Origin: Candidatus Edwardsbacteria bacterium RifOxyA12_full_54_48
Lineage (GTDB): Bacteria > Edwardsbacteria > AC1 > EtOH8
NCBI GenBank assembly: GCA_001777915.1
Contig: MFFN01000004.1
Span: 681,744-745,743 of the forward strand
Length of the DNA: 64,000 nucleotides
Direction of reading: 5' to 3'
Shown: positions 1 through 64,000 of the stretch, one piece after another
Layout of the letters: each line of letters opens with the position of its first letter
Numbering within the stretch: the stretch's first letter is position 1
The notes under the pieces: generated by a model
What the model saw: the letters and a program-made list of their open reading frames with translations, nothing else
Databases searched by the model: none
Told to the model about the DNA's origin: nothing
Program-made: the position numbers and the translations under genes

Positions 1-502
1 GGCGGAGCACCGCAATCCCGAATCCATCACCCAGATCGCCGAAAAGATCAAACAATTAAGCGGGGTGGAGGAGGTGGAATACGGCAAGGCCTGGCTGGGC
101 CGGCTGTACCGGATGGTGCGCCTGCTGATCGTGATAGACTTCTCCCTGATGGTGATCGTCAGCCTGGCGGCGGTGATGGTGGTCTTCAACACCATCCAGC
201 TGACATTGTATGCCAGGCGGCAGGCCATAGAGATCATGAAGCTGGTGGGGGCCGACGGGGCCCACATCCGCCGGCCGTTCCTCCTGGAGGGGATGCTGCA
301 GGGGCTGGCCGGCAGCCTGGCCGGTCTGGCCCTGCTGTACCTGGCCTATCGCCTGCTGTCTTCATACTTTGATATGTTCGGATTCTTCACCGGCCAGCAG
401 CTGCTGGGCTTGCTGGCCTTCGGGGTCTGCCTGGGCGGGCTGGGCAGTTTGATAGCCGTTCAAAAGTTCCTGTTCCGGACCGTACAGCCGGGAAACAGCT
501 GA
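1..502 (+). CDS. ftsX: Cell division protein FtsX, C-terminal part (5' end outside window)
   Basis: Permease-like subunit of the FtsEX complex, which couples ATP hydrolysis by FtsE to activation of septal peptidoglycan hydrolases at the division site. The reading frame is open from base 2, so the start lies outside the window. The visible part has the end of the extracytoplasmic domain (GVEEVEYG, a typical FtsX phrase), then hydrophobic segments near codons 40-60, a cytoplasmic loop with the FtsX-like permease motif (RRQAIEIMKLVGAD), and two further membrane helices near the end. The short tail after the last helix is normal for the family. GC-rich codon use matches the core genes at the other end of the window. 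Confidence 0.9.
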   Translation, partial: AEHRNPESITQIAEKIKQLSGVEEVEYGKAWLGRLYRMVRLLIVIDFSLMVIVSLAAVMVVFNTIQLTLYARRQAIEIMKLVGADGAHIRRPFLLEGMLQGLAGSLAGLALLYLAYRLLSSYFDMFGFFTGQQLLGLLAFGVCLGGLGSLIAVQKFLFRTVQPGNS

Positions 503-792
503 GAAATTTGCTCTTTACTTTTGGGAAAGATGATTGTATAATTAACCCTGTCTTGAGGGAAACTGCCCAGGTTTGTCCGTCTATAGATGCCAGCTTGATA
601 TATGACGGGAAACACGCGAAAATAAATTTTTGATTTTTCGTGTTTTTAGCGGGAGAGAAAAACAAGGGGTGTCCTTCTGAAGCAAGGCAAGTGGCATTTC
701 TCAGGATGACGAAGCAATAATATTAGTTGGGGCGTCCTTCGGAAGTAAGGCAAGTAGTACAGCTCAGGATGACGAAGCAATTCTCTGGAGTA
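503..792. other. Intergenic region between ftsX and tRNA-Val
   Basis: No convincing gene. The first part is AT-rich and unremarkable; the second part holds the two tandem repeat copies described separately. No clear rho-independent terminator is seen after ftsX. Confidence 0.5.
669..781 (+). repeat. Two tandem copies of a ~50-bp intergenic repeat (63-bp offset)
   Basis: Copy 1 (669-718) and copy 2 (732-781) share the frame GTCCTTC-x-GAAG-x-AAGGCAAGT and the block CTCAGGATGACGAAGCAAT with only a handful of differences. The core CTCAGGATGAC also appears alone near 34812, so this looks like a dispersed genomic repeat. Both copies lie just upstream of tRNA-Val. Confidence 0.75.
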
Positions 793-871
793 GGGCGATT
801 AGCTCAGTTTTGGTTAGAGCGCATGCTTGACATGCATGAGGTCACAGGTTCAAGTCCTGTATCGCCCACCA
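793..871 (+). tRNA. tRNA-Val (anticodon GAC), CCA encoded
   Basis: The cloverleaf can be drawn in full: acceptor GGGCGAT pairing with ATCGCCC, anticodon stem CATGC/GCATG around loop TTGACAT (anticodon GAC), T arm ACAGG/CCTGT around TTCAAGT, discriminator A and encoded CCA. Its 3' end is the integration site of the element starting at 872: the last bases (863-871) form most of the att core, and the recombinase gene on the other strand ends inside the T arm. The tRNA remains intact, as is usual for elements that insert at tRNA 3' ends. Confidence 0.95.
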
Positions 872-2446
872 TTCCGGATTTTCACCAAGTTTGTCAGTGT
901 AAGTCATTGCAATATCAACGCCTTTAACAGGTTCAAGGACATGAGATAGCTCTCTCACAAGGAGGGCTATCTTTTTTAGTGCCTCAAACACTGGAAACAG
1001 CGTAAATAGGGGCTTGCGGCCGATTACCAATGGGTTCAAGGATAACATAAAAGCAGCGTAGCGTTTCTCCTCTGAATCTCCTGTCATGAAGCGTCCCTTA
1101 GCCAGTTCCGCAAAGCTAAACACCTTGTCAGCCTCCTTTAGGTAGTCCTCGATCTTCTTTTCAGCCGTTACCATAAGATCGGATAGCCGCTCCTGTTCTT
1201 TTCTTAATTCAGCCTGCTTGCGGTCATAAGCCTCTTGGTTGATTGCCTGGCCCAATAGGAGGTCGAGTAGTTTTTCCGACTTGGCCTTGCTGATCTCCAG
1301 CGCCCGCTGCCTAGACTGCAATAATTCAATGGTATAGTCCTCTGACCGTTGGACATCATCCCTTAAGGTATCCATAGCCCATTGGTGGAACTGGGGCGGG
1401 ATCTCAAGCTCTCCAAGGATACGGGCAATCTCTGCGTCAATCATTCCTTCCCCTAATTGGGGCTCATGACAATGCCGGTCCTTGCCCCTGGCGCATATAT
1501 AATAGGTCCAGCTATGGACGTTTCCATTATTTTGCTTTTTGGTCTTCCGGTAACCGCTCATAAGGGATCCACACCGCCCACACCTAAACACTCCTCGGTA
1601 TGTGAAGTCATGGCTATGCTTCCGGGGCTTCTGGTCACCGCTTAAAATGGCCTGGGCCTGGTCAAACTCTTCCTTGGTAATCATCGGTTCATGCTGCCCC
1701 TTGTTCAGCTTGGGATTCCCATCAATCATATATTGAAAGTAGCCATAATAGAAGGGATTCTGAAATAGTTTGTAGAAGTTACTGCGGCAGTATTTTCCAC
1801 CATTCCTATTGGTCAAACCATCTTCAATCGCCATCTCATATACCTGTTGAAGGGAATAACGGCGTTCTAAAAGACGTTGCCAGCATTTCTTCAGGATAGT
1901 GAATCTTTCGGGGTCTTTGACCACAGTGCTGATGGTGTCGTCACTGGTTCTAAGGTTCAAATACCCAACCGGGACACGGCCAGGGCACCATCCCAGACGG
2001 ATTTTAGTATTCATGCCGACCTTAACTGATGACGATAAATCCCTTTTATACTGGTCTGCCATACCGAATTCGACGTAAAGCAAAATTACATTCTCGTTAT
2101 AGTTATAAGTGCGTTCCAGCGTCTGTATCCGCTGAATAGCTCCACTTTCTAACCTGGAGAGTATGGCGGCGGTATCAATAGAATTACGGGATAATCTGTC
2201 TGTTTTCCAGACTATAATACCATTTGCCTCGCCCTGGTCGATCATGTTCAGCATTTGCTTGAAAACAGGCCTCCCGACCTTTTTAGCAGTATGTCTTTCC
2301 TCCAACGGCTCCCCGACAACGGTTAATCCTTCCCTTAGGATCAGTTTTTGCAGTTCCGCTCTCTGGGATTCAATAGAGAGTAGCTGCTTGTTCTTTTCGT
2401 CCGTGCTTTTGCGGCAGTAGACGACGTACCGAAGCTGTTTTTCCAT
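842..2446 (-). CDS. Large serine recombinase (integrase of the element)
   Basis: Catalyses integration and excision through a serine-DNA intermediate. The N-terminal resolvase domain (about residues 5-155) has the nucleophile Ser14 in YCRKSTDE and the arginine-rich RLSRNS region. A recombinase domain (about 165-270) follows, then a zinc ribbon (about 285-335; CGRC and a later Cys/His cluster) and a coiled-coil stretch (about 365-430), the usual order for the family. The start at 2446 has a good ribosome site (AAGGAG) and a strong promoter upstream. The last nine codons (WWAIQDLNL) and the stop are read from the tRNA-Val gene in antisense, so the C terminus depends on the integration site. Confidence 0.92.
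   Translation of the reverse strand: MEKQLRYVVYCRKSTDEKNKQLLSIESQRAELQKLILREGLTVVGEPLEERHTAKKVGRPVFKQMLNMIDQGEANGIIVWKTDRLSRNSIDTAAILSRLESGAIQRIQTLERTYNYNENVILLYVEFGMADQYKRDLSSSVKVGMNTKIRLGWCPGRVPVGYLNLRTSDDTISTVVKDPERFTILKKCWQRLLERRYSLQQVYEMAIEDGLTNRNGGKYCRSNFYKLFQNPFYYGYFQYMIDGNPKLNKGQHEPMITKEEFDQAQAILSGDQKPRKHSHDFTYRGVFRCGRCGSLMSGYRKTKKQNNGNVHSWTYYICARGKDRHCHEPQLGEGMIDAEIARILGELEIPPQFHQWAMDTLRDDVQRSEDYTIELLQSRQRALEISKAKSEKLLDLLLGQAINQEAYDRKQAELRKEQERLSDLMVTAEKKIEDYLKEADKVFSFAELAKGRFMTGDSEEKRYAAFMLSLNPLVIGRKPLFTLFPVFEALKKIALLVRELSHVLEPVKGVDIAMTYTDKLGENPEWWAIQDLNL
863..872 (+). repeat. Left attachment-site core of the integrative element
   Basis: The 10-mer CGCCCACCAT, made of the tRNA-Val 3' end plus one base, recurs at 28132-28141. 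With one mismatch the match extends to 13 bp (TA[T/C]CGCCCACCAT). The recombinase gene sits immediately inside. The short identity is compatible with a large serine recombinase, whose att sites share only a short core. Confidence 0.7.
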
Positions 2447-2469
2447 GGTCGTTCTCCTTATTTGTGGTG

Positions 2470-2498
2470 ATTATAGTAAATTTTTGTTAAACAGGCAA
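2470..2498 (-). promoter_or_regulatory. Sigma70-type promoter of the recombinase gene
   Basis: On the minus strand TTGCCT (2493-2498) and TATAAT (2470-2475) are separated by exactly 17 bp, about 25 bp upstream of the recombinase start. The iteron array begins 16 bp upstream of the -35 box, where a repressor or activator could act. Confidence 0.7.
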
Positions 2499-2514
2499 TG
2501 CCTACCTGGGGAAA

Positions 2515-2559
2515 GCCCAGTAAGGCCAGTAAGCCCAGTATCGGGGAGGCTTACTGGCT
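2515..2559 (+). repeat. Left iteron array: three direct and one inverted 9-bp repeat
   Basis: GCCCAGTAA (2515-2523), GGCCAGTAA (2524-2532) and GCCCAGTAT (2533-2541) lie head to tail, and the inverted copy TTACTGGCT lies at 2551-2559. An 11-bp dyad (2525-2535 with 2548-2558) is embedded. The array sits between the recombinase promoter and the primase gene end. A matching three-unit array in the opposite orientation lies at 27961-27987. Such arrays usually bind an element-encoded protein (replication initiator, excision factor or repressor); which one applies here is unknown. Confidence 0.75.
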
Positions 2560-2573
2560 TTCCTGGCGTTTGA

Positions 2574-5072
2574 TTAGGCGGCAAATCGCTGCCGGATGTC
2601 CTCGATTATCTGTTGTTCCCAAACGATGCCGGAATTACCGTTTGGCATGGTGCAGGACGAGAAACCCATAGACCGGAGCATGCGGGATATCTTGTGGGGT
2701 GTGAAATGGTAACGTTCTTGCCGATCCACATTGTATCCGTCTGTAATATCCTTGACAGCTAACATGCCGTGATCAACCCTCTGCTCCAAAAGGATCAATA
2801 TATTGAATAACTGGGCTTCTGAACTGTTCCGCTGGGACATTTTCCGTTCTGCGTCAAGTTGCCGGGCAAATTGGACGAAATGGTCGCTACCCTCGGGGTG
2901 GACCAGCATCAAGATTTGGTGTAATGGTTTTAGGATATCGCCCAGCCGGGATAACCCTGGGATTTTGTCCATATCCGGTAAGCCGGTGTCCAAGTGCTTG
3001 GCCCGGAAAGCAACGAGTTTTTCCCTAAGCGGCAGGGCGTCTTTTTCCAGTACGTCATTATTGAATGTACGGCGCGCTTCCCGCAGGCTGAGTGTAATGC
3101 ACCGGCTTTCCAGGATATCGTCTATCGCTTCGTTGGAACTGACTATGGTGGGGCCAAAGGTCGAAAACGAGGTCATGTCCTCAAACGGGCCACGATCTGG
3201 ATAAAGCACTCTGGTTATTTGATTCTTTTTTTCAAAGCGGCTTAGGAGCAGATCATCACTCTGTGTCGCCAAAAGTCGCTTCCATAGGTCCCGAACGTCA
3301 AAAAACAGCGTGGCTCCTAAGTAGGTGGCAAACCGCATAACGTTTGCTTCCCGTAGTGATTGTTCCTGAATGCCCCGATAGGAAACAAAAGTAATACCTG
3401 CCCCCGTTCTTGTTTTACCCCTGGCTGGCAGGGCCGAAAAACAGAGGATTGGGAAGTATTCGCAATGCTCCTGAAAATATGTGAGCATATCCCAGCAGGC
3501 CAATACCCCATAGTAATCATCGGACGGCAATTCGGATATCGAGCGGTGATATTCGGCCAATTCTGTATATAATTGATGGCCAAACTCACCGGAGGTCATT
3601 TCCGGGCTGTTGTAATGCCGTAGCACTTCTTCGGCCCGAGGCAGCATCCAGCGGATACAATCCTTACGGGGTGGGATAAGGGCCTTTTCATCCTGCTCCA
3701 CCAGGCGCTGGATTTTAAGCTCACCATCCTGTTTTATCAGGAAGACAACCTCCCCGTTATCGTCGGCCAAATCCACCAGGCCTTCGAATTTGGCACACAT
3801 TTGAAGTTTCTTACCATCATCGGCATCAACCGCCTTGCCATCGTCCAGGTTTTTCTGGAATTCCTTGACCTTTTTCCTGTAGGCTGTAACCTCGGCCGTC
3901 GATAACCCAAACCGTTGCTTAATATCCCGGCTAAGGTATGTTTCAGCCTGCAATTTATCCAATAAGGCTAAATCCCTGAGGACAGGCTCAAGAACTGTTG
4001 GTAACTCTATCTTATCCGTATCCTGGGGAATCTGGAAGACGCGGTGCCGAATTATATCCTTGGCCTCTGCCATGAGGGTTTTGAACTCCTCCGGCGAATG
4101 TCCTTGAAAATACTCGTTCAGGTCGTTTCCCTCCGGCAAAGTCAGAATTCTCGCTTTACTGCCCAACATGGAACCAATTTTTAAAGCAGCCTGTTGTCCC
4201 GGGTTGTCAGCGTCCATAGCCACATATACCGTCTTGCACCTGGAAAAACGGTCAATGTACTCCGGTTTAAAGGACGACGTTCCTAGTACGGCGACGGACG
4301 GAAAACCTGCCTGTATCGCTGAAAGGCAGTCGGGAATGCCCTCGGTCAAGACAACGATCTCATGCCGTAAATCATCCTCATTATAAAGATATCGGATTTC
4401 GCCCTTGAGGTGTAAGTGTCTGGGTTCAATGTTCCCAAGGGCTCGGCCAGACATATGGACCACCTGACCGCGTTTGACGTTCGGGAATACGATCCGTCCG
4501 GCGAAATGGTCCTTATAATCCGCCCGCACTTTCACCAGGACACCGGCTTCAACGCATAATCCCGGTAGCTTATTACAGCCATCAATAAGATATTCGCCAA
4601 GAGTTCCGTCTCCATAGCCTACCTGGTGCCGTTTAATGGTATCTTCATTAAACCCGCGAATGTTAATCAAATATTCTTTGGCATCGGAAGATAACTGCTG
4701 GTGATGATACCAGGCGGCATGGTTTAAAATGGAGTCAATCTCTTTTTGCTTGGCAATCGCCAGTCGCTCTTCATCGGTAAAGGAGGGGAGGTCCATGCCG
4801 ATTTCCCCTGCTGTCATCCTCAAGGCCTCCATGAAGCTCATGCCATCTTGTAATTCCAAAAAACGGAAGACATCACCGCCCCGGCCACAACCAAAACATT
4901 TAAAGTACTGTCCTTTGGTGTTAACTGACAGGCTGGGGTTAGTATCGGTGTGAAAAGGGCAGAGGCCCTTATTATGACCGTCAAGTTTAACATACCGTCC
5001 AATCACCTCTGAGATGTCAATCCTTTCCTTGACCGTATCCACAAAATTCCTAATATCATTCATTCTTTTCAT
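2574..5072 (-). CDS. DnaG-like primase with zinc finger, Toprim domain and a C-terminal P-loop-like region
   Basis: Probably primes or drives replication of the excised element. The N terminus has a CHC2-type zinc finger (Cys38, His41, Cys59, Cys62 in CPFH...CFGC). A primase core follows, with a Toprim domain at about residues 235-330: acidic motif TEGIPD and a later DAD motif (VAMDADNPG). The C-terminal half has ALPARGKTRTG near residue 548, which resembles a Walker A loop, so a helicase or ATPase region is likely. At 832 residues it is longer than chromosomal DnaG and fits primase-helicase fusions of phages and mobile elements. The start overlaps the small upstream gene by 17 bp. An alternative start is Met4. 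Confidence 0.85.
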   Translation of the reverse strand: MKRMNDIRNFVDTVKERIDISEVIGRYVKLDGHNKGLCPFHTDTNPSLSVNTKGQYFKCFGCGRGGDVFRFLELQDGMSFMEALRMTAGEIGMDLPSFTDEERLAIAKQKEIDSILNHAAWYHHQQLSSDAKEYLINIRGFNEDTIKRHQVGYGDGTLGEYLIDGCNKLPGLCVEAGVLVKVRADYKDHFAGRIVFPNVKRGQVVHMSGRALGNIEPRHLHLKGEIRYLYNEDDLRHEIVVLTEGIPDCLSAIQAGFPSVAVLGTSSFKPEYIDRFSRCKTVYVAMDADNPGQQAALKIGSMLGSKARILTLPEGNDLNEYFQGHSPEEFKTLMAEAKDIIRHRVFQIPQDTDKIELPTVLEPVLRDLALLDKLQAETYLSRDIKQRFGLSTAEVTAYRKKVKEFQKNLDDGKAVDADDGKKLQMCAKFEGLVDLADDNGEVVFLIKQDGELKIQRLVEQDEKALIPPRKDCIRWMLPRAEEVLRHYNSPEMTSGEFGHQLYTELAEYHRSISELPSDDYYGVLACWDMLTYFQEHCEYFPILCFSALPARGKTRTGAGITFVSYRGIQEQSLREANVMRFATYLGATLFFDVRDLWKRLLATQSDDLLLSRFEKKNQITRVLYPDRGPFEDMTSFSTFGPTIVSSNEAIDDILESRCITLSLREARRTFNNDVLEKDALPLREKLVAFRAKHLDTGLPDMDKIPGLSRLGDILKPLHQILMLVHPEGSDHFVQFARQLDAERKMSQRNSSEAQLFNILILLEQRVDHGMLAVKDITDGYNVDRQERYHFTPHKISRMLRSMGFSSCTMPNGNSGIVWEQQIIEDIRQRFAA

Positions 5073-5295
5073 CCTCCTGCGACTTACAAATTAATTGTTG
5101 GTATTGTTCCGCTGTCATCGGCCTGTATACAAATTTATATAATGCCAATAACCTGCGTCCGTGTTCCGCCGCCTCCGCCAGTGTAATACGTTCCCCTATC
5201 AATTCCTGCCATAAGGTCTGAAACTGAAGGATGTCGGGATTTGACAAAGGCATATTTGCGGCTTGTTCCTGTTGCGATAATTCATTTTGTTTCAT
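5056..5295 (-). CDS. Small hypothetical protein upstream of primase
   Basis: 79 residues, not recognised. It is acidic and glutamine-rich, has no membrane segment, and carries a predicted helical stretch in the middle (ITLAEAAEHGRRLLALY). Its end overlaps the primase start, so the two are probably translationally coupled. A ribosome site is not obvious. It may be an accessory factor of the primase. Confidence 0.55.
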   Translation of the reverse strand: MKQNELSQQEQAANMPLSNPDILQFQTLWQELIGERITLAEAAEHGRRLLALYKFVYRPMTAEQYQQLICKSQEDEKNE

Positions 5296-5355
5296 CGTAA
5301 ATAAAAATCCTTTGGGACGGGCCGCAATGAACGACCCGCCCCTTGTCGTTGGTAA

Positions 5356-6069
5356 CTAAGCGGGATATTCGTGGTGCTGAACACCATCAAGGATATCGCC
5401 GCCTTTGCCGTGTTTATTGCCGCCGTACTGCTTGAAGAAATAGGCAACCCCGGCCCGGGCACACTGGTCCCGTATCCCCCTAGCCCAGTCGGGATCCATG
5501 GGCCGGAAGATCTTGCCGCTCTCGCCGCCGGCAACTACCCAGTGAATCCCTTTTAGATCGAGATCCGGCAACGCCGACAGCAGGGGTTCCGCGCTTATCC
5601 ACCGTATGGCCGCTGGGACCTGCCGTAGGTCGTCCAATCGGTGCAGGTATTCTGGCGACTCGACGGTAACCCCGGCCCAAATATTCGGGGTCCAGGTTAA
5701 CCTTGGAGCCATCTCCGCCATCCGCTCGCTGCGTTTGGTCAATACCTGGAATTGGTGTTGTGGAAGACTGTTCATCACAGCGAAAATTTGCTGGATGAAT
5801 ACCTCCGGGACATCCCGATGGAAGAGGTCGGCCATCGAACAGACGAATATGCGGGTTGGACGCCGCAGTCTTGCCGGTTCGCCGAGCGTTGACGGGTGGG
5901 TTACCACCACATCGAAGCCAGCCCGGTATTTTTCCGTCTTGGGTGATCGCTGCAGGCGGTGCGTAATCCTTTCCGCATAACATCTGCCGCAACCGTCACT
6001 GGCGTGGGAACATCCTGAGATCGGGTTCCAGCTGGCTTCCGACCATGAGATCTTTGTGTTTTCGGACAT
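5356..6069 (-). CDS. DUF5131 (phage Gp37/Gp68) family protein
   Basis: 237 residues matching the Gp37/Gp68 family from phages and mobile elements: N-terminal ISWSEASWNPISGC, then a CGRCYAE cysteine motif, the phrase FVCSMADLFH, and the C-terminal FFKQYGG signature. The cysteine motif near the N terminus resembles those of radical-SAM-like proteins, but the biochemical function is not established. Start at 6069 is preceded by AGGGAG-like bases. The gene lies between the wHTH gene and the primase operon on the same strand. Confidence 0.85.
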   Translation of the reverse strand: MSENTKISWSEASWNPISGCSHASDGCGRCYAERITHRLQRSPKTEKYRAGFDVVVTHPSTLGEPARLRRPTRIFVCSMADLFHRDVPEVFIQQIFAVMNSLPQHQFQVLTKRSERMAEMAPRLTWTPNIWAGVTVESPEYLHRLDDLRQVPAAIRWISAEPLLSALPDLDLKGIHWVVAGGESGKIFRPMDPDWARGIRDQCARAGVAYFFKQYGGNKHGKGGDILDGVQHHEYPA

Positions 6070-6269
6070 TTTGTTTCTCCCTTTGTTGTTGAGAAGGTTT
6101 TACTTCTCGATATTAATATTGAAAGCATCCCAGAGCGGGCGCTTTTTAAGGTCGCTCCATTGTAAGGCGAGTTGTTCAATAGAAGGTTCAAAGAATGTTC
6201 AAAAAAAGTTCAAGATTTATTATTGAACAATAATAAAAAGCAGATACAGCATAAACTTACTTTTTGAAC

Positions 6270-6303
6270 AAAAAAAAGATGGGCTAAAAAAAGCCCACCT
6301 TTT
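6270..6303 (-). terminator. Rho-independent terminator, minus strand
   Basis: Stem GGTGGGC/GCCCATC with a T-rich loop, followed on the minus strand by seven or more T. It separates the wHTH gene from the downstream DUF5131 gene. Confidence 0.7.
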
Positions 6304-6335
6304 GCTGGTTTGCCCATTGAAGACCATATTTAAAT

Positions 6336-6369
6336 AAAAAGGGCACTCCATAATTATGGAATGCCCTGT
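6336..6369 (-). terminator. Terminator of the wHTH gene
   Basis: Nearly perfect stem GGGCATTCCATA/TATGGAGTGCCC followed by TTTTTA on the minus strand, 20 bp after the stop of the 6389-7138 gene. Confidence 0.75.
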
Positions 6370-6388
6370 AACGGTATATCGTCAGCGA

Positions 6389-7138
6389 TTAAATGTTATC
6401 GCATTTTAACTGGTAGCCGATTTTATGTTTGGTAAAAACAACCTCGCGGCCAAAGCGATTATCTAATAATTTACTTAATGAATGGATATGGGTATACAGA
6501 AGTCTGATTTGCTTGCGGGATAATTTTTCAACACCATCAATTCCTCTTATACAATCTGTAGTATGATTATCAATAATAGTACGATAAAGATCCAAGCTTG
6601 AGCAAGTACGACCGTGGTGACGCATTAAATAAGAGCAAAGCCGTTTGAGCTGCTGACCAGTTATAATGATTTCCTTGTCATAATAAATATTGCCATATTC
6701 GCCAATAGATAGAGGGTGATAGGGGGGATTGTTAATAATTTCCTGTTCTGGTATATTTAGTTGAACCGCAGATTCCGGTGGTGGCGGGTTATGACGGAAT
6801 TCATAATCTTTGTTGATATCATCTAACCCCGAATTAAATTTACCAGGCTGGATATTGACGATATATTTTTCAATACCACCGTCCGGAACAAATTCCATGG
6901 GCCCATCATCATTGGGGCCTGATATATAACCAGACGGAATAACTTCAGCAATCTCTATGCCATAATCAGATGCCACTCCCGTTATCAGATCCCCTAAAGA
7001 AATATGCTCTAAGGACACATCGCTGGCCAATATTTCTAAATTGGAATCAGCCTTGGATAAGATTCGCTTTAGCTCAATCGCCTTTAAAAGCTGATATAGA
7101 TCATCACGAAAATTATTGTCAACAATAGCGGGGCTCAT
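6389..7138 (-). CDS. Protein with OmpR/PhoB-like winged-helix C terminus
   Basis: 249 residues. The C-terminal ~95 residues read like a PhoB-type winged helix: an IIITGQQLKRLCSYLMRHHG recognition-like start, IRLLYTHIHSLSKLLDNRFG in place of the usual VHISRLRKKL helix, and an end VVFTKHKIGYQL like the GYRL wing. The N-terminal ~120 residues are not recognised and contain no receiver motifs. A DNA-binding regulator of the element is the most likely role. Flanked by its own terminator and a long upstream region, so probably monocistronic. Confidence 0.6.
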   Translation of the reverse strand: MSPAIVDNNFRDDLYQLLKAIELKRILSKADSNLEILASDVSLEHISLGDLITGVASDYGIEIAEVIPSGYISGPNDDGPMEFVPDGGIEKYIVNIQPGKFNSGLDDINKDYEFRHNPPPPESAVQLNIPEQEIINNPPYHPLSIGEYGNIYYDKEIIITGQQLKRLCSYLMRHHGRTCSSLDLYRTIIDNHTTDCIRGIDGVEKLSRKQIRLLYTHIHSLSKLLDNRFGREVVFTKHKIGYQLKCDNI

Positions 7139-7526
7139 GGTTAAATTTTCTCCGATAAACTGTGTACATTACGGGGGTAGTAAGCGGTAAATCTCGGATC
7201 ATGTAAGGCGCTGTAATCCATTGTGTTGGTCGTAACCTGTTGGTTATAAATAAGATAGCACGTAACACTTTCATCTATCAGACCAAAAGTAAGGTGTATG
7301 AGGTAAGTCCATGATTTTGACTAGGATACAGGCGTTTATTTACGGGATTTTTCGCTTTCTCTGTGCAGAGGACCCCAGAGGCTCGGAATTGTGTCGAATG
7401 TAACTTATTATATACTATAGTCTTAGTAAAACTTTTCAAATTTCCCGTTTTTCCCCCAAGAAATTTCGATATTTTGGTATAGAAATTGGCAAAATCGGTC
7501 GGTGAGCGGCGGGGTGGGGTAATTGT
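7139..7526. other. Intergenic region upstream of the wHTH gene
   Basis: 388 bp without a credible gene. It must carry the minus-strand promoter of the wHTH gene. An AT-rich patch lies at 7400-7440. No terminator hairpin is clear after the restriction enzyme gene ending at 7527. Confidence 0.4.
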
Positions 7527-10322
7527 CTATTTCCTGGGCCTGGATTTCTTTTTACCAATGCTCGCCATTAACGGTGCGGTTATTTTCTCGTACAGCCCGA
7601 ATAAGTACTCTATCCGCTGGCGCTCACTATCAAAAGGCTGGGAACGATAACACAGATCTACCGCCCGATCCAATTCGGCATGGGCCTTTACCAATTTGGG
7701 CGGCATGGACAAGGGGTCATATAAGTCAGCCAAGGTAGAATCTGGGTATTCCATACGAACGTCCAGTACTGCCTGGGCAGCAACCTCCACGGACTTACGT
7801 TGCTTGGGGGATGGGTCCTCCGGCCATGGATAATTATTATAAACCAAGTTGCTTGAATAACGATATCGGGACTCTAATCGCCCGCATACTTGGCGAACCC
7901 AGACCATATGCATCATCGATGACAACACACCAAAATGGTACATACCAGCGTTAGGTACGCACGAACAACTATCATGAATAATAGTGGATGCCGGGAAGTA
8001 TCCAAAGGGAATGTATTTACGGGTCTCGGATGAATGCCGTGGTATTACGATATAACGTCCCTTTGGCTGCCTTATTTCCGCAAAAAGAGATGCCTCCGAT
8101 GCCTTGCGACGGGTCGGCTCCTTCTTGCTGGCAAGCCTAAAATCACGGACAGCTTCAACCCGTTTCCGTATTCCTGGAATATTCTTAATATCGGCCGGTG
8201 ATGCATCTACCAACCAAAGACACCAACGGGGTATAGAATACAGGTATTCTTCGGCACACAACAACGGCTTTAGATACTTCTTCGCCTCGGGATTTTCGTT
8301 TAAAAACGACTGGCGATCCTTTTCTTCAATTATCAAATGGCCGCCATCCGTTGGTTTATTCCCATACTCACATAACGGCACATTACAAATAGGTCTGCTC
8401 CTCGACAATACAGGTATATCACTGCCTTCGATCAAATAGGGGCTGATATTGCGTACAGTTTCAATTGTAACTTTACTGCCTTTGTCCTGGTAATCATAAA
8501 GACGCTTATTGGGTATATCATTGGTAGCAAAACCTATAATAACGACATGAACGTGGGCTTTGCCTCTTGCCTCGCTTTCCCACGGAAACGTGCGATGGGC
8601 AAAAAGTATTTTTATCTTATAATTAGCAAAAAGAAGCGACCAAAGTGCCCCAACCTGCTCGCCCTGGCTTATGGAACTGGTAGACACAAAACCAACTACT
8701 ATTTGGGTGCCTTGTATGTATTCGGCAGCTTTACGATACCAACCAGTCACATAATCTAATACACCAGTGCCTTTAGCTTTATCCCAAACTAAATCCATGT
8801 CTTCATTTTGATCTTCCGACATTAGATGTTTGCCAATGAATGGCGGATTGCCCAAAACATAACTGCACTTGCCCACCGGCAAGACCTTTTTCCAGTCCAA
8901 TCGCAGGGCATTATCGCAAACGATGGTTGGGCTCTTCCGCAACGGCAGTCGTACATAATATTCGCCAAAAGCCGCCGATAAAAGATTGTTCATCTGATGG
9001 TCCATCAGCCACATGGCAACCTCGGCAATGCGGGACGGCCATTCTTTGATCTCGATACCATAAAAAGCATCCACATCCAGTATAGACAAATGGCCGATAT
9101 CGTGCACCTGTTGACCGCCGTACATCTCTTTCAGCATGTCAATTTCCAACAATCGTAATTCTCGGTAAGTGATTACCAGGAAATTGCCGCAACCGCAAGC
9201 CGGGTCCAGGAACCTTAAACCGGTTAGCTTCTGATGGAACCGCTTTAACTCGGGTTTGTTCTTCTTTATTTTCTCAAACTCGGCCCGCAAGTCGTCAAGG
9301 AACAAGGACCGAACCACTTTTAAAATGTCTCTCTCTGAAGTATAATGACCTCCGGTCTGCCTGCGCTCCTTCGGTTCCATAACGGCCTGGAACAGGGAAC
9401 CAAATACCGCTGGGGATATCTGCGCCCAATCAAAATGGGTCGAGGCCAGCAGAGCATTTCTCATATCCCGGTTGAAATCGGCAAAGCCCAGATGTTCAGA
9501 GAAAAGATCGCCATTTACATAGGGAAAGGCGGCCAGAGTCTCGTCCAGGTTTTTCTGTCTCTTCTCTAGTGGCGTATTAAGCACTTCAAACAAACGGGCC
9601 AGGTGCAATCCTAAATCTGACCCATCGGCCGCCGTGCGATTTTCCAAATATAGGTGGAAAGCTTCCCGGTCAAATATTCCAGTGTCCTCGGCAAACAGGC
9701 AGAATAGCACTCGAACCAGAAAACGCTCCAACTCATGGCCGGAATATCCTCCAGCTTCCAACGCATCATGCAGATTACCAAGTCTGCCTACCGCTTCGAT
9801 GTTGATCGGGTCCTGGGCCTCAAAGACCTGCTGTTTGTAGCCTGGTATAAAGGCGAAAGAATGGATATTCTTGTGGAAGTCGGCCAATGTAAACTCGGTG
9901 GTCTGCACCCGCCATTGGTCGAATAAGGGAAGGTCAAGCTGTCTATCCGGCTCCAGGTCATGCAGGGCAACTCGGGCGAAATCGGAAACAATCACATATC
10001 GGGGTATTTCGTTGTGCCGGCCGGACCGGGCTAAATCTTGTATATACTGGAAGGCCTGGGAACCAGCTTTGCTCAGGTCTTTTCCCCGGCTTTTATGCTC
10101 CACCAATAAAAGTCCGCTCCAAAAAAGGTCAATATACCCGTATTGGCCTTTTATGTTTTTTACTGGCTCCTCAAAGCTGGCCACCACCCGGCGCTTGATA
10201 CCAAAAACGGCAAAAAACTCATCCCAGAATGTCTTGGCCTCGGCATCCTCGCGGGTTTCCGTGGCCCAATCGTGGGAAAAGGCTATGGCGTTATGTCTTA
10301 TTTCGTTCCAGCTTAGAGGCAT
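7527..10322 (-). CDS. MmeI-like (type IIL) fused restriction endonuclease-methyltransferase
   Basis: A single chain that would both modify and cut DNA. The N terminus has a PD-(D/E)XK-type nuclease pattern (YIDLFW then LLVEHKS, about residues 60-80). The middle has the adenine methyltransferase core: GGHYTSERDIL, motif I DPACGCGNF near residue 371 and catalytic motif IV NPPF near residue 490. The C-terminal third is the presumed target recognition region. The length of 931 residues fits the MmeI family, and the entire ORF is open. The basic tail KKKSRPRK ends the protein. As a one-gene system it protects the element and its host. It lies next to the ABC-3C operon on the same strand but 150 bp apart. 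Confidence 0.88.
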   Translation of the reverse strand: MPLSWNEIRHNAIAFSHDWATETREDAEAKTFWDEFFAVFGIKRRVVASFEEPVKNIKGQYGYIDLFWSGLLLVEHKSRGKDLSKAGSQAFQYIQDLARSGRHNEIPRYVIVSDFARVALHDLEPDRQLDLPLFDQWRVQTTEFTLADFHKNIHSFAFIPGYKQQVFEAQDPINIEAVGRLGNLHDALEAGGYSGHELERFLVRVLFCLFAEDTGIFDREAFHLYLENRTAADGSDLGLHLARLFEVLNTPLEKRQKNLDETLAAFPYVNGDLFSEHLGFADFNRDMRNALLASTHFDWAQISPAVFGSLFQAVMEPKERRQTGGHYTSERDILKVVRSLFLDDLRAEFEKIKKNKPELKRFHQKLTGLRFLDPACGCGNFLVITYRELRLLEIDMLKEMYGGQQVHDIGHLSILDVDAFYGIEIKEWPSRIAEVAMWLMDHQMNNLLSAAFGEYYVRLPLRKSPTIVCDNALRLDWKKVLPVGKCSYVLGNPPFIGKHLMSEDQNEDMDLVWDKAKGTGVLDYVTGWYRKAAEYIQGTQIVVGFVSTSSISQGEQVGALWSLLFANYKIKILFAHRTFPWESEARGKAHVHVVIIGFATNDIPNKRLYDYQDKGSKVTIETVRNISPYLIEGSDIPVLSRSRPICNVPLCEYGNKPTDGGHLIIEEKDRQSFLNENPEAKKYLKPLLCAEEYLYSIPRWCLWLVDASPADIKNIPGIRKRVEAVRDFRLASKKEPTRRKASEASLFAEIRQPKGRYIVIPRHSSETRKYIPFGYFPASTIIHDSCSCVPNAGMYHFGVLSSMMHMVWVRQVCGRLESRYRYSSNLVYNNYPWPEDPSPKQRKSVEVAAQAVLDVRMEYPDSTLADLYDPLSMPPKLVKAHAELDRAVDLCYRSQPFDSERQRIEYLFGLYEKITAPLMASIGKKKSRPRK

Positions 10323-10473
10323 TAATTATATCTCAATTGTATTATAACAAGAACGCCGTTGTCTTCCGTCATAATCAAGGCAATAATAAATAATATTAAA
10401 AGAGACCAGCGCATATTATTGTTAATACGATGGCCCTAAAATACATGTGTTTTAAAAGGAAAGGACTCTCTTT

Positions 10474-12462
10474 TCATTTTACCAACCACTCTTGCGGAAC
10501 AAGTTTTTTGCCACCTCTCCATTCTTCCACCATATTCACATTGGGCAACTTCCCCCAAATGGATTCCGGGGCATGATCTAATACAACAATTTGGAAATCT
10601 TTATTTGCATCAGAAATCACCTTAGAAAACACTTCAAATGCTTTGCGAACAGCTTCAACATCTTCATCAAGATACTGTGGATCATCATCGACCAAATTTC
10701 TTTTGCCTGCTAATTTTTTTGGGAAATATACTTGGCTTGGTTGGTCAAATACTATGAAATTTGGAACGGGGTTTTGTTTTAATCCCTGAAAATATTGATG
10801 AAGCCCTAACAGCACGGCAATATGATAAGATAGCCAATTTGAACCACTGCCAATTTCCCACAGGAAATCTTTTCTGTCTACGTTTTGTATGGAAATAGTC
10901 AAATCATCAATTGATAACATAATGGGAAGTTCCGGCTTTTCGCAATCTAAGTTTGGTAATAATTTACCAGCATTTAGGTTCACGGCGTTAACCGCACGAT
11001 TTGTTCTTTCCTTAACATTTCCCACGGAGATTAATTTTTCTAATTTTGTGACTCTCTCCTGAAGGTCAACAATTTCTACAGTTAGATCTTTATCTGTACC
11101 AAGACTTTCATATACTTCTAACGCTTGTTCAATATTACCTATGAATCGTGATATCGTCAAAGTGTCGTATTGCCTTTTACGAGCCTCATCTGATGTATTT
11201 TCAAGTTGGCGGATTCGAATACGTATACCTTTCAATTTATCGCACACAATGTCCAACTCATTTCGGACCCGCTCATACTCACGATCAAACACAATTGGGA
11301 TCGTATCAAAATCCCCACTATTAGATTCAATATCTTGTAAAGCATTTTGTAACTTTTGCAATTCTGATGTAGCTTTTTCCATTTGACTCCCACATAAAGG
11401 ACAGTCATGCTTGGGTGTATTCAATGTCCCCATCCAATTGGATACCTTTAAGCGCTCACGTTGTATCGCCAATGCAGATTTGTACTCACTTACAGTTTCA
11501 CGAAGGTTAGTCATTTCCAACAATCGTTGGCGAAGACTTGAAACCTCAAAAGCAATAGATTTTTCTTCTTTATTTAGGGCCATCAACTCCGTTATAGCTT
11601 CAGTTACTGTTGTTGAAGTTGTTCGTGCTTCCCATTCATGTGATTTTACAATTTCATTTAAAATATCAATTAACTCAGATACTGTGGTGGTAGAAATCAC
11701 ACTTTTTGTTGTCAACCCATATTCTTTTGCTTCAGAGACCCTAGTTTTGATATCTGCAATCCAACGTTCTGATGTTTGACGTAGATTCTTTAATTCACTT
11801 TGCTTTTTCCGAAGATCTCTTCTTAACGTAGAGAGTTCATGCTGTTTAGCTAATAAGCCAGCTGTTATTGCCCCAAGAATATAAGGGAAAATGCTTTTCA
11901 ACTTTTCTCTATGTTCATAGGTATCAGCTTTATAAAATAAAACATCTGGATTGGCAATTATATTCTGTGGCTGAAAAATAAAAGCTCCAAGATCACGGAA
12001 ACTGGGCCGCCCACTGAAACCAGAGCCTGTTTCTGCAAAATCGAAATTGAGCGCCGTCAAGCCTGACAACGAATCAAGAGTATGCTTGACAACATCGCTC
12101 GTTGTGTTTTTTTCTTTGATATATTTAGGTATAAGAATGTTCTTACCTTCCAATATGTACATATCACTCGTCGATTTCTGAATGCCTGGTTCCCTCCTGG
12201 CAAATAGCTTTTGATCAGTTTCGGTTTCCACAAGCAAACCGAACCAGCCACATGCATCTCTAATCGTGTTCACCGGAATAGTACATTTTTCAGAACCCAA
12301 GCAATAGTCTATGATAGGTATAATCGCTGATTTGCCAGTTCTGGAGGCCCCGGTTATTACATTAATACTGCCGCTTTGAAACGGTAATATTCTAGGATCG
12401 TGGGAGAAATCCTTAGGCCATAGAATTATACTTTTAATCTGTAATTTCATACTATAATCCAA
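10474..12462 (-). CDS. ABC-3C system ATPase (DUF3732, Rad50/RecN-like)
   Basis: SMC/ABC-type ATPase of an ABC three-component conflict system. Walker A is GASRTGKSA (residues 38-46). A long coiled coil surrounds a Rad50-like zinc-hook motif (CPLCG, near residue 355). The Walker B region is FIVFDQPSQVYFP near residue 560, which is the DUF3732 signature, and a conserved LDHAPES follows. The gene overlaps the middle-component gene by 11 bp (alternative start Met5), so the three proteins are made together. ATP-driven sensing of aberrant DNA is the presumed role by analogy with Rad50-like proteins; the trigger is unknown. Confidence 0.87.
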   Translation of the reverse strand: MDYSMKLQIKSIILWPKDFSHDPRILPFQSGSINVITGASRTGKSAIIPIIDYCLGSEKCTIPVNTIRDACGWFGLLVETETDQKLFARREPGIQKSTSDMYILEGKNILIPKYIKEKNTTSDVVKHTLDSLSGLTALNFDFAETGSGFSGRPSFRDLGAFIFQPQNIIANPDVLFYKADTYEHREKLKSIFPYILGAITAGLLAKQHELSTLRRDLRKKQSELKNLRQTSERWIADIKTRVSEAKEYGLTTKSVISTTTVSELIDILNEIVKSHEWEARTTSTTVTEAITELMALNKEEKSIAFEVSSLRQRLLEMTNLRETVSEYKSALAIQRERLKVSNWMGTLNTPKHDCPLCGSQMEKATSELQKLQNALQDIESNSGDFDTIPIVFDREYERVRNELDIVCDKLKGIRIRIRQLENTSDEARKRQYDTLTISRFIGNIEQALEVYESLGTDKDLTVEIVDLQERVTKLEKLISVGNVKERTNRAVNAVNLNAGKLLPNLDCEKPELPIMLSIDDLTISIQNVDRKDFLWEIGSGSNWLSYHIAVLLGLHQYFQGLKQNPVPNFIVFDQPSQVYFPKKLAGKRNLVDDDPQYLDEDVEAVRKAFEVFSKVISDANKDFQIVVLDHAPESIWGKLPNVNMVEEWRGGKKLVPQEWLVK

Positions 12463-12961
12463 TCTTAAGGGTTAGGCCTATTTCATGATTTGTTAGTGGG
12501 GCACACCAAGTGCCTAATTTTTCAGCCAGTGTGATCAATATTTTTATAGATTCTGAGAGCCCCGCTTTAGGGGGTGTTATTGATAAAGGGATGACAGTGG
12601 CTTTATCAACGTTGATGATTAGTAGATTTGATGCTACGGCAAGCATCAATGAATTGAGCGTAAGATCTTTAGTGCAATTGATTTTTGAGTTCAGCGAAAC
12701 AAGCAGATCATTTTTTGAAACTGCAGACGGTGAAAACTTATCCGTAAATGCCCTCAAACCAGAAGAGCCTCTTGTCGCAACCATTATTTTAGCTGTTTCA
12801 TCATGAAAAAGTAACGGAAGCACAATGAAAAGTAGCGGCAAATCGGGGTGTTTTCTATTTGATTCGCTACTTTCAAAACCAGCAACAAAACGCCATAAGA
12901 GTAGAGCCCCTAACGCTGGATTTTGGACATTATTAACTTCTTTATTTAGTGCTCGTATCAT
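12452..12961 (-). CDS. ABC-3C system middle component
   Basis: 169 residues. The N-terminal phrase NPALGALLLWRFVAGFES is typical of the three-component ABC system middle component. It is found between effector and ATPase genes and is thought to bridge them. No enzyme motif is visible. It overlaps the effector gene upstream by 20 bp and the ATPase gene downstream by 11 bp, which is the compact order expected for this system. Confidence 0.85.
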   Translation of the reverse strand: MIRALNKEVNNVQNPALGALLLWRFVAGFESSESNRKHPDLPLLFIVLPLLFHDETAKIMVATRGSSGLRAFTDKFSPSAVSKNDLLVSLNSKINCTKDLTLNSLMLAVASNLLIINVDKATVIPLSITPPKAGLSESIKILITLAEKLGTWCAPLTNHEIGLTLKIGL

Positions 12962-14174
12962 TCTCGCTCGGATCTATCATGTCATTTTTTAGTAGTTGTA
13001 AATAATCAGGATGCCATCCAACTTTTTCGATATCCGCAAGTGCATTGTAGCTGCCAGGTATAAAATGAGAAGGTGTTTCCATTGCTTGTAAATGTGCGCG
13101 ATGTAATGAACACTCAGAATAGAGAATCTGGCCTTTTGCAGATGGTGATGCATTATTCTGGTTAAGAAATGTTTTAGTCCGTAGGTTCTTCCAGGTTCTA
13201 ATCAAATTATCTTCAAATTCATTAAAGCTTTCTTCAAAAACCAATCCCTTTTCACTCCATTCCGTTCTAGCACTTGAAGCTTTTAAAAAATCTATAATTG
13301 CTCTTATTTTTTGATCGTCAGGTGATTCAATAAATTCAAGTTGACGAACGTATTTCTTCAACCTCTCTGCATTAATTTCTGTAGGATCCGGATCCCGAGC
13401 AAAGCTGCTGAGAATCGATTTGGAGCTACGTTTACCAATAAAACTTACCAATGTAGTTCTGAATTCAGAAACCTTAATAATTGCAGCTTCGTTATTTTCT
13501 ATCGCACGATCAATTTTATCTTTAACCCACCCCAAAGCATATTTATTTAAATCTTCAATTATCTCATCCGGGCAAAGCAATTTTGAAAATATATCACGCA
13601 AATCACTTTGTGGACTACCACTACCTGTTTCAAGTTCAAAGGAGCATATTATCTTACTGATAAGATCTTTGTCATCGTTAAATATATGTTCTACAAAAGC
13701 ACTGATTCCCAGAGCTACTGAACTACGTTTTTCAAATGCAGGTGCCTTGCCCCACAATTCCGTTTGGGCGCTTATTAGAGCTTCTTTAGCTTGAGCAATA
13801 GTTTTTGCGTTGCTGAATGATTCAGCAATTGGCCCTGTAACCTTTTTTGACACATAAATCTTAAAAAGGGTATTATCGGGATCGAGTTCGCCTTTTTCAA
13901 CAGCAGTTAACCAATTATGAAATGTTTTCCAAAAATCTATAGAACGATCCGATACTGGGTTCCCATTTGAAGTACTTTTCGATTGAACAGCAAGTTTCCC
14001 CTCGCCAGGTGTTTCAACGCCAATATCCTCAAATACTTCAAGGCTCACAATTGATTCTTTTCTGCTCTGAAGTAATAAAGACACGAATAGTGTTTGTTGA
14101 AGCGAATACCCCAAGAACGATCCGGGTACGTGAGGAGTGCGCTTCTGATGTGCATCAGTACTTGATTCTTTCAT
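12942..14174 (-). CDS. ABC-3C effector with putative nuclease-like N terminus
   Basis: 410 residues, first gene of the ABC-3C operon. The N-terminal ~70 residues contain GYSLQQ, then SLEVFEDIGVE and LAVQSKST, a spacing (Asp50, then Gln64-x-Lys66) that resembles the D...(E/Q)xK core of PD-(D/E)XK nucleases such as DUF4297/Cap4. The remaining ~330 residues are alpha-helical and should form the ABC-3C-specific C-terminal domain that contacts the other subunits. In known predictions such effectors kill or damage DNA when the ATPase is triggered. The Gln in place of Glu is common in this clade. Nuclease activity is inference. Confidence 0.72.
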   Translation of the reverse strand: MKESSTDAHQKRTPHVPGSFLGYSLQQTLFVSLLLQSRKESIVSLEVFEDIGVETPGEGKLAVQSKSTSNGNPVSDRSIDFWKTFHNWLTAVEKGELDPDNTLFKIYVSKKVTGPIAESFSNAKTIAQAKEALISAQTELWGKAPAFEKRSSVALGISAFVEHIFNDDKDLISKIICSFELETGSGSPQSDLRDIFSKLLCPDEIIEDLNKYALGWVKDKIDRAIENNEAAIIKVSEFRTTLVSFIGKRSSKSILSSFARDPDPTEINAERLKKYVRQLEFIESPDDQKIRAIIDFLKASSARTEWSEKGLVFEESFNEFEDNLIRTWKNLRTKTFLNQNNASPSAKGQILYSECSLHRAHLQAMETPSHFIPGSYNALADIEKVGWHPDYLQLLKNDMIDPSENDTSTK

Positions 14175-14223
14175 TTTATCTAAAAGAAACTTAACTATAC
14201 CATATATTTATATACCCAATTGT

Positions 14224-14252
14224 ATAATAACTTAAATGTCATATTTTGTCAA
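14224..14252 (-). promoter_or_regulatory. Strong sigma70-type promoter of the ABC-3C operon
   Basis: On the minus strand TTGACA (14247-14252), 17 bp spacer, TATTAT (14224-14229). The predicted start of transcription is about 40 bp upstream of the effector start codon. It is near consensus, which suggests constitutive expression. Confidence 0.75.
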
Positions 14253-14744
14253 CAGCAAATATGCATATCAAATATTATTAATAATATTTATGCAATATAT
14301 AACTATTAAAGCTAATAGTTTAGAAATGATACTCAAATATAAATTCCGAAGAAGATATAAATATAGTGTTACGATTAAAAAGCATGGCAGGGCAGTTTGC
14401 ATAACGCCGGTTATGTAAACCCTCTGGGCGTAGCACTGGGGTAAGGCAAGGGACAAGGGACCATAATGCGCATTATGGGTCAGGCGGCGGAATAGCGACA
14501 GGTGGAACGATCGACCTGGAGCTGGCCTGGAGCCGCCGTCTTTCCCGGTGGCTATACGGTGCCATGCCGAAACCCAGCGCCGCTACCCTGCAAGCGATTC
14601 AAGGATATCTGCCGGCCTGGAGTAATAAAGCAAAGGCCCAGGATCGGCTTTAGCCAACCATGTGCCTGAGCGGAGCCCGATGTAGATTAAGTAGCGGAAT
14701 GAAGAAGGTCGAAGGCTTTTGATTTTATCAACACCCTGCCAATA
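14253..14744. other. Intergenic region with a GC-rich patch
   Basis: The first ~150 bp are very AT-rich. From about 14460 to 14720 the sequence becomes GC-rich, unlike both flanks, and one plus-strand frame (about 14474-14653) reads as a plausible protein fragment (GTIDLELAWSRRLSRWLYG then PAWSNKAKAQDRL and a stop) with no start. It may be a gene remnant from elsewhere. Origin not recognised. Confidence 0.4.
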
Positions 14745-16727
14745 CTAATATTCCTCTTTGATTTGATAAACATTACCAATTAAAGGATTATTTATTTCAC
14801 TTTTTATAGCATAGTATTGATATGTATCTAATGTATCGAACACTATCTTCGCCTTCTCGATTACACCATCGTACATCTCATTTTCTTGCCCATCTAAAAC
14901 CACAAGGCATTTATCGCCTATCTGAGCAAAGTATGCTATGTGTATGCTATCTGGACTAAAAGTAAGTGTTGCTTCCCCAATGGCATCACACATCTTCTCC
15001 TCTGTGCCATCAACAACTACACATTGTTTATCACCTAGTAATGCCACATAACCAACCCGCTCGCTGTTCGGGCTAAAACAAAGATGGCCGATGCCATCAT
15101 ACGGTTTCCCTTCTACTCCATCCACAACTACACGCTGTTTGTTGCCCGATTTAGCCAAATACGCTATGTGTTGGCTATCTAAACTAAAAACAGGGCATCC
15201 TTCACCAATGCCATCGTATTTTTTCTCTTCTTTTTCATCTACAACTACAAACACTTTTTTATCGTATTGCGCCACGTATGCAATGTGCCTGCTATCAGGG
15301 CTAAAAACAGATTGCCCCAACCCGATGCCATCAAAATGTCTCCCCTCCTTACTATCGATAACATAAAAGTATTTATCACCCATTCTAGACCCATAAGCCA
15401 AATGCTTACTATCAGGGCTAAAAACAATACTTCCTTCTAATATTTGATCATACTTCTCCCCCTCTTTACCATCTACAACAACGAAACGATCAACTCCCAA
15501 TCTTGCCATATAAGCTATTTTCTTGCTATCCGAACTAAATATCGGTCGAATACCATAGTGAGTAAAATCATAGATTTTATCTTCTTTTCCATCCGCCACA
15601 GCAAACTGTTTATCACCCATCCTCGCACCATAAGCCAAGCGCTTACTATCAGGGCTAAAACTTAAACTGTCCTCTGAAATGCGATCATACTCTCTCTCCT
15701 CAAATCCATCAATGACCATAAACTCTTTTATACCCGTCCTAGCCACATAAACGATGCGATTGCTATCTGGACTGAAACAAAGATTATCAATGTGATCATA
15801 CTGTTTGCCTTCCACCCCATCTGCTACCACAACATACTTCTTACCCATTTGTGCCAAGTAAGCAAACCGACGACTATCTGAACTAAATGATATTTCAAAG
15901 ATACAATCATATTGTTTCTCCTCTATTCCATCCACAATGACAAACGACTTCTTAACTGATCCTGCTATATATGCAAATCGCTTACTATCATTGCTGAAGA
16001 TAGGTGTGCAAACACCACGATATTGCTTTCCTTCTTTTCCATCAATAACTGCAATGAGTTGCTTACCTGATTGTGCAACATACGCCACACGTTCGCTATC
16101 AGGGCTGAAAATGGGATATTTAAACAGTGTATCATACCGTTTGTCTTCTTTCCCGTCGATAATTACACTCTGTTCGTTATTGTATTTATTGACATAGGCT
16201 ATTCGCCTGCCGTTTGGGCTTACTGTGAATAAGTCTTCCATCCATGTATGATATTTTAATTGTCTATCCTCCGCTCTATAGAAGTGGGTATGGTGCCACA
16301 CAGAAAAATCGATTCGAGCAATAAATGACTTTGCTATTTTTTTTCTGCTTTTATTATCATTATTCATCTCGGCACATGAAGGATACGATGTTTTAGCCGA
16401 ATTCTCTATCGTTGTTCTTATATCAGATTTTGAGTTACTTTCATCAATATCATTTAATAGTTCCCCATCCTCAGAATAAATTTCATTAAATGAATAGTTA
16501 CACTGAGGACACAGGGGCGAGACTTCAGGAACTCCCCGGTAAGAACATCTAGGGCACACTTTTACTTCATCATAAGCACTTGTAGGATAGTTTGGCTTAC
16601 AACTTCTTTCACCAGAATATTCACCTGTCTTTTGATAATTTACGCCGACAGAAGTTGAATCTATGTTATCCTTGGACTTAAAAATCATATAGAGGACAGC
16701 ACCAATGATAAAAATAACCCATTCCAT
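14745..16727 (-). CDS. Membrane-anchored TolB/WD40-like beta-propeller protein with zinc ribbon
   Basis: 660 residues. An N-terminal hydrophobic helix (residues 3-17) is followed by a zinc ribbon (CPRC near 58, CPQC near 73). From about residue 165 to 640 come about eleven repeats of ~44 residues with consensus FSPDSxxxAYxAxxGxKxxVVVDGxExKxYDxI. This matches beta-propeller repeats of the TolB/WD40-like type. There is no catalytic motif. The predicted topology (short N terminus, one helix) leaves the side of the propeller uncertain. It lies between the ABC-3C operon and an XRE gene and has its own promoter region. A scaffold or sensing role is a guess. Confidence 0.7.
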   Translation of the reverse strand: MEWVIFIIGAVLYMIFKSKDNIDSTSVGVNYQKTGEYSGERSCKPNYPTSAYDEVKVCPRCSYRGVPEVSPLCPQCNYSFNEIYSEDGELLNDIDESNSKSDIRTTIENSAKTSYPSCAEMNNDNKSRKKIAKSFIARIDFSVWHHTHFYRAEDRQLKYHTWMEDLFTVSPNGRRIAYVNKYNNEQSVIIDGKEDKRYDTLFKYPIFSPDSERVAYVAQSGKQLIAVIDGKEGKQYRGVCTPIFSNDSKRFAYIAGSVKKSFVIVDGIEEKQYDCIFEISFSSDSRRFAYLAQMGKKYVVVADGVEGKQYDHIDNLCFSPDSNRIVYVARTGIKEFMVIDGFEEREYDRISEDSLSFSPDSKRLAYGARMGDKQFAVADGKEDKIYDFTHYGIRPIFSSDSKKIAYMARLGVDRFVVVDGKEGEKYDQILEGSIVFSPDSKHLAYGSRMGDKYFYVIDSKEGRHFDGIGLGQSVFSPDSRHIAYVAQYDKKVFVVVDEKEEKKYDGIGEGCPVFSLDSQHIAYLAKSGNKQRVVVDGVEGKPYDGIGHLCFSPNSERVGYVALLGDKQCVVVDGTEEKMCDAIGEATLTFSPDSIHIAYFAQIGDKCLVVLDGQENEMYDGVIEKAKIVFDTLDTYQYYAIKSEINNPLIGNVYQIKEEY

Positions 16728-16818
16728 AGTATTTCTCCACGTAATAATAATATAATAAGGGTAGCAATATTCTTACCAATAGTCAAGATATAATATTAAC
16801 ACTATAGGTTGGTTTTTA

Positions 16819-16857
16819 TCCCCCTTGTCAAAATGGTAATATTCATAAAAAGGGGGA
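16819..16857 (+). promoter_or_regulatory. Inverted repeat covering the XRE ribosome-binding site
   Basis: TCCCCCTT (16819-16826) and AAGGGGGA (16850-16857) are exact complements 23 bp apart. The right arm is the ribosome-binding site of the XRE gene, so the hairpin could hide it in the mRNA; as DNA it could also be an operator. Confidence 0.4.
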
Positions 16858-16859
16858 AT

Positions 16860-17180
16860 ATGGACATATACCAACAAATAGGCAAACAGATCAAAGTCAT
16901 CCGTAAAAAGACCGGATACACCCAGGAAAGACTGGCGGAAAGCGCCGGATTGAGCCTGAATTACATCCATATGATAGAATCCGGCAAACGTGCGCCTACG
17001 GTGGACACGCTTAATAAGATCGCTGGTTGCCTGAAGGTCAAGCTCAGGGACCTTTTCTCAACGGACCTCCCGGCACCGATCCTAAAGAAGCAAAAGACCA
17101 TAGAACTTACATCAGAAGAATACAAACAATTGCTGACAACCATCAAAACACTTAAGAAAAAGACCCGCAAAAACCTGTGA
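16860..17180 (+). CDS. XRE-family helix-turn-helix regulator
   Basis: 106 residues. HTH_3 domain at residues 6-62: IKVIRKKTGYTQERLAESAG followed by SLNYIHMIESGKRAPTVDTL. The C terminus is lysine-rich. The start at 16860 is chosen because AGGGGG lies just upstream; an upstream in-frame extension is not needed. It is the only plus-strand gene in this part of the element and is divergent from the beta-propeller gene, which suits a lysogeny-type or maintenance regulator. Target operators are not identified. Confidence 0.85.
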   Translation: MDIYQQIGKQIKVIRKKTGYTQERLAESAGLSLNYIHMIESGKRAPTVDTLNKIAGCLKVKLRDLFSTDLPAPILKKQKTIELTSEEYKQLLTTIKTLKKKTRKNL

Positions 17181-17245
17181 AATTATCACGGGTTTTTTAG
17201 TGCCTCAGCGTTCATTCCCCCTACACCGCCACCCGGCCGGATTAA

Positions 17246-17671
17246 CTACTTATTCTCTTCCTCTGAATAATACCCGCTTGATCCGATAACCATATTATCC
17301 AGCACCCGAATCCCCAATAACTGGCAAGCCTCTCGCATCGTGCCCCAAAGCTGTCTATCCTCCGGCGATGGGTTGGTCTCTCCGCTAGGGTGGTTATGCA
17401 CCGTTATAATGCTTGGTGCTCCGCTGGCCACCACTCCCCTTAAAACAAGCCCTGGCATCACCCGGCAGCTATCGGCGCAACCCATGGCAGTCATCTCCTT
17501 CTTTACCACCTTGTTCTTAGTGTTGACGTGCAGAACCCAAAATATCTCCCTATCAGCCAAAGCCTCCTTTTGCATGTATTCATATACCGCCTGCGGGCTG
17601 CATAACGGCCTTTTAGAGATGGCTTCGGATACTTTGATCAACTCCAATGGGGTCGCTTTGTAACGTTTCAT
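17246..17671 (-). CDS. RadC-like JAB-domain protein, short form
   Basis: 141 residues. It has the JAMM/JAB metal motif: HNHPSG followed by PSPEDRQL, plus the upstream strand VLHVNTKNKV typical of RadC. It lacks the N-terminal helix-hairpin-helix domain of chromosomal RadC and matches the short RadC-like proteins common on plasmids and ICEs, whose role is unclear. The start at 17671 follows a good AGGAGG-like site; an in-frame upstream Met would fall in the preceding terminator. It ends 66 bp from the XRE gene end, convergent. Confidence 0.87.
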   Translation of the reverse strand: MKRYKATPLELIKVSEAISKRPLCSPQAVYEYMQKEALADREIFWVLHVNTKNKVVKKEMTAMGCADSCRVMPGLVLRGVVASGAPSIITVHNHPSGETNPSPEDRQLWGTMREACQLLGIRVLDNMVIGSSGYYSEEENK

Positions 17672-17691
17672 ATTTTCCTCCTTTTTGGGCA

Positions 17692-17728
17692 CAAAAAAAG
17701 AGCCACTCCGTTATTGGAATGGCTCTTA
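17692..17728 (-). terminator. Terminator between the zinc-ribbon gene and the RadC-like gene
   Basis: Stem GAGCCATTCC/GGAGTGGCTC followed by TTTTTTT on the minus strand. Confidence 0.8.
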
Positions 17729-17738
17729 TTCATGCTGT

Positions 17739-17921
17739 TTATTCTTCATGGCGATCCTTGCAATTGGGACAGTACTTGTCCGGACAGTAGACCTCCGTTT
17801 CCCTTCCCATATAGACAATAATCGCTGTGTGGCCGCAAAGTGGACACGCGGCCCTGACCTCTAGCCTTTCGGTAAAAACTTTCTTTCGCCCCGTCTTAAG
17901 GGCTATGGCTATAGAATGCAT
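17739..17921 (-). CDS. Small zinc-ribbon protein
   Basis: 60 residues with two cysteine pairs, CPLCGH and CPNCKD, separated by ~25 residues that include another Cys (YCPDKYC). It probably binds one zinc ion. It begins 8 bp after the ArdC-like gene, is probably co-transcribed with it, and ends before a strong terminator. Function unknown; small zinc proteins often accompany antirestriction genes on mobile elements. Confidence 0.6.
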   Translation of the reverse strand: MHSIAIALKTGRKKVFTERLEVRAACPLCGHTAIIVYMGRETEVYCPDKYCPNCKDRHEE

Positions 17922-17929
17922 ATTCCCTC

Positions 17930-18829
17930 CTATAAGTTAAAGTAATCGCCTAACCACAGGCAATTGTTGTAATTGATTTGTCCGGGTTCGTGAAGAATGT
18001 AATCCACAGCCTTTTGAGCCGCTGATGCCGCACAAATGATAAGCTTCTTATCGCCCTTGAGCCGCTTTAACCAATGGTCGATGTAGGCGGCCTGGTTCCG
18101 GATAGTGATGGGGGCTATTCCAGCATAAGCACATAGGAAGGAGGATCCAATCTCCGCTATCAGCTCCTCGTTGCTGTAAGCGGCATTAAACCCTGCCTTG
18201 TCATAGCTATTATTCCGGTCTAACCTTTTTTGGTGGCCTGTGGAATGAACGGACTCGTGCCAAAGGGTGCTGTAAAACTCCTCCGGGCTGTCAAACCACT
18301 CCCGGGCCGGCATCCCGATCAAGTCTTCTTTCCTATCGTAGTAAGCCCCTCTTGAGCCTATCAATCCCGGTTTATTTGGCATATTGGCAAACACCGTTTC
18401 GCAAGCCTCGATGGGATTAATCTCCTTTCCTATTTGGGGAATCTTCTCCGCCGGGATCCCTGTAGTCTGCTCTAAGTTGAAAACACAGTAGTACCTCATC
18501 AACGGCACCTCGGTTATCTCCCCGGATTGTGAATTGATGTGTTCCAACAACCGCCAGTAAACGATCCTGAATGCCCTCGATCCCGGCTTAACTTGTCCGC
18601 CCAATTCCGTTATCTGGTTAAAGGTCGCATAAAAAGGGCTGACATGTTCCGATAGGGACAGAATAAGTAAATTGATTCCGTGATACTGCCTCTTGCTGAT
18701 CATGTTCATTGGTAGGCGGGTCTTCCAAGGTTTTTGCCAGGGTATGGTGCCCTTCTCAAATGCCTCCAATATCTGATCCGTTACGATTTGGGCGACATCG
18801 GGCTTAAATTCCTTGGTCCTGGTGATCAT
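17930..18829 (-). CDS. ArdC-like antirestriction protein (ssDNA-binding plus zincin domain)
   Basis: 299 residues. The N-terminal DUF1738-type domain has IPWQKPWK and QYHGINLLIL; the C-terminal metallopeptidase-like domain has WHESVHSTGH (HExxH, near residue 190) and YSNEELIAEIGSSFLC, where the second glutamate probably acts as third zinc ligand. ArdC-type proteins of conjugative plasmids protect incoming single-stranded DNA from restriction. This fits an element that also carries its own restriction enzyme. Start at 18829 is preceded by AAGGAGAAAG. Confidence 0.88.
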   Translation of the reverse strand: MITRTKEFKPDVAQIVTDQILEAFEKGTIPWQKPWKTRLPMNMISKRQYHGINLLILSLSEHVSPFYATFNQITELGGQVKPGSRAFRIVYWRLLEHINSQSGEITEVPLMRYYCVFNLEQTTGIPAEKIPQIGKEINPIEACETVFANMPNKPGLIGSRGAYYDRKEDLIGMPAREWFDSPEEFYSTLWHESVHSTGHQKRLDRNNSYDKAGFNAAYSNEELIAEIGSSFLCAYAGIAPITIRNQAAYIDHWLKRLKGDKKLIICAASAAQKAVDYILHEPGQINYNNCLWLGDYFNL

Positions 18830-18875
18830 GGCTTTCTCCTTTGTTTTAGGTTACGACCTGCCGATATGACAGGCC

Positions 18876-19061
18876 CTAGAACTTTTCATGCCATTGTTTC
18901 GGGGTGGCTTCCTTACGGCCCTTGCACTTGTCCTTAGCCTTGAGCTCCTTGGGACATCCGTAGGCCGACACGTTGTACCCGGCATTGATGAACACAGCAA
19001 ACTTACACCCAATGCAGGTCTGACTTTCCGGCCATTGGTTGATCCTGAGTTTGGTTGACAT
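18876..19061 (-). CDS. Small cysteine-containing hypothetical protein
   Basis: 61 residues, basic, with CIGC and a later pair of cysteines (YGCP, DKCKGR), perhaps a small zinc-binding fold. The start at 19061 has an AGGAG-like site. It lies directly upstream of the ArdC-like gene on the same strand and is likely part of the same transcript. Not recognised. Confidence 0.55.
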   Translation of the reverse strand: MSTKLRINQWPESQTCIGCKFAVFINAGYNVSAYGCPKELKAKDKCKGRKEATPKQWHEKF

Positions 19062-19098
19062 GAATTTTCTCCTTTTAGTGGTTTAGATTTTGTTACCA

Positions 19099-19224
19099 TT
19101 AGTGACTCAGAGCTTCGAGTATGTGCTCCGACCAGCTTACGGCCAGTTCTAAATTACCGGCGTTGTAAGCCTCGTCCTGCGCTCTTTGGCAAGCCTGGAT
19201 AAAGTCCCATAGCTCGTGTGACAT
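19099..19224 (-). CDS. Very small hypothetical protein
   Basis: 41 residues (MSHELWDFIQACQRAQDEAY onward), acidic and helical. The start at 19224 is chosen because AAGGAGG lies just upstream; the longer open frame runs through a terminator and is not credible. First gene of the small-protein/ArdC operon. Confidence 0.5.
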   Translation of the reverse strand: MSHELWDFIQACQRAQDEAYNAGNLELAVSWSEHILEALSH

Positions 19225-19623
19225 AGGTTCCTCCTTGTTACGGTTAATAAAAAAGGGCCTGCCGATTTGACAGACCCTGGGGGAAACAAAAAAAAGCCCC
19301 ACCTCGGTTAAGAGATGGGGCTTTCTAAACGTTCTACAGTTCAACCTTAGCAAGAAATTCGGTGGATTTGCAGAAACATATGACATTCGAAAACGAATAT
19401 GTATTGGCTCAACGGACAGGACTGGGATGATAGTACAAGCAATTATGTTTTGATTGGCTAAAGTAATTCCGTTGAAGAGGAGGAGCCGCCGCTGGTCAAC
19501 ACGAATAACAACGATCTACACCATTCTTCTAAATTTGGTTTGTTTCACAGATCTAGTGGTTGCATCTGGCTTTTGTAATATTTAAAAAATGCCATATTAA
19601 CATTATCATCTCAAAGAATTTTA
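19225..19623. other. Divergent intergenic region between the ArdC operon and the cargo operon
   Basis: About 400 bp without a credible gene. It holds a terminator-like hairpin (19283-19325) and a 20-bp sequence (CTGCCGAT-T-TGACAG type, about 19259-19278) that recurs with two differences at about 18859-18878 in front of the ArdC-like gene. Confidence 0.45.
19283..19325. terminator. Bidirectional terminator-like hairpin
   Basis: GCCCCA...TGGGGC stem with A-rich sequence on the left and T-rich on the right, so it could end transcription from either side. It lies upstream of the small-protein/ArdC operon. Confidence 0.55.
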
Positions 19624-19652
19624 TTGACAAATCATCCTTGTTATATTATTAT
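19624..19652 (+). promoter_or_regulatory. Strong sigma70-type promoter of the cargo operon
   Basis: TTGACA (19624-19629), 17 bp spacer, TATTAT (19647-19652). It lies 65 bp upstream of the lipoprotein start codon. Its presence shows that the longer open frame beginning here is not all coding. Confidence 0.78.
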
Positions 19653-19716
19653 ATGGACTGGTTATAGTGCTATATTGGTTAAAGTAGCATCAATAATAAA
19701 TATAGGGGTAAAAATA

Positions 19717-20844
19717 ATGCTGGGAAGAGAACGTTTATTAATATTTGCTATGTTATCCAGTGTGTTAATGCTATTATTTGTCGGTTGTGGTACAAGCGGT
19801 GCAGGCCCCGGGACAGATACTGAATCGGGCGATGCCGGTGTTCTAACATTACAGGCGCATCCGATAACAGATAGCACTTCGGTTGAAGGAGAACAAAGGA
19901 ATAAAATATATGTTTCCTTAACAACCAACCCAATAGCAGCGGGTGCTTCAATTACTTTTACTGCTGCACGAGTAAATGATGTTTTAGTAGATATTTTCCC
20001 AAAGTCAATAACAGTAACAACTGATAATAATGGTGTTGCGAAATGTTCTTTTGTGGTTAGTATTCATGGAGAGACAGATTTCACTTGGTCGTCTAAAGAG
20101 TATTGGCCTGGTGAGGAATTTACAATAAAAGCTACGAAAGGTAGCGTCTTTACCATAATTAACTGTAAACAATGGAGATTTCTCAGGGTTGAATATGATT
20201 ATATGGCAAATTGCCAAGTATTGTTTGAATGGATGTCTAATCCGAACGAAGTTGGGTATACACAAAGCCAAAATATATTCTCCGGTTGGAGTATCTATAA
20301 ATCACAATATCCTGAAAGGAATTGTTATTCGGACTTTAAAAAAGACCTAACCACTTATCTAAAAACAGACCAGATAAATTTAAATGCGAATATATTTGCA
20401 ACTGAAGATGACCGTAATACGTTTTTAAAAAATAATGCAAATCGTGGTCCTGGGGTAGCTTCACCAGCATCCAATTATACAAGCTATCCATTATATATAG
20501 CTGGTGCCCAAGGTGTTGCCTGGACAACAGGATCAGGAAGTCAGATATACGGACAAGCCTCCGTTGATACATGGCCTGGCTGGGCAATGGTATATGTTGG
20601 GCGTATAAGGAGCGATATATCATCTCCAACACAACAAGAAAAGGTAATTAAATATGCGGTGGTTCATGAAATGGGCCATCAACTGGGTGGTCTTACGGAT
20701 TGGACAAGCGTTAATCATAGCGGAACTGTGACTACGGATTGTGTAATGGGATCGTATCCGTTTTCAAACGATGATTTATATGACCCTAAATTTTGTTTAA
20801 AATGTGTAAATACAATGAAAATTAGCCTGTTCAATAATTATTAA
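19717..20844 (+). CDS. Secreted lipoprotein with archaemetzincin-like zinc protease domain
   Basis: 375 residues. Lipoprotein signal: basic start, hydrophobic stretch and lipobox LFVGCG. Residues about 60-160 look like an Ig-like beta domain. The C-terminal domain has HEMGHQLGG near residue 317, then CVM (Met-turn) near 342 and CLKC near 361. HExxHxxG, CxM and CxxC in this order and spacing resemble the archaemetzincin (M54) zinc-site pattern, although the Cys usually found soon after the HExxH motif is Asp here. It is therefore a likely surface-exposed metalloprotease. Start chosen at 19717 to give a proper signal peptide. First gene of an operon with three further secreted proteins. Confidence 0.75.
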   Translation: MLGRERLLIFAMLSSVLMLLFVGCGTSGAGPGTDTESGDAGVLTLQAHPITDSTSVEGEQRNKIYVSLTTNPIAAGASITFTAARVNDVLVDIFPKSITVTTDNNGVAKCSFVVSIHGETDFTWSSKEYWPGEEFTIKATKGSVFTIINCKQWRFLRVEYDYMANCQVLFEWMSNPNEVGYTQSQNIFSGWSIYKSQYPERNCYSDFKKDLTTYLKTDQINLNANIFATEDDRNTFLKNNANRGPGVASPASNYTSYPLYIAGAQGVAWTTGSGSQIYGQASVDTWPGWAMVYVGRIRSDISSPTQQEKVIKYAVVHEMGHQLGGLTDWTSVNHSGTVTTDCVMGSYPFSNDDLYDPKFCLKCVNTMKISLFNNY

Positions 20845-20862
20845 GTATTAGGAGGAAATAAA

Positions 20863-21810
20863 ATGATTAAGAACCTTGTTTTTCTATTTCTGATTGTATT
20901 TCAATCAATTAGCTTTGCCGGTGAGGTGTCTTTTAAAGTACAGGTGGAAAAGGATACGTATTTGTTAAAAGAACCAATATTTATTAGATGGTCTGTAGTT
21001 AATAATGGAAAGGAAGTCCTAAGGTATGAGGATGTAGGACCAACTTATGGCAATATGAAATATATTTTAGTTAATGATAGAGGATCAAGTATCCCTTGGA
21101 ATGGTGTTCATACGGATTACTTGCGCGAAGCATTGTGGCATGGAGCAATACCCGTTGGGGATTCTTTAGTAAATGATTTTTATATGCAAGATAAAAATTT
21201 ACTTAATGGCACAAGAAACCTGATAGAAGGAAAATATTCTTTTACGGTTATTATTGATGAAAACACATTTATCCATCAACCTCAAATAATATCAAACACC
21301 GTCCACTTTGCAGTTATTAAACCGAAAGACACTAAAAGCAGTGGCTATGATGATTATGCGACTATAATGAGTAAAAAATATACGAGAGCAACGGATGAAG
21401 TTAATGATTGGGAAATTTTTGTTGTAACCTACCCCCACAGTGTTTATACCCCCAATGCCATACGGCAAATAATTTCCATTTATCGGACTATTCTGAACGA
21501 TAAAATTTCTGTACATAAGTGGGATCAAACATTATTTAAAGGATACCCAGATAATCTCATAACGGCAGAGTATCTTACCTACATGCTCTACTATTATGAA
21601 TCTACTATAGATTCTAAAGAGCGAAAAAGATTGATGTCGTTGTTAAATAAAATGATTGAAGAATCCCCCAAATCAAAATCCGGGATTCTGGCAAAGGCTG
21701 CCTTGGATCGTAAAAAAAGGACAGGTAAGTTTTGTGGTTTTGGCGCTTGGCCATGGGTGCCGGTACCCCTGAATGAAAGGGTTAATGGTTTTAAATATAT
21801 TGAAAAATAA
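20863..21810 (+). CDS. Secreted hypothetical protein of the cargo operon
   Basis: 315 residues. Signal peptide (MIKNLVFLFLIVFQSISFAG), then a beta-rich region (VEKDTYLLKEPIFIRWSVVN) like the bacterial Ig-like domains that follow peptidase or inhibitor signals, and a helical C-terminal half (about 165-290) that resembles TPR-like helices. AGGAGG ribosome site 7 bp upstream. It lies 18 bp after the protease gene. Function not recognised. Confidence 0.65.
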   Translation: MIKNLVFLFLIVFQSISFAGEVSFKVQVEKDTYLLKEPIFIRWSVVNNGKEVLRYEDVGPTYGNMKYILVNDRGSSIPWNGVHTDYLREALWHGAIPVGDSLVNDFYMQDKNLLNGTRNLIEGKYSFTVIIDENTFIHQPQIISNTVHFAVIKPKDTKSSGYDDYATIMSKKYTRATDEVNDWEIFVVTYPHSVYTPNAIRQIISIYRTILNDKISVHKWDQTLFKGYPDNLITAEYLTYMLYYYESTIDSKERKRLMSLLNKMIEESPKSKSGILAKAALDRKKRTGKFCGFGAWPWVPVPLNERVNGFKYIEK

Positions 21811-21836
21811 CATATAAAAAAGCGATGGGGAATAAA

Positions 21837-22424
21837 ATGAAAATAAATATAATATTTTTTAGTTTACAAATGCTATTATTTGTAAACATAGCTGAGATAT
21901 ATGCTCAACAAAGTAAAGCAGCTTTGCATAATGATAAATCGACAGCAACATCGAAAAGCATTGAAAATCTATGCAACACAATTCCATCAATGCCGGAAGA
22001 AGGAAAAATACAGGCTGTAATAAATTCTTTTTTTATGGGTATTGTGCTTGGGGACAGTGATAGAGTAGTGGCAGCATGTCGTTTTTCTAAAGAAGATAAA
22101 TCAAAAAGACAGTCGCTTGTAAAATTTACACAATTGTATAAAAATGTAAAATCCAACGAGGGGAAAGGCAGTCAATATATAGAAAAACCATTGTGGGATT
22201 TGATCTGGAAAGTAAATAAAACTATAAATATAAAAAATAATATTCAAGACATACCTGTCCAAATAGGGTTTAAGACGAGCCCTAAAAAACAAATAATGGT
22301 AAAAGTAACAAAATCTGGAACCTTGTGGTATATAACCGATTATCAGCAAATTATTAATTTTATTGAAGCAAATAGAAAGATTATAAAATCTATAAACAAG
22401 GATTCACGAAATGAAATGCAATAA
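21837..22424 (+). CDS. Secreted hypothetical protein of the cargo operon
   Basis: 195 residues from Met at 21837 (an upstream Met at 21825 adds four residues). Signal peptide with hydrophobic core and cleavage after IYAQ. The mature part is basic and mostly helical, without known motifs; the end GTLWYITDYQQIINF resembles DUF4878/SnoaL-like folds but this is weak. It overlaps the next gene by 14 bp, so it is translationally coupled to the giant protein. Confidence 0.6.
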   Translation: MKINIIFFSLQMLLFVNIAEIYAQQSKAALHNDKSTATSKSIENLCNTIPSMPEEGKIQAVINSFFMGIVLGDSDRVVAACRFSKEDKSKRQSLVKFTQLYKNVKSNEGKGSQYIEKPLWDLIWKVNKTINIKNNIQDIPVQIGFKTSPKKQIMVKVTKSGTLWYITDYQQIINFIEANRKIIKSINKDSRNEMQ

Positions 22425-25400
22425 TTTTATATTATATTGTTTGATATTATGTATATCAACTATGTGCTTAGCCGAGCAAACAACTTTGATTTTTGAAACA
22501 GCTGTTGATGTTGATAATACTTGGCCAATACCTGATATTTATTCAGATAAAATATGCGATAATCTAATAAAAGATAATATGGGTGGTTTGATTTTATTTA
22601 AAATTCCCTGGGGTGTTGCCGCACTTTATAAGCAAAGAACGGATGGGAAGTGGTTGGCTTCGACAATAATCGCAGATAATGGATTCAATAGGCTAGTGTG
22701 TGGTGAGAGTTATAATGGTTCGATAAATACATATGGCAGTTATGGAACCGGAAATGGGCAATTTCAATTTCCACAGGGAATTGCTGCGGATGTTAATGGA
22801 AATATATTTGTTGCAGATTTTCGGGGAAGTCGTATTGTATGGTTAACCTACGACATTACTACAAATACAATATCATTCAAACAAAATATAACGGGAGGGA
22901 ATCTTCTAAATCCTAAAGATGTAGACATTGATGATCGAGGCACTCCAACAGATCCTGCTGACGATGCAATATGGGTTACGGACTGGACGGGAAATAAATT
23001 GATAAAATATAAGCGTTCTGGCAATATTTTTATATATGATAGGTCTATCAGCGAATTAAATGGTATTGAAATGCGCACACCATCAGGCATAAGTCTGGTA
23101 TCATTTACGGAAGAGGAACCCAGGCTTTATGTAATCAATGATAATGGTAAAAAGATAAATGGTTGGGAGGCGCCAACGGGTAGTTGTTTGACCTCTGTGG
23201 AAACTGATCATTTTGGAAACGTCTGGGCTGTTGATGCAATCGGCAAAATACATAAATTTGGATACTATTTAAATTATTTAACATCAATTGGAAATGCAGG
23301 TTCAAATGTGGGACAGTTTTTGGTGCCTAAAGATTTTGCTGTAGCCAGATCCTTAACAAACAATGGTAATTTTTATAAGTCTGGATCTGTTGTGATTTCG
23401 GAAAAATGGACAAGTAATACAGGCGGACAAACATGGGTTATTGGAGCTGATATTGTTAACCTAACGGGAACGTATGATGAACATTATCGAATAGTTTCCT
23501 GGGATTGTATAGTGACAGATAACGCAGAAATCACAGCTCAAGTGATTAATTATAATACCGGGGCAATAGTAGCTACTCTTATTGATGAAGGATGGCATTT
23601 CGCAGGTGCATTGCGCCTGAACTGGTATGAACCTCCCGAAACATATGGCAAGTATTATTTGAGGATGACAATTACATCTTCATATAGCAGCAATGGTGTG
23701 CCTACGGTGAATAATAAAGTGATCACGAGTAGTATCATTGAAGTGCCAGTTGGTTATGCAATAAATTTCCATTCTGGTTTTGAGTCGAACTATATTTGGC
23801 CAATAGATGCTGAGTATCCTGCTTGTGAAAACGTGGTTGAATATAATAATAATATTACTTCATACGATGCTTCGGGGATCTGGGCTATACCTATGTGGTA
23901 TATTCCACATAGTGGATTATATTCTTATTTAGTTAAAGGTTATGATCAAAGCAGCTCAACAACAAATGATTATATATATTGGCGTTTATTTAATCGTGAC
24001 ATCAAAATAACAGAGAACTCGGTTTTATATTTTTGGAGAAGGGTAAGAACTTCACCTGGTGGTCAAGGCCGGATTTTTATTGATGCAAAATTAAAAAATG
24101 GAAAAGTAATAAGGGATATTTTTAATAATGGCACTTATTTGTGTGATCAGAAGGGGAAGAGAATACATCCTTCTTTTGCGCGACCTGATCCTGTAGATTG
24201 GAATTCATGGTGTTTCTATGCGATAAATTTAAGCTCTTTAACGGGAGAATATATTGATTATATTATGATAGGATATGATGATGATAATAATGAAAGTGGC
24301 TCTTTTGAAGTGTTTTTTGATGATGTTACAATAGAACAATATTATCCGTATAAAAATCAGTGGTATGCCGAGAGGTTTGGTGGGAATTCCAAAATAGATT
24401 TAAGTTTTAATACTGATAATTACGAAGGTGGCGCCGAACTTAAACTTAATGTTCTGGAAACAACAAGTCCGGGCACATGGGTTAACGGACCATTGCTGCG
24501 TAATAATATTGATGATGTGCCGGTCGCTCCCAATATGCGCGTAACCTGGGAACAGTATGACAGGAACCATTCATTATTATTTGAATTATTAGTTCAAGGC
24601 TCAGACGGACAGGATAGATGGCTGATATACGGGGCTAATGCCAGCAATCATTGGGATACTGACCAGGGCTTTGTTGATATGGGTATCGGGCAAAAGTTAC
24701 CTGAAGGATCTGGCATGCCGCGCGCCAGTAGGTTAAATGTTTGGGAAAAATTCAGCCGCAATATTAATGACGATTATTTTGCAGAATTTGACGTTTCAGC
24801 ATCAAGCATTAAAGAGCTTAGGTTAGGCCACTTCTCATATACCGGTTGGAGCGTTGGTGATCACGGCGGAACGGTAAAGAATATAGAGTTTACGGATGTT
24901 CCTGTGACTTCTTTTGTTAGCGGTTTCGAAGAAGGGCAATATACGCCCTTTGCCGACACTACTTATGAAAATACCATTGTTCCATATTTTGCAGGTCCTG
25001 TAGGCGCGGAAAACGGGGTAAACCCTCATGCGGGTAATAAAATGTATAAAATCCAGGGAACAGATGTTAATTTACCTATTGCTAAAGTTGCGGCCGTATC
25101 GGGGGCGATTGACGGTAAGACCTTTTGGAATGTTTATGATCCATATGTAAAAATCGGAAAAGGGTCTTGCCTGTCATTCTGGATGCATGTATATGCATCG
25201 CCAACAAATTATGGACAGATATTTGTCGATGCTACTACAAAGAGCGGAAAGCGTTTCAGTCAACTTATCGCACCTTCGAATATTTATCTCTGCGATAACA
25301 GCGGCATGAGAATAACCCCATCGGTTCATAAAGCGGCCATGGGCGAATGGGTCAACTATGTGGTCAACCTATCCAACAGTACCGCTTATCCCACGGGGTT

Positions 25401-27888
25401 GGAAAACGAGATCATCGATCGATTGATGATAGGTTATGACGATGCTGTAAACGACCAGAAGGGTAATTTTGTAGCGTATATTGATGATATCCAAATATTA
25501 CCCAACTTGCCGGTTTACGATCAATGGTCGGTAGCTCATTTCGGCGGGGATCCCAATGCTACTATCGGCTGGCAGGAACAGACTGGAGGCGGAGCCAAAC
25601 TTGTTATGGACAATAATGGCGGTTCGGTGGGTTGGGTTAATGGACCATGGGCGATAAAAGAATTATTTTTGCCGGTATCTGTTCTTTTTGACGGTATCGT
25701 CAATTGGAGCCAATATGATCCCACTCATGCCTTATTGTTTGCCTTGAAAATATCCGGCGCCGATGGTAAGGAAAGATGGTTATGTTATTCATCCAACGGC
25801 CAGAACCACGCCGGGGAAATAAGCAACGACGGGACTTTTGGATATGTCAATATGGAAACGACAGAAGCGTATAATGTTTGGCAGGATTTCAGCAGAAATA
25901 TTTATACTGACTATAATAACCTTTTTACTGTTGTTCCAAGAAAAGTTGTTGCCATTGGATTAGGCCACTTCTCGTATGCTTCCTGGGATGGTGATTTAGG
26001 CGGTGCAGTTAGAGACATTGCTTTCCGCCGCCAGGATCGCAGATGGTATACATTAGTTGATATTCAAAATGAATTGGCATTGGCATACAATAATGCTGAA
26101 AAGATTACAGTATCCACGGATGGACTGCTGCATTTAAGCTATTCTGGGGAAGACAGTGTTTATTACACTTCCTCTGGGGACGACGGTCAGACTTGGACGA
26201 CACCATATGCTATTGAAGGCGGCAGTTTGCCCGTCATTGCCGTTGACAGTAAGAATGCACCGGCTATTTCCTGGATAAAACAATGGGAACCAAACCTGGG
26301 TGGTGGTGTATATTTTAGCTATAAAACTGCTTCCGGATGGAGCCCTGCAGATACATTAACCTTTATGGATGCTGTGCCATGGGATTACATCTGTGGGTAT
26401 TCGCCACCGTCAATGTCCATAACAAATGATACAGTATCTCTGGTTTATGAGAAATCGTATGGTGGTGGTATTCCACCATACATATCAAAGGGCTGGGCTT
26501 TGCATCAAATAAGATTTGCCCTAGGCAATGTCAACGCTAAAAAAGATACAGTATTAGACCAATATACTTATACAGTGCCGCCTCCCTGGGCTGTGCCAAC
26601 ATCTGCTTCAATGGCTACGGATTACAAGGGAAATGATCATATCGCCTGGCATAAGCTAGGGAAGATATATTATTCGATGCGGAAAATAGACGGGACATAC
26701 AGTCCGATAGTAGAAATATCCGGACCGGGTTCGGCGGAAAACCCCTCGATAAATATATCCGGTGTAGCCAATGTGGTCTGGGAAGAAGACGGTGATATAT
26801 ACAAACGAACCGGTTATGACCAGAAATGGGATCCGATCATAAATATCAGCCAGTCTTCATCTGCATCGATGATGCCTTATATATGCGGCAGCGATATTCT
26901 ATGGACCGAAGATGTCTCGAACGATTATGAGGTATTTAAGACTACATACAGCACGGAAAAGATGACATATGTTGCGCCGGATAATTTGTCGAGTACCGAT
27001 TATGCATCAATATTCCCCCATGAATTTAAAGTACAGACAGCAATTGGCACAAAAACGTATTGCATTTGGGCGGAAGAGATTGAACCAGCGGTGCTGTGGG
27101 GTCTGACTTTTATGGTAGATACAACGGCCTTGGAGCCTGTTTATGCTGTTGACGTCGGACAAGAAACGCCTTCAATATTCAATGTGCAAAGAAATGGCTT
27201 CATTATCTATGAATCGCAAGCCAAAACTGACGACAATGCAGTAGAGCCTTATAAGACCGTAGATTATGATTCTACGGAATTGATATATTGTTTTGATAAC
27301 GTTGATCCCAATAAAAAGCATAAGATATTGCTTAGTTTTTATCATGAAAGCGGTGATGATATTAAGATGAAACCATATGTCAACGATTTGCCGCTGGGTG
27401 AGATAAAGGTGAAGTCCGGTGAAGAAGTGATATTGGACAAGCAGTTATCGGAAGCAAGCAATAGGGATGGTCAGATAATAGTGCGTATTGAGAAAAGTAA
27501 AGGAACAATGGCTGTTTGCGGAAAGATACTTATTCATGAAGTCATCAAGGGCAATGGAAACGGGAAGGGTGGCGCACAGCTTGCCGAGCTTGGCAACATT
27601 GGTCAAACCTTTATATACAAGCTATTTCAGAACGCGCCAAATCCGTTCAACGGCCAGACCAGGATCAGCTACCAGTTGGCAAAACCCGGCAATGTCAGCC
27701 TGAAGATCTACAATACGCTGGGGCAATTGGTAAACACCCTAGTTGAGGGCCATCAGCAGCCAGGCATTTATGCCGCGATATGGAATGGTAGGGACAATTC
27801 AGGGAGAACAACAGCCAACGGGGTTTACTTCTATCGTTTGGAAGCAGGCGATTTCAAGGCAACAAAGAAAATGGTCATTCTTAAATAG
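22411..27888 (+). CDS. Giant secreted surface protein with NHL-like repeats, duplicated modules and Por-type sorting domain
   Basis: 1825 residues. Signal peptide ending CLAEQ. Residues ~95-310 carry NHL-like beta-propeller phrases (GNGQFQFPQGIAADVNGNIF). Two ~370-residue modules follow (about 451-840 and 845-1210); each begins with SGFE, contains a jelly-roll-like part with FDDV/YIDDI, then QW-x-A-x-x-FGG, WVNGP, and ends GHFSY...GG-V. A second propeller-like stretch (about 1215-1560) has Asp-box-like turns (SGDDGQTW). The last ~85 residues (FQNAPNPFNGQTRISYQL, then GVYFYRLEAG and KKMVILK) form the FlgD-like/Por-secretion sorting domain. Export through the type IX-like route and attachment at the cell surface is the expected fate. 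It ends the cargo operon and is followed by a terminator. Confidence 0.8.
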   Translation: MKCNNFILYCLILCISTMCLAEQTTLIFETAVDVDNTWPIPDIYSDKICDNLIKDNMGGLILFKIPWGVAALYKQRTDGKWLASTIIADNGFNRLVCGESYNGSINTYGSYGTGNGQFQFPQGIAADVNGNIFVADFRGSRIVWLTYDITTNTISFKQNITGGNLLNPKDVDIDDRGTPTDPADDAIWVTDWTGNKLIKYKRSGNIFIYDRSISELNGIEMRTPSGISLVSFTEEEPRLYVINDNGKKINGWEAPTGSCLTSVETDHFGNVWAVDAIGKIHKFGYYLNYLTSIGNAGSNVGQFLVPKDFAVARSLTNNGNFYKSGSVVISEKWTSNTGGQTWVIGADIVNLTGTYDEHYRIVSWDCIVTDNAEITAQVINYNTGAIVATLIDEGWHFAGALRLNWYEPPETYGKYYLRMTITSSYSSNGVPTVNNKVITSSIIEVPVGYAINFHSGFESNYIWPIDAEYPACENVVEYNNNITSYDASGIWAIPMWYIPHSGLYSYLVKGYDQSSSTTNDYIYWRLFNRDIKITENSVLYFWRRVRTSPGGQGRIFIDAKLKNGKVIRDIFNNGTYLCDQKGKRIHPSFARPDPVDWNSWCFYAINLSSLTGEYIDYIMIGYDDDNNESGSFEVFFDDVTIEQYYPYKNQWYAERFGGNSKIDLSFNTDNYEGGAELKLNVLETTSPGTWVNGPLLRNNIDDVPVAPNMRVTWEQYDRNHSLLFELLVQGSDGQDRWLIYGANASNHWDTDQGFVDMGIGQKLPEGSGMPRASRLNVWEKFSRNINDDYFAEFDVSASSIKELRLGHFSYTGWSVGDHGGTVKNIEFTDVPVTSFVSGFEEGQYTPFADTTYENTIVPYFAGPVGAENGVNPHAGNKMYKIQGTDVNLPIAKVAAVSGAIDGKTFWNVYDPYVKIGKGSCLSFWMHVYASPTNYGQIFVDATTKSGKRFSQLIAPSNIYLCDNSGMRITPSVHKAAMGEWVNYVVNLSNSTAYPTGLENEIIDRLMIGYDDAVNDQKGNFVAYIDDIQILPNLPVYDQWSVAHFGGDPNATIGWQEQTGGGAKLVMDNNGGSVGWVNGPWAIKELFLPVSVLFDGIVNWSQYDPTHALLFALKISGADGKERWLCYSSNGQNHAGEISNDGTFGYVNMETTEAYNVWQDFSRNIYTDYNNLFTVVPRKVVAIGLGHFSYASWDGDLGGAVRDIAFRRQDRRWYTLVDIQNELALAYNNAEKITVSTDGLLHLSYSGEDSVYYTSSGDDGQTWTTPYAIEGGSLPVIAVDSKNAPAISWIKQWEPNLGGGVYFSYKTASGWSPADTLTFMDAVPWDYICGYSPPSMSITNDTVSLVYEKSYGGGIPPYISKGWALHQIRFALGNVNAKKDTVLDQYTYTVPPPWAVPTSASMATDYKGNDHIAWHKLGKIYYSMRKIDGTYSPIVEISGPGSAENPSINISGVANVVWEEDGDIYKRTGYDQKWDPIINISQSSSASMMPYICGSDILWTEDVSNDYEVFKTTYSTEKMTYVAPDNLSSTDYASIFPHEFKVQTAIGTKTYCIWAEEIEPAVLWGLTFMVDTTALEPVYAVDVGQETPSIFNVQRNGFIIYESQAKTDDNAVEPYKTVDYDSTELIYCFDNVDPNKKHKILLSFYHESGDDIKMKPYVNDLPLGEIKVKSGEEVILDKQLSEASNRDGQIIVRIEKSKGTMAVCGKILIHEVIKGNGNGKGGAQLAELGNIGQTFIYKLFQNAPNPFNGQTRISYQLAKPGNVSLKIYNTLGQLVNTLVEGHQQPGIYAAIWNGRDNSGRTTANGVYFYRLEAGDFKATKKMVILK

Positions 27889-27902
27889 AGTTGGTACCAA
27901 CC

Positions 27903-27935
27903 AAACGAGGTGGTTTTTAAAAGACCACCTCGTTT
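27903..27935 (+). terminator. Terminator of the cargo operon
   Basis: 12-bp perfect stem AAACGAGGTGGT/ACCACCTCGTTT, 15 bp after the stop of the giant protein gene. T tract is weak. Confidence 0.7.
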
Positions 27936-27960
27936 CAATATGTCCCCATAGAATCCACTA

Positions 27961-27987
27961 TTACTGGCTTTACTGGGCTTACTGGCC
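27961..27987 (-). repeat. Right iteron array, three 9-bp units opposite to the left array
   Basis: TTACTGGCT, TTACTGGGC and TTACTGGCC run head to tail; on the minus strand they read GGCCAGTAA, GCCCAGTAA and AGCCAGTAA. This shares 19 contiguous bases with the left array at 2523-2541 in inverted orientation. It lies 145 bp from the right att core. Confidence 0.75.
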
Positions 27988-28131
27988 TTTGCTACAAGGG
28001 TACCCCATAGTTTGAAAAATTTACGTTTTGGCAAGATAGGCGGGAGCCGTGCAGTATTATCACTTATTCGGTGGATAAGGTGGTAAAGTCTGCCCCTCCT
28101 CTATAAAATAGGTTCTAAATACACGGACTAC

Positions 28132-28141
28132 CGCCCACCAT
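28132..28141 (+). repeat. Right attachment-site core of the integrative element
   Basis: Second copy of CGCCCACCAT. The sequence left of it shows no further tRNA identity, and the sequence right of it is chromosomal and begins with a terminator, as expected for the original downstream flank of tRNA-Val. Confidence 0.7.
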
Positions 28142-28156
28142 AATGAACATAATTAG

Positions 28157-28184
28157 AACCCGGCAGCACGGCTGCCGGGTTTTT
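28157..28184 (+). terminator. Stranded terminator, probably of tRNA-Val
   Basis: Stem AACCCGGCAGC/GCTGCCGGGTT with loop ACG, followed by TTTT. No gene ends just before it in the present arrangement. In the reconstructed empty site it would stand 16 bp behind the tRNA-Val CCA end. Confidence 0.8.
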
Positions 28185-28380
28185 CATTAAAAAGCCGGTT
28201 TTTCTTGTTGCGCAAAAGACTATTTTCATGTAATATTATCGGGCCGTATTTTGCCAGAAGAAATGCCCCGGCAGACCGATGTTTCTTCTGGGTGGACCGG
28301 CCCATGGGAAATTCAGGCGGTCTGCGGCCGGCCAATGTCTGGTGTTTTCAATTGACAGAATGATCACGGGAAGGAACGAT

Positions 28381-31300
28381 ATGGAGAACGACGGATTTCC
28401 CCGGCGCTATAAGATGATCCGGACCCTGGGGCAGGGCGGCTTCGGTCGGGTATTCCTGGCCAGGGACCTGGCGGCCGGCAGGGACGTGGCATTGAAGATG
28501 GCCTCCGGGCCATTTTGTCATTTGTTGAGGAACGAGTACATCCGGCTGCACCGGTTCCGGCATCCCGGGCTTCCGGAGGTTTACGACTTTTCGCTTTCCC
28601 CCCAAGGGGAAAGCGGGTATCTGTCCCTGGAATACTGCCCCGGGGAGTCCCTTTCCCAGATGCTGGCCCCGGGGGCCATGCCCCCGGCCGACGCCCTGCC
28701 CATTCTGGAAAAGCTTTGCCGGATCCTGTCGTACCTTCATCAGCGGGGCCTGGTCCATGGTGATATAAAACCCGATAACGTCATGGTCTCCGGCCTTTCG
28801 GTCAAATTGCTGGATCTGGGACAGGCCGGAACCGCCGGGGCCGCCCCGGGCTGCGGCACGCCGGCCTATGCCCCGCCCGAATCGCTGTCGGGACAGGGCG
28901 CCATTATCCGGGCGTCAGACGTCTACAGTCTGGGCCTGCTGCTGTTCCAGATGCTGACCGGGGAACTTCCCCGCCCGGAGGTCAGGCTCAACCGGAACGA
29001 GCCCCTGGCGGTCCAAATAAAAGAACGCTTTTCGGGGCCGGTGGCTGATCTGCTGGTAAAAATGCTTCGTTACGATCCCATCGAGCGGTACGATTCTGCC
29101 GGGTCTCTGCTGGAGGCGGGCTGCCAGGCCGGGATATTTTCCCCGGATCAGGAACTGGTGAGGTTCGCTTACGCATCGTCCCCGGCGGCTTTGCGGGAAG
29201 CCTTGGGTCATGATGACCCGGCCAAACCACGTCTGGTGAAGCTGGCCGGCGGGCAGGGAAGCGGCCGGACCGGCCTGTTGAAAGAGATCGATTTTATCAG
29301 CCGGCTCAGGGGCCGGGACAGCTATTACCTGGACCTGAAAAGCCTCCCGAAAAACGATATCCCGGATTTTGATTTCGCCGAAGGCGCCCTTCTTCTGATC
29401 GACCATATAAAGCCTTTCGATCCCCGGCTGGAAAAACTGTCCGGGACGGGGCGCTGGAGCATAATCTGCGCCGGAGGGGGCCCCGACGATCCTTCAGTCC
29501 CATCCACGGCGCGAGAGATTTCAATTGGGCCGGCCACGGAAGATCTTTATCGCCGTATCTTAAAAGGCTGTTTTGAGGATATCAGCCTCTATGACCTGGG
29601 TCTGCTGGCATGCCGGATTTGCGAGGAAACCGGCGATGATGTTGGGCGGGCCGAGGAGCTGATCCAATTTTACCTGCGGAGCGGGTGGATCTCAAAAAAG
29701 GAGAAGATCCGGCAGGTCAAATGGCCGGAGATCCTGGCCAATCAGGACCTTCCGGAAAACGGTGCCAGGAGGCTGTCCGATTGGTGGCAGGACCTGTCGG
29801 CCGACCAGAAAACCCTGGCTGGGGCCGCAGCCCTGGGCCAGCTTCCTGCCGGGCAGCCCCTACCGGACCGGTTAAGATACAGGATCGTAAAACGGGGCGA
29901 AAGGTACGCCATAAGCGATGAACAATGTTTAAGGCTGGTGATGGCCGGCTGGGGGCCGGACCAACGCCGGGAACTGATCGGACAGATCGAGCACCAGCCG
30001 GACCCCACCAGCGATTTTTTCTGCCGGGAGGCATACCGGACCTGGTTGCCGGATGGCGAACAGCGGATCCGCCTGACCACCCGGCTGTATGCCAAGATCC
30101 GGCAGCGGGGCGACATCCATCGCACCCTGTTGTTGGCCCGGGAGCTTTTGGCAACGGAAACAACCGATGGGGCCTTTTACCGGGAACTGGCAGAGCAGAT
30201 CACCGACCTGTGCTGCCGGATGGGCCGCTGGAGCGAGGCCCTGGAGTCTTGGCAAAAACTGGAAAATTCCCGGGGCCGGGACTGGAAATACTGGAAGCGG
30301 CTGTTCTATATCATTTCCAACGGCAAGTTTTATGAGGAGGCGGAGAACAAGATAAAACTTCTGGCCGGGAGGATCGGTGAGCTGGATCCGGAATTGGCCC
30401 TTTTAGGCCAGAGTTATCAGGGATATCTCCGGGGGATCAGGGACGGCTCCGATGATTCGGACCGGATCCTGCGGGAATGCCTGAGCAGAGGAAAGGAACT
30501 GGGCAGCCCCAGGGCCATGATGGCTGCCGCCGAGCTGCAGGGCATATATCATTATCAGAAAAGCCGCTGGGATCTGGCCATAGAACCCCTGGAGACGGCA
30601 ATGCAGCTATGGAACCAGGATACCGCTGGTTATGAAAAATCCCGGATCCTGGCTTTTTACGGGAACACCCTGGGGATACTGGGTTCCCCGGAGAAGGCCA
30701 GGGACAGACTGGAAGAGGCCGTCTCCCATGCCGCCTCAGCGATCCCGGATCAGGCCCTGGGAAAGATGCACTACAGCTTGGGGTCGGTATATTTTAACCT
30801 CCGGGATTGGGACCGGGCCGAGGAGGCATATCGGCAGAGCATGTACCACCTGATGGGCGTCGGCAGCCAGCAGTATTTAACAGAAGCCCTGACCGGCCTG
30901 GCAAACATCGCCATGAACAAGGGCGGCTATGCGGCGGCCCACCGGTTCCTTCTGGCGCTTTTGGCCGGAGCCGGCAAAGGGGACCGGGAGCGCGGCCTGA
31001 CAGCCAGTCTGTCCAACCTGAGCATCGTCGAAAGCCTGTTGGGCCAAAAGGAGCTGGCGGCAATCCATATCGCCAAGGCGCTGGAGATCAGCCGACGACC
31101 GGACAGCGTTTGCGGTCCGGCGGCAGTGCTGAAGGTCAGGGCCGGTCTGGAGCTGGAACAGGGTAAGTGGCCCCGGGCCATTGCCACCTATCAAGAAGCA
31201 ATGGAGAATTATCACCAGCTGGGCATTGCTCCGGATCCCGAGATATTGGCCGACCTGTCCTTTGCCGAGCACCGGAACGGCAATACCAGCCTGGCCCGGG

Positions 31301-33117
31301 AATACCTGTCCCGGGCGAAAGAAAATCCCCAGAATAACAGCATATTAACCGGTCAGATAAAAATCGTGGAGGGCATTCTGCAAATGGTCGATGATAACAC
31401 CGGAAAACAGGGTTTGAAAACAGCGATCGAGGCCGGACGGGAGCTTATGGAGAAAGGAGATAGATTCAATGCCGCCAACTGTTGGCTGCGGGCGGCCGAG
31501 GAAGCGGTCGAGCGGGGCCGCCCGGAGTTGCTGGAAAAAGTCCTGCCCTGGCTGGTCCGGGCCGAATCTCTATTCATCGAAATGGGAACCCCCGATCACT
31601 TGGGCAGGGCCCGGGAGATGATGCTTCGGGCGAACCGCATCTGCTTCGACCGGCCGGACCGGGAAACATTTTCACCAAACCTGCTGAACGGCATCTATCG
31701 GCTGGCCGGCCTGCTGGCCACCGAAGTGGGCCAGCGGGATCTGGCTGGCGAATCGCTCAAGCTGGCGCTGGAGATGACCGGCGCGGAACGCGGGGCCCTT
31801 TTCCTGCTGGACCAAGACCTGCAGATAACCATGGTCGCTCAGATAGACCTGGATGACCAGACCAGAAAGGACGCCCTGGAATTTTCGGCCACCGCCGTCC
31901 GGGCCGCCGCCGGCCAGGGCCGGCTGATCATATCCAATGACGCCTCTTTGGATGAGGCCTTCCGCTCGCGGCTCAGCGTGCAGCGAAACATCATCCGCTC
32001 GCTGCTGTGCGTCCCCCTGCATTTTCGGGAAGGGGCGGCCGGGGCCGTCTATCTGGACTCCCGGGTCACCAGCGGCCTGTTCGGGGACAGACAGAGGGAG
32101 TTCCTGCTGGCCCTGGCCGGCATCATCGGGGCGGTCCTGGAAAGCGGCCAGCTGATCAGCCGGCTCCGTTTCGATCAAGCGGCGGCCGGATCCCAGGAGA
32201 ACGACATCTCCGACTTGATCATCGGCCAATCTCCCCCGGTCAGGCAGATGATCCAGCGGATCAAGACCGTTGCCCAGGCGGACATCACCGTCATGCTGGA
32301 CGGCGAATCAGGATCCGGCAAGGAACTGGCGGCTTTGGCGGTCCACAGATTATCGTTCCGGGGGAAGCGCAAGTTCCTGGCCCTGGATTGCGGCTCGCTT
32401 CCGGAGACCCTGTTGGAATCGGAGCTGTTCGGTTATGTTAGGGGTGCCTTCACCGGCGCCGGCAAAGACAAGCCCGGACTGTTCGAATCGGCCGATGGCG
32501 GCACGGTATTCTTGGACGAGATCGCCAGCGCCAGCCAGGCGGTTCAGTCCCGCTTGCTGAGGGTGCTGGAGAGTGGGGAGATCAGAAGGGTGGGAGAGTC
32601 CGAGAGCCGGACGGTGGACGTCCGGGTGATCTGCGCCACCAATAAAGATCTGGAGACAGAGATCAACGAAGGCCGTTTTAGGGAGGACCTGTACTATCGG
32701 CTTAAGGTGATGACCATTCCCATTCCCCCGTTAAGGGAAAGGAGCGGAGACATACTGCTGTTGACCGAATATTTCAAAGAAAAGTATTGCCGCAAATTCG
32801 GCAAGATCGGGCTCCGGTTTGATTCCGAGGCCAAGCAGCAGATGATCGGACATGTCTGGCCGGGCAACGTCCGTGAATTGGAGAATACCGTCCAAAGGGC
32901 GGTGCTGCTGACGAATAAAAAGGCCATCACCCCCAGGGAACTGGAGATATCCCCGGGTTTGAGCGAAGGCCAGAATAAATATCAGAACGATCGTCGCCCG
33001 GATATACTCGAGGCCGTTAAAAATTTTAATGGAAATATCTCTCAAGCGGCCAAAGCATTAGGGGTATCCCGCCGTCATCTGTACCGGCTGATGGAAAAAC
33101 ACAATATTAAAGTGTGA
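28381..33117 (+). CDS. Ser/Thr kinase-TPR-GAF-sigma54 activator fusion protein
   Basis: 1578 residues. N-terminal Hanks-type kinase: GQGGFGRVF glycine loop, VALK lysine, HGDIKPDN catalytic loop near 125, DLG instead of DFG, PPE, SDVYSLG. A region with ATPase/STAND-like features follows (about 270-450), then TPR-like helices (about 570-1010), a GAF domain (about 1110-1260) and a sigma54-interaction AAA+ domain: Walker A GESGSGKE near 1308, GAFTGA near 1353 for sigma54 contact, and GTVFLDE. A Fis-type HTH ends the protein (NISQAAKALGVSRRHLYRLM). Start at 28381 follows GGAAGG; the longer frame upstream overlaps the terminator region. It probably senses a signal through kinase/GAF and activates sigma54 promoters. 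Confidence 0.88.
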   Translation: MENDGFPRRYKMIRTLGQGGFGRVFLARDLAAGRDVALKMASGPFCHLLRNEYIRLHRFRHPGLPEVYDFSLSPQGESGYLSLEYCPGESLSQMLAPGAMPPADALPILEKLCRILSYLHQRGLVHGDIKPDNVMVSGLSVKLLDLGQAGTAGAAPGCGTPAYAPPESLSGQGAIIRASDVYSLGLLLFQMLTGELPRPEVRLNRNEPLAVQIKERFSGPVADLLVKMLRYDPIERYDSAGSLLEAGCQAGIFSPDQELVRFAYASSPAALREALGHDDPAKPRLVKLAGGQGSGRTGLLKEIDFISRLRGRDSYYLDLKSLPKNDIPDFDFAEGALLLIDHIKPFDPRLEKLSGTGRWSIICAGGGPDDPSVPSTAREISIGPATEDLYRRILKGCFEDISLYDLGLLACRICEETGDDVGRAEELIQFYLRSGWISKKEKIRQVKWPEILANQDLPENGARRLSDWWQDLSADQKTLAGAAALGQLPAGQPLPDRLRYRIVKRGERYAISDEQCLRLVMAGWGPDQRRELIGQIEHQPDPTSDFFCREAYRTWLPDGEQRIRLTTRLYAKIRQRGDIHRTLLLARELLATETTDGAFYRELAEQITDLCCRMGRWSEALESWQKLENSRGRDWKYWKRLFYIISNGKFYEEAENKIKLLAGRIGELDPELALLGQSYQGYLRGIRDGSDDSDRILRECLSRGKELGSPRAMMAAAELQGIYHYQKSRWDLAIEPLETAMQLWNQDTAGYEKSRILAFYGNTLGILGSPEKARDRLEEAVSHAASAIPDQALGKMHYSLGSVYFNLRDWDRAEEAYRQSMYHLMGVGSQQYLTEALTGLANIAMNKGGYAAAHRFLLALLAGAGKGDRERGLTASLSNLSIVESLLGQKELAAIHIAKALEISRRPDSVCGPAAVLKVRAGLELEQGKWPRAIATYQEAMENYHQLGIAPDPEILADLSFAEHRNGNTSLAREYLSRAKENPQNNSILTGQIKIVEGILQMVDDNTGKQGLKTAIEAGRELMEKGDRFNAANCWLRAAEEAVERGRPELLEKVLPWLVRAESLFIEMGTPDHLGRAREMMLRANRICFDRPDRETFSPNLLNGIYRLAGLLATEVGQRDLAGESLKLALEMTGAERGALFLLDQDLQITMVAQIDLDDQTRKDALEFSATAVRAAAGQGRLIISNDASLDEAFRSRLSVQRNIIRSLLCVPLHFREGAAGAVYLDSRVTSGLFGDRQREFLLALAGIIGAVLESGQLISRLRFDQAAAGSQENDISDLIIGQSPPVRQMIQRIKTVAQADITVMLDGESGSGKELAALAVHRLSFRGKRKFLALDCGSLPETLLESELFGYVRGAFTGAGKDKPGLFESADGGTVFLDEIASASQAVQSRLLRVLESGEIRRVGESESRTVDVRVICATNKDLETEINEGRFREDLYYRLKVMTIPIPPLRERSGDILLLTEYFKEKYCRKFGKIGLRFDSEAKQQMIGHVWPGNVRELENTVQRAVLLTNKKAITPRELEISPGLSEGQNKYQNDRRPDILEAVKNFNGNISQAAKALGVSRRHLYRLMEKHNIKV

Positions 33118-33203
33118 CATTGTGTAAAAAGTGAGACCCAGGGACACATATTTTGTTACTTAAGTAAAATGAACAAGTTATAATATATTATAGTCGTTTA
33201 ATT

Positions 33204-33240
33204 AAAGCGACTGAGACATAATGTCTCAGTCGCTTTTTGT
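33204..33240 (+). terminator. Terminator after the sigma54 activator
   Basis: 13-bp stem AAGCGACTGAGAC/GTCTCAGTCGCTT with a short ATAAT loop, followed by TTTTTG and more T. Confidence 0.85.
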
Positions 33241-33314
33241 TTTTTTCTCCCATCTGAACCACCGTGAAATGGTAAAGACCGTAAAATCAATGAGTTGTAA
33301 TAAATATATATTTT

Positions 33315-33330
33315 TGGCACGATTAATGAA
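33315..33330 (+). promoter_or_regulatory. Possible sigma54 (-24/-12) promoter
   Basis: TGGCAC (33315-33320, preceded by T and followed by GA) is a perfect -24 element. After the standard spacing the -12 element reads ATGAA where TTGCA is expected, so the second half is poor. It lies ~50 bp upstream of the small peptide gene and directly downstream of a sigma54 activator gene. Confidence 0.4.
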
Positions 33331-33380
33331 ACTATAAAAGACAGATGCTCAAACAATCAATCAATAAAATCGGAGACAAA

Positions 33381-33524
33381 ATGAAAAAACTGATTTCCTC
33401 TTTACTGCTGGCAATTCTGCTGGCTTCCCTGGCTGGAACCACTATCGGCTTTGCCGATGACGATCCGCCCCCCACCCCTAACGTGGTCTACCCGGTGCCT
33501 CCGCCTCCTCCGGACGAATTTTAA
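33381..33524 (+). CDS. Small secreted proline-rich peptide
   Basis: 47 residues. Classic signal peptide: MKK, hydrophobic core LISSLLLAILLASLAG, cleavage after GFA. The mature part has about 22 residues, is acidic at both ends and proline-rich (DDDPPPTPNVVYPVPPPPPDEF split by no cysteine). The start has an AGGAG-like site (GGAGAC). Not recognised. Position next to a sigma54 activator with sensor domains, behind a candidate -24 element, makes a signalling peptide or surface-acting peptide possible; a structural role cannot be excluded. Too short for most gene finders. Confidence 0.6.
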   Translation: MKKLISSLLLAILLASLAGTTIGFADDDPPPTPNVVYPVPPPPPDEF

Positions 33525-33545
33525 CCAAAGGTGAAAGGCCGATCA

Positions 33546-33587
33546 ATTTACTGCCGGTCAGGTGGAATTGCCGGCCCGGCAGTAAAT
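33546..33587 (+). promoter_or_regulatory. 12-bp perfect inverted repeat between small genes
   Basis: ATTTACTGCCGG (33546-33557) and CCGGCAGTAAAT (33576-33587) with an 18-bp loop. No T tract follows, so it may be a processing or attenuation hairpin between the peptide gene and the LSm-like gene. Confidence 0.6.
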
Positions 33588-33605
33588 AAAGCTTGAGGAA
33601 TAAAT

Positions 33606-33794
33606 ATGTACGATAGAATCCACATATACCATTTTCTGCTTAACAACGGCAGGGAATATTATGGAAAGGTGCTGGCCCACGACCGGGACAAGATCGTGAT
33701 CAGCGCCCTGAGGCTGGCCGAGCAGCCTCGCCGGGTGATCCTGTACCAGAACTCAATGGTAATGGCCGAAAGGATGGATGGACGGGGCTTTTAA
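33606..33794 (+). CDS. Small LSm/Hfq-like protein
   Basis: 62 residues. The pattern LNNGREYYGKVLAHDRDKIV followed by VILYQNSMVMAE resembles an Sm1/Sm2 arrangement as in Hfq (NG-x-x-x-x-G-x-x-x-x-x-D, then YK-HAI). It is shorter than Hfq and lacks the canonical KH motif (YQNS instead). It could bind RNA as a ring, or be an unrelated small beta-barrel. Ribosome site GAGGAA upstream. It overlaps the receiver-domain gene by 17 bp. Confidence 0.5.
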   Translation: MYDRIHIYHFLLNNGREYYGKVLAHDRDKIVISALRLAEQPRRVILYQNSMVMAERMDGRGF

Positions 33795-34431
33795 GGCCGG
33801 CTCAAACCCGGCCCCGGTCGGATCATCAGGGCCAGGCGGTCAGGAGGCGGATAAAACCATTCTGCTGGCGGGGGACCAGAAAGCCATGCGGGAGGTGGAG
33901 GCTTTTCTTCTCCAGAACAAGGGTTATGCCGTTCTGACCGCCGACAGCATTAGTCGGGCCGAACAGCTTTTTGGAGAGAACCGGCAAGCGGTCCGGCTGT
34001 TGCTCACCGACCTGGTCCTGCCGGACGGCAGCGGCGTCGAATTGCACCGGAAATTGACCGGGATCAAGCCGGAGTTGGTGACCCTGATAGTTTCCGGCAG
34101 CCGGCCCGGCCCGGGAGAGATCCCCCGGGAAGCCCAATTCATGAAGAAGCCGTTCGCCCTGGCGGAGCTGCACCAAAGATTGACCCAGGCCCTGGAACGC
34201 CCCGATGGTTTCGGCAAAAAGCCGCCGCCGGTCTGCGGGCTGGCTCATCGGTTTCCGGCCGATCAGACCGATCTGTTTGCCCGGGGATTTGAATTTGCCT
34301 GTTGTGATTCCCGGGATTGCCCCTACAAGAAGGTACACCAGCGCCGCAAGTACTGCTTCTATCCACGGGCCGGCGGCGACGAGAATTTAAACGAGGAGGT
34401 TAACGGATGTTCTTTTCCGAGCAGACCCTGA
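33778..34431 (+). CDS. Receiver-domain (CheY-like) protein with cysteine-rich tail
   Basis: 217 residues. After a ~22-residue lead, a receiver domain spans about 25-150: TILLAGDQKAM (only one of the usual two acidic residues), phosphorylation-site strand LLLTDLVLPDG, LIVSGS, and FMKKPFALAEL with the conserved lysine. No classic output domain follows; instead a tail with PPVCGL, FACCDSRDCPYKK and KYCFYP, perhaps a zinc site. It probably acts through protein contacts. Overlaps the LSm-like gene and is followed by an HNH-like gene after overlap, suggesting one operon. Confidence 0.7.
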   Translation: MDGAFKAGSNPAPVGSSGPGGQEADKTILLAGDQKAMREVEAFLLQNKGYAVLTADSISRAEQLFGENRQAVRLLLTDLVLPDGSGVELHRKLTGIKPELVTLIVSGSRPGPGEIPREAQFMKKPFALAELHQRLTQALERPDGFGKKPPPVCGLAHRFPADQTDLFARGFEFACCDSRDCPYKKVHQRRKYCFYPRAGGDENLNEEVNGCSFPSRP

Positions 34432-34664
34432 AAAAAGCCTGGGCCAGGGCCGAAGGAAAGTGTGAATCGACCAAGGTGGTTGATGGGCGTAAAGTGCCCT
34501 GCAGTCGCGGCCTGCATTGGGACAAGCACGGCATGCTGCATGAACCGGAGGGCTGGCTTGCCCGCCATCGGGTGCAACTGGCCAACGGTATCATCGACAT
34601 CGCCGCCAACTGTGAGGTTGTTTGCCGGGAGTGCCACCGGCAGGCAACATTGGAGACCGGCTGA
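34407..34664 (+). CDS. Small HNH-like zinc protein
   Basis: 85 residues. Cysteines at EGKCES and VPCSRG, then RHR, and NCEVVCRECHRQ at the end. The last part matches the C-terminal CxxCH piece of HNH nucleases, but the catalytic histidine pair is not clear (RHR instead of HH). Start at 34407 follows GGAGG and overlaps the receiver gene by 25 bp. Nuclease function is uncertain. Confidence 0.55.
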   Translation: MFFSEQTLKKAWARAEGKCESTKVVDGRKVPCSRGLHWDKHGMLHEPEGWLARHRVQLANGIIDIAANCEVVCRECHRQATLETG

Positions 34665-35233
34665 AACCGGGAGACCCCTTACTTTTCTGTAGGCCAGAAA
34701 AGTAACAAAAGCCTGTCCTGAGCAGGACCCATGCAAAGCAAACGAAGGAAGCCTTTACCGCCCGGCAGGATGAACAGGCGGTAATTGTCAACCAACAAAC
34801 CGTTAAGCCTCTAAGTGTGCTCAGGATGACAAGATCTTTTTCTCGCCAAAGCAAAATTGCCGCAGGCGGGGAGCCGGGGGTCTGAACTCATCCCTGCCCT
34901 TCTCTTGGCAAGAGAAGGGAAAGAGGGTTGAGTTGGTGTAATTTAATTGCCGAAGGCAAAAGAGTTTTTTACCTTCGACGCTTCCCCGGCCAAGCTTGGG
35001 TTTCCTATAGTGTTACTTTCTTGTGACCAAGAAAGTAACCAAAGAAGTCTTGCCCGCCCGACAATTTCCGGCAGGAATGATATCCCCGGACTAAATTCCT
35101 TGACCGGGGCGGGGAGCCAGGCTCCGCAATGAATTTTATACGTCCGCTTCAGCCTAAGCAAAATTGTCGCAGGCGGGGAACGGGGGACGGTCCCATACCT
35201 CTGAGTCGAATATAACCCATAGGAGACAGGGAG
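34665..35233. repeat. Intergenic region with two related long repeats
   Basis: Copy 1 (about 34680-34890) begins with palindrome TTACTTTTCT...AGAAAAGTAA and ends with GCAAAATTGCCGCAGGCGGG. Copy 2 (about 35011-35190) begins with GTTACTTTCTTG...CAAGAAAGTAAC and ends with GCAAAATTGTCGCAGGCGGG. The palindrome plus the end box occur in the same order and similar spacing. This looks like a dispersed non-coding repeat family; no gene is credible here. Confidence 0.65.
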
Positions 35234-35503
35234 ATGTATACCACCGGGATAAGCGAAAGGGAAAAAATGTTGGGCTACGCCCTGTGCCCCGTTCCGAATC
35301 CCGCCGGAAAACTGCCGGGGGAGCCGGAGCAGGTCCTGGCGGTGGCCTATAAACTGGACGATGAGAACCTGATCGTCAAAAAGCTGTACCCCATGGGGGG
35401 CTGCCGGTATTGGCATTTGAAAAAGGCCAGCGATGACTGGAGAACGGTGAGCAATGTGGAGCCCGACCCGGGAAAGGCCATCGAGCGGGCCAGGATGGGC
35501 TGA
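35234..35503 (+). CDS. Hypothetical protein
   Basis: 89 residues. Not recognised. Soluble, with LCPVPNPAGKLPG near the start and a WHLKKASDDWRTV segment. AGGAGA upstream of the start. GC-rich and codon use like the core genes. It stands alone between repeat-rich regions. Confidence 0.5.
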   Translation: MYTTGISEREKMLGYALCPVPNPAGKLPGEPEQVLAVAYKLDDENLIVKKLYPMGGCRYWHLKKASDDWRTVSNVEPDPGKAIERARMG

Positions 35504-35897
35504 GGCGCCCTTTGGCCACCGCCAATAATGTGAAAGGGGAATATCGCAGGGGCGGGTTTGTAGCCTGCCCCCGACTGCAATATCCGGCTATCCTGTCATT
35601 CCCGACCTGATTGGGAATCCAGTGTACCTGCCCTTACTTTTTTTTGACCTCACCCCTAAAGCTATGGCACTTGAAGAAGCCATAAAATTAGCGAAAGCGG
35701 AAGTAATCCACGGTTGTCATTCCTGTCCCGCATCAAGTGCGGGATAAATTCCGACAGGAATCCAGAGCGTTCCTTACTTTACCTTATGCTGTTTTTATGG
35801 AGAGTGAATCGCAAAGAAACGGCGTTTTGTCTTCGTTGGTAGTTGATAAAACACTTACGTTGCGCCGTAATATTAAATTATAACGGAGGTGCCCAGC
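35504..35897. other. Intergenic region with two TGTCATTCC...GGAATCCAG repeats
   Basis: Short copy at 35594-35623 and longer copy at 35715-35765, both palindromic with TGTCATTCC at one end and GGAATCCAG at the other. This type of repeat is widespread between genes in many bacteria. No gene seen. Confidence 0.6.
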
Positions 35898-36389
35898 ATG
35901 GTAAAAATCAAATCATCAACTCAAGCGCTTAAAATCGGGGCAATGTTCATTTTGGCTGTAACACTGATTAGTTGCGGCTCGATGAAAGTGCGAATGGTCG
36001 GGCAGTATGACCAGATGATCGATAGGCAGGTGACGGAGCTTCAGGAAAGCACCATGGGGTTCTTCAATAAAATGGAAAGAGGTCTGGGAACGGATGCTGC
36101 CAAATATGAAAGCAACAAACAATTTTATTATGATGCAAAAGTCATAGCGCAATGCGCCCGAACAAGAGCGGAAGCCCACGAATACGGCTTGAAATTCAAA
36201 CCATTGAGCGACAATCTCAAATCGCTTGAAGAACAATATGTCGATCTGGAAACGCTGCATAAAATGAATTTTAACGAACAGGTCCTGGAATCAAGCCGGA
36301 AAGCCTTTGAACAATCCTTTACCGCCGTTATTAGATATCTGCTGGCACTAAACGGTGAAAAGGAACAAACAAATAAGGAAGGAGAATAA
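35898..36389 (+). CDS. Lipoprotein of unknown function
   Basis: 163 residues. Lipoprotein signal with lipobox LISCG. The mature protein is helical and charged with several Met, resembling small periplasmic helical bundles. Start at 35898 has GGAGGT upstream; an upstream GTG is less likely. First gene of a three-gene cluster of unknown proteins (35898-37487). Confidence 0.65.
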   Translation: MVKIKSSTQALKIGAMFILAVTLISCGSMKVRMVGQYDQMIDRQVTELQESTMGFFNKMERGLGTDAAKYESNKQFYYDAKVIAQCARTRAEAHEYGLKFKPLSDNLKSLEEQYVDLETLHKMNFNEQVLESSRKAFEQSFTAVIRYLLALNGEKEQTNKEGE

Positions 36390-36390
36390 C

Positions 36391-36723
36391 ATGAAGCCGC
36401 TGGAAATAAAGGGAATAGCCGGTAAAATAATCGGCATATATAAGTCTGTTTTCGCTAAAAAATGGAAAGAGGTGGGAATGTATGCCGAGAACGAAGCCTT
36501 GAAATACGCCAATAATATCGCCCAGATAGATCTTTGGAAAAAATCCGGCCAAGTAACCGAAGAACAGGCTCGAGCGCTAATGAGCCTACATGCCCGTTCC
36601 ATGAAGATGGTATTGACATCGACTGCGGGAATGAGCCTGGTGCTGGTGGAAAAAGCGGTTAACCAAGCCATAGACGAAATTAAAGGCGTTGTCAATAAAA
36701 TAATCGGATGGAAATTGTTATAG
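36391..36723 (+). CDS. Hypothetical protein
   Basis: 110 residues from Met at 36391, which follows AAGGAGA directly after the lipoprotein stop. Helical and basic; C-terminal part hydrophobic at intervals (amphipathic). Not recognised. Tight spacing shows coupling with the lipoprotein. Confidence 0.6.
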   Translation: MKPLEIKGIAGKIIGIYKSVFAKKWKEVGMYAENEALKYANNIAQIDLWKKSGQVTEEQARALMSLHARSMKMVLTSTAGMSLVLVEKAVNQAIDEIKGVVNKIIGWKLL

Positions 36724-36776
36724 AAATCATGAATGACAAAAAAGTTTTCAACCAACCATTACGAAAGGAGAGACCC

Positions 36777-37487
36777 ATGATCACCACTTTAGCCCATGAC
36801 GAATTAATGTCCATGGGCGAACGCTACCGCACCGACTATCTCATAGAACAGGGCGGCTATACCCTGGGGATCGCCACCAAGGAGGGCAAGTCCCTGGTCG
36901 CCCTGCTGCCGGCCGATTTTCTGACCGAGGTGCGGGCCGCTTTAGACAGCGTTTCGGCGGCCCTGAAGGACAAGACCGTGGCGGCGGCCGACGCCAAAAG
37001 CGCCACCGCCTCCCAGAACGCCGCCTTTGCCGGCGCCAAATTATGGCGCTCCAGGGTCATGCATCGCTGTCGCCGGGCGGCCAGCATGGGAAACCCCATG
37101 CCGGAGGAGCTGGTCCACGTCGCCCGGGCCAAAACTGTTCCGGCCGTCATCGGCCAGATGGACAAGATGACCAAGCTGTTGGAGGCCAACAAGGCGATTC
37201 TGGCGGCCGACACCGCCGCCCTGATCAAACAGGGTCAGGAACTGACCGTGGCCTTAAAGGCGGCCGACGCCAGCCAGGAGGTGAAACGCTTTAAGGACCT
37301 GCCTGATGCGGTCCAGGCCTTTTACAAGAACAAGGGCCTGCTGTACATAGGATTGAAGGTGATCAACGACGCCGGGCGGGAGCTTCATGCCGGTGAGCCG
37401 GAAAAGGCGGCCCAGTATAATTTGGGCATCCTGCGGCGCAACCATGGCAAAAAGACCACCGAGACCGGGGCCGAACCGGGCAAGTAG
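36777..37487 (+). CDS. Hypothetical alpha-helical protein
   Basis: 236 residues from Met at 36777 (AAGGAGAG upstream). Alanine-rich helices, including SVSAALKDKTVAAADAKSAT and a later KTVPAVIGQMDKMTKLLEAN, suggest a coiled-coil or helical-bundle protein. GC-rich. Not recognised; ends near a hairpin at 37499-37530. Confidence 0.6.
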   Translation: MITTLAHDELMSMGERYRTDYLIEQGGYTLGIATKEGKSLVALLPADFLTEVRAALDSVSAALKDKTVAAADAKSATASQNAAFAGAKLWRSRVMHRCRRAASMGNPMPEELVHVARAKTVPAVIGQMDKMTKLLEANKAILAADTAALIKQGQELTVALKAADASQEVKRFKDLPDAVQAFYKNKGLLYIGLKVINDAGRELHAGEPEKAAQYNLGILRRNHGKKTTETGAEPGK

Positions 37488-37498
37488 GAAGTATATTA

Positions 37499-37530
37499 TT
37501 CCCCTCTCCCAATAAATTGGGAGAGGGGGC
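37499..37530 (+). terminator. Hairpin CCCCTCTCCCA/TGGGAGAGGGGG
   Basis: Strong palindrome of the same CTCTCCC/GGGAGAG type seen inside mod; it acts as a plausible terminator after the hypothetical gene, but could be a copy of a palindromic repeat. Confidence 0.5.
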
Positions 37531-37555
37531 TTACAAAAGGCGGTGTTCGACCCAC

Positions 37556-37723
37556 ATCTGGAATGATCCGCCGTACATGAGGAATGGTTCGCCCCACACG
37601 GGATCTGGACCGCCGCAGAGGTGGAATTGCCCGCTCAGCATAAAAAATGGCCCACCGTAGATAAGGAATGGTTTGCCAAACACGGTGTATGGCTGGCCGG
37701 AGATGCGGAATAGGCCGCCGAAC
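37556..37723 (+). repeat. Eight degenerate 21-bp tandem repeats
   Basis: Units of exactly 21 bp follow A-x-x-x-GGAATGG-x-x-CGCC-x-x-AC and diverge by several bases each. On the minus strand they would encode a heptapeptide repeat (GGPFFML type), on the plus strand MRNGSPH-type heptads with a stop. No convincing gene uses either frame, so this is best called a minisatellite or remnant of a repeat protein. Confidence 0.8.
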
Positions 37724-37758
37724 ATGGGGCAGAAAACACAACACACAAGGATGGAGCG

Positions 37759-38085
37759 ATGATAGACGCCAAAAAACTGCTGGCAGAGATAGAAAAGGAG
37801 ATGACCCTGGAGGCCAAGAGCGTATTCCTTAGGTACGGTCGGGACGCCGCCCGGGACGGCCGGGAATTCTTGTCCGCCATAGGAACGGACCTAAAGCAAT
37901 GGTCCGCAAAACTGGATTCCGGGGCTTTGAGCCGGGAGGGCTATATTGCCCTGGTGAACGGGGCCAAGGAGCTGGCCGGGATGCCGGCCCTTAAGCGGAG
38001 GGGCATCGGGCGGGTGATGTTAAAAGAGTTCCGGGACCGGATGGCGGAGATGATAATAAACAGGACGATGGGGATGCTGGGGTGA
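37759..38085 (+). CDS. Hypothetical protein
   Basis: 108 residues. Helical, charged, with no cysteine. Start follows GGAGCG. It resembles small unknown proteins of plasmids or phages only in size. GC-rich codon use. Confidence 0.55.
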   Translation: MIDAKKLLAEIEKEMTLEAKSVFLRYGRDAARDGREFLSAIGTDLKQWSAKLDSGALSREGYIALVNGAKELAGMPALKRRGIGRVMLKEFRDRMAEMIINRTMGMLG

Positions 38086-38144
38086 ATAGGCTGAATTTTG
38101 GCAGGCTAAGAACAAAGATAAAATAAAAGAAAAGGGGCGGGGAG

Positions 38145-38357
38145 ATGAAATACGCAGGCTTGACCGATGATCCGATCAAGAGGAAACAGGCGCACGGGAA
38201 CCCGGTGGATTGGCGGGTGGAGAAAATGTTCACCTCTGAGGAGGAGGCCCGGAAATGGGAGAAGGGGATACGGGTTTTGGGGTACCAGGCCGGGACCGGG
38301 GGATCGGGCTGGAGGTATGGTTATACCTATACCATAACCGAGGGGACGAAGCAGTGA
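38145..38357 (+). CDS. Small GIY-YIG-like protein
   Basis: 70 residues. YAGLTDDPIKRKQAHGNP resembles the GIY-YIG core (Y-x-G-x-T-x-D-P-x-x-R-x-x-x-H) and the following KMFTSEEEARKWEKGI matches the helix after it. The first GIY strand is shortened, so catalysis is doubtful. Could be a minimal GIY-YIG domain or a fragment. Start at 38145 follows GGGGAG. Confidence 0.5.
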   Translation: MKYAGLTDDPIKRKQAHGNPVDWRVEKMFTSEEEARKWEKGIRVLGYQAGTGGSGWRYGYTYTITEGTKQ

Positions 38358-38482
38358 GGGGCGGGCATAAGGCCGGGGCGTAGGACACCTTTTACCACAA
38401 AGACACCAAGGCACAAATGGTATATTTCAATTGGCACCACCCTTCGCAGGGCACCTTTTACCACCAATAAGAATGAAGCACC

Positions 38483-38710
38483 ATGACATTGAATATTCGA
38501 AATGGATTGCACCGGATCGGCATTATCTTTACCATCGCGTCATTGGCGGGCTATCTCTTTTATTTCATAGCCAAAGGCCCGCGGGATAGGGACTCTATAG
38601 CCCTGGCGGCGTGTTTAATTGCCAGCGGTATTTTGACGGTCCTTACCACGAAAGAGCCGTGGAGAAAAAAGCGCGGCCCTGGTCCAGCCGGCGGCCTTGA
38701 AGGAATTTAA
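38483..38710 (+). CDS. Small two-helix membrane protein
   Basis: 75 residues with two hydrophobic segments (IIFTIASLAGYLFYFIA and SIALAACLIASGILTVL) and a basic C terminus. Not recognised. No strong ribosome site is seen. Confidence 0.45.
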   Translation: MTLNIRNGLHRIGIIFTIASLAGYLFYFIAKGPRDRDSIALAACLIASGILTVLTTKEPWRKKRGPGPAGGLEGI

Positions 38711-38717
38711 TGAGTAG

Positions 38718-38855
38718 ATGGCGAAGTTCGTTAAGATCGCCAGGGTGGCGTTGAGGAGCAAGCGGGAGTATCTGGAGAAGATAGGGGTGCCGGCCGAAAA
38801 AAAAGCGCCAGTCCTGGCGCCATGCTCCGGACCTATGGGGAAGGGGGGAAGGTGA
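38718..38855 (+). CDS. Possible 45-residue basic protein
   Basis: Starts MAKFVKIARVALRSKREYLE and ends MGKGGR. Strongly basic. No clear ribosome site; supported only by an open frame and position 8 bp after the previous gene. Confidence 0.3.
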   Translation: MAKFVKIARVALRSKREYLEKIGVPAEKKAPVLAPCSGPMGKGGR

Positions 38856-39104
38856 AGTGAGAAGCGGAGAACGGAAATGGGGAATCGTGCATCGTTATTC
38901 GGGGAGCGGGGCAGGGGGAATATTTCGTTTGACATTAACTTGTGATTAATAGTATTATAATGAAGATCATGTGGTAAATAGTTTTGCGTATTATGAATCA
39001 AGATGGTAGCAAAAAAAGGGGAGACATTAACCTTCGGACGAGCCTTAGGTGTGGTCCCCCATCGTGATTCAACCTGAATAAATATCGCATAACTGGCAAG
39101 TCAA
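38856..39104. other. Gap before the DUF3800 gene
   Basis: About 250 bp without a visible gene; turns AT-rich towards 39104 and probably holds the promoter of the DUF3800 gene. Confidence 0.4.
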
Positions 39105-39926
39105 GTGGAAAATACAGATATAATCAATCAACAAGAAAAATATCGTCTTTATATTGACGAATCCGGAGATCATGTTTTTCATGATATAGAGACACTTGCC
39201 AAGCCGCCGCATAGGTTTTTAGCATTGCTCGGCTGTATATTTTGCCTGAAAAATTATCTGTTATTTCAGGGGAAATTAGAGGAATTGAAACGGACCCATT
39301 TTAATCATAACCCGGATGAACCGCTGATATTTCATCGCAAAGAAATGGTAAATTGCCAAGGGCCGTTTTGGAGGCTGAGGGATATCGGTTTTAGAGATAA
39401 TTTCAATCAGGCGCTGCTGAAAACCATCAGCGAAGCAAAGTTTGGATTGATCTTGGTTGTTATTGACAAACTTTCATATAAGAACAGGTACCCGGATCCA
39501 TTTCACCCTTACCATATATGCCTTGATTTTATGCTTCAAAGATATGCAGGATTGATGAATCACTACAACCGTCAGGGGGATGTGATGGCTGAAAGCCGGG
39601 GAAAAAAAGAGAATGGTTTGCTGGCCAATGCTTATGATCATATTTACACCCACGGAGACATGCACCACGATGCCGGCTTTTATAAAAGGGCTTTGACCAG
39701 CCGGGAAATAAAGCTTAAAGGGAAATCCGCCAATATCGCCGGTTTACAATTGGCCGATATTTTGGCATATCCGCTTAAGCAGGCATATCTGGCTGAAAAC
39801 GGAATATGCGAGGAAGCGGCGGATACCTTTGGCAATCTGCTGGTTGAAGCCGTTTCAGACAAATATAACCGGCATATCTACCATAAATATGTAAACGGTT
39901 ACGGGAAGGTATTTTTTCCAAAATGA
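39105..39926 (+). CDS. DUF3800 protein
   Basis: 273 residues. N-terminal YIDESGDHVF and later DKLSYKNR, ESRGKKEN and LQLADILAYP match the DUF3800 family, which has an RNase H-like fold with conserved acidic residues (DES, ESR, AD). It is common next to restriction and defence genes; its action is unknown. GTG start at 39105. First gene of the defence island. Confidence 0.85.
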   Translation: MENTDIINQQEKYRLYIDESGDHVFHDIETLAKPPHRFLALLGCIFCLKNYLLFQGKLEELKRTHFNHNPDEPLIFHRKEMVNCQGPFWRLRDIGFRDNFNQALLKTISEAKFGLILVVIDKLSYKNRYPDPFHPYHICLDFMLQRYAGLMNHYNRQGDVMAESRGKKENGLLANAYDHIYTHGDMHHDAGFYKRALTSREIKLKGKSANIAGLQLADILAYPLKQAYLAENGICEEAADTFGNLLVEAVSDKYNRHIYHKYVNGYGKVFFPK

Positions 39927-39962
39927 AAAAGACCTTAGGAGCAAAACTCCCAGGCCTTTCTC
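39927..39962 (+). terminator. Hairpin after DUF3800 gene
   Basis: Imperfect stem AAGACCTTAGGAG/CTCCCAGGCCTTT with an A-rich loop, followed by TCTC. Confidence 0.5.
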
Positions 39963-40075
39963 ACGCTAGCCCTGCACGGGCTATCCTCCTCCAAGTAATT
40001 GGATTGAGTGCATTATAGCTCCACCCGGCCGGTTTGTCAAGGAAAATTTACAAGTAAATATATTGATCATTAAAC

Positions 40076-43000
40076 ATGCCATCAATTACCATAGAAGACC
40101 CCATCATAAACTCACCCTTCATGAAGCCCCAGCGGCATTTCCGCTTTGACGATCAGGGCAGTACCAACCAGATCGTAGAGGGCCGGAGGGAGAGTTTTTA
40201 TTTCATGCCGGTGGCCAGGCCCAGGGGGCAGAACCGGGACCAGCAGATAATAGAAAGCTTTTGGACCGAGAACCGGAAGGAAGAGAACAAGTTCATCAAT
40301 CATGTTCGGAGCCGGGTGACCCAATGGCGCAACAGCGGACTACAGATGACCTCGGTCACCCCGGTCACCCGGCAATTGCTGGAATACTGGAAGAACAAAG
40401 ACCGGGAGAAAAGATTATATTTTTGCCAGATCGAAGCGGTGGAGACGGCCATCTATTTAACCGAGGCAGCCAAGAAATTCAACGATGCCGCGCTGGAGAA
40501 CCAGCTAAGGGAATTCAACATCCAGGGCAACTCCGATCTTAACCGCATAGCCTTTAAGATGGCCACCGGCAGCGGCAAGACGCTGGTAATGGCCATGCTG
40601 ATGGCCTGGCATGTGCTTAACAAGCTGGCCTATCCCCAGGATAACCGGTTCAGCGACACTTTTCTGATAGTAACGCCGGGGATTACCATTAAAGACCGGT
40701 TGCGGGTGCTGCTGCCCAACGACCCGGATAATTTCTACCGGGCTTTGGACATCGTGCCGGCCGAGCTGTTAAGCCGGATGCAGAACGCCAAGATCGTGAT
40801 CACCAATTTTCACGCATTCAAACAGCGGGAGCGGGGCGCCGCCGGTAAGCTTACCAAATCAATTCTGAATACAGGCAAGAAGGTCAGTGCCTTTATTGAA
40901 ACCCCGGATCAGATGGTCCGCCGGGTATGCCGGAGCCTGGGCAACAAGGGCAATGTCATCGTCATCAATGATGAGGCCCACCACTGTTACCGGCGCAAGG
41001 AACAGGGACTGGAAGAGGTCTTAAAAGGCGAGGAAAAGGCCGAGGCCAAGAAGCGGGAAGAGGAAGCTCGGCTTTGGATCAACGGCCTGGAAGCGGTAAA
41101 GCGCAAACTGGGGGTGCGGGCGGTCTATGACCTGTCGGCCACCCCGTTCTTTTTGAAAGGTTCGGGGTTCTCCGAGGGAACGCTGTTTCCCTGGGTGGTC
41201 TCGGATTTCTCGCTGATAGACGCCATTGAGTGCGGAATAGTAAAGGTTCCCAGAGTGCCCATCGAGGACAACGCCAACCCCGGACAGATGCCCACCTACC
41301 GGAACCTGTGGTATAAGATCCGCGATGACCTGCCCCGGAAAGGCCGGGGGAGCGAGCAGAAAACACCCGATCCCAAAGTTCCGGTCCAATTAGAAGGGGC
41401 CTTGCGCAGTCTTTACGAGAATTACCAGAAACATTATCAATCTTGGGAACAGAATACCGAGGCCCGAGCGCGCGGGTTGACCCAGCCGGTTTTCATAGTG
41501 GTCTGTAACAATACCAGCGTTTCCAAGATGGTTTACGATTTCATTTCGGGTTACGAAAAGGAGGTAAAGGGCCAAAAGGTTGTAGTGCCGGGCAAGCTCG
41601 ATCTGTTCAGCAATGTGGTCAACAACGCCTGGACCGACCGGCCCAGCACCATCTTAGTCGACAGCGAGGAGTTGGAATCCGGCGAGGCCATGAGCGCTGA
41701 GTTCAAAAAAGTGGCGGCGGTGGAGATAGAGGAATTTAAGCGGGAATATACCCAGCGTTTTGAGGGGCGGTCTGCGGAGAACCTGACCGACGAAGATCTG
41801 TTGCGCGAGGTGATGAATACCATCGGCAAGCAGGGCAAGCTGGGCGAGCAGGTAAAATGCGTGGTCTCGGTCTCGATGCTGACCGAGGGCTGGGACGCCA
41901 ACACCGTCACCCATATCCTGGGGGTGCGGGCCTTTGGCACCCAATTGCTTTGCGAACAGGTGGTGGGCCGGGGATTAAGGCGGATGGGCCGGGGCCTGGT
42001 TACCAAAACCATCAATGGCGCTACTTTTGAGACCTACCCGGTGGAATATGCCGAGGTTTACGGGGTGCCGTTCTCGTTCATACCCTGCGCCGGTTCCACC
42101 ATCCAAATACCGATACCTGTTCAAGCGACCAGGGTGCGGGCCTTGGAGGAACGCAATCACTTGGAGATCACCTTCCCCCGGCTGGCGGGTTACAAATACG
42201 ACATGCCCACGGAGAAGCTGACGGCCAGTTTCGGGCCGGAGTCAAAAATGGAATTGTCCACCCTGCAAGTACCGACAATTACGGTGGTGGCACCGATAGT
42301 GGGTCAAAAGGAAGTGCATAACTTAGACGAGTTGAAAGCCCACCGTATCCAGGAGGTGGAATTCTTATTAGCCAAGCATGTATTGGAGAAATATTACCGG
42401 GACGATCAGGGCAATCTTAAGCAATACCTGTTTCCCCAGGTGCTGGGCATTGTGCGGCAGTGGCTGGACGGCTCGGTGGTTCTAAAGGACGATACCTTTA
42501 TCCAGTTGCTTTTGTTGATAGAGCACGGCAACCTGGCGGCGGACAAGATATACGGGGCCATATCAAAATCCATGTCGGGCCAAAGCACCATCAAGCCGAT
42601 ATTAAAGCCCTACGATACCATTGGCAGCACCAAGCACGTGGATTTTGACACCACCAAGCCGGTGTTTGCCACCAGCCCGGATAAATGCCATATCAGCCAT
42701 GTGGTGGCCGATACCGAAAGCTGGGAGCAGAAGCTGGCTCATTCGCTGGAGCAGATGGAGCAGGTAAAAGCTTATGTTAAGAACCAAAGCCTGGGGTTCT
42801 TTATACCCTACCAGATGAACGGGGAGGAGAAGAATTATATCCCGGATTTTATTGTTAGAATTGACGATGGGCATGGCACGCCCGACTACGCCGATACAAC
42901 ACCCGGCGATGAAAAGAGGCTACGTACGGGCAAGGATGATCTGTTGAACCTGATAGTGGAGGTGACCGGGGAGAAGCGGGCCGATAAGGAAATAAAGGTG

Positions 43001-43123
43001 GCCACGGCGCGGGATCTGTGGGTTCCGGCGGTGAATAATCACGGGGGGTTTGGGAGATGGAAGTTTTTGGAGATCAGGGATCCGTGGAATGCGAAGAATG
43101 AGATTTTTAAACAATTCAACTAG
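40076..43123 (+). CDS. Restriction helicase-nuclease (type III Res-like, BPTD_3080 family)
   Basis: 1015 residues. SF2 helicase motifs: QIEAVETA (Q motif-like), Walker A ATGSGKT near 165, DEAH box INDEAHHC near 300, SATPFF motif III, and motif VI VGRGLRRMGRG near 630. The C-terminal region has ending phrases (VEVTGEK, WRFLEIRDPW type) found in Res proteins with a nuclease fold; the classical PD-D/E-XK is plausible in FIPYQMNG...DFIVRI...VEVTGEK. The partner methyltransferase is at 46854-49793, after an AT-rich cassette. Start at the second in-frame Met cannot be excluded. Confidence 0.85.
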   Translation: MPSITIEDPIINSPFMKPQRHFRFDDQGSTNQIVEGRRESFYFMPVARPRGQNRDQQIIESFWTENRKEENKFINHVRSRVTQWRNSGLQMTSVTPVTRQLLEYWKNKDREKRLYFCQIEAVETAIYLTEAAKKFNDAALENQLREFNIQGNSDLNRIAFKMATGSGKTLVMAMLMAWHVLNKLAYPQDNRFSDTFLIVTPGITIKDRLRVLLPNDPDNFYRALDIVPAELLSRMQNAKIVITNFHAFKQRERGAAGKLTKSILNTGKKVSAFIETPDQMVRRVCRSLGNKGNVIVINDEAHHCYRRKEQGLEEVLKGEEKAEAKKREEEARLWINGLEAVKRKLGVRAVYDLSATPFFLKGSGFSEGTLFPWVVSDFSLIDAIECGIVKVPRVPIEDNANPGQMPTYRNLWYKIRDDLPRKGRGSEQKTPDPKVPVQLEGALRSLYENYQKHYQSWEQNTEARARGLTQPVFIVVCNNTSVSKMVYDFISGYEKEVKGQKVVVPGKLDLFSNVVNNAWTDRPSTILVDSEELESGEAMSAEFKKVAAVEIEEFKREYTQRFEGRSAENLTDEDLLREVMNTIGKQGKLGEQVKCVVSVSMLTEGWDANTVTHILGVRAFGTQLLCEQVVGRGLRRMGRGLVTKTINGATFETYPVEYAEVYGVPFSFIPCAGSTIQIPIPVQATRVRALEERNHLEITFPRLAGYKYDMPTEKLTASFGPESKMELSTLQVPTITVVAPIVGQKEVHNLDELKAHRIQEVEFLLAKHVLEKYYRDDQGNLKQYLFPQVLGIVRQWLDGSVVLKDDTFIQLLLLIEHGNLAADKIYGAISKSMSGQSTIKPILKPYDTIGSTKHVDFDTTKPVFATSPDKCHISHVVADTESWEQKLAHSLEQMEQVKAYVKNQSLGFFIPYQMNGEEKNYIPDFIVRIDDGHGTPDYADTTPGDEKRLRTGKDDLLNLIVEVTGEKRADKEIKVATARDLWVPAVNNHGGFGRWKFLEIRDPWNAKNEIFKQFN

Positions 43124-43135
43124 TAGATAATCATC

Positions 43136-44047
43136 ATGCCAATTATTGACAGATTCAAAGGCCCCGAAGGGCGAAAACGCCTTATAAAGTCGTTGTGTTC
43201 TCAACAAATTATTAAAGATAATATTAAAATAGCTTCGCAATTTTGCCAGTCTGTAATCTTACACGAATATTCAGCAGGAAGTATTTTGATTAAACAAGAG
43301 GATGTTGATAATGAATTACATTTTATTATTTCCGGGCGTGTAGCTATTCGTGTTAATCATCGAGACATTGCTTATAGGTGCACAAATACACATGTAGGCG
43401 AAATGGCTTTGATTGATACTGGAGCAACAAGGAGTGCTTCCGTTATCGCAGTTGAGAACACTTTAACAGCTAAAATCTCAGAACACGAGTTTACAAAAAT
43501 TGCAAATAAATATCCCTCAATTTGGCGTTATTTAGCAATTGAATTGGGAGCAAGGCTGCGTCAGAGAAATCAATTTGTGAGAAAACCTAATAGCAAACCA
43601 AGAATGTTTTTTGGATCCTCAAAAGAATCTATTCCATTGGTGAAGGAAATTATTCACAATTTAGACACAGACAAAGTAGAACCAATCCCCTGGACTAAAG
43701 ATATATTCTGGCCTTCACATTCTACACTTGAGGATCTTGAAAGGCAGTTGCCAACCTTTGATTTTGCCGTTTTCATTTTTGGTCCGGAGGATAGCATTAT
43801 CAGTAGAGGGAAAAAGAAAGAAGGGCCACGTGATAACGTTGTTTTAGAGTACGGAATGTTTGTCGGTGCAATAGGTAGAGATAGGACCTATTTTATTAAG
43901 CCCAGAAATGTAGAGATAAAAACACCTTCGGATATCTTTGGGCTTAAACCATTAGTATATGAACACAATAGATCTTTTACGAAAATTGATGTTAAACCCG
44001 TAGCCGCTGTCCTTATGAAATGTATAACAAGATACAGTGTTAGATGA
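43136..44047 (+). CDS. pycTIR: Pycsar effector: cyclic nucleotide-binding plus TIR-like domain
   Basis: 303 residues. N-terminal cNMP-binding domain (about 45-135) with HVGEMALIDTGATRSASV, which matches a phosphate-binding cassette (G-E-x-A...R-x-A). C-terminal TIR-like nucleotide-hydrolase domain (about 160-280): RMFFGSS start, WPSHSTLEDLE, VVLEYGMFVGAIG with the conserved glutamate, and FIKP. In the known Pycsar system a PycC enzyme makes cCMP or cUMP after phage infection and the TIR effector then degrades NAD+. The gene stop overlaps the cyclase gene region by a few bases. AT-rich, unlike Res/Mod. Confidence 0.85.
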   Translation: MPIIDRFKGPEGRKRLIKSLCSQQIIKDNIKIASQFCQSVILHEYSAGSILIKQEDVDNELHFIISGRVAIRVNHRDIAYRCTNTHVGEMALIDTGATRSASVIAVENTLTAKISEHEFTKIANKYPSIWRYLAIELGARLRQRNQFVRKPNSKPRMFFGSSKESIPLVKEIIHNLDTDKVEPIPWTKDIFWPSHSTLEDLERQLPTFDFAVFIFGPEDSIISRGKKKEGPRDNVVLEYGMFVGAIGRDRTYFIKPRNVEIKTPSDIFGLKPLVYEHNRSFTKIDVKPVAAVLMKCITRYSVR

Positions 44048-44058
44048 AGGAGATAGTC

Positions 44059-44757
44059 ATGGGCCTTGCAAATGACATCAGAGCTGAAGTTAAACAAACA
44101 TTTTCAAAACAGTGGGAAAAAAGAGATGGCAACAAAGTGCCAGATACAGACGATATCGCACTCGGCAATGCGGCTGTTGTTTTAAAAGGAACTATCTTAT
44201 ATGCAGATCTTGTAGAGTCGACATTAATGGTAAATTCTCAGCAACAGCATTTTGCAGCAGAAATCTATAAAACATTCTTATTAACTGCATGTAAAATAAT
44301 AAGAGATCAAGGTGGGACAATCACCGCATTTGATGGTGATAGGGTAATGGCGGTATACCTTGGAGATAATAAAAATTCAGCAGCAGCAAAAAGTGCATTA
44401 AAAATAAATTGGGCAGTCGATAAAATAATCAATACAGAACTTGTGGCCCAATATCCTAACAGCGATTATAGAGTAAAACAAGCAGTCGGTATAGATACTA
44501 GCGATTTATGGGTAGCAAGAACAGGTATTAGGGGCTCGAATGATCTTGTATGGGTCGGGCGAGCAGCGAATTATGCAGCGAAGCTATGTTCCTTGCGAAC
44601 AGGCTCTTCTGTGTCCTGGATAACAAAAGATGTTTTCGACGTTTTAAATAAAGAAGTGAAATATGGGCCAAATGAACAACCTATGTGGCAACAATCTTAC
44701 TGGTCTGCATACAATTGCTATGTGTTTTCGTCAAGTTGGAATTGGTCAATTGATTAA
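44059..44757 (+). CDS. pycC: Pycsar pyrimidine-cyclase-like enzyme (PycC)
   Basis: 232 residues. Class III nucleotidyl cyclase core: first metal site ILYADLVEST near 50, central FDGDRVMAVYLGD near 93 with the second metal Asp, and VWVGRAANYAAKLCSLR towards the end. PycC enzymes of Pycsar systems make cCMP or cUMP; the base specificity here cannot be read with confidence. Start at 44059 is chosen for AAGGAG six bases upstream rather than the 44044 Met. Immediately follows the TIR effector, as in Pycsar operons. Confidence 0.82.
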   Translation: MGLANDIRAEVKQTFSKQWEKRDGNKVPDTDDIALGNAAVVLKGTILYADLVESTLMVNSQQQHFAAEIYKTFLLTACKIIRDQGGTITAFDGDRVMAVYLGDNKNSAAAKSALKINWAVDKIINTELVAQYPNSDYRVKQAVGIDTSDLWVARTGIRGSNDLVWVGRAANYAAKLCSLRTGSSVSWITKDVFDVLNKEVKYGPNEQPMWQQSYWSAYNCYVFSSSWNWSID

Positions 44758-44772
44758 ATATCGGAGGATGGA

Positions 44773-45078
44773 ATGTATTATATAAAATCTCCTATTGGCA
44801 GGTTGTTAAATCCCGATGATACTTTTAACTATCAGAGTGATGATGTATTGAAAGTATTGTATGATTCGCATTACAATCCGTTTAATGATGAAACTACACC
44901 AACCAGTCTTAGACTATTATCAAATGCAATTAGTTTAGATGAAAAACGAACTAGTGACTTGTGCGAATATTTAAATAAATCCAATCTTATCGATTTAGTC
45001 AGAGTTGGAGTTAATAAATACTATAAAATAAACGCTTTAGGTATTCGATATGTTGAGTCTGGCGGAGGTGTATTATGA
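44773..45078 (+). CDS. Small winged-helix-like protein
   Basis: 101 residues. The last ~70 residues read like a winged helix: LRLLSNAISLDEKRTSDLCE then LNKSNLIDLVRVGVNKYYKI. It might be a regulator of the cassette or an antitoxin. The start has GGAGG upstream. Its stop overlaps the HEPN gene by four bases (ATGA), so the two form a pair. Confidence 0.55.
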   Translation: MYYIKSPIGRLLNPDDTFNYQSDDVLKVLYDSHYNPFNDETTPTSLRLLSNAISLDEKRTSDLCEYLNKSNLIDLVRVGVNKYYKINALGIRYVESGGGVL

Positions 45079-45518
45079 GTGTTGATGCATGGCTGGATCA
45101 AGCCGAGCATGATTATTGTTTAGCGAAATTAGCACAGGAAAAAGGATATAATGAATGGGCAGTATTCTGTGCATCTCAAGCTTTGGAAAAAGTAATTAAA
45201 GCTACAATACTAACGTTAGTTCCCGGTATTTCTAACAAGGAACTGTATGAACACAATTTGCACTATCTTCTGGCTAAATTGCCGATTAAGTTTAAGACAG
45301 ATAAAATTGAAGAAGATTGCAAAGAAATTGATGATATAGCCAAATATTCAAGGTACCCGACAAAAAATCATAATGGCAAACCACCAAAAGAAATGTGTAC
45401 AATTGAAATATCTCAGAATGTATTAGAGAAAGCTGACAAATTATTATGTTTTTACAGAAAAATATATAAAATAAGCGATGGGTTGTTTGATAATATAGAA
45501 CCCCCATTATATCAATAG
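45075..45518 (+). CDS. HEPN-domain protein
   Basis: 147 residues. HEPN fold pattern: WLDQAEHDYCLAKLA, CASQALEKVIKATIL (the EK-x-x-KA helix typical of HEPN), and KYSRYPTKNH with an R-x5-H motif. HEPN domains are RNases or partners of MNT nucleotidyltransferases; no MNT gene is beside it. Coupled by a four-base overlap to the wHTH-like gene, so a toxin-antitoxin-like or signalling role is possible. Confidence 0.75.
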   Translation: MSVDAWLDQAEHDYCLAKLAQEKGYNEWAVFCASQALEKVIKATILTLVPGISNKELYEHNLHYLLAKLPIKFKTDKIEEDCKEIDDIAKYSRYPTKNHNGKPPKEMCTIEISQNVLEKADKLLCFYRKIYKISDGLFDNIEPPLYQ

Positions 45519-45537
45519 CACTTTAAAAGGTATAATT

Positions 45538-46749
45538 ATGCCCAGAGGCCGCCCCCCTCAAAATGTTAAAAAGCATGCTAAACCCATAAAACAGCAAGCC
45601 TCAAAGCTCGGTCATAAGCCCCGACCCCTCCCTAATCCTCCCCGCCGCGGAGAGGGAACAGGGCGTGGTGCGGTCTATTCCAGCCGCCACCAAGATAAAA
45701 AGGCCAATATACAATTCAAAAAAACAATTAGTGTAAACATGAAGCATATGCTTGATGGAATAAGATACTATTATTCAATACCTGTAATAAATGATGGTTC
45801 AAAATATGAAAAAAAACAAGTAAAGTCTGTCATCGTTAACAAATTTAAAAAATTGATTACTAAGATGCAAGCTGATCCTGCAATTGCTCTATTTATGCGG
45901 GGGAATAAATGCGACAGGAGGTTTATCCAAAATGATTTGGATAAATATTATATTGTTGGAGAAAAAGCAAAATTCTTTTTGAAAAATGATGTAGATAGAA
46001 TAACAAAGAAATATCTAAAAACAAAGGATTTGGGAAAAGAATCTATAATTGATGAAATTATTCAATTAATAAAAGTGTGTAATGGAATAATTGTAAATAA
46101 ACCCAAAGACCACCCCACAAAAGGAGTATTAGGCGGTGATTTTATTAAATACATTAGAAAAATAAAGGATATAGAGGAACTTGGCAACTGGTTATTGTTT
46201 TTTTATGCATGGATACACAATAATGGCAAACCTGCCGAAATTAAAAAAGTATCACCGTGTATTTCGGTTACTATTGGTGGCAATATGTACGAAACAGCCA
46301 GCAAATTCGCGTTAAATAGAAATGATGAGGGAATGGTAGTTGTTGGTTTTATAAATACTGATGAAATACATACATTTATAAAAGCGCAAGCGATAAAAGA
46401 AACATTAAAAAAGCATGGTGTAACCTGGTATGATGACATTAACAATGAGATAATATTACTTAATGGTTTATATCCTCACAACATATTCGGATTCTATCAT
46501 TTGAAGAAAAAAACAAAAATTGTTGATTTTTATATTAACCCTTGGATTGTTGATATGTTAGAAAAGGGTGTCAGCTTGGATCCAAAAATAGGTATATTAA
46601 TCAATCAGAGTGGTTTTATTGATAAGGTAATTAGACTGGGATATAGTAAATATTCGTATTATATATGTGGTCAGAAAAAGATTTATGTTGGTGATGTTAA
46701 TGATGGATATTTAAGCTCAAATGTATTTGAGGCGTTTACATTCACATGA
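45538..46749 (+). CDS. Chimeric unknown protein with a mod-derived N terminus
   Basis: 403 residues. The first ~58 residues (MPRGRPP, PLPNPPRRGEGTGRG, RHQDKKANI) are nearly the same as the first ~58 residues of the Mod protein at 46854. The rest is AT-rich and basic, without recognised motifs; it contains several aromatic-rich strands (HNIFGFYHLKKKTKIVDFYI). The N terminus is probably a copied segment rather than functional. The body is not recognised. Confidence 0.6.
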   Translation: MPRGRPPQNVKKHAKPIKQQASKLGHKPRPLPNPPRRGEGTGRGAVYSSRHQDKKANIQFKKTISVNMKHMLDGIRYYYSIPVINDGSKYEKKQVKSVIVNKFKKLITKMQADPAIALFMRGNKCDRRFIQNDLDKYYIVGEKAKFFLKNDVDRITKKYLKTKDLGKESIIDEIIQLIKVCNGIIVNKPKDHPTKGVLGGDFIKYIRKIKDIEELGNWLLFFYAWIHNNGKPAEIKKVSPCISVTIGGNMYETASKFALNRNDEGMVVVGFINTDEIHTFIKAQAIKETLKKHGVTWYDDINNEIILLNGLYPHNIFGFYHLKKKTKIVDFYINPWIVDMLEKGVSLDPKIGILINQSGFIDKVIRLGYSKYSYYICGQKKIYVGDVNDGYLSSNVFEAFTFT

Positions 46750-46853
46750 ACCATCTTAAGAAAATAATTGGAGTTTTAATAATTTGTTGGAATATGTTAC
46801 TGTTTACAAGATGATTAATGGCAAATTTAATGTTTCAAAAGAATAGAGGAAAT

Positions 46854-49793
46854 ATGCCCAGAGGACGCCCCCCAAAAAACGCTAAAAAGGCTGCTTTAAA
46901 GCCCGCCAAGCAGTCTTCAAAACCCGGCCGCAAGCCCCGACCCCTCCCTAACCCTCCCCGCAGCGGAGAGGGAACCGGGCGTGGTACGGTCTATTCCATT
47001 CGCCACCAGGACAAGCGGGCTAACATACCCACCGAGGAACTGCGGGACTTTATGGTGGCCGAGGAGAAAAAGCCGGCCGTTATTCTATACCCGCGCGATA
47101 CCTCGCTGGACCCGCAGTTGGTCTGGAAGGGCAAGGATGAGCAGGACAGCAAGGACATGACCGTTCCTGCGGTGCCGGTTTACATTCAGGAGAAGATACA
47201 CCCGCAAGCGCTCATAGAGAATCTAAAAGCAGAATCCAAAAGGCAGAAAAACGAAGAAGTCCCCGATTTATTTGGCGATTTTAACGGCCTGCCCAAGGAG
47301 TTTTCAGATAGAGTGGACTTTTACAACCACTTTGCCAACTGGCAGAACCGGATGATCCTGGGCGATTCGCTGTTGGTGATGAACAGCCTGGCCGAAAAAG
47401 AGGGGCTTAAGGGCAAGGTGCAGATGGTCTACATTGACCCGCCCTATGGTATAAAGTTCGGCTCCAACTGGCAGGTAAGCACCCGCAAGAGGGATGTAAA
47501 GGACAGCAAGGCCGAGGACGCCACCCGCCAGCCCGAACAGGTAAAGGCCTTCCGCGATACCTGGGAGTTGGGAATACATTCTTATTTGTCTTATATGCGC
47601 GACCGGCTGACCGTGGCCCGGGAACTGCTGACTGAGACCGGCTCGGTGTTTGTGCAGATCGGGGATGAGAATGTTCATTTGGTAAGAGCAGTTATGGATG
47701 AGGTATTTGGGAGCGATAATTTCCTTGTGGAAATATCGTTTAAAAAAGGTATAGGTGCTTCAGAAATATTTGTGCCTAGTGTATTTGATTATCTTTTAGT
47801 CTATGCAAAAAACCAAGAAGTTGTTAAATACCGGCAATTATTTACTCCGTCAACTCTAGATGATGATGATTTTAATTTCTCCTGGGTAGAGTCACCGGTA
47901 GAAGGTGAAAGACGTTTGAATACTAAAGATTTCAATTCTCAAGGTAAACTTATAAATCAATCAATAAGATTCCAAGCATCAACTTTAGTTTCTAAGGGCG
48001 AATCTAAGGATAGTTCGGTGGGGTTTGATTATAAAGGCTCTGTTTTCATGCCTGCCTCTGGTTCACATTGGAAAACAACAAAAGATGGGTTAAAGCGTTT
48101 GGCCAATACAAATCGGTTACTATCTTCAGGTATTACCCTAACATTTAAGCGTTATTTTACTGATTACCCTTATACCCGACCGACAAATGTTTGGCTTGAT
48201 ACAGTTCAAAGCACTTTTGCGTCAGATAAAATATATGTTGTTCAGACTACTACAAAAGTTATAGAGCGTTGCATGCTTATGGTAACCGACCCCGGCGACC
48301 TCGTCCTTGACCCCACTTGCGGCAGCGGCACCACCGCCTATGTTGCCGAGCAATGGGGCCGCCGGTGGATAACATTAGATACCAGCCGCGTGGCCCTTAC
48401 CCTGGCCCGCACCCGGCTTATGGCCGCCAAGTACCCATACTTCCATTTGGCCGATTCGCCGGAGGGCATGCTTAAAGAGGCCGAAATGCTAGGTACCCTG
48501 GCTTCCGCCAAGTTTGACCTCTCCCCGGCCCTCTCCCGCAAGGAGAGGGTGCCGGATATCCGGCGCGGATTCGTTTACAAACGGGTGCCGCATGTTACCC
48601 TAAAATCCATTGCCAATAACCAGGAGATTGATACCATCTACGCCAAGTGGCAGGAGAAGATGCAACCCAAACGCGCGGAGCTGAACAAGGCCGCCAAAGA
48701 AAAGTGGGAAGAATGGGAGATCCCGCGCGATTTGCCAGAGGCTAAAGCAGAGGTTCAAAAATTACTTAAAGAATGGTGGGAGCTTCGCCTGGTCCGGCAG
48801 AAGGAGATAGACGATTCCATTTCCCGCCATGCCGATACCGAATTGTTATTTGACCAGCCCTACGAGGACAACAAACGGGTGCGGATAACCGGGCCGTTTA
48901 CAGTGGAAAGCCTTTCGCCCCACCGGATGCTGTCCCCGGAGATCCAGCGCACCGCCACCGAGGCCGCCGCGGAACGCGATTCTTCGTCCATCGGCTTTGA
49001 GCGGATGATACTTGAGAACCTTAAAACCGCCGGGGTGCAGAATACCGTCAAGAACGAGCGGATGAAATTCGACCGGCTGGATGTCATTTCCAGCCCTTAC
49101 CTGCATGCCACGGGCGAGTATTCAGACAAGGAAGGTAAGTCACACCGGGTAGCGGTATTCATCGGGCCGGAGCACGGCACAGTAGGGCCGAACCATATCA
49201 AGGACGCCGCCAAGGAAGCGGTAAAGGGCCTGGGTCACGAGGTGTTGATAGTCTGCGGCTTTGCCTTTGACCCGCATGTCAACGAAGAGGCCAAACGCTA
49301 CGGCAACCTTACCGTTCTGGTCACCCGGATGAACACCGACCTGACCATGGGCAGTGAAATGCTAAAAAAGACCGGGGGCGGCAACCTGTTCATGGTGTTT
49401 GGCGAGCCGGACATTCAACCGGTGGACCGCAAGACCGGCAAGATATTGCCAAACAAGGATGGCAAGATAGTTTTGGAGATCAAAGGGGTGGATGTCTATG
49501 ACCCAACCACCGGCGAGGTGCGCGGCCACACCAACGACGATATCGCCTGCTGGTTCGTGGACACCAATTACAATGGGGAAAGCTTCTTTGTCCGTCAGGC
49601 CTACTTTACCGGGGCCGGGGATCCGTACGACAGGCTTAAAAAGGCCTTAAGGGCGGAGATAAACGAAAGCGCCTGGTCAACCCTGTATTCCACCAAAAGC
49701 CGCCCGTTTGACAAGCCGGAGACCGGGAAGATAGCGGTCAAGGTGATTAATCATTATGGGGACGAGGTGCTGAAGGTGTACGAGGTGGAATAA
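46854..49793 (+). CDS. Type III-like DNA methyltransferase (Mod), beta-class order
   Basis: 979 residues. Catalytic motif IV YIDPPYGIKF near 192 and motif I DLVLDPTCGSGTT near 485 in that order (beta class). The stretch between them (about residues 270-475, 47660-48285) is much richer in AT and is the expected target recognition part. The start at 46854 has AGAGGAAAT upstream and matches the copied start at 45538. Two stretches derive from palindromic repeats (PLPNPPRSGEGTGRG; SPALSRKERVPD). Partner of the Res gene at 40076. Confidence 0.87.
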   Translation: MPRGRPPKNAKKAALKPAKQSSKPGRKPRPLPNPPRSGEGTGRGTVYSIRHQDKRANIPTEELRDFMVAEEKKPAVILYPRDTSLDPQLVWKGKDEQDSKDMTVPAVPVYIQEKIHPQALIENLKAESKRQKNEEVPDLFGDFNGLPKEFSDRVDFYNHFANWQNRMILGDSLLVMNSLAEKEGLKGKVQMVYIDPPYGIKFGSNWQVSTRKRDVKDSKAEDATRQPEQVKAFRDTWELGIHSYLSYMRDRLTVARELLTETGSVFVQIGDENVHLVRAVMDEVFGSDNFLVEISFKKGIGASEIFVPSVFDYLLVYAKNQEVVKYRQLFTPSTLDDDDFNFSWVESPVEGERRLNTKDFNSQGKLINQSIRFQASTLVSKGESKDSSVGFDYKGSVFMPASGSHWKTTKDGLKRLANTNRLLSSGITLTFKRYFTDYPYTRPTNVWLDTVQSTFASDKIYVVQTTTKVIERCMLMVTDPGDLVLDPTCGSGTTAYVAEQWGRRWITLDTSRVALTLARTRLMAAKYPYFHLADSPEGMLKEAEMLGTLASAKFDLSPALSRKERVPDIRRGFVYKRVPHVTLKSIANNQEIDTIYAKWQEKMQPKRAELNKAAKEKWEEWEIPRDLPEAKAEVQKLLKEWWELRLVRQKEIDDSISRHADTELLFDQPYEDNKRVRITGPFTVESLSPHRMLSPEIQRTATEAAAERDSSSIGFERMILENLKTAGVQNTVKNERMKFDRLDVISSPYLHATGEYSDKEGKSHRVAVFIGPEHGTVGPNHIKDAAKEAVKGLGHEVLIVCGFAFDPHVNEEAKRYGNLTVLVTRMNTDLTMGSEMLKKTGGGNLFMVFGEPDIQPVDRKTGKILPNKDGKIVLEIKGVDVYDPTTGEVRGHTNDDIACWFVDTNYNGESFFVRQAYFTGAGDPYDRLKKALRAEINESAWSTLYSTKSRPFDKPETGKIAVKVINHYGDEVLKVYEVE

Positions 49794-49802
49794 AAAAAGA
49801 TT

Positions 49803-50261
49803 ATGTCTAACAAAGAAAAATTGAACACTGTCTTATCGGGCGTTTCCGGCGAATACTTTGTGGCCGCCGAACTGTCTAAACGAGGATACATAGCTTCAAT
49901 TACCTTAAGGAACACAAAAGGGGTTGACATCCTTTGCTCAAATGCCGAAGCCACGAAGACGGTTGGCATACAGGTTAAAACCAGCAGCGGGGCTAAAAGG
50001 AGTTGGATATTGAACCAAAAAGCGGAAAAATATTTCGCCGACAATTTATTTTATATTTTTGTTAATCTTTATAAGAATAAAAAACATCCGGATTATTTTA
50101 TTGTGCCCAGTAAGGTAGTGTCCAAATATTGTAAAAAAGGTCATTCAAACTGGTTAAGAACACCCGGGAAGAGAGGGCAAAAACATAATGATACGCCTAT
50201 GAGAAAATTTCATGATCCAGAGGAGGAATATTTAAACCGGTGGGAATTGTTAAATTTATAA
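49803..50261 (+). CDS. Small PD-(D/E)XK-like nuclease
   Basis: 152 residues. GEYFVAAELSKRGY, KGVDILCSNA and GIQVKTSS give the order E...D...QxK of the PD-(D/E)XK fold; it resembles small DUF4365-like or intron-associated nucleases. Lies 9 bp after mod; probably co-transcribed. Substrate unknown. Confidence 0.65.
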   Translation: MSNKEKLNTVLSGVSGEYFVAAELSKRGYIASITLRNTKGVDILCSNAEATKTVGIQVKTSSGAKRSWILNQKAEKYFADNLFYIFVNLYKNKKHPDYFIVPSKVVSKYCKKGHSNWLRTPGKRGQKHNDTPMRKFHDPEEEYLNRWELLNL

Positions 50262-50867
50262 TTTTGGTATACGTTTCATTAAAAGGCCCTGCTTTCCTGC
50301 CGGAAAAAAGATAAAAAGCTTTTTCACAAATAAAATCGCCTCCCAACAGGTTTTGTCTACCTTTAAATACGGGAGGCGTAATATTATCAATGTTGTCAGT
50401 GTTTTGTTAATTACCGTTTGGCGTTATCCCTCTTTCAGTTTGCGATTATCGACGATATTCCAATGACAGCTTGATGGGCGGTTGAAAAAGTGATTTTAAT
50501 TTATCCAGGAATGCCAGGTCAGAATCGGTCATTTTCTCTTTTGGTGTTGGTGCGGGAAGATCCAGTTTAAGCTGCCATTGAGTATTGAACCTACTTCTGT
50601 GCCTGCCGGTTTCCACCTCCTTTCGTTTGCATTTCTCTTTTGCTCTGTGGTTTACTGATGGTTTGTCGTTGGGGAAACAAAATTGCTTTATATGCACAAT
50701 ATATGCCTGTTGTATAAATTAATTTAACATAGACATATTGTGTGCAAATGAAAATGGCGATCTATATGTTGAAATGGTATATTTATTATTACGTTAGGTT
50801 AAATGCAGTTATTTAATGCTTGTGCAATATTTGCTTTAATAATGCAACACTGAATAGAAGAGGGAAA
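50262..50867. other. Intergenic region with a doubtful minus-strand frame
   Basis: About 600 bp, AT-rich. A hairpin CGCCTCCC/GGGAGGCG lies at 50337-50378. A minus-strand frame of 83 codons (50446-50697) starts poorly and has no recognised motif (ends LSLEYRR); it is noted here but not called as a gene. Confidence 0.4.
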
Positions 50868-51596
50868 ATGAATTTAGGATTTATTGCTTCACCCCAAAAA
50901 GGAATGTTCGAATATTTGACCATTTTAATGTCGTCTATCATAGCAATCGTTTCGCTGCTTGTAACACACTTCAATAACAAAAGGAATCTGAAGTTCCTAG
51001 AGGAAAAAGATAAACATGAGACGGAACAGAAAAGAATAATAGACGAAATGGAGATCAGCAAGGACAAGCGCTATCAGCAGAGGGCGTATAACCGTTTGTC
51101 GAGTGGTTTGTTAAAGCTGTATAACAGCTACATCAAACACCGATGTTTATATGCCGGCAACCAACGGCTGGATGTGGTGGAGATCAATGATACCTTTATT
51201 GAAGACATCGCTGCCTTCAAAACCGTTTACAATAAAGAAGTAGATATCATACCAGAATATGCCATCAGTTTGTTCGAATTAGTAGACACATTGAACAGAT
51301 TCGTTTTGCTGAAAGATATTTTAGAAAAAGAACAGGATCTTGTTCAAAATAACGGTCATAAAAAACTTAAGGCCAAGCGGGCTGTGATGGACTCACTGTC
51401 GGCACTTCTTGATAAGGAATTTGTGGACATTCTCGACCAGATTTCAGATAAGGCGGATATATCTGAACCGTATAAAAGGTATCTTAAAGACAACAGCCCG
51501 GAAAGTTATGTAGCCAATAGCCTCAAAATTCAGCAAGAAATGATAAAAAGGATGGAGGATTCTTTTAGGAAGCAGACAAACAGCGATGTAGGGTAG
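50868..51596 (+). CDS. Membrane-anchored coiled-coil protein
   Basis: 243 residues from Met at 50868 (AGAGGGA upstream). One helix near residues 20-40 (IAIVSLLVTHF), then long charged helices (NLKFLEEKDKHETEQKRII) likely coiled coil. Not recognised. Last intact gene of the defence island, on the same strand as mod but 600 bp away. Confidence 0.6.
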   Translation: MNLGFIASPQKGMFEYLTILMSSIIAIVSLLVTHFNNKRNLKFLEEKDKHETEQKRIIDEMEISKDKRYQQRAYNRLSSGLLKLYNSYIKHRCLYAGNQRLDVVEINDTFIEDIAAFKTVYNKEVDIIPEYAISLFELVDTLNRFVLLKDILEKEQDLVQNNGHKKLKAKRAVMDSLSALLDKEFVDILDQISDKADISEPYKRYLKDNSPESYVANSLKIQQEMIKRMEDSFRKQTNSDVG

Positions 51597-51772
51597 TGTT
51601 CACTTGCCGGACTTACTTAAAGGTAAAAGCTAAAAACAAAATTTCTTTGTGCCCTCTGTGCATCTGCGGTTAACGCCCAAAACATGTAATAAACATTTCA
51701 GGAATAACATGGGCAACTTCTTCCATCTCATCCTCCTGGTGGGCGCGGCCACCGGCCAGGGCCAGCGATAAC

Positions 51773-51958
51773 GTGGTAGGACAGATACACCGATACATGG
51801 GCTACGTGCAGGAAGAACTGGTGGAAGCAGGGCAGACGGTACAGGGCATAATCATAGCCTTGGAAGACGACCAGCGCATTAGCCGGGCGTTGTCGTTGGT
51901 GCCAAGCATAGTATTCTACCGTTACCAGGTGAGCGTTAAACTGATAAAGACCTGATTT
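51773..51958 (+). pseudogene. Remnant of a NucS/PDDEXK-type nuclease C terminus
   Basis: The frame reads RDNVVGQIHRYMGYVQEELV, then GIIIALEDDQRISRALS and a tail FYRYQVSVKLIK. This matches the C-terminal part of DUF91/NucS-like proteins (QI-x-RYMG, GIIIA, RYxVxxxL). No start or catalytic core remains in frame, so it is a decayed fragment. Confidence 0.6.
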
Positions 51959-52280
51959 GCTGGTTTTCTGACAGCTTGTCTTGTTTTGAATGCCAGTGGC
52001 ATTAATGAGTCTGTCTCCCGACCATTTATTTACGAAGTATTTAACCAATTTCCAGCCCTAAGCCCATGTTCTGACGAAATGCTGCTGAAATAAATACTGG
52101 GAAAAACAAGCGAACAGGGAGCATGCAAAACCTCGGATGTTTAGATAAAGGCTATGGTGCTTGATGACCGGTAAAATCAAAGGTCCGGTTTCTGATTGTC
52201 CCCTGCGGTGTCAAGATAATCGGAGTTAAAGGGAACGTTATTTTCCTTCAGGTATGTTTTAATATTGTGAATAACAGTCC
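51959..52280. other. Gap between the nuclease remnant and the core operon
   Basis: About 320 bp, no credible gene seen. Confidence 0.4.
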
Positions 52281-52318
52281 ACCATAAAGCCGGTATTTAG
52301 AGATACCGGCTTTATGGT
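52281..52318 (+). terminator. Terminator with 16-bp perfect stem
   Basis: ACCATAAAGCCGGTAT and ATACCGGCTTTATGGT around loop TTAGAG, followed by TTTGATATTTTT. It separates the accessory island from the core operon promoter. Confidence 0.8.
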
Positions 52319-52332
52319 TTTGATATTTTTCA

Positions 52333-52362
52333 TTGACATCCTTAGCCCAATGGTGCTAAAAT
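52333..52362 (+). promoter_or_regulatory. Promoter of the core operon (TTGACA, extended -10)
   Basis: TTGACA (52333-52338) and TAAAAT (52357-52362) with an 18 bp spacer and a TG extension (TGCTAAAAT). Confidence 0.6.
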
Positions 52363-52393
52363 GAAAACAGTGAAATTAACAACAAAGGACGAA

Positions 52394-52480
52394 ATGCCCT
52401 ATCTTTTAATCGCAATAATATGCAATTTAAAAATAAGCAGGCTGATCAAAGGCACTCCTGCCGATAAGCATTGGTTCTAA
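52394..52480 (+). CDS. Possible 28-residue leader peptide
   Basis: Begins MPYLLIAIICNLKISRLIKG and ends KHWF. AAGGAC upstream of the start. It is followed after 3 bp by the terminator hairpin at 52484-52516, then the zinc-ribbon gene. Order promoter, short hydrophobic peptide, terminator, gene is typical of attenuation leaders, but no run of a single regulatory codon is visible. Confidence 0.4.
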   Translation: MPYLLIAIICNLKISRLIKGTPADKHWF

Positions 52481-52483
52481 CCG

Positions 52484-52516
52484 GTGCGTTTCCCGATATA
52501 GGGAAACGCACTTTTT
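52484..52516 (+). terminator. Terminator (possible attenuator)
   Basis: Perfect 11-bp stem GTGCGTTTCCC/GGGAAACGCAC, loop GATATA, followed by TTTTT. It lies between the short leader frame and the zinc-ribbon gene, 27 bp upstream of the gene start. Confidence 0.8.
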
Positions 52517-52542
52517 AATTATAGCCGGAGAGACGATAAGCC

Positions 52543-53259
52543 ATGAGAGAGACCCTTCAAGCCATCTATCAGATCCAAAAGCTGGACGACCTGATCAGAG
52601 ACAACCAGGGCCGGTTGGACCAGATACCCAAGGATATAGCGGATATCCAGGAACGGCTCAAAGAATCGCGCTCCCGGCTGGACGAGGTGAACCGGCAGCA
52701 GGAAGATCTGGCCAGGCAAAAAAAGGCCCTGGAACAGGAGGTGGAACAGACCTCGTCCAATATCAAAAAACACCAGACCCAGCTGCTATCGGTAAAGACC
52801 AACAAGGAATATACCACCATGCTTCATGAGATTGAAGGAGAGAAAAAGAAGACCTCCGATATCGAGGAACAGATACTGACCATCATGGAGAGCCTGGAAA
52901 AGCTGGGCCTGCAGGAAACGGAGGAAAAGAATATCTTTAAGCTGGCCGAAGCCCAGAGTCAGGGAAAACAGCAGGAAATGGGCAAAGAAGCAGCCGGGTT
53001 GTCAGCGAGGGTGGAAGAGTTGAGGAAAAACAAGCAGGAGGCCCTGGCCGGTCTGCCCAAGGATATTCTGGCGATGTACGATAAGATCGGCAAAGCCCGC
53101 AACGGAACAGCGGTGGTGGCGGTAAAAAGCACCACCTGCGGAGGGTGTTTCGGAAATCTGCCGACCCAGCTGCTCAATCGTATCCGGGATATGGACAAGA
53201 TAATAACCTGCGAGAACTGCGGCCGGATCCTGATCTGGCAGGACCCCAAACAACAATAA
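52543..53259 (+). CDS. C4 zinc-ribbon coiled-coil protein (DUF164/CT398 family)
   Basis: 238 residues. Long antiparallel coiled coil (about residues 5-175) followed by a C-terminal zinc ribbon (TCGGCF, later CENCGR). The family is found in many bacteria; nucleic-acid-related role proposed but not proven. Core-type codon use. Lies directly upstream of an RNase HI-like gene, as is common for this family. Confidence 0.85.
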   Translation: MRETLQAIYQIQKLDDLIRDNQGRLDQIPKDIADIQERLKESRSRLDEVNRQQEDLARQKKALEQEVEQTSSNIKKHQTQLLSVKTNKEYTTMLHEIEGEKKKTSDIEEQILTIMESLEKLGLQETEEKNIFKLAEAQSQGKQQEMGKEAAGLSARVEELRKNKQEALAGLPKDILAMYDKIGKARNGTAVVAVKSTTCGGCFGNLPTQLLNRIRDMDKIITCENCGRILIWQDPKQQ

Positions 53260-53280
53260 TAATATTATTGAGGTGCGGTT

Positions 53281-53862
53281 ATGACCAAGGACAAGGACCA
53301 GATATATTCCAAGCTCTCAACGGTACTGCGAAAGGTGGCATCCGGCCATCCTATGGAGGACATCTCCGAGTCCATGGGGTGCTCCAAGGACACCCTCAAG
53401 GAGGCTTTGGTGGCCCTGGCCGACAAGATCGAAACCGATTTCGGTTTTTCCAAGGTGACGCTGGCCATCGACGGCGCGGCCCGGGGCAATCCCGGCGAGG
53501 CCGGGGCCGGGGCGGCCCTGGTGGACAGCCACGGGAATGTTCTGGCCGAGCGCAGCCAATATCTGGGCAAGGCCACCAATAACGAAGCCGAATATCAGGC
53601 CCTGATCTTCGGGCTGAAGCTGGCCATCGAGCGGGGATTTTCCAAGCTGTCCATTCAGACCGACAGCGAACTGCTGGCCAACCAGATAAACGGCAGCTAC
53701 CGCATCAAGGAGCCGCGGCTAAAGAAGCTGTTCGTCCAAGCCCAGGAGCTGCTTTCCCAGATGGAGAAGTGGGAAATCCAGGCGATCCCCCGGGCCCAGA
53801 ACCGCCTGGCCGACCGGCTGGCCAACCTGGCCATTGACAATCAGACCATTCCGGAATTATAA
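53281..53862 (+). CDS. RNase HI-like protein with N-terminal extension
   Basis: 193 residues. The C-terminal ~135 residues are an RNase H fold: AIDGAARGNPG (first Asp), NNEAEYQALI (Glu), QTDSELL (Asp) and NRLADRLA (last Asp). This set is complete, so cleavage of RNA in RNA-DNA hybrids is expected. The first ~55 residues resemble a small HTH-like segment seen in RNase HI-family proteins of related bacteria. Shares the operon with the zinc-ribbon gene and lies just before rnpB. Confidence 0.9.
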   Translation: MTKDKDQIYSKLSTVLRKVASGHPMEDISESMGCSKDTLKEALVALADKIETDFGFSKVTLAIDGAARGNPGEAGAGAALVDSHGNVLAERSQYLGKATNNEAEYQALIFGLKLAIERGFSKLSIQTDSELLANQINGSYRIKEPRLKKLFVQAQELLSQMEKWEIQAIPRAQNRLADRLANLAIDNQTIPEL

Positions 53863-53875
53863 TAAAGTCTATCTA

Positions 53876-54263
53876 GGACAGGACCGGGTGATCGCCCCGC
53901 TTTGGCGGGGAGGAAAGTCCGAGCTCCAGAGGGCAGGCAGCCCCGGGAATACCGGGGGATCCGCCGGTAATACGGCGGGTACGGAAAGCGCCACAGAAAA
54001 TATACCGCCCCGCCTCTGGCGGGGTAAGGGTGAAAAGGCGAGGTAAGAGCTCACCGCCTGGCAAGACAACTTCCAGGGCATGGCAAACCCCTGTCGGAGC
54101 AAGACCAAATAGATTCCGCCGCTCCGCTGAAAAAGCGGTATAAGGACGGCCCGTTCGGAAGGCGGAAGGGTAGGTTGCTTGATCCCGGCCGTATGGCCGG
54201 GACCAGAGAGATGATCGCCATCCCGTTATGCGGGATACAGAACTCGGCTTACAGGTCCTGTCC
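53876..54263 (+). ncRNA. rnpB: RNase P RNA (class A)
   Basis: The universal parts are present in order: GAGGAAAGTCCGAGCTCCAG near 53910, ACAGAAA near 53994, GGTAAGAGCTCACCG near 54042, CAAGACCAAATAGA near 54100, GGGTAGGTTGCTTGA near 54168, and the 3' end TACAGGTCC. The ends pair (GGACAGGACC at 53876 with GGTCCTGTCC at 54254). Ribozyme that cuts the 5' leader from pre-tRNAs. T-run after 54263 serves as terminator. Confidence 0.96.
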
Positions 54264-54290
54264 CTTTTTAAGTAAAAACAAAGTAGGTAT

Positions 54291-55994
54291 ATGGAAAGAA
54301 AATGGATATTCCCCGAGGGCGGGGACGAACAATTGGTCAAGGAGCTGGCGGTCTCGTTGGAGGTGACTCCCCTGGTGGCCCGGCTGTTGCTGGTCCGGGG
54401 GATAAAAAACGCCGATGAGGCCCGGCTGTTCCTGGATCCCCAGATGAGCGATTGCCATGACCCATTCACCATGAAGGGCATGGACGTTATTGTTGACCGC
54501 CTGGAAAGGGCCCTCCGGGAAAAAGAGAGGATCATGATCTACGGCGATTACGATGTCGACGGCATCACCGGGACGGCATTGTTATGGCGCTCCCTGTCAT
54601 ATCTGGGGGGCGATGTCAACTGGTATCTTCCCAGCCGGGCCAAGGAGGGGTACGGCATTTCTTCCAGCGGCGTTGAGGAAGCCCAGAGGCGCGGGGTCAA
54701 ACTGATCGTCTCGGTGGACTGCGGCATTACCGCCCATCAGGAGGTCGAACTGGCCCGGTCGCTGGGCATAGAATGCATAATAACCGATCATCACGAGCCC
54801 AAGGAAAGCCTGCCCGATGCAGTGGCGGTGCTGGATCCCAAACGTCCGGATTGCAGCTATCAGTTCAAGGAGCTGGCCGGGGTGGGGGTGGCCTATAAGA
54901 TGCTGCAGGGCCTTTACCGGCACTTGGGCCTGGACGAAGCCCAGCTGCAGGAGAACCTGGACCTGGTGGCTTTGGGCACCCTGGCTGACATAGTTCCGCT
55001 GACCGGCGAGAACCGGGTGCTGGCAAAATACGGGCTGGAGAAGATCCGCAGCAGCAGCAAACCCGGGATCAGGGCCCTGCTGGAGGTGACCGGCCTTACC
55101 GGGAAGCCGCTGGATTCCGGTCAGATCGTTTTCATGCTGGCTCCCCGGATCAATGCGGCGGGCAGGATCGGCGAGGCCGATTCGGCCCTGAGATTGCTGA
55201 TCACCGAGAACCAGGATGAGGCCTTTGCCATCGCCCGGACTCTGGATCAGGAGAACCGCAAGCGCAAGGAGATAGACGATCGGATCCTGGCCGATGCGGT
55301 CAGTATGGTGAAACAACGGGTGGATCTGGATCAGGTGATGGTGATAGTGTTGGAATCCGAAAACTGGCATCAGGGGGTCATTGGCATCGTAGCCTCCCGG
55401 CTGGTGGAGCAGTTCTACCGCCCCACCATCCTGATCGCAGTGGACGGCGAGAAGGGCAAGGGCTCGGCCCGCTCCATCGCCGCTTTCCATCTGCACGAGG
55501 CGTTGAAGGGATGTCAGGAGCACCTGCTGGGTTTCGGCGGGCATAAGTATGCCGCCGGGATGTCCATAGAGACGGCCAAGATCCCGGAGTTCCGCCAGAA
55601 GATGAACCAGATCGCCAAACAGACGCTGACCAGCGATGACCTGATGCCCACCCAGGCACTGGACGTTCTGGTGGACCTGGACGAGGTGGATTCCAACACC
55701 GCCAGGAGCTTTGCCAAATTCGCCCCCTTCGGGCCGGGCAACCGCCATCCGGTGCTGGCCTCCCAGCAGCTGCGGGTGGTGGGGAGCCCGTACATCGTTG
55801 GCAAGAACCACCTTAAGTTCAAGGTCAAGCAGAAACAGCGGGTATTCGATGCCATCGGGTTCTCCTTCGGCGATTTATTGGACGAGGTGGAGGATCCGGA
55901 TGCCACGCTGGATATGGCCTTTGTGCTGGAGGAGAACGAATGGCAGGGACAGAAGAAACTGCAGTTGCGCCTGAAGGATATCAAGGTCCGCTGA
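54291..55994 (+). CDS. recJ: Single-stranded-DNA exonuclease RecJ
   Basis: 567 residues. DHH-family motifs: YGDYDVDGITGTALL near 83-97, VSVDCGI near 140, IITDHHEP near 162, then the DHHA1 domain with GFGGHKYAAGM near 415 and a C-terminal OB-fold. Degrades ssDNA 5'-3' in recombination and repair. Length and motif order normal. The start has no strong ribosome site; GTATATG lies 28 bp after the rnpB end. Confidence 0.95.
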   Translation: MERKWIFPEGGDEQLVKELAVSLEVTPLVARLLLVRGIKNADEARLFLDPQMSDCHDPFTMKGMDVIVDRLERALREKERIMIYGDYDVDGITGTALLWRSLSYLGGDVNWYLPSRAKEGYGISSSGVEEAQRRGVKLIVSVDCGITAHQEVELARSLGIECIITDHHEPKESLPDAVAVLDPKRPDCSYQFKELAGVGVAYKMLQGLYRHLGLDEAQLQENLDLVALGTLADIVPLTGENRVLAKYGLEKIRSSSKPGIRALLEVTGLTGKPLDSGQIVFMLAPRINAAGRIGEADSALRLLITENQDEAFAIARTLDQENRKRKEIDDRILADAVSMVKQRVDLDQVMVIVLESENWHQGVIGIVASRLVEQFYRPTILIAVDGEKGKGSARSIAAFHLHEALKGCQEHLLGFGGHKYAAGMSIETAKIPEFRQKMNQIAKQTLTSDDLMPTQALDVLVDLDEVDSNTARSFAKFAPFGPGNRHPVLASQQLRVVGSPYIVGKNHLKFKVKQKQRVFDAIGFSFGDLLDEVEDPDATLDMAFVLEENEWQGQKKLQLRLKDIKVR

Positions 55995-56058
55995 CGCATT
56001 TATATTGCCCGCCTCCCCGCTGAAAATATATAATCATCAAGAATATTCCCGAATTTAA

Positions 56059-57342
56059 ATGAGCATTATCTATAATCATTCGGTTCTTCCCAACGGCATA
56101 ACCCTGGTGAGCGAGAAGATTCCCCACGTGCGCTCAGTGGCCGTAGGGCTGTGGATAGCCAAGGGATCGCGGGATGAGCGGTCAAGCGAGAACGGCCTGT
56201 CCCACCTGATAGAACACCTGCTGTTCAAGGGAACCCAGACCCGCAACGCCCGGGATATAGCCATCTTCCTGGAATCCATCGGCGGCCATCTGGACGCCTT
56301 CACCTCCAAGGAAGAGACCTGTTTCTATGCCCGGGTCCTGGACGAGCACCTTCCCCAGGCGGTGGACATCCTGTCCGACATTATCTCCCATCCTCGTTTT
56401 GACCCCCAGGATCTGGAGAAGGAGCGGAAGGTCATCCTGGAGGAGATCAAAACGGTCGAGGATACCCCCGACGAGATGGTCCACGAGCTTTTTTCCCAGG
56501 CCCTGTTCGACGGTCACCCGCTAAGCTATCCCATCCTGGGCAGCCGGGAGAATTGCCAGTCTTTTAAAATGGCGGACATACAGGCCTTTCGCCGCAAGAA
56601 CTATCTTCCGGGAAATATGGTGCTGGCGGTGGCCGGGCGGGTGGAACACCAGGCCCTGGAGCAGCTGGCCCGGAGATATCTGGGCCAATACCAAATCTCT
56701 GCCGCCGTCAAGACAAACGTCGATGCCGATATAAAGGCCCCGGGGTTGTTGCTGAAAAGGAAAAAAACCTCCCAGGTGCACATCTGCCTGGGGATGCCGG
56801 CCCTGGCCTTCAACGATCCCGGCCGCTACGCCCTGCTGGTGCTGAGCACCATCTTCGGGGGAGGGATGAGCTCCCGGCTGTTCCAGAAGATCAGGGAGGA
56901 GGAGGGCCTGGCCTATTCCATCTATTCCTTTGCCGACCTGTACCGCGATACCGGGCTGTTCGGGGTCTATCTGGGGGTGGCGGTGGAGCAGACCAGAAAA
57001 TCTTTGGAAACCACCCTGGCCGAATTCAAACGGCTACTGGTGGAGCCGCCCTCGCCGGAGGAACTGGAGAACGCCAAGTCCCAGCTCAAAGGCAATCTGA
57101 TGCTGGGACTGGAGAGCACCTCCAACCGGATGATGCGTCTGGCCAAGATGGAGATAAACCGGGAGCCCTACCTGGACCTGGGGCAGACCCTGGCCAAGAT
57201 CGATGCCGTAACCACCGATGATCTTTTAGCAATTGCCCAAAGGGTGATCCGTCCCGAGAAACTGGCGGCGGCAATATTAGGGCCGGTATCCGCCAGGGAT
57301 ATCTCATTGCCGCAATTGCGGGAGATGCTTCAGGTCGGTTAA
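56059..57342 (+). CDS. M16-family zinc peptidase (processing-peptidase-like)
   Basis: 427 residues. Inverted zinc motif HLIEHLLFKGT (HxxEH, near 50) with the distal Glu in EDTPDEMVHELF near 130, plus the C-terminal partner domain with GGGMSSRLFQ-IREEEGLAYS. Single-chain half-size M16B peptidase like PqqL-family/YmxG. Likely cytoplasmic or periplasmic proteolysis; no signal peptide is seen. Core operon. Confidence 0.93.
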   Translation: MSIIYNHSVLPNGITLVSEKIPHVRSVAVGLWIAKGSRDERSSENGLSHLIEHLLFKGTQTRNARDIAIFLESIGGHLDAFTSKEETCFYARVLDEHLPQAVDILSDIISHPRFDPQDLEKERKVILEEIKTVEDTPDEMVHELFSQALFDGHPLSYPILGSRENCQSFKMADIQAFRRKNYLPGNMVLAVAGRVEHQALEQLARRYLGQYQISAAVKTNVDADIKAPGLLLKRKKTSQVHICLGMPALAFNDPGRYALLVLSTIFGGGMSSRLFQKIREEEGLAYSIYSFADLYRDTGLFGVYLGVAVEQTRKSLETTLAEFKRLLVEPPSPEELENAKSQLKGNLMLGLESTSNRMMRLAKMEINREPYLDLGQTLAKIDAVTTDDLLAIAQRVIRPEKLAAAILGPVSARDISLPQLREMLQVG

Positions 57343-57379
57343 GAGAAATTTATAAATTCAAGTTTATAGGATAGCGATA

Positions 57380-58597
57380 ATGAACAAAGAGAAAAAAACT
57401 GCCATGAGCCTGTCCCAAAGGGCCCTGGGCATGCAGGCCTCTCCCATCAGGAGGCTGGTGCCGCTGGCCGACGCCGCCAGACAGAGGGGCACCCATATCT
57501 ATCACCTCAACATCGGGCAGCCGGATATCGCCACCCCTAAGGATATCATGGATGCCATCCGTAACTTCGGGGAGGAGGTGTTGGCCTACGGTCCCTCGCA
57601 GGGGCTGCCGGCCCTGAGGCAGGAGATAAAGAAATACCTGGAACGGCAGGATATCATGGTGTCCCCCGATGATGTCCTGGTGACCACCGCCGGCTCAGAG
57701 GCCATCATCTTCGCCATGATGGCCATCGGCGATCCCGGCGACGAGATACTGGTTCCCGAGCCGTTCTATACCAACTATAACGGCTTCGCCACCATGGCCG
57801 GCATGAAGATCGTGCCGGTGCCAACCGATGTGGAGGAGGGCTTCGCCCTGCCATCCAAGGCCGAGTTCGTCAAGCGGATCACCGATAGAACCAAGGCCAT
57901 CATGTACTGTTCGCCCAACAATCCCACCGGAGCCCTCTTTTCCAGAAAAGATCTGGAAATGCTGGCTGGCCTGGCCAAAGAGAAAAATCTCTGGCTGCTG
58001 GCCGACGAGGTCTACCGGGAGTTCACCTACGATGGCGGATATCACACCAGCATCCTGCATATCCCGGGGGTAGAGGATAGGGCCATTATGATGGATTCCA
58101 TCTCCAAGCGTTTTTCGGCCTGCGGAGCCCGGGTGGGCTGCGTGGTGTGCCGCAATTCAGATATCATGCAGACCATGCTCAAGTTCGGGCAGGCCAGGCT
58201 GTGCCCGCCCACCGTCGAGCAGGTGGGGGCCATCGCCGGATACCAGACCATTGACAAATACCTTAAAAAGATGATCACCGAGTACCAGCGGCGCCGCGAT
58301 GTGGTCTGCGAGGAGCTGGCTAAGATACCCGGGGCCATCTTCAAAAAGCCGGCCGGAGCCTTTTACATCATGCCCCATCTGCCGATCGACGATTCCGACA
58401 AGTTCGCCCAGTGGATGCTGACCGACTTCTCGCACGAGGGCGCCACCACCATGGTGGCTCCGGGCGACGGTTTCTATGCCACACCGGGCCAGGGCAAGCA
58501 GGAGGTCCGCCTGGCCTATGTGCTGAACGAGGGGGACCTGCGGAAAGCCTTGAAGATACTAGCCAAGGGTATCGAGGCTTACAATCGCAGGAAATGA
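57380..58597 (+). CDS. Class I/II PLP-dependent aminotransferase
   Basis: 405 residues. Fold type I features: YGPSQGLPALR, GSEAIIFAMMAI, SPNNPTGALF, LLADEVYREF, and the PLP lysine in SISKRFSACGARVG near 242. Probably an aspartate/alanine-type aminotransferase; substrate cannot be fixed. Ends before a GGGGCGAT/ATCGCCCC hairpin at 58616-58637. Confidence 0.93.
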   Translation: MNKEKKTAMSLSQRALGMQASPIRRLVPLADAARQRGTHIYHLNIGQPDIATPKDIMDAIRNFGEEVLAYGPSQGLPALRQEIKKYLERQDIMVSPDDVLVTTAGSEAIIFAMMAIGDPGDEILVPEPFYTNYNGFATMAGMKIVPVPTDVEEGFALPSKAEFVKRITDRTKAIMYCSPNNPTGALFSRKDLEMLAGLAKEKNLWLLADEVYREFTYDGGYHTSILHIPGVEDRAIMMDSISKRFSACGARVGCVVCRNSDIMQTMLKFGQARLCPPTVEQVGAIAGYQTIDKYLKKMITEYQRRRDVVCEELAKIPGAIFKKPAGAFYIMPHLPIDDSDKFAQWMLTDFSHEGATTMVAPGDGFYATPGQGKQEVRLAYVLNEGDLRKALKILAKGIEAYNRRK

Positions 58598-58613
58598 TTG
58601 TGAAAATTTCAAC

Positions 58614-58640
58614 ACGGGGCGATCGGAGCATCGCCCCTTT
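58614..58640 (+). terminator. Terminator after the aminotransferase gene
   Basis: Stem GGGGCGAT/ATCGCCCC around CGGAGC, followed by TTTGTG. Confidence 0.7.
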
Positions 58641-58725
58641 GTGTTTATTCAACAATTTTATTGTCAAATTTATCGGCAATTGATATAATAAAGTTCAATC
58701 GAACATAGAAAAACACTTGAAGGCT

Positions 58726-59190
58726 ATGATGAAAGACCTGAAGATAAAAATATCCCTGCTTTCCGATCTGGCTCAGATGCCGGAATATTCCACCGCCCAT
58801 TCATCCGGGATGGACCTTAAGGCGGCTATCGGGAGACCCATAAAAATAAAACCCGGGCAGATAAGCCTGGTGCCCACCGGCCTGGCCCTAGAGATCCCGC
58901 CCGGCTTCGAAGGCCAGGTCAGGCCCCGCAGCGGTCTGGCCATCAAGCACGGCATTTCCATCGTCAATGCCCCGGGCACCATCGACGCCGACTACCGCGG
59001 GGAGGTGGGGGTCATTTTGATCAATCTGGAAAAAAAAATATTCACCATTCAACCTGGTGACAGAATAGCTCAGTTGGTGATAGCTCCGGTGGTCAAGGCG
59101 AAGCTGGTCAAAGCAAGTTCGCTGAACAATACGGCCAGAGGCCAGGGCGGTTTCGGCCACACCGGGGTGGGGAAACGTAGACAGGATTGA
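58726..59190 (+). CDS. dut: dUTP diphosphatase
   Basis: 154 residues from Met at 58726 (a TTG upstream is less likely). All five trimeric dUTPase motifs: HSSGMDLKA, RPRSGLAIKHG, NAPGTIDADYRGEV, PGDRIAQLVIAPV and the C-terminal GQGGFGHTG. Hydrolyses dUTP to dUMP and PPi. Confidence 0.97.
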   Translation: MMKDLKIKISLLSDLAQMPEYSTAHSSGMDLKAAIGRPIKIKPGQISLVPTGLALEIPPGFEGQVRPRSGLAIKHGISIVNAPGTIDADYRGEVGVILINLEKKIFTIQPGDRIAQLVIAPVVKAKLVKASSLNNTARGQGGFGHTGVGKRRQD

Positions 59191-59207
59191 CATGATTTCT
59201 TGCCATT

Positions 59208-59576
59208 ATGGAAAATGACAGTCTGACAGAACAGATAATAAAATGTGCTTATAAAGTTCACAACACCCTTGGTTTTGGTTTTCTGGAAAAGGTATATGAG
59301 AATAGCTTGATGATTGAATTGCCCAATTCAGGGTTAAAAGCTGAACAACAAAAGGCTATTTCCGTTAAATATGGAGGTACTGTGGTTGGAGATTATATTG
59401 CGGATTTCATCGTGGAGGGGTCGGTTATTGTAGAGGTGAAATCCGTGAACAACTTGGCAACAGAGCACGAGGTTCAATTAGTTAATTATTTGAAGGCAAC
59501 CGGGAAAAGAATAGGCTTGTTGGTAAATTTCGGCAAATCTGTCGAGGTAAAAAGAAAATACAGGGATCCCAAGTAA
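59208..59576 (+). CDS. GxxExxY protein
   Basis: 122 residues. Carries GFGFLEKVYENSL (GxxExxY motif) and later ADFIVEGSVIVEVKSVNNL with an ExK pair, features of the PD-(D/E)XK-like GxxExxY family. Found scattered in bacteria, often lone, with unknown activity. AT-rich relative to the genes beside it, suggesting recent arrival. Confidence 0.88.
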   Translation: MENDSLTEQIIKCAYKVHNTLGFGFLEKVYENSLMIELPNSGLKAEQQKAISVKYGGTVVGDYIADFIVEGSVIVEVKSVNNLATEHEVQLVNYLKATGKRIGLLVNFGKSVEVKRKYRDPK

Positions 59577-59601
59577 TCATCATGTTAATCCTGTCAAAAA
59601 A

Positions 59602-60918
59602 ATGACCAAACAATCGGGACATTTTGCCGCGGCCCTTTCGGAGCCCAAGTTCGCCCTGTTCGCCGCAGGGCAGCTGGTCTCCCAGTTCGGCGATTACCTG
59701 GCCCAGATGGCCCTGATCGCGGTGATCGGGGCCTACACCACCCGGGCTCCGCTGGCCTATTCCCAGATCACGGTGGCCATCGCCCTGCCGGCCCTGCTGT
59801 TCGGCCCCATCGTGGGAGTGGTGGTGGACCGCCGGGCCAAGAGAAAGGTGCTGATAGCGGCCGACGCCAGCCGGGCGGTGATCATCGGGCTGATCCCCCT
59901 GCTGATGAAACTGACCGGATCGGTGCTGATTCTTTTCCCGTTGGTGTTCATCTCCTTTCTGATGGGGCTGTTCGCCAGCGCCGCCCGGCTGTCCCTGATC
60001 CCCTACCTGGTGCCGCAGAACAAGATCTTCGCCGCCAATGCGGTGATGAACTTCATCAACAAACTGGCAGGGATGGTGGGCTTCGTGGGCGGCGGACTGC
60101 TGGTGGTGGGCGGGTTCTGGCGGCATCTCAAGCTGCAGCCCTGGGAGGCCGGGTTCTATCTGGACAGCCTGACCTTCTTCATATCGGTGATCACCATTGC
60201 CATGCTCAAGACCGGGGAAAAAGTGATCGAGAGCCAAAAGGAGTCCGAACTGGTCCAGCTCTGGCGAAGGCGGATAAACAACCTGAAGACCGACCTCCAG
60301 GAGCTGTGGACCCTGATATTCTCCTCCCCCAAGGTAAAATTCGTGATGCTGTCGCTGCTGCTGGTATCCATCTTCGGCGGGACCCTCTATCCCCTGGTGG
60401 TGGTCATCGTCCAGAAGGGCACTGGCTCCGGCACCGGCGGGGTGGGGGTGCTGGGGGGCGTTTTGGCCCTGGGCATGATGTTGGGCTCCTTGTCCATCGG
60501 CTTTCTGGGACACCGCTACTCCCGCCGGATGATCATCGTCTCAGGGCTGCTGGGGGTGGGGACCATGGTCAGCCTGTTCGCCCTGTGCCGCCACTACTGG
60601 CAGCTGCTGCCGGTGGGTCTGCTGATCGGAATTTTTCTTTCGCCGGTGATGGTGGCCCAGGACACCCTGCTACATGAATCGGCCCCCGACAAGCTGTGGG
60701 GGCGTATCTTCTCGGGACGGGACTTTGTCTTGAACGGAGGCTTCATGCTGAGCTCCCTGTTCTTCGGCTTCATGGCCCAGATCATCCTGCCCCGGCTGGG
60801 GACCACCAACCATGAACGGGTGACCCTCTTCTGGTGCGGGATATTACTGGCGGCCTTCAGTCTGGTGGCGGCCGGCATTGTGGTCAAGCAGAAAAAAGCC
60901 GAATCTTCGAGGGGATGA
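59602..60918 (+). CDS. MFS transporter
   Basis: 438 residues with about 10-12 membrane helices; LVSQFGDYLAQMALI and VVDRRAKRK (motif A-like loop between helices 2 and 3) and GFLGHRYSRRMII in the second half. Possibly a drug or metabolite exporter; substrate unknown. Likely in the same transcript as the DUF58 gene downstream. Confidence 0.88.
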   Translation: MTKQSGHFAAALSEPKFALFAAGQLVSQFGDYLAQMALIAVIGAYTTRAPLAYSQITVAIALPALLFGPIVGVVVDRRAKRKVLIAADASRAVIIGLIPLLMKLTGSVLILFPLVFISFLMGLFASAARLSLIPYLVPQNKIFAANAVMNFINKLAGMVGFVGGGLLVVGGFWRHLKLQPWEAGFYLDSLTFFISVITIAMLKTGEKVIESQKESELVQLWRRRINNLKTDLQELWTLIFSSPKVKFVMLSLLLVSIFGGTLYPLVVVIVQKGTGSGTGGVGVLGGVLALGMMLGSLSIGFLGHRYSRRMIIVSGLLGVGTMVSLFALCRHYWQLLPVGLLIGIFLSPVMVAQDTLLHESAPDKLWGRIFSGRDFVLNGGFMLSSLFFGFMAQIILPRLGTTNHERVTLFWCGILLAAFSLVAAGIVVKQKKAESSRG

Positions 60919-60922
60919 CATC

Positions 60923-61819
60923 ATGGCCACCGTTAAGGATTCCCTGTCCCCTGATTTTATCGCCCAGGTAAAGGGGTTGGACATCAAGGCCCGGCTGGTG
61001 GTGGAGGGCTTTTTGACCGGCCTGCACAAAAGCCCCTATCACGGTTTTTCGGTGGAGTTCGCCGAGTACCGCTCCTACATGCCGGGCGACGAGATAAAGC
61101 GGATAGATTGGAAGGCCCTGGCCAGGAGCGACCGCTACTACGTCAAGGAATTCGAGGAGGAGACCAATCTAAAAGCCTATTTGCTACTTGACAGCTCGGC
61201 CTCGATGGGTTACCATACCAGGGGCGGCGGTTCAAAATACCAGTATGGCTCCTGCCTGGCGGCAGCCTTGAGCCTATTGCTGCTGAACCAGCATGATGCA
61301 GCCGGCCTGGCAACCTTCCGGGAGGGCATCAGCAATTTCATGGCCCCCAGTTCCCGTCGCTCCCACTGGCGGCAGATGCTGGAGCTGCTGGACAAGGAGA
61401 TCCCGGCAGGCAAGACCGATTTCGAAAAAATATTTTACGACCTGGCCGGGCACCTTAAACGGCGGGGGCTGATAATCCTGATCTCCGACCTGTGGGACGG
61501 CTCCAATGCCGTGCTTAAGGCCCTGAAGCATTTTCGGCATCTTAAGCATGAGGTGCTGCTGTTCCACCTGCTGGACCATGATGAGTTGGCCCTGCCTTTT
61601 TCCGGCAAGCTGGCCTTTGAGGATATGGAGACCGGGGAAAGGGTCCAGCTGGATGCGGCCAGTGCCGCCCCGGAATACCGCCGGGCCGTAACCAGCTGGC
61701 GGGAGGGACTGAGCCGGGAGTGCCGGAGGGATTTGATAGACTATATTCCGCTGGACACCAAAACTCCTTTTGACAAGGCCCTATTGTCTTACCTGCATAA
61801 AAGGCAGCGTTTGGGATAA
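60923..61819 (+). CDS. DUF58 protein with vWA-like domain
   Basis: 298 residues from Met at 60923. FAEYRSYMPGDEIKRIDWKA is the DUF58 signature; LLLDSSASMGY gives the vWA MIDAS (DxSxS). Usually sits with MoxR ATPase genes, but none is visible here. It starts 5 bp after the MFS stop. Likely a chaperone-like or cell envelope factor. Confidence 0.9.
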   Translation: MATVKDSLSPDFIAQVKGLDIKARLVVEGFLTGLHKSPYHGFSVEFAEYRSYMPGDEIKRIDWKALARSDRYYVKEFEEETNLKAYLLLDSSASMGYHTRGGGSKYQYGSCLAAALSLLLLNQHDAAGLATFREGISNFMAPSSRRSHWRQMLELLDKEIPAGKTDFEKIFYDLAGHLKRRGLIILISDLWDGSNAVLKALKHFRHLKHEVLLFHLLDHDELALPFSGKLAFEDMETGERVQLDAASAAPEYRRAVTSWREGLSRECRRDLIDYIPLDTKTPFDKALLSYLHKRQRLG

Positions 61820-61898
61820 TCCATACCGTTTTTTGAAAATCCTTTCGCGTCATAGGTTCGCCGAAGTAATGATAACCCTTAATTAAGGAGGGATAAAT

Positions 61899-62051
61899 AT
61901 GCTTAAGGCAGATCAAACGCTGGATGACAGGCGCTTCGAGGACCGCCGCAAGAATCAGCGGCGCCAATTCCAAAACGATCAGGATGATTATAAAGGCCAG
62001 GCCGACCGGCGCAGCCTGGAAAGAAGAAGCACCGAACGGCGTAAAGCGTAA
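61899..62051 (+). CDS. Small arginine-rich protein
   Basis: 50 residues, many DRR/ERR motifs (DDRRFEDRRKNQRRQ). Good AAGGAGGG ribosome site. Not recognised; may bind nucleic acid or be unstructured. Followed 21 bp later by the 132-residue gene. Confidence 0.55.
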   Translation: MLKADQTLDDRRFEDRRKNQRRQFQNDQDDYKGQADRRSLERRSTERRKA

Positions 62052-62072
62052 AACCAAAACCAGAGGTCCATC

Positions 62073-62471
62073 ATGCAGGAAAGAAAACTGGTCGCGCGGT
62101 ACCTTGACGGACGGATAGTAAAAGGCCACACCCTGGACTTTTCGATGAACAAGGATGCCTTCCATCTTTCCTCTAACGGTGTGCCTCCCTCCTCGTCCGA
62201 AGTCCGGATCGAGCAGCTTAAGGCGGTGTTCTTTGTCAAGGATTTCATGGGAAATCGCGAGTACGACGAGAGGCGTGATTTTGACGGCAGCTATCCGGTG
62301 AATTGTAAAAAGGTGGAGGTCACTTTCTTCGACGGGGAGAAGCTGACCGGCGTTACCGAGATGTACATGCCCAACCGGAAGGGTTTTTTCCTTTTTCCGG
62401 CCGACAAGAAGTCCAATACCGAAAAAGTTTTCGTGGTCAACAAAGCGGTCCAGGAGGTCAAATTTTTATAA
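62073..62471 (+). CDS. Hypothetical protein (DUF6982-like)
   Basis: 132 residues. RYLDGRIVKGHTLDFSMNKD and VTFFDGEKLTGVTEMYM are beta-rich and repeat a similar pattern, like two small barrels. No catalytic motif. Core-type codon use. Confidence 0.6.
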   Translation: MQERKLVARYLDGRIVKGHTLDFSMNKDAFHLSSNGVPPSSSEVRIEQLKAVFFVKDFMGNREYDERRDFDGSYPVNCKKVEVTFFDGEKLTGVTEMYMPNRKGFFLFPADKKSNTEKVFVVNKAVQEVKFL

Positions 62472-62499
62472 TGCAAAAATGCTTACTTAAAAGGATGAT

Positions 62500-62979
62500 A
62501 TGAAAAAAACGATTGCCGTTGTCATGTTGGCGCTGGGCGTTTCCCTGGCCCAGGCCAACGGGCCGGTCAAGGAAGGCGGCGATTTCGGACTGGGGCTGAT
62601 AGCCGGGGAGCCTACCGGTATATCCTGGAAACTGTGGAGCGGAAAAGAAAGGGCCTGGGATGGGGCGGTGGCCTGGTCCTTCATAGATGAAGGCTATCTG
62701 CGACTTCATGCCGATTATTTATGGCATGATTTTCAGCTGATAGAGGTGGAGCGGGGGCAACTTCCGGTATATTTCGGGATCGGCGGCACTCTGTGGTCCG
62801 GCCAGAGGGCTCATTATGAGAAACACTTCAACCTGGGGGTCAGAGGGGTGGTGGGCCTGGAATATATATTTCCCCAGGCTCCGGTGGATATCTTCCTGGA
62901 ATTGGCCCCCACCGTAGGGCTGGTTCCCGAAACCGGCTTCGACGTCCAGGGCGGAATAGGTCTCAGATTTTTCTTTTAA
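62500..62979 (+). CDS. Secreted outer-membrane-type protein
   Basis: 159 residues. Signal peptide ending AQANG; the rest has alternating strands with aromatic residues and an aromatic C terminus (LRFFF), as outer-membrane beta-barrels have. Likely 8-stranded or a small BAPKO-like protein. Function unknown. Confidence 0.7.
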   Translation: MKKTIAVVMLALGVSLAQANGPVKEGGDFGLGLIAGEPTGISWKLWSGKERAWDGAVAWSFIDEGYLRLHADYLWHDFQLIEVERGQLPVYFGIGGTLWSGQRAHYEKHFNLGVRGVVGLEYIFPQAPVDIFLELAPTVGLVPETGFDVQGGIGLRFFF

Positions 62980-63094
62980 CAATCGCCGGCAAAGCTGCAT
63001 CAATATACTTGACATCTAGCAGATTATTTGCTAAACTTATGGGCGATATGCAGGTGCGGGGCATCTGCTTTTGGTTAGCGGTAAAAACATAAAT

Positions 63095-63172
63095 GGGCCT
63101 GTGGCGCAGTTTTGGTAGCGTGCCTGACTGGCAGTCAGGAGGTCAGGGGTTCGAGCCCCCTCAGGTCCACCA
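63095..63172 (+). tRNA. tRNA-Ala (anticodon GGC), CCA encoded
   Basis: Acceptor GGGCCTG/CAGGTCC with the alanine identity pair G3-U70, D arm GCGC/GCGT, anticodon stem CCTGA/TCAGG around CTGGCAG, T arm AGGGG/CCCCT around TTCGAGC, discriminator A, encoded CCA. Confidence 0.93.
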
Positions 63173-63294
63173 GATATTAATTAAGATGCTTGCGTAGGCA
63201 ATTGATTTACGGCTGAATTGCCGAAAAACAATTCGGCGAGCGTCGTAAGAGTTGAGCACAGGCATACGCTTGTGCTTTATTTTTAGGAGAGGTC

Positions 63295-63738
63295 ATGCCT
63301 AAATTTTTAAAGGTGTTGATATTTTTTACCGTGCTCATTCTGCTGTATGCAGCGGTGGCGATCAGCATTCCGTATATCCGTTTCTTCCACATCAAGGACA
63401 AGATGAAGGAAGCCGCCCAGAATGCCATGACCGAAAACGATGACAGCATTGCCCGAGCCCTGGCCGAAAACGCCATGGATGACAAGATCCCCCTGGTGGG
63501 AGACTATTTCTACCAAGTGCAGGATGAGAAGGGAAATAGGGATGTCTACAAACCGGAGACCGAGGAGCAGCAGAGGGAATACCTCGAAGGCGCCCGGGAA
63601 TATTTCCTGCAGAACATCATAAGGACAGAAGGACAGAACTATACCATCTCCATAGATTATACGGTGGAATTGTATTTTCCATTTTATACCCATAGAATTA
63701 GTTTCAGCCATAAGGAATCACAGCCGCTAGTCAGATAA
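63295..63738 (+). CDS. DUF4845-like membrane-anchored protein
   Basis: 147 residues. One N-terminal membrane helix (residues 6-26), then a soluble part with KDKMKEAAQNAMTENDD and a beta end YTVELYFPFYTHRISF. This matches the short TadE/DUF4845-like pseudopilin-like anchors only loosely. Function unknown. AGGAGAGGT upstream. Confidence 0.6.
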   Translation: MPKFLKVLIFFTVLILLYAAVAISIPYIRFFHIKDKMKEAAQNAMTENDDSIARALAENAMDDKIPLVGDYFYQVQDEKGNRDVYKPETEEQQREYLEGAREYFLQNIIRTEGQNYTISIDYTVELYFPFYTHRISFSHKESQPLVR

Positions 63739-63764
63739 GTATAAATAACAATCTGGGGCGCCAG

Positions 63765-64000
63765 GTGCTGGTGCTCAACCAGAATTATGAACCGCTGCTG
63801 GTCTGTAATGCCAAGCGGGCCTTGGTTCTGTTGTTCCTGGGAAAAGCGGAAGTGGTCGAGAATAGCGATTATTTTGCCGCCAGCATTCGCCGAAGATTCA
63901 TACTGCCCAGCGTCGTCCGGCTGGGCAGTTTCATCCGCAGACCCCGTCTGGAGGTCAAGCTTTCCAAACAGAATATTTTCAGGAGGGATCGCCACGTCTG
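63765..64000 (+). CDS. HNH endonuclease family protein, N-terminal part (cut by window end)
   Basis: The frame reads VLVLNQNYEPLLVCNAKRAL, then LFLGKAEVVE, ILPSVVRLGSF and IFRRDRHV, which matches the region before the catalytic CxxC...HNH of the bacterial HNH family (LNxxYEPL, LxLLxxGKAxVxE, NIFxRD). The frame is open further upstream with no ATG; GTG at 63765 is the best start. The catalytic part lies beyond the window. Confidence 0.8.
   Translation, partial: MLVLNQNYEPLLVCNAKRALVLLFLGKAEVVENSDYFAASIRRRFILPSVVRLGSFIRRPRLEVKLSKQNIFRRDRHV

What the first reader, a model, noticed from the sequence alone, without database searches (positions are those of the whole stretch)
33315..33524. Secreted 47-residue proline-rich peptide behind a possible sigma54 promoter
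Seen: signal peptide plus a ~22-residue mature peptide rich in Pro and Asp, a perfect -24 TTGGCACGA with a weak -12, all directly downstream of the sigma54 activator. Inference: a peptide signal or surface peptide controlled by the neighbour. It is easily missed because it is short.
Basis: partly seen in the sequence, partly recalled or inferred. Interest (0 to 1): 0.65.

Follow-up and report, generated by a model that had tools for sequence, protein, structure and literature searches.

The report
Sigma54-switched exported proline-rich peptide
A very short gene beside a large kinase-type transcription activator really does make an exported, proline-rich peptide; nine related uncultured bacteria keep the gene, its switch and its place, although the export tag was swapped in one genus, so the peptide probably acts outside the cell as a message or a weapon under its neighbour's control.

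Summary
ORF 33381-33521 (47 aa) carries a Sec-type signal plus a 22-residue Pro/Asp-rich tail, behind TTGGCACG with a weak -12 (GA). The peptide sits directly downstream of a kinase-STAND-TPR-GAF-sigma54-Fis activator in 9 genomes of Candidatus Edwardsbacteria and is under purifying selection (dN/dS about 0.08-0.33). The promoter is conserved as GG-N10-G, with GC at -12 in some relatives. Above it lie two dyads about 80 bp apart. The proximal palindrome TGAGACATNATGTCTCA has exactly three perfect copies in the genome. All three are 96-106 bp upstream of such a promoter: one drives this peptide, one an LCAT-like lipase, one a secreted protein followed by an RHS protein. Relatives repeat the pattern, so the activator very probably runs a small sigma54 regulon headed by the peptide.

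Unexpected: in genus g2 the peptide at the same place has a double-glycine leader instead of a Sec signal, and both g2 genomes encode a C39 exporter. Export and the Pro-rich tail are kept while the route changes. The next gene encodes an Sm/Hfq-fold protein.

The regulatory link and export are well supported by comparison. What the peptide does outside (signal or effector) is inferred. No expression or binding data exist.

The parts
28279..33117 (+). activator: Ser/Thr kinase - STAND-like - TPR - GAF - sigma54 AAA+ (GAFTGA) - Fis HTH, 1612 aa
   Evidence: Pfam: Pkinase 1.2e-35, TPR, GAF 3.6e-10, Sigma54_activat 1.3e-65, HTH_8 1.2e-6. Kinase residues, Walker A, GAFTGA and HTH conserved in relatives; STAND P-loop by eye.
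33132..33148 (.). distal dyad (degenerate), TGAGACCCAGGGACACA, centre 176 bp upstream of the -24 GG
   Evidence: 6/8 symmetric here; better preserved at the same spacing in relatives.
33204..33236 (+). terminator-like hairpin of the activator gene, 15-bp stem then T-run, enclosing the proximal dyad
   Evidence: (MFE -23.8, z -8.5)
33212..33228 (.). proximal dyad TGAGACATAATGTCTCA, probable enhancer (UAS) of the activator, centre 96 bp upstream of the -24 GG
   Evidence: three perfect copies in the 2.7-Mb genome, all in front of sigma54-type promoters
33314..33329 (+). sigma54-type promoter TTGGCACGATTAATGA (-24 GG 33316-33317, -12 GA 33328-33329)
   Evidence: GG-N10-G kept in all 12 promoters tabulated and in a 13th
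33381..33524 (+). peptide gene, 47 aa: Sec-type signal (about 33381-33455) + mature Pro/Asp-rich peptide (about 33456-33521)
33546..33587 (+). hairpin between peptide gene and next gene (possible attenuator)
   Evidence: z -2.4; comparable GC-rich hairpins seen by eye in G001, G003, G004, G007, not G006/G009
33606..33794 (+). 62-aa Sm/Hfq-fold protein
   Evidence: 8 of 8 loci where the contig continues; AlphaFold2 pLDDT 85.8, five strands; Foldseek Hfq, prob 1.00, TMq 0.74
33778..34431 (+). receiver domain + Cys/His C-terminal module, 217 aa (two ORFs in G001/G003)
   Evidence: Response_reg 6.3e-10
34407..34664 (+). HNH-like / zinc-knuckle protein, 85 aa, kept in relatives
   Evidence: weak HNH match E 0.007, below cut-off; homologues

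Best explanation
The feature is the first gene of a sigma54-dependent operon that heads a small regulon. The upstream kinase-STAND-TPR-GAF-AAA+-Fis activator integrates an internal signal (kinase, GAF and/or TPR), binds the paired dyads 96-188 bp upstream, and uses its AAA+ ring to open sigma54 polymerase at TTGGCACG-N5-TGA. The product is exported (Sec here, a double-glycine/C39 route in a sister genus) and releases a 16-24-residue Pro-rich peptide. Comparative genomics supports the operon, enhancers, promoter, export and regulon. Activator binding to the dyads, transcription start, cleavage and release are inferred. Most likely role (about 0.4): an extracellular signalling peptide encoded immediately downstream of its TPR-bearing activator, analogous in layout to the Gram-positive PlcR/Rap type. 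An exported effector is the main alternative (about 0.3).
For: Peptide behind the activator in 9 genomes; dN/dS 0.08-0.33. TGGCAY-N5-WTG in 12 of 12 promoters; proximal dyad 88-120 bp above GG, and a distal dyad, where recognised, 80-82 bp further up (68 bp at one locus). Palindrome: 3 perfect copies, all three at such promoters, none among the reversed-pattern controls at up to 2 mismatches in four related genomes. The promoter pattern occurs 4 times in 128,000 strand-bases, so a hit in the 33-bp slot has p about 1e-3 per palindrome. A further promoter was found where expected: the G002 lipase locus. The lipase gene is in the peptide neighbourhood in G001/G003 but behind its own dyads and promoter in G000/G002. 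RpoN in 10/10 genomes. Two export routes with a similar Pro-rich tail. Signal role: TPR region present; STAND/TPR is the least conserved part of the activator. UAS at 100-250 bp and the TTGGCATNNNNNTTGCT consensus are usual for sigma54 (PMC6615313). Bacillales RRNPPA pheromones are encoded immediately downstream of their receptor and exported by Sec (PMC9765709).
Against: No expression, footprint or peptidomic data; most of the genomes are drafts, those named being metagenome assemblies. The own -12 is GA, not GC. The activator is cytoplasmic and no peptide importer or surface receptor was found or sought. Fast STAND/TPR divergence is also normal for scaffolds. The nine loci are one family, not nine independent tests. 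Orthology of g2 (double-glycine) and g1/g4 (Sec) peptides rests on position and composition, not alignment. Other secreted products in the regulon also fit an effector role.
Confidence: 0.65

Rival explanations
1. The exported peptide is an effector (a bacteriocin- or microcin-like peptide, or one that acts on a partner or host), and the operon is part of a sigma54-controlled exported arsenal.
For: The g2 form has a leader that fits the C39/PCAT rule and both g2 genomes encode a C39 ABC transporter next to a membrane-fusion-like protein (rule in PMC6363468). The regulon also holds a secreted FlgD_ig/Por-tail protein followed by an RHS protein, and an LCAT-like lipase. The mature sequence diverges between genera.
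Against: The mature peptide is acidic or neutral, not cationic, and very short (16-24 aa). No immunity-like membrane protein sits next to it. The single NCBIfam bacteriocin_sig hit is below cut-off (E 0.14). The next genes are an Sm-fold protein and a receiver, not an immunity set.
Confidence: 0.3
2. A membrane-anchored or surface peptide: the hydrophobic segment is not cleaved and the Pro-rich tail protrudes into the periplasm as a spacer or docking tail.
For: The hydrophobic segment is long; polyproline makes a stiff rod (general knowledge); the cleavage site is only moderately good in G001 (by eye).
Against: The double-glycine form in G004/G007 has no hydrophobic anchor yet keeps the tail, place and promoter.
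Confidence: 0.13
3. A cis-acting arrest peptide (SecM-like): signal sequence plus polyproline end stalls ribosomes and tunes translation of the Sm-fold gene downstream.
For: Sec signal plus terminal PPPPP, gene directly upstream of another, hairpin in between.
Against: The last residues are not conserved (PPPPPDEF, PPLPPIEP, PPPPR, PPPPL, PPPVRP). Distance to the next gene varies from 34 to about 170 nt. The double-glycine form lacks a Sec signal, so it cannot sense pulling.
Confidence: 0.06
4. The palindrome is only the activator's terminator and the peptide is transcribed from a sigma70-type promoter; the -24 match is chance.
For: The palindrome is a fine terminator (15-bp stem, z -8.5). TGGCAC-type matches are common by themselves.
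Against: The same palindrome recurs at two other places in the genome in front of unrelated genes with the same promoter spacing. A second dyad without a T-run recurs about 80 bp away. GG-N10-G is kept in 13 of 13 promoters.
Confidence: 0.05

Closest known systems
sigma54 operon with its bacterial enhancer-binding protein (NtrC/NifA/FhlA class) encoded next door
   Same: AAA+ with GAFTGA, Fis HTH, paired dyads 90-220 bp upstream, GG-N10-G promoter, rpoN in the genome
   Different: The regulatory part is a Ser/Thr kinase + STAND-like + TPR + GAF instead of a receiver alone; the proximal dyad sits inside a terminator-like hairpin; the -12 is GA here
RRNPPA peptide-pheromone systems of Bacillota (PlcR-PapR, NprR-NprX, Rap-Phr; PMC9765709)
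   Same: TPR-bearing regulator followed immediately by a gene for a short Sec-exported peptide
   Different: No RRNPPA receptor fold was tested for; the HTH is C-terminal Fis type; about 1600 aa with kinase and AAA+; diderm candidate phylum; binding and reimport unknown
Double-glycine leader peptides with C39 (PCAT) exporters, including class II microcins and bacteriocin-type signals (PMC6363468)
   Same: G004/G007 leaders end in GG with Leu-12, Leu/Met-7 and Ile-4; C39 transporter in both genomes
   Different: The window's own peptide has a Sec-type signal and its genome has no C39 match; core only 16 aa, Pro-rich, no modification enzymes in the locus
Hfq / Sm-like proteins (for the next gene, 33606-33794)
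   Same: five-stranded Sm fold in the AlphaFold2 model; superposes on Listeria Hfq
   Different: no N-terminal helix, no Pfam Hfq match, only found in this phylum among 386 genomes

Membership tests
sigma54-dependent promoter | GG at -24 and a G 10 bp later at -12, GC preferred | tested here: met
   GG-N10-G in 12/12 plus one more; GC at -12 in G004, G007 and G003:C31, GA in the window (the second base is off consensus)
sigma54-dependent promoter | activator sites about 100-250 bp upstream (PMC6615313) | tested here: met
   proximal dyad 96 bp, distal 176 bp; range 88-120 and 157-220 in the set
sigma54-dependent promoter | rpoN in the genome and an activator with GAFTGA | tested here: met
sigma54-dependent promoter | transcript start and RpoN dependence | not testable with these tools
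   no RNA data for this uncultured organism
double-glycine leader peptide | GG preceded by hydrophobic -4, -7, -12 | tested here: not met
   not met by the window peptide (Sec type); met by its positional equivalents in G004 and G007 (against PMC6363468)
double-glycine leader peptide | C39 peptidase transporter in the genome | tested here: not met
   none in the own genome G000; present in G004 and G007, also in G002 and G003
RRNPPA quorum sensing | TPR receptor encoded immediately upstream of a Sec-exported pro-peptide | tested here: met
   TPR region in Pfam; peptide is the next gene, with a hydrophobic N-terminal segment. Layout only.
RRNPPA quorum sensing | RRNPPA receptor homology (small protein, N-terminal HTH or Rap phosphatase part) | tested here: not met
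   the HTH is C-terminal Fis type in a 1612-aa kinase/AAA+ protein; no RRNPPA family among the Pfam and NCBIfam rows listed
RRNPPA quorum sensing | mature peptide is reimported and binds the TPR groove | not testable with these tools
   needs binding assays; oligopeptide importers were not searched for
proline-rich antimicrobial peptides | cationic, Arg/Pro-rich | tested here: not met
   net charge -5 to 0 in all nine
SecM-type arrest peptide | conserved arrest motif at the C-terminus | tested here: not met
   C-termini vary
Hfq/Sm (next gene) | Sm fold | tested here: met
   (Foldseek E only 6e-3, probability 1.00)
Hfq/Sm (next gene) | Pfam Hfq profile match | tested here: not met
   an Sm-like protein, not an Hfq by sequence

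The most novel reading that the evidence does not exclude
A peptide-communication system in a diderm candidate phylum: a kinase-STAND-TPR-GAF sigma54 activator whose cognate exported Pro-rich peptide is encoded next door and feeds back on it, with the export route switched from Sec to double-glycine (or the reverse) while the peptide's place and tail were kept.
Probability: 0.3. Interest if true: 0.8.

Novelty: new variant of a known kind. Interest (0 to 1): 0.56.

Why it matters
Peptide signalling through TPR regulators is known from Gram-positive bacteria (PMC9765709). A TPR-bearing sigma54 activator with its own exported peptide in an uncultured diderm phylum would extend it to a new regulator class. 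The Sec/double-glycine swap at a fixed genomic position is a natural experiment showing that export matters more than the route. Defined dyads, promoter and three target operons make the regulon directly testable in a reporter strain. It also shows that genes under 50 codons in candidate phyla can be found by their regulation.

Tried and rejected
(1) Genome-wide consensus scan for the -24/-12 promoter: no enrichment over the reversed control, so the match alone proves nothing. (2) Searching the peptide by sequence outside the genus: only noise; the family-wide members were found by position. (3) Pfam, NCBIfam and PHROGs for the peptide and neighbours: no family for the peptide. (4) Relatives of the Sm-like protein in IMG/VR: none. 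(5) Rfam on 33000-35000: only sub-threshold hits. (6) First density count of the promoter pattern used a wrong spacing (and one search found nothing for that reason); corrected. (7) Kinase-type activators in other phyla: G012 has one followed by TGGCAAGAAAAATGC and a large secreted protein, G043 has none; no small peptide in either. (8) Literature: no paper found on the system; 13 papers mention Edwardsbacteria.

Full report
WHAT IS THERE. The window lies in a 2.7-Mb genome (G000, contig C4:681744-745743). Its closest named relatives are Candidatus Edwardsbacteria / UBP2 metagenome assemblies. The finding is real: TTGGCACG at 33314, and a 47-codon ORF from 33381 with a good ribosome-binding site and a signal-peptide-like N-terminus followed by DDDPPPTPNVVYPVPPPPPDEF. 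The longer 59-aa reading (33345) is rejected because it has no Shine-Dalgarno sequence, begins about 5 nt from the predicted transcript start, and its extension is not in frame in G001. The upstream gene 28279-33117 encodes a Ser/Thr kinase, a STAND-like part (P-loop by eye), TPRs, GAF, sigma54 AAA+ with GAFTGA, and a Fis HTH.

THE PEPTIDE IS A CONSERVED GENE. Sequence search finds it at the same place in all four genomes of the genus. Reading the DNA downstream of the orthologous activator gives an equivalent gene in five further genomes of two other genera. G005 (genus g3, 89% complete) lacks both a full activator match and the Sm-like neighbour. In all pairs of close relatives synonymous exceeds nonsynonymous divergence (dN/dS 0.08-0.33; the genes are short, so values are rough).

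LEADER SWAP. Genera g1 (G000-G003) and g4 (G006, G008, G009) have a Sec-type N-terminus. Genus g2 (G004, G007) has MKVLDKAMLSRIKGG and MKVLDKALMMKIKGG in front of DTIDPPLPPPPPPIIP and DEIDPPVPPTPPPVRP. These leaders have Leu-12, Leu/Met-7, Ile-4 and GG, the residues that C39 proteases read in LahT (PMC6363468). G004 and G007 both encode a C39 transporter; G000 has none. In G004 it is next to a membrane-fusion-like gene. C39 transporters also occur in G002 and G003, so their presence is necessary for the idea but not diagnostic. That the g2 and g1/g4 genes are equivalents rests on position, promoter, dyads, the next gene and Pro-rich tail; the sequences are too short to align with confidence.

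PROMOTER AND ENHANCERS. Twelve promoters were tabulated: nine peptide loci, the lipase and RHS-associated loci of G000, and one locus of G003. All have TGGCAY-N5-WTG, that is GG-N10-G. GC at -12 is found in G004 (the downstream of its two candidates), G007 and G003:C31; the others have GA or GG. A dyad is centred 88-120 bp above the GG. A second lies 80-82 bp further up in G000, G001, G003, G004, G006, G007 and the G000 lipase locus, and 68 bp further up in G003:C31. The scan did not recognise the second dyad in G002, G008, G009 and the RHS locus. Half-sites are GACAT-N-ATGTC in g1 and GACAT-NN-ATGTC in g2 and g4. A thirteenth promoter, in front of the lipase gene of G002, was found by following a two-mismatch hit and has both dyads and TTGGCATGAATCTTGG.

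THE REGULON. TGAGACATNATGTCTCA has exactly three perfect copies in the genome (about 6e-4 expected from base counts). Each is followed, 96-106 bp on and in the right orientation, by the promoter pattern, which occurs only 4 times in the 128,000 strand-bases of the window. The chance for the three slots together is of the order of 1e-9; AT-rich intergenic sequence makes this a rough figure. Targets: this operon; an LCAT/PGAP1-like hydrolase (L112:12080-13324), with a CheC-like gene further on; a secreted protein with FlgD_ig/Por_Secre_tail domains followed by an RHS protein (L113). The hydrolase gene lies in the peptide neighbourhood in G001 and G003 but behind its own dyads in G000 and G002, an independent sign that the sites share a regulator. 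G003:C31 drives a 434-aa protein that by eye resembles one in the G006 peptide neighbourhood; Pfam knows neither. That the neighbouring activator is the protein that binds the dyads is inference: they adjoin its gene in every genome, and its HTH and the dyads both vary by genus.

TERMINATOR AND ENHANCER IN ONE. The proximal dyad lies in a hairpin followed by a T-run on the promoter side in nearly all loci (weaker by that script in G002, where a mismatch interrupts the stem). At 33204-33236 it has a 15-bp stem, MFE -23.8 kcal/mol, z -8.5. It probably ends the upstream gene and insulates the promoter, while the DNA form binds the activator. This is an inference.

NEXT GENE. The 62-aa protein at 33606-33794 is predicted as a five-stranded Sm fold (pLDDT 85.8). 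Foldseek ranks Hfq chains high (Listeria Hfq: probability 1.00, TM 0.74, rmsd 1.0 A; E 6e-3), although the three best rows are one cytochrome. Profile searches do not call it Hfq. No Hfq over the cut-off was found in the ten genomes. Among 386 genomes it occurs in eight of the family (two other hits at E 0.004 are marginal); the ninth peptide contig (G008) ends before it.

HOW IT PROBABLY WORKS. Shown by comparison: operon, promoter, paired dyads, purifying selection, persistence of an export signal of two kinds. Inferred: activator binding, sigma54 dependence, cleavage, release. Function: a role outside the cytoplasm is favoured because the export signal, not its type, is conserved. A signalling role is placed first (about 0.4) because the peptide is the first gene after a TPR-bearing activator, the layout of Bacillales RRNPPA systems (PMC9765709), and because the STAND/TPR part diverges fastest (16-38% between genera against 54-79% for GAF and AAA+). 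An effector role is close behind (about 0.3). An arrest peptide is unlikely.

NOVELTY. sigma54 operons with adjacent activators are ordinary. A TPR/kinase activator heading a regulon whose first product is an exported Pro-rich peptide with two interchangeable leaders was not found in the literature searched; that library is partial and one query was malformed.

Noticed in passing
window 33606-33794: 62-aa Sm/Hfq-fold protein restricted to this phylum, conserved right behind the peptide; no Hfq over the Pfam cut-off was found in these ten genomes.
   Followed up: partly
window 33204-33236; L106, L108, L122 near base 1500: The proximal enhancer palindrome is embedded in a terminator-like hairpin with a T-run facing the promoter at nearly all regulon loci: a terminator and enhancer in one element.
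   Followed up: partly
L113:3737-8862 (minus strand): A third regulon promoter drives a secreted FlgD_ig/Por-tail protein followed by a 1443-aa RHS-repeat protein.
   Followed up: partly
L112:12080-13324: LCAT/PGAP1-like hydrolase behind its own copy of the dyads and promoter in G000 and G002, but in the peptide neighbourhood in G001/G003.
   Followed up: yes
L134:527-5245 of the reverse complement (G012, other phylum): A 1572-aa kinase-type sigma54 activator is followed by TGGCAAGAAAAATGC and a large secreted protein: perhaps the same logic with another target.
   Followed up: partly
window 7527-12462: Type IIG restriction-methylation protein and an LmuB-like (Lamassu) ATPase, with a recombinase-like ORF at 842-2446 and a DnaG-like ORF at 2574-5072: a defence or mobile island upstream.
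   Followed up: partly
window 28279-33117: The GAF domain of the activator is nearly as conserved between genera (54-76%) as the AAA+ domain, suggesting a conserved small ligand.
   Followed up: no
window 33546-33587: Hairpin between peptide and Sm-like gene, possibly limiting read-through so that the peptide is made in excess.
   Followed up: partly
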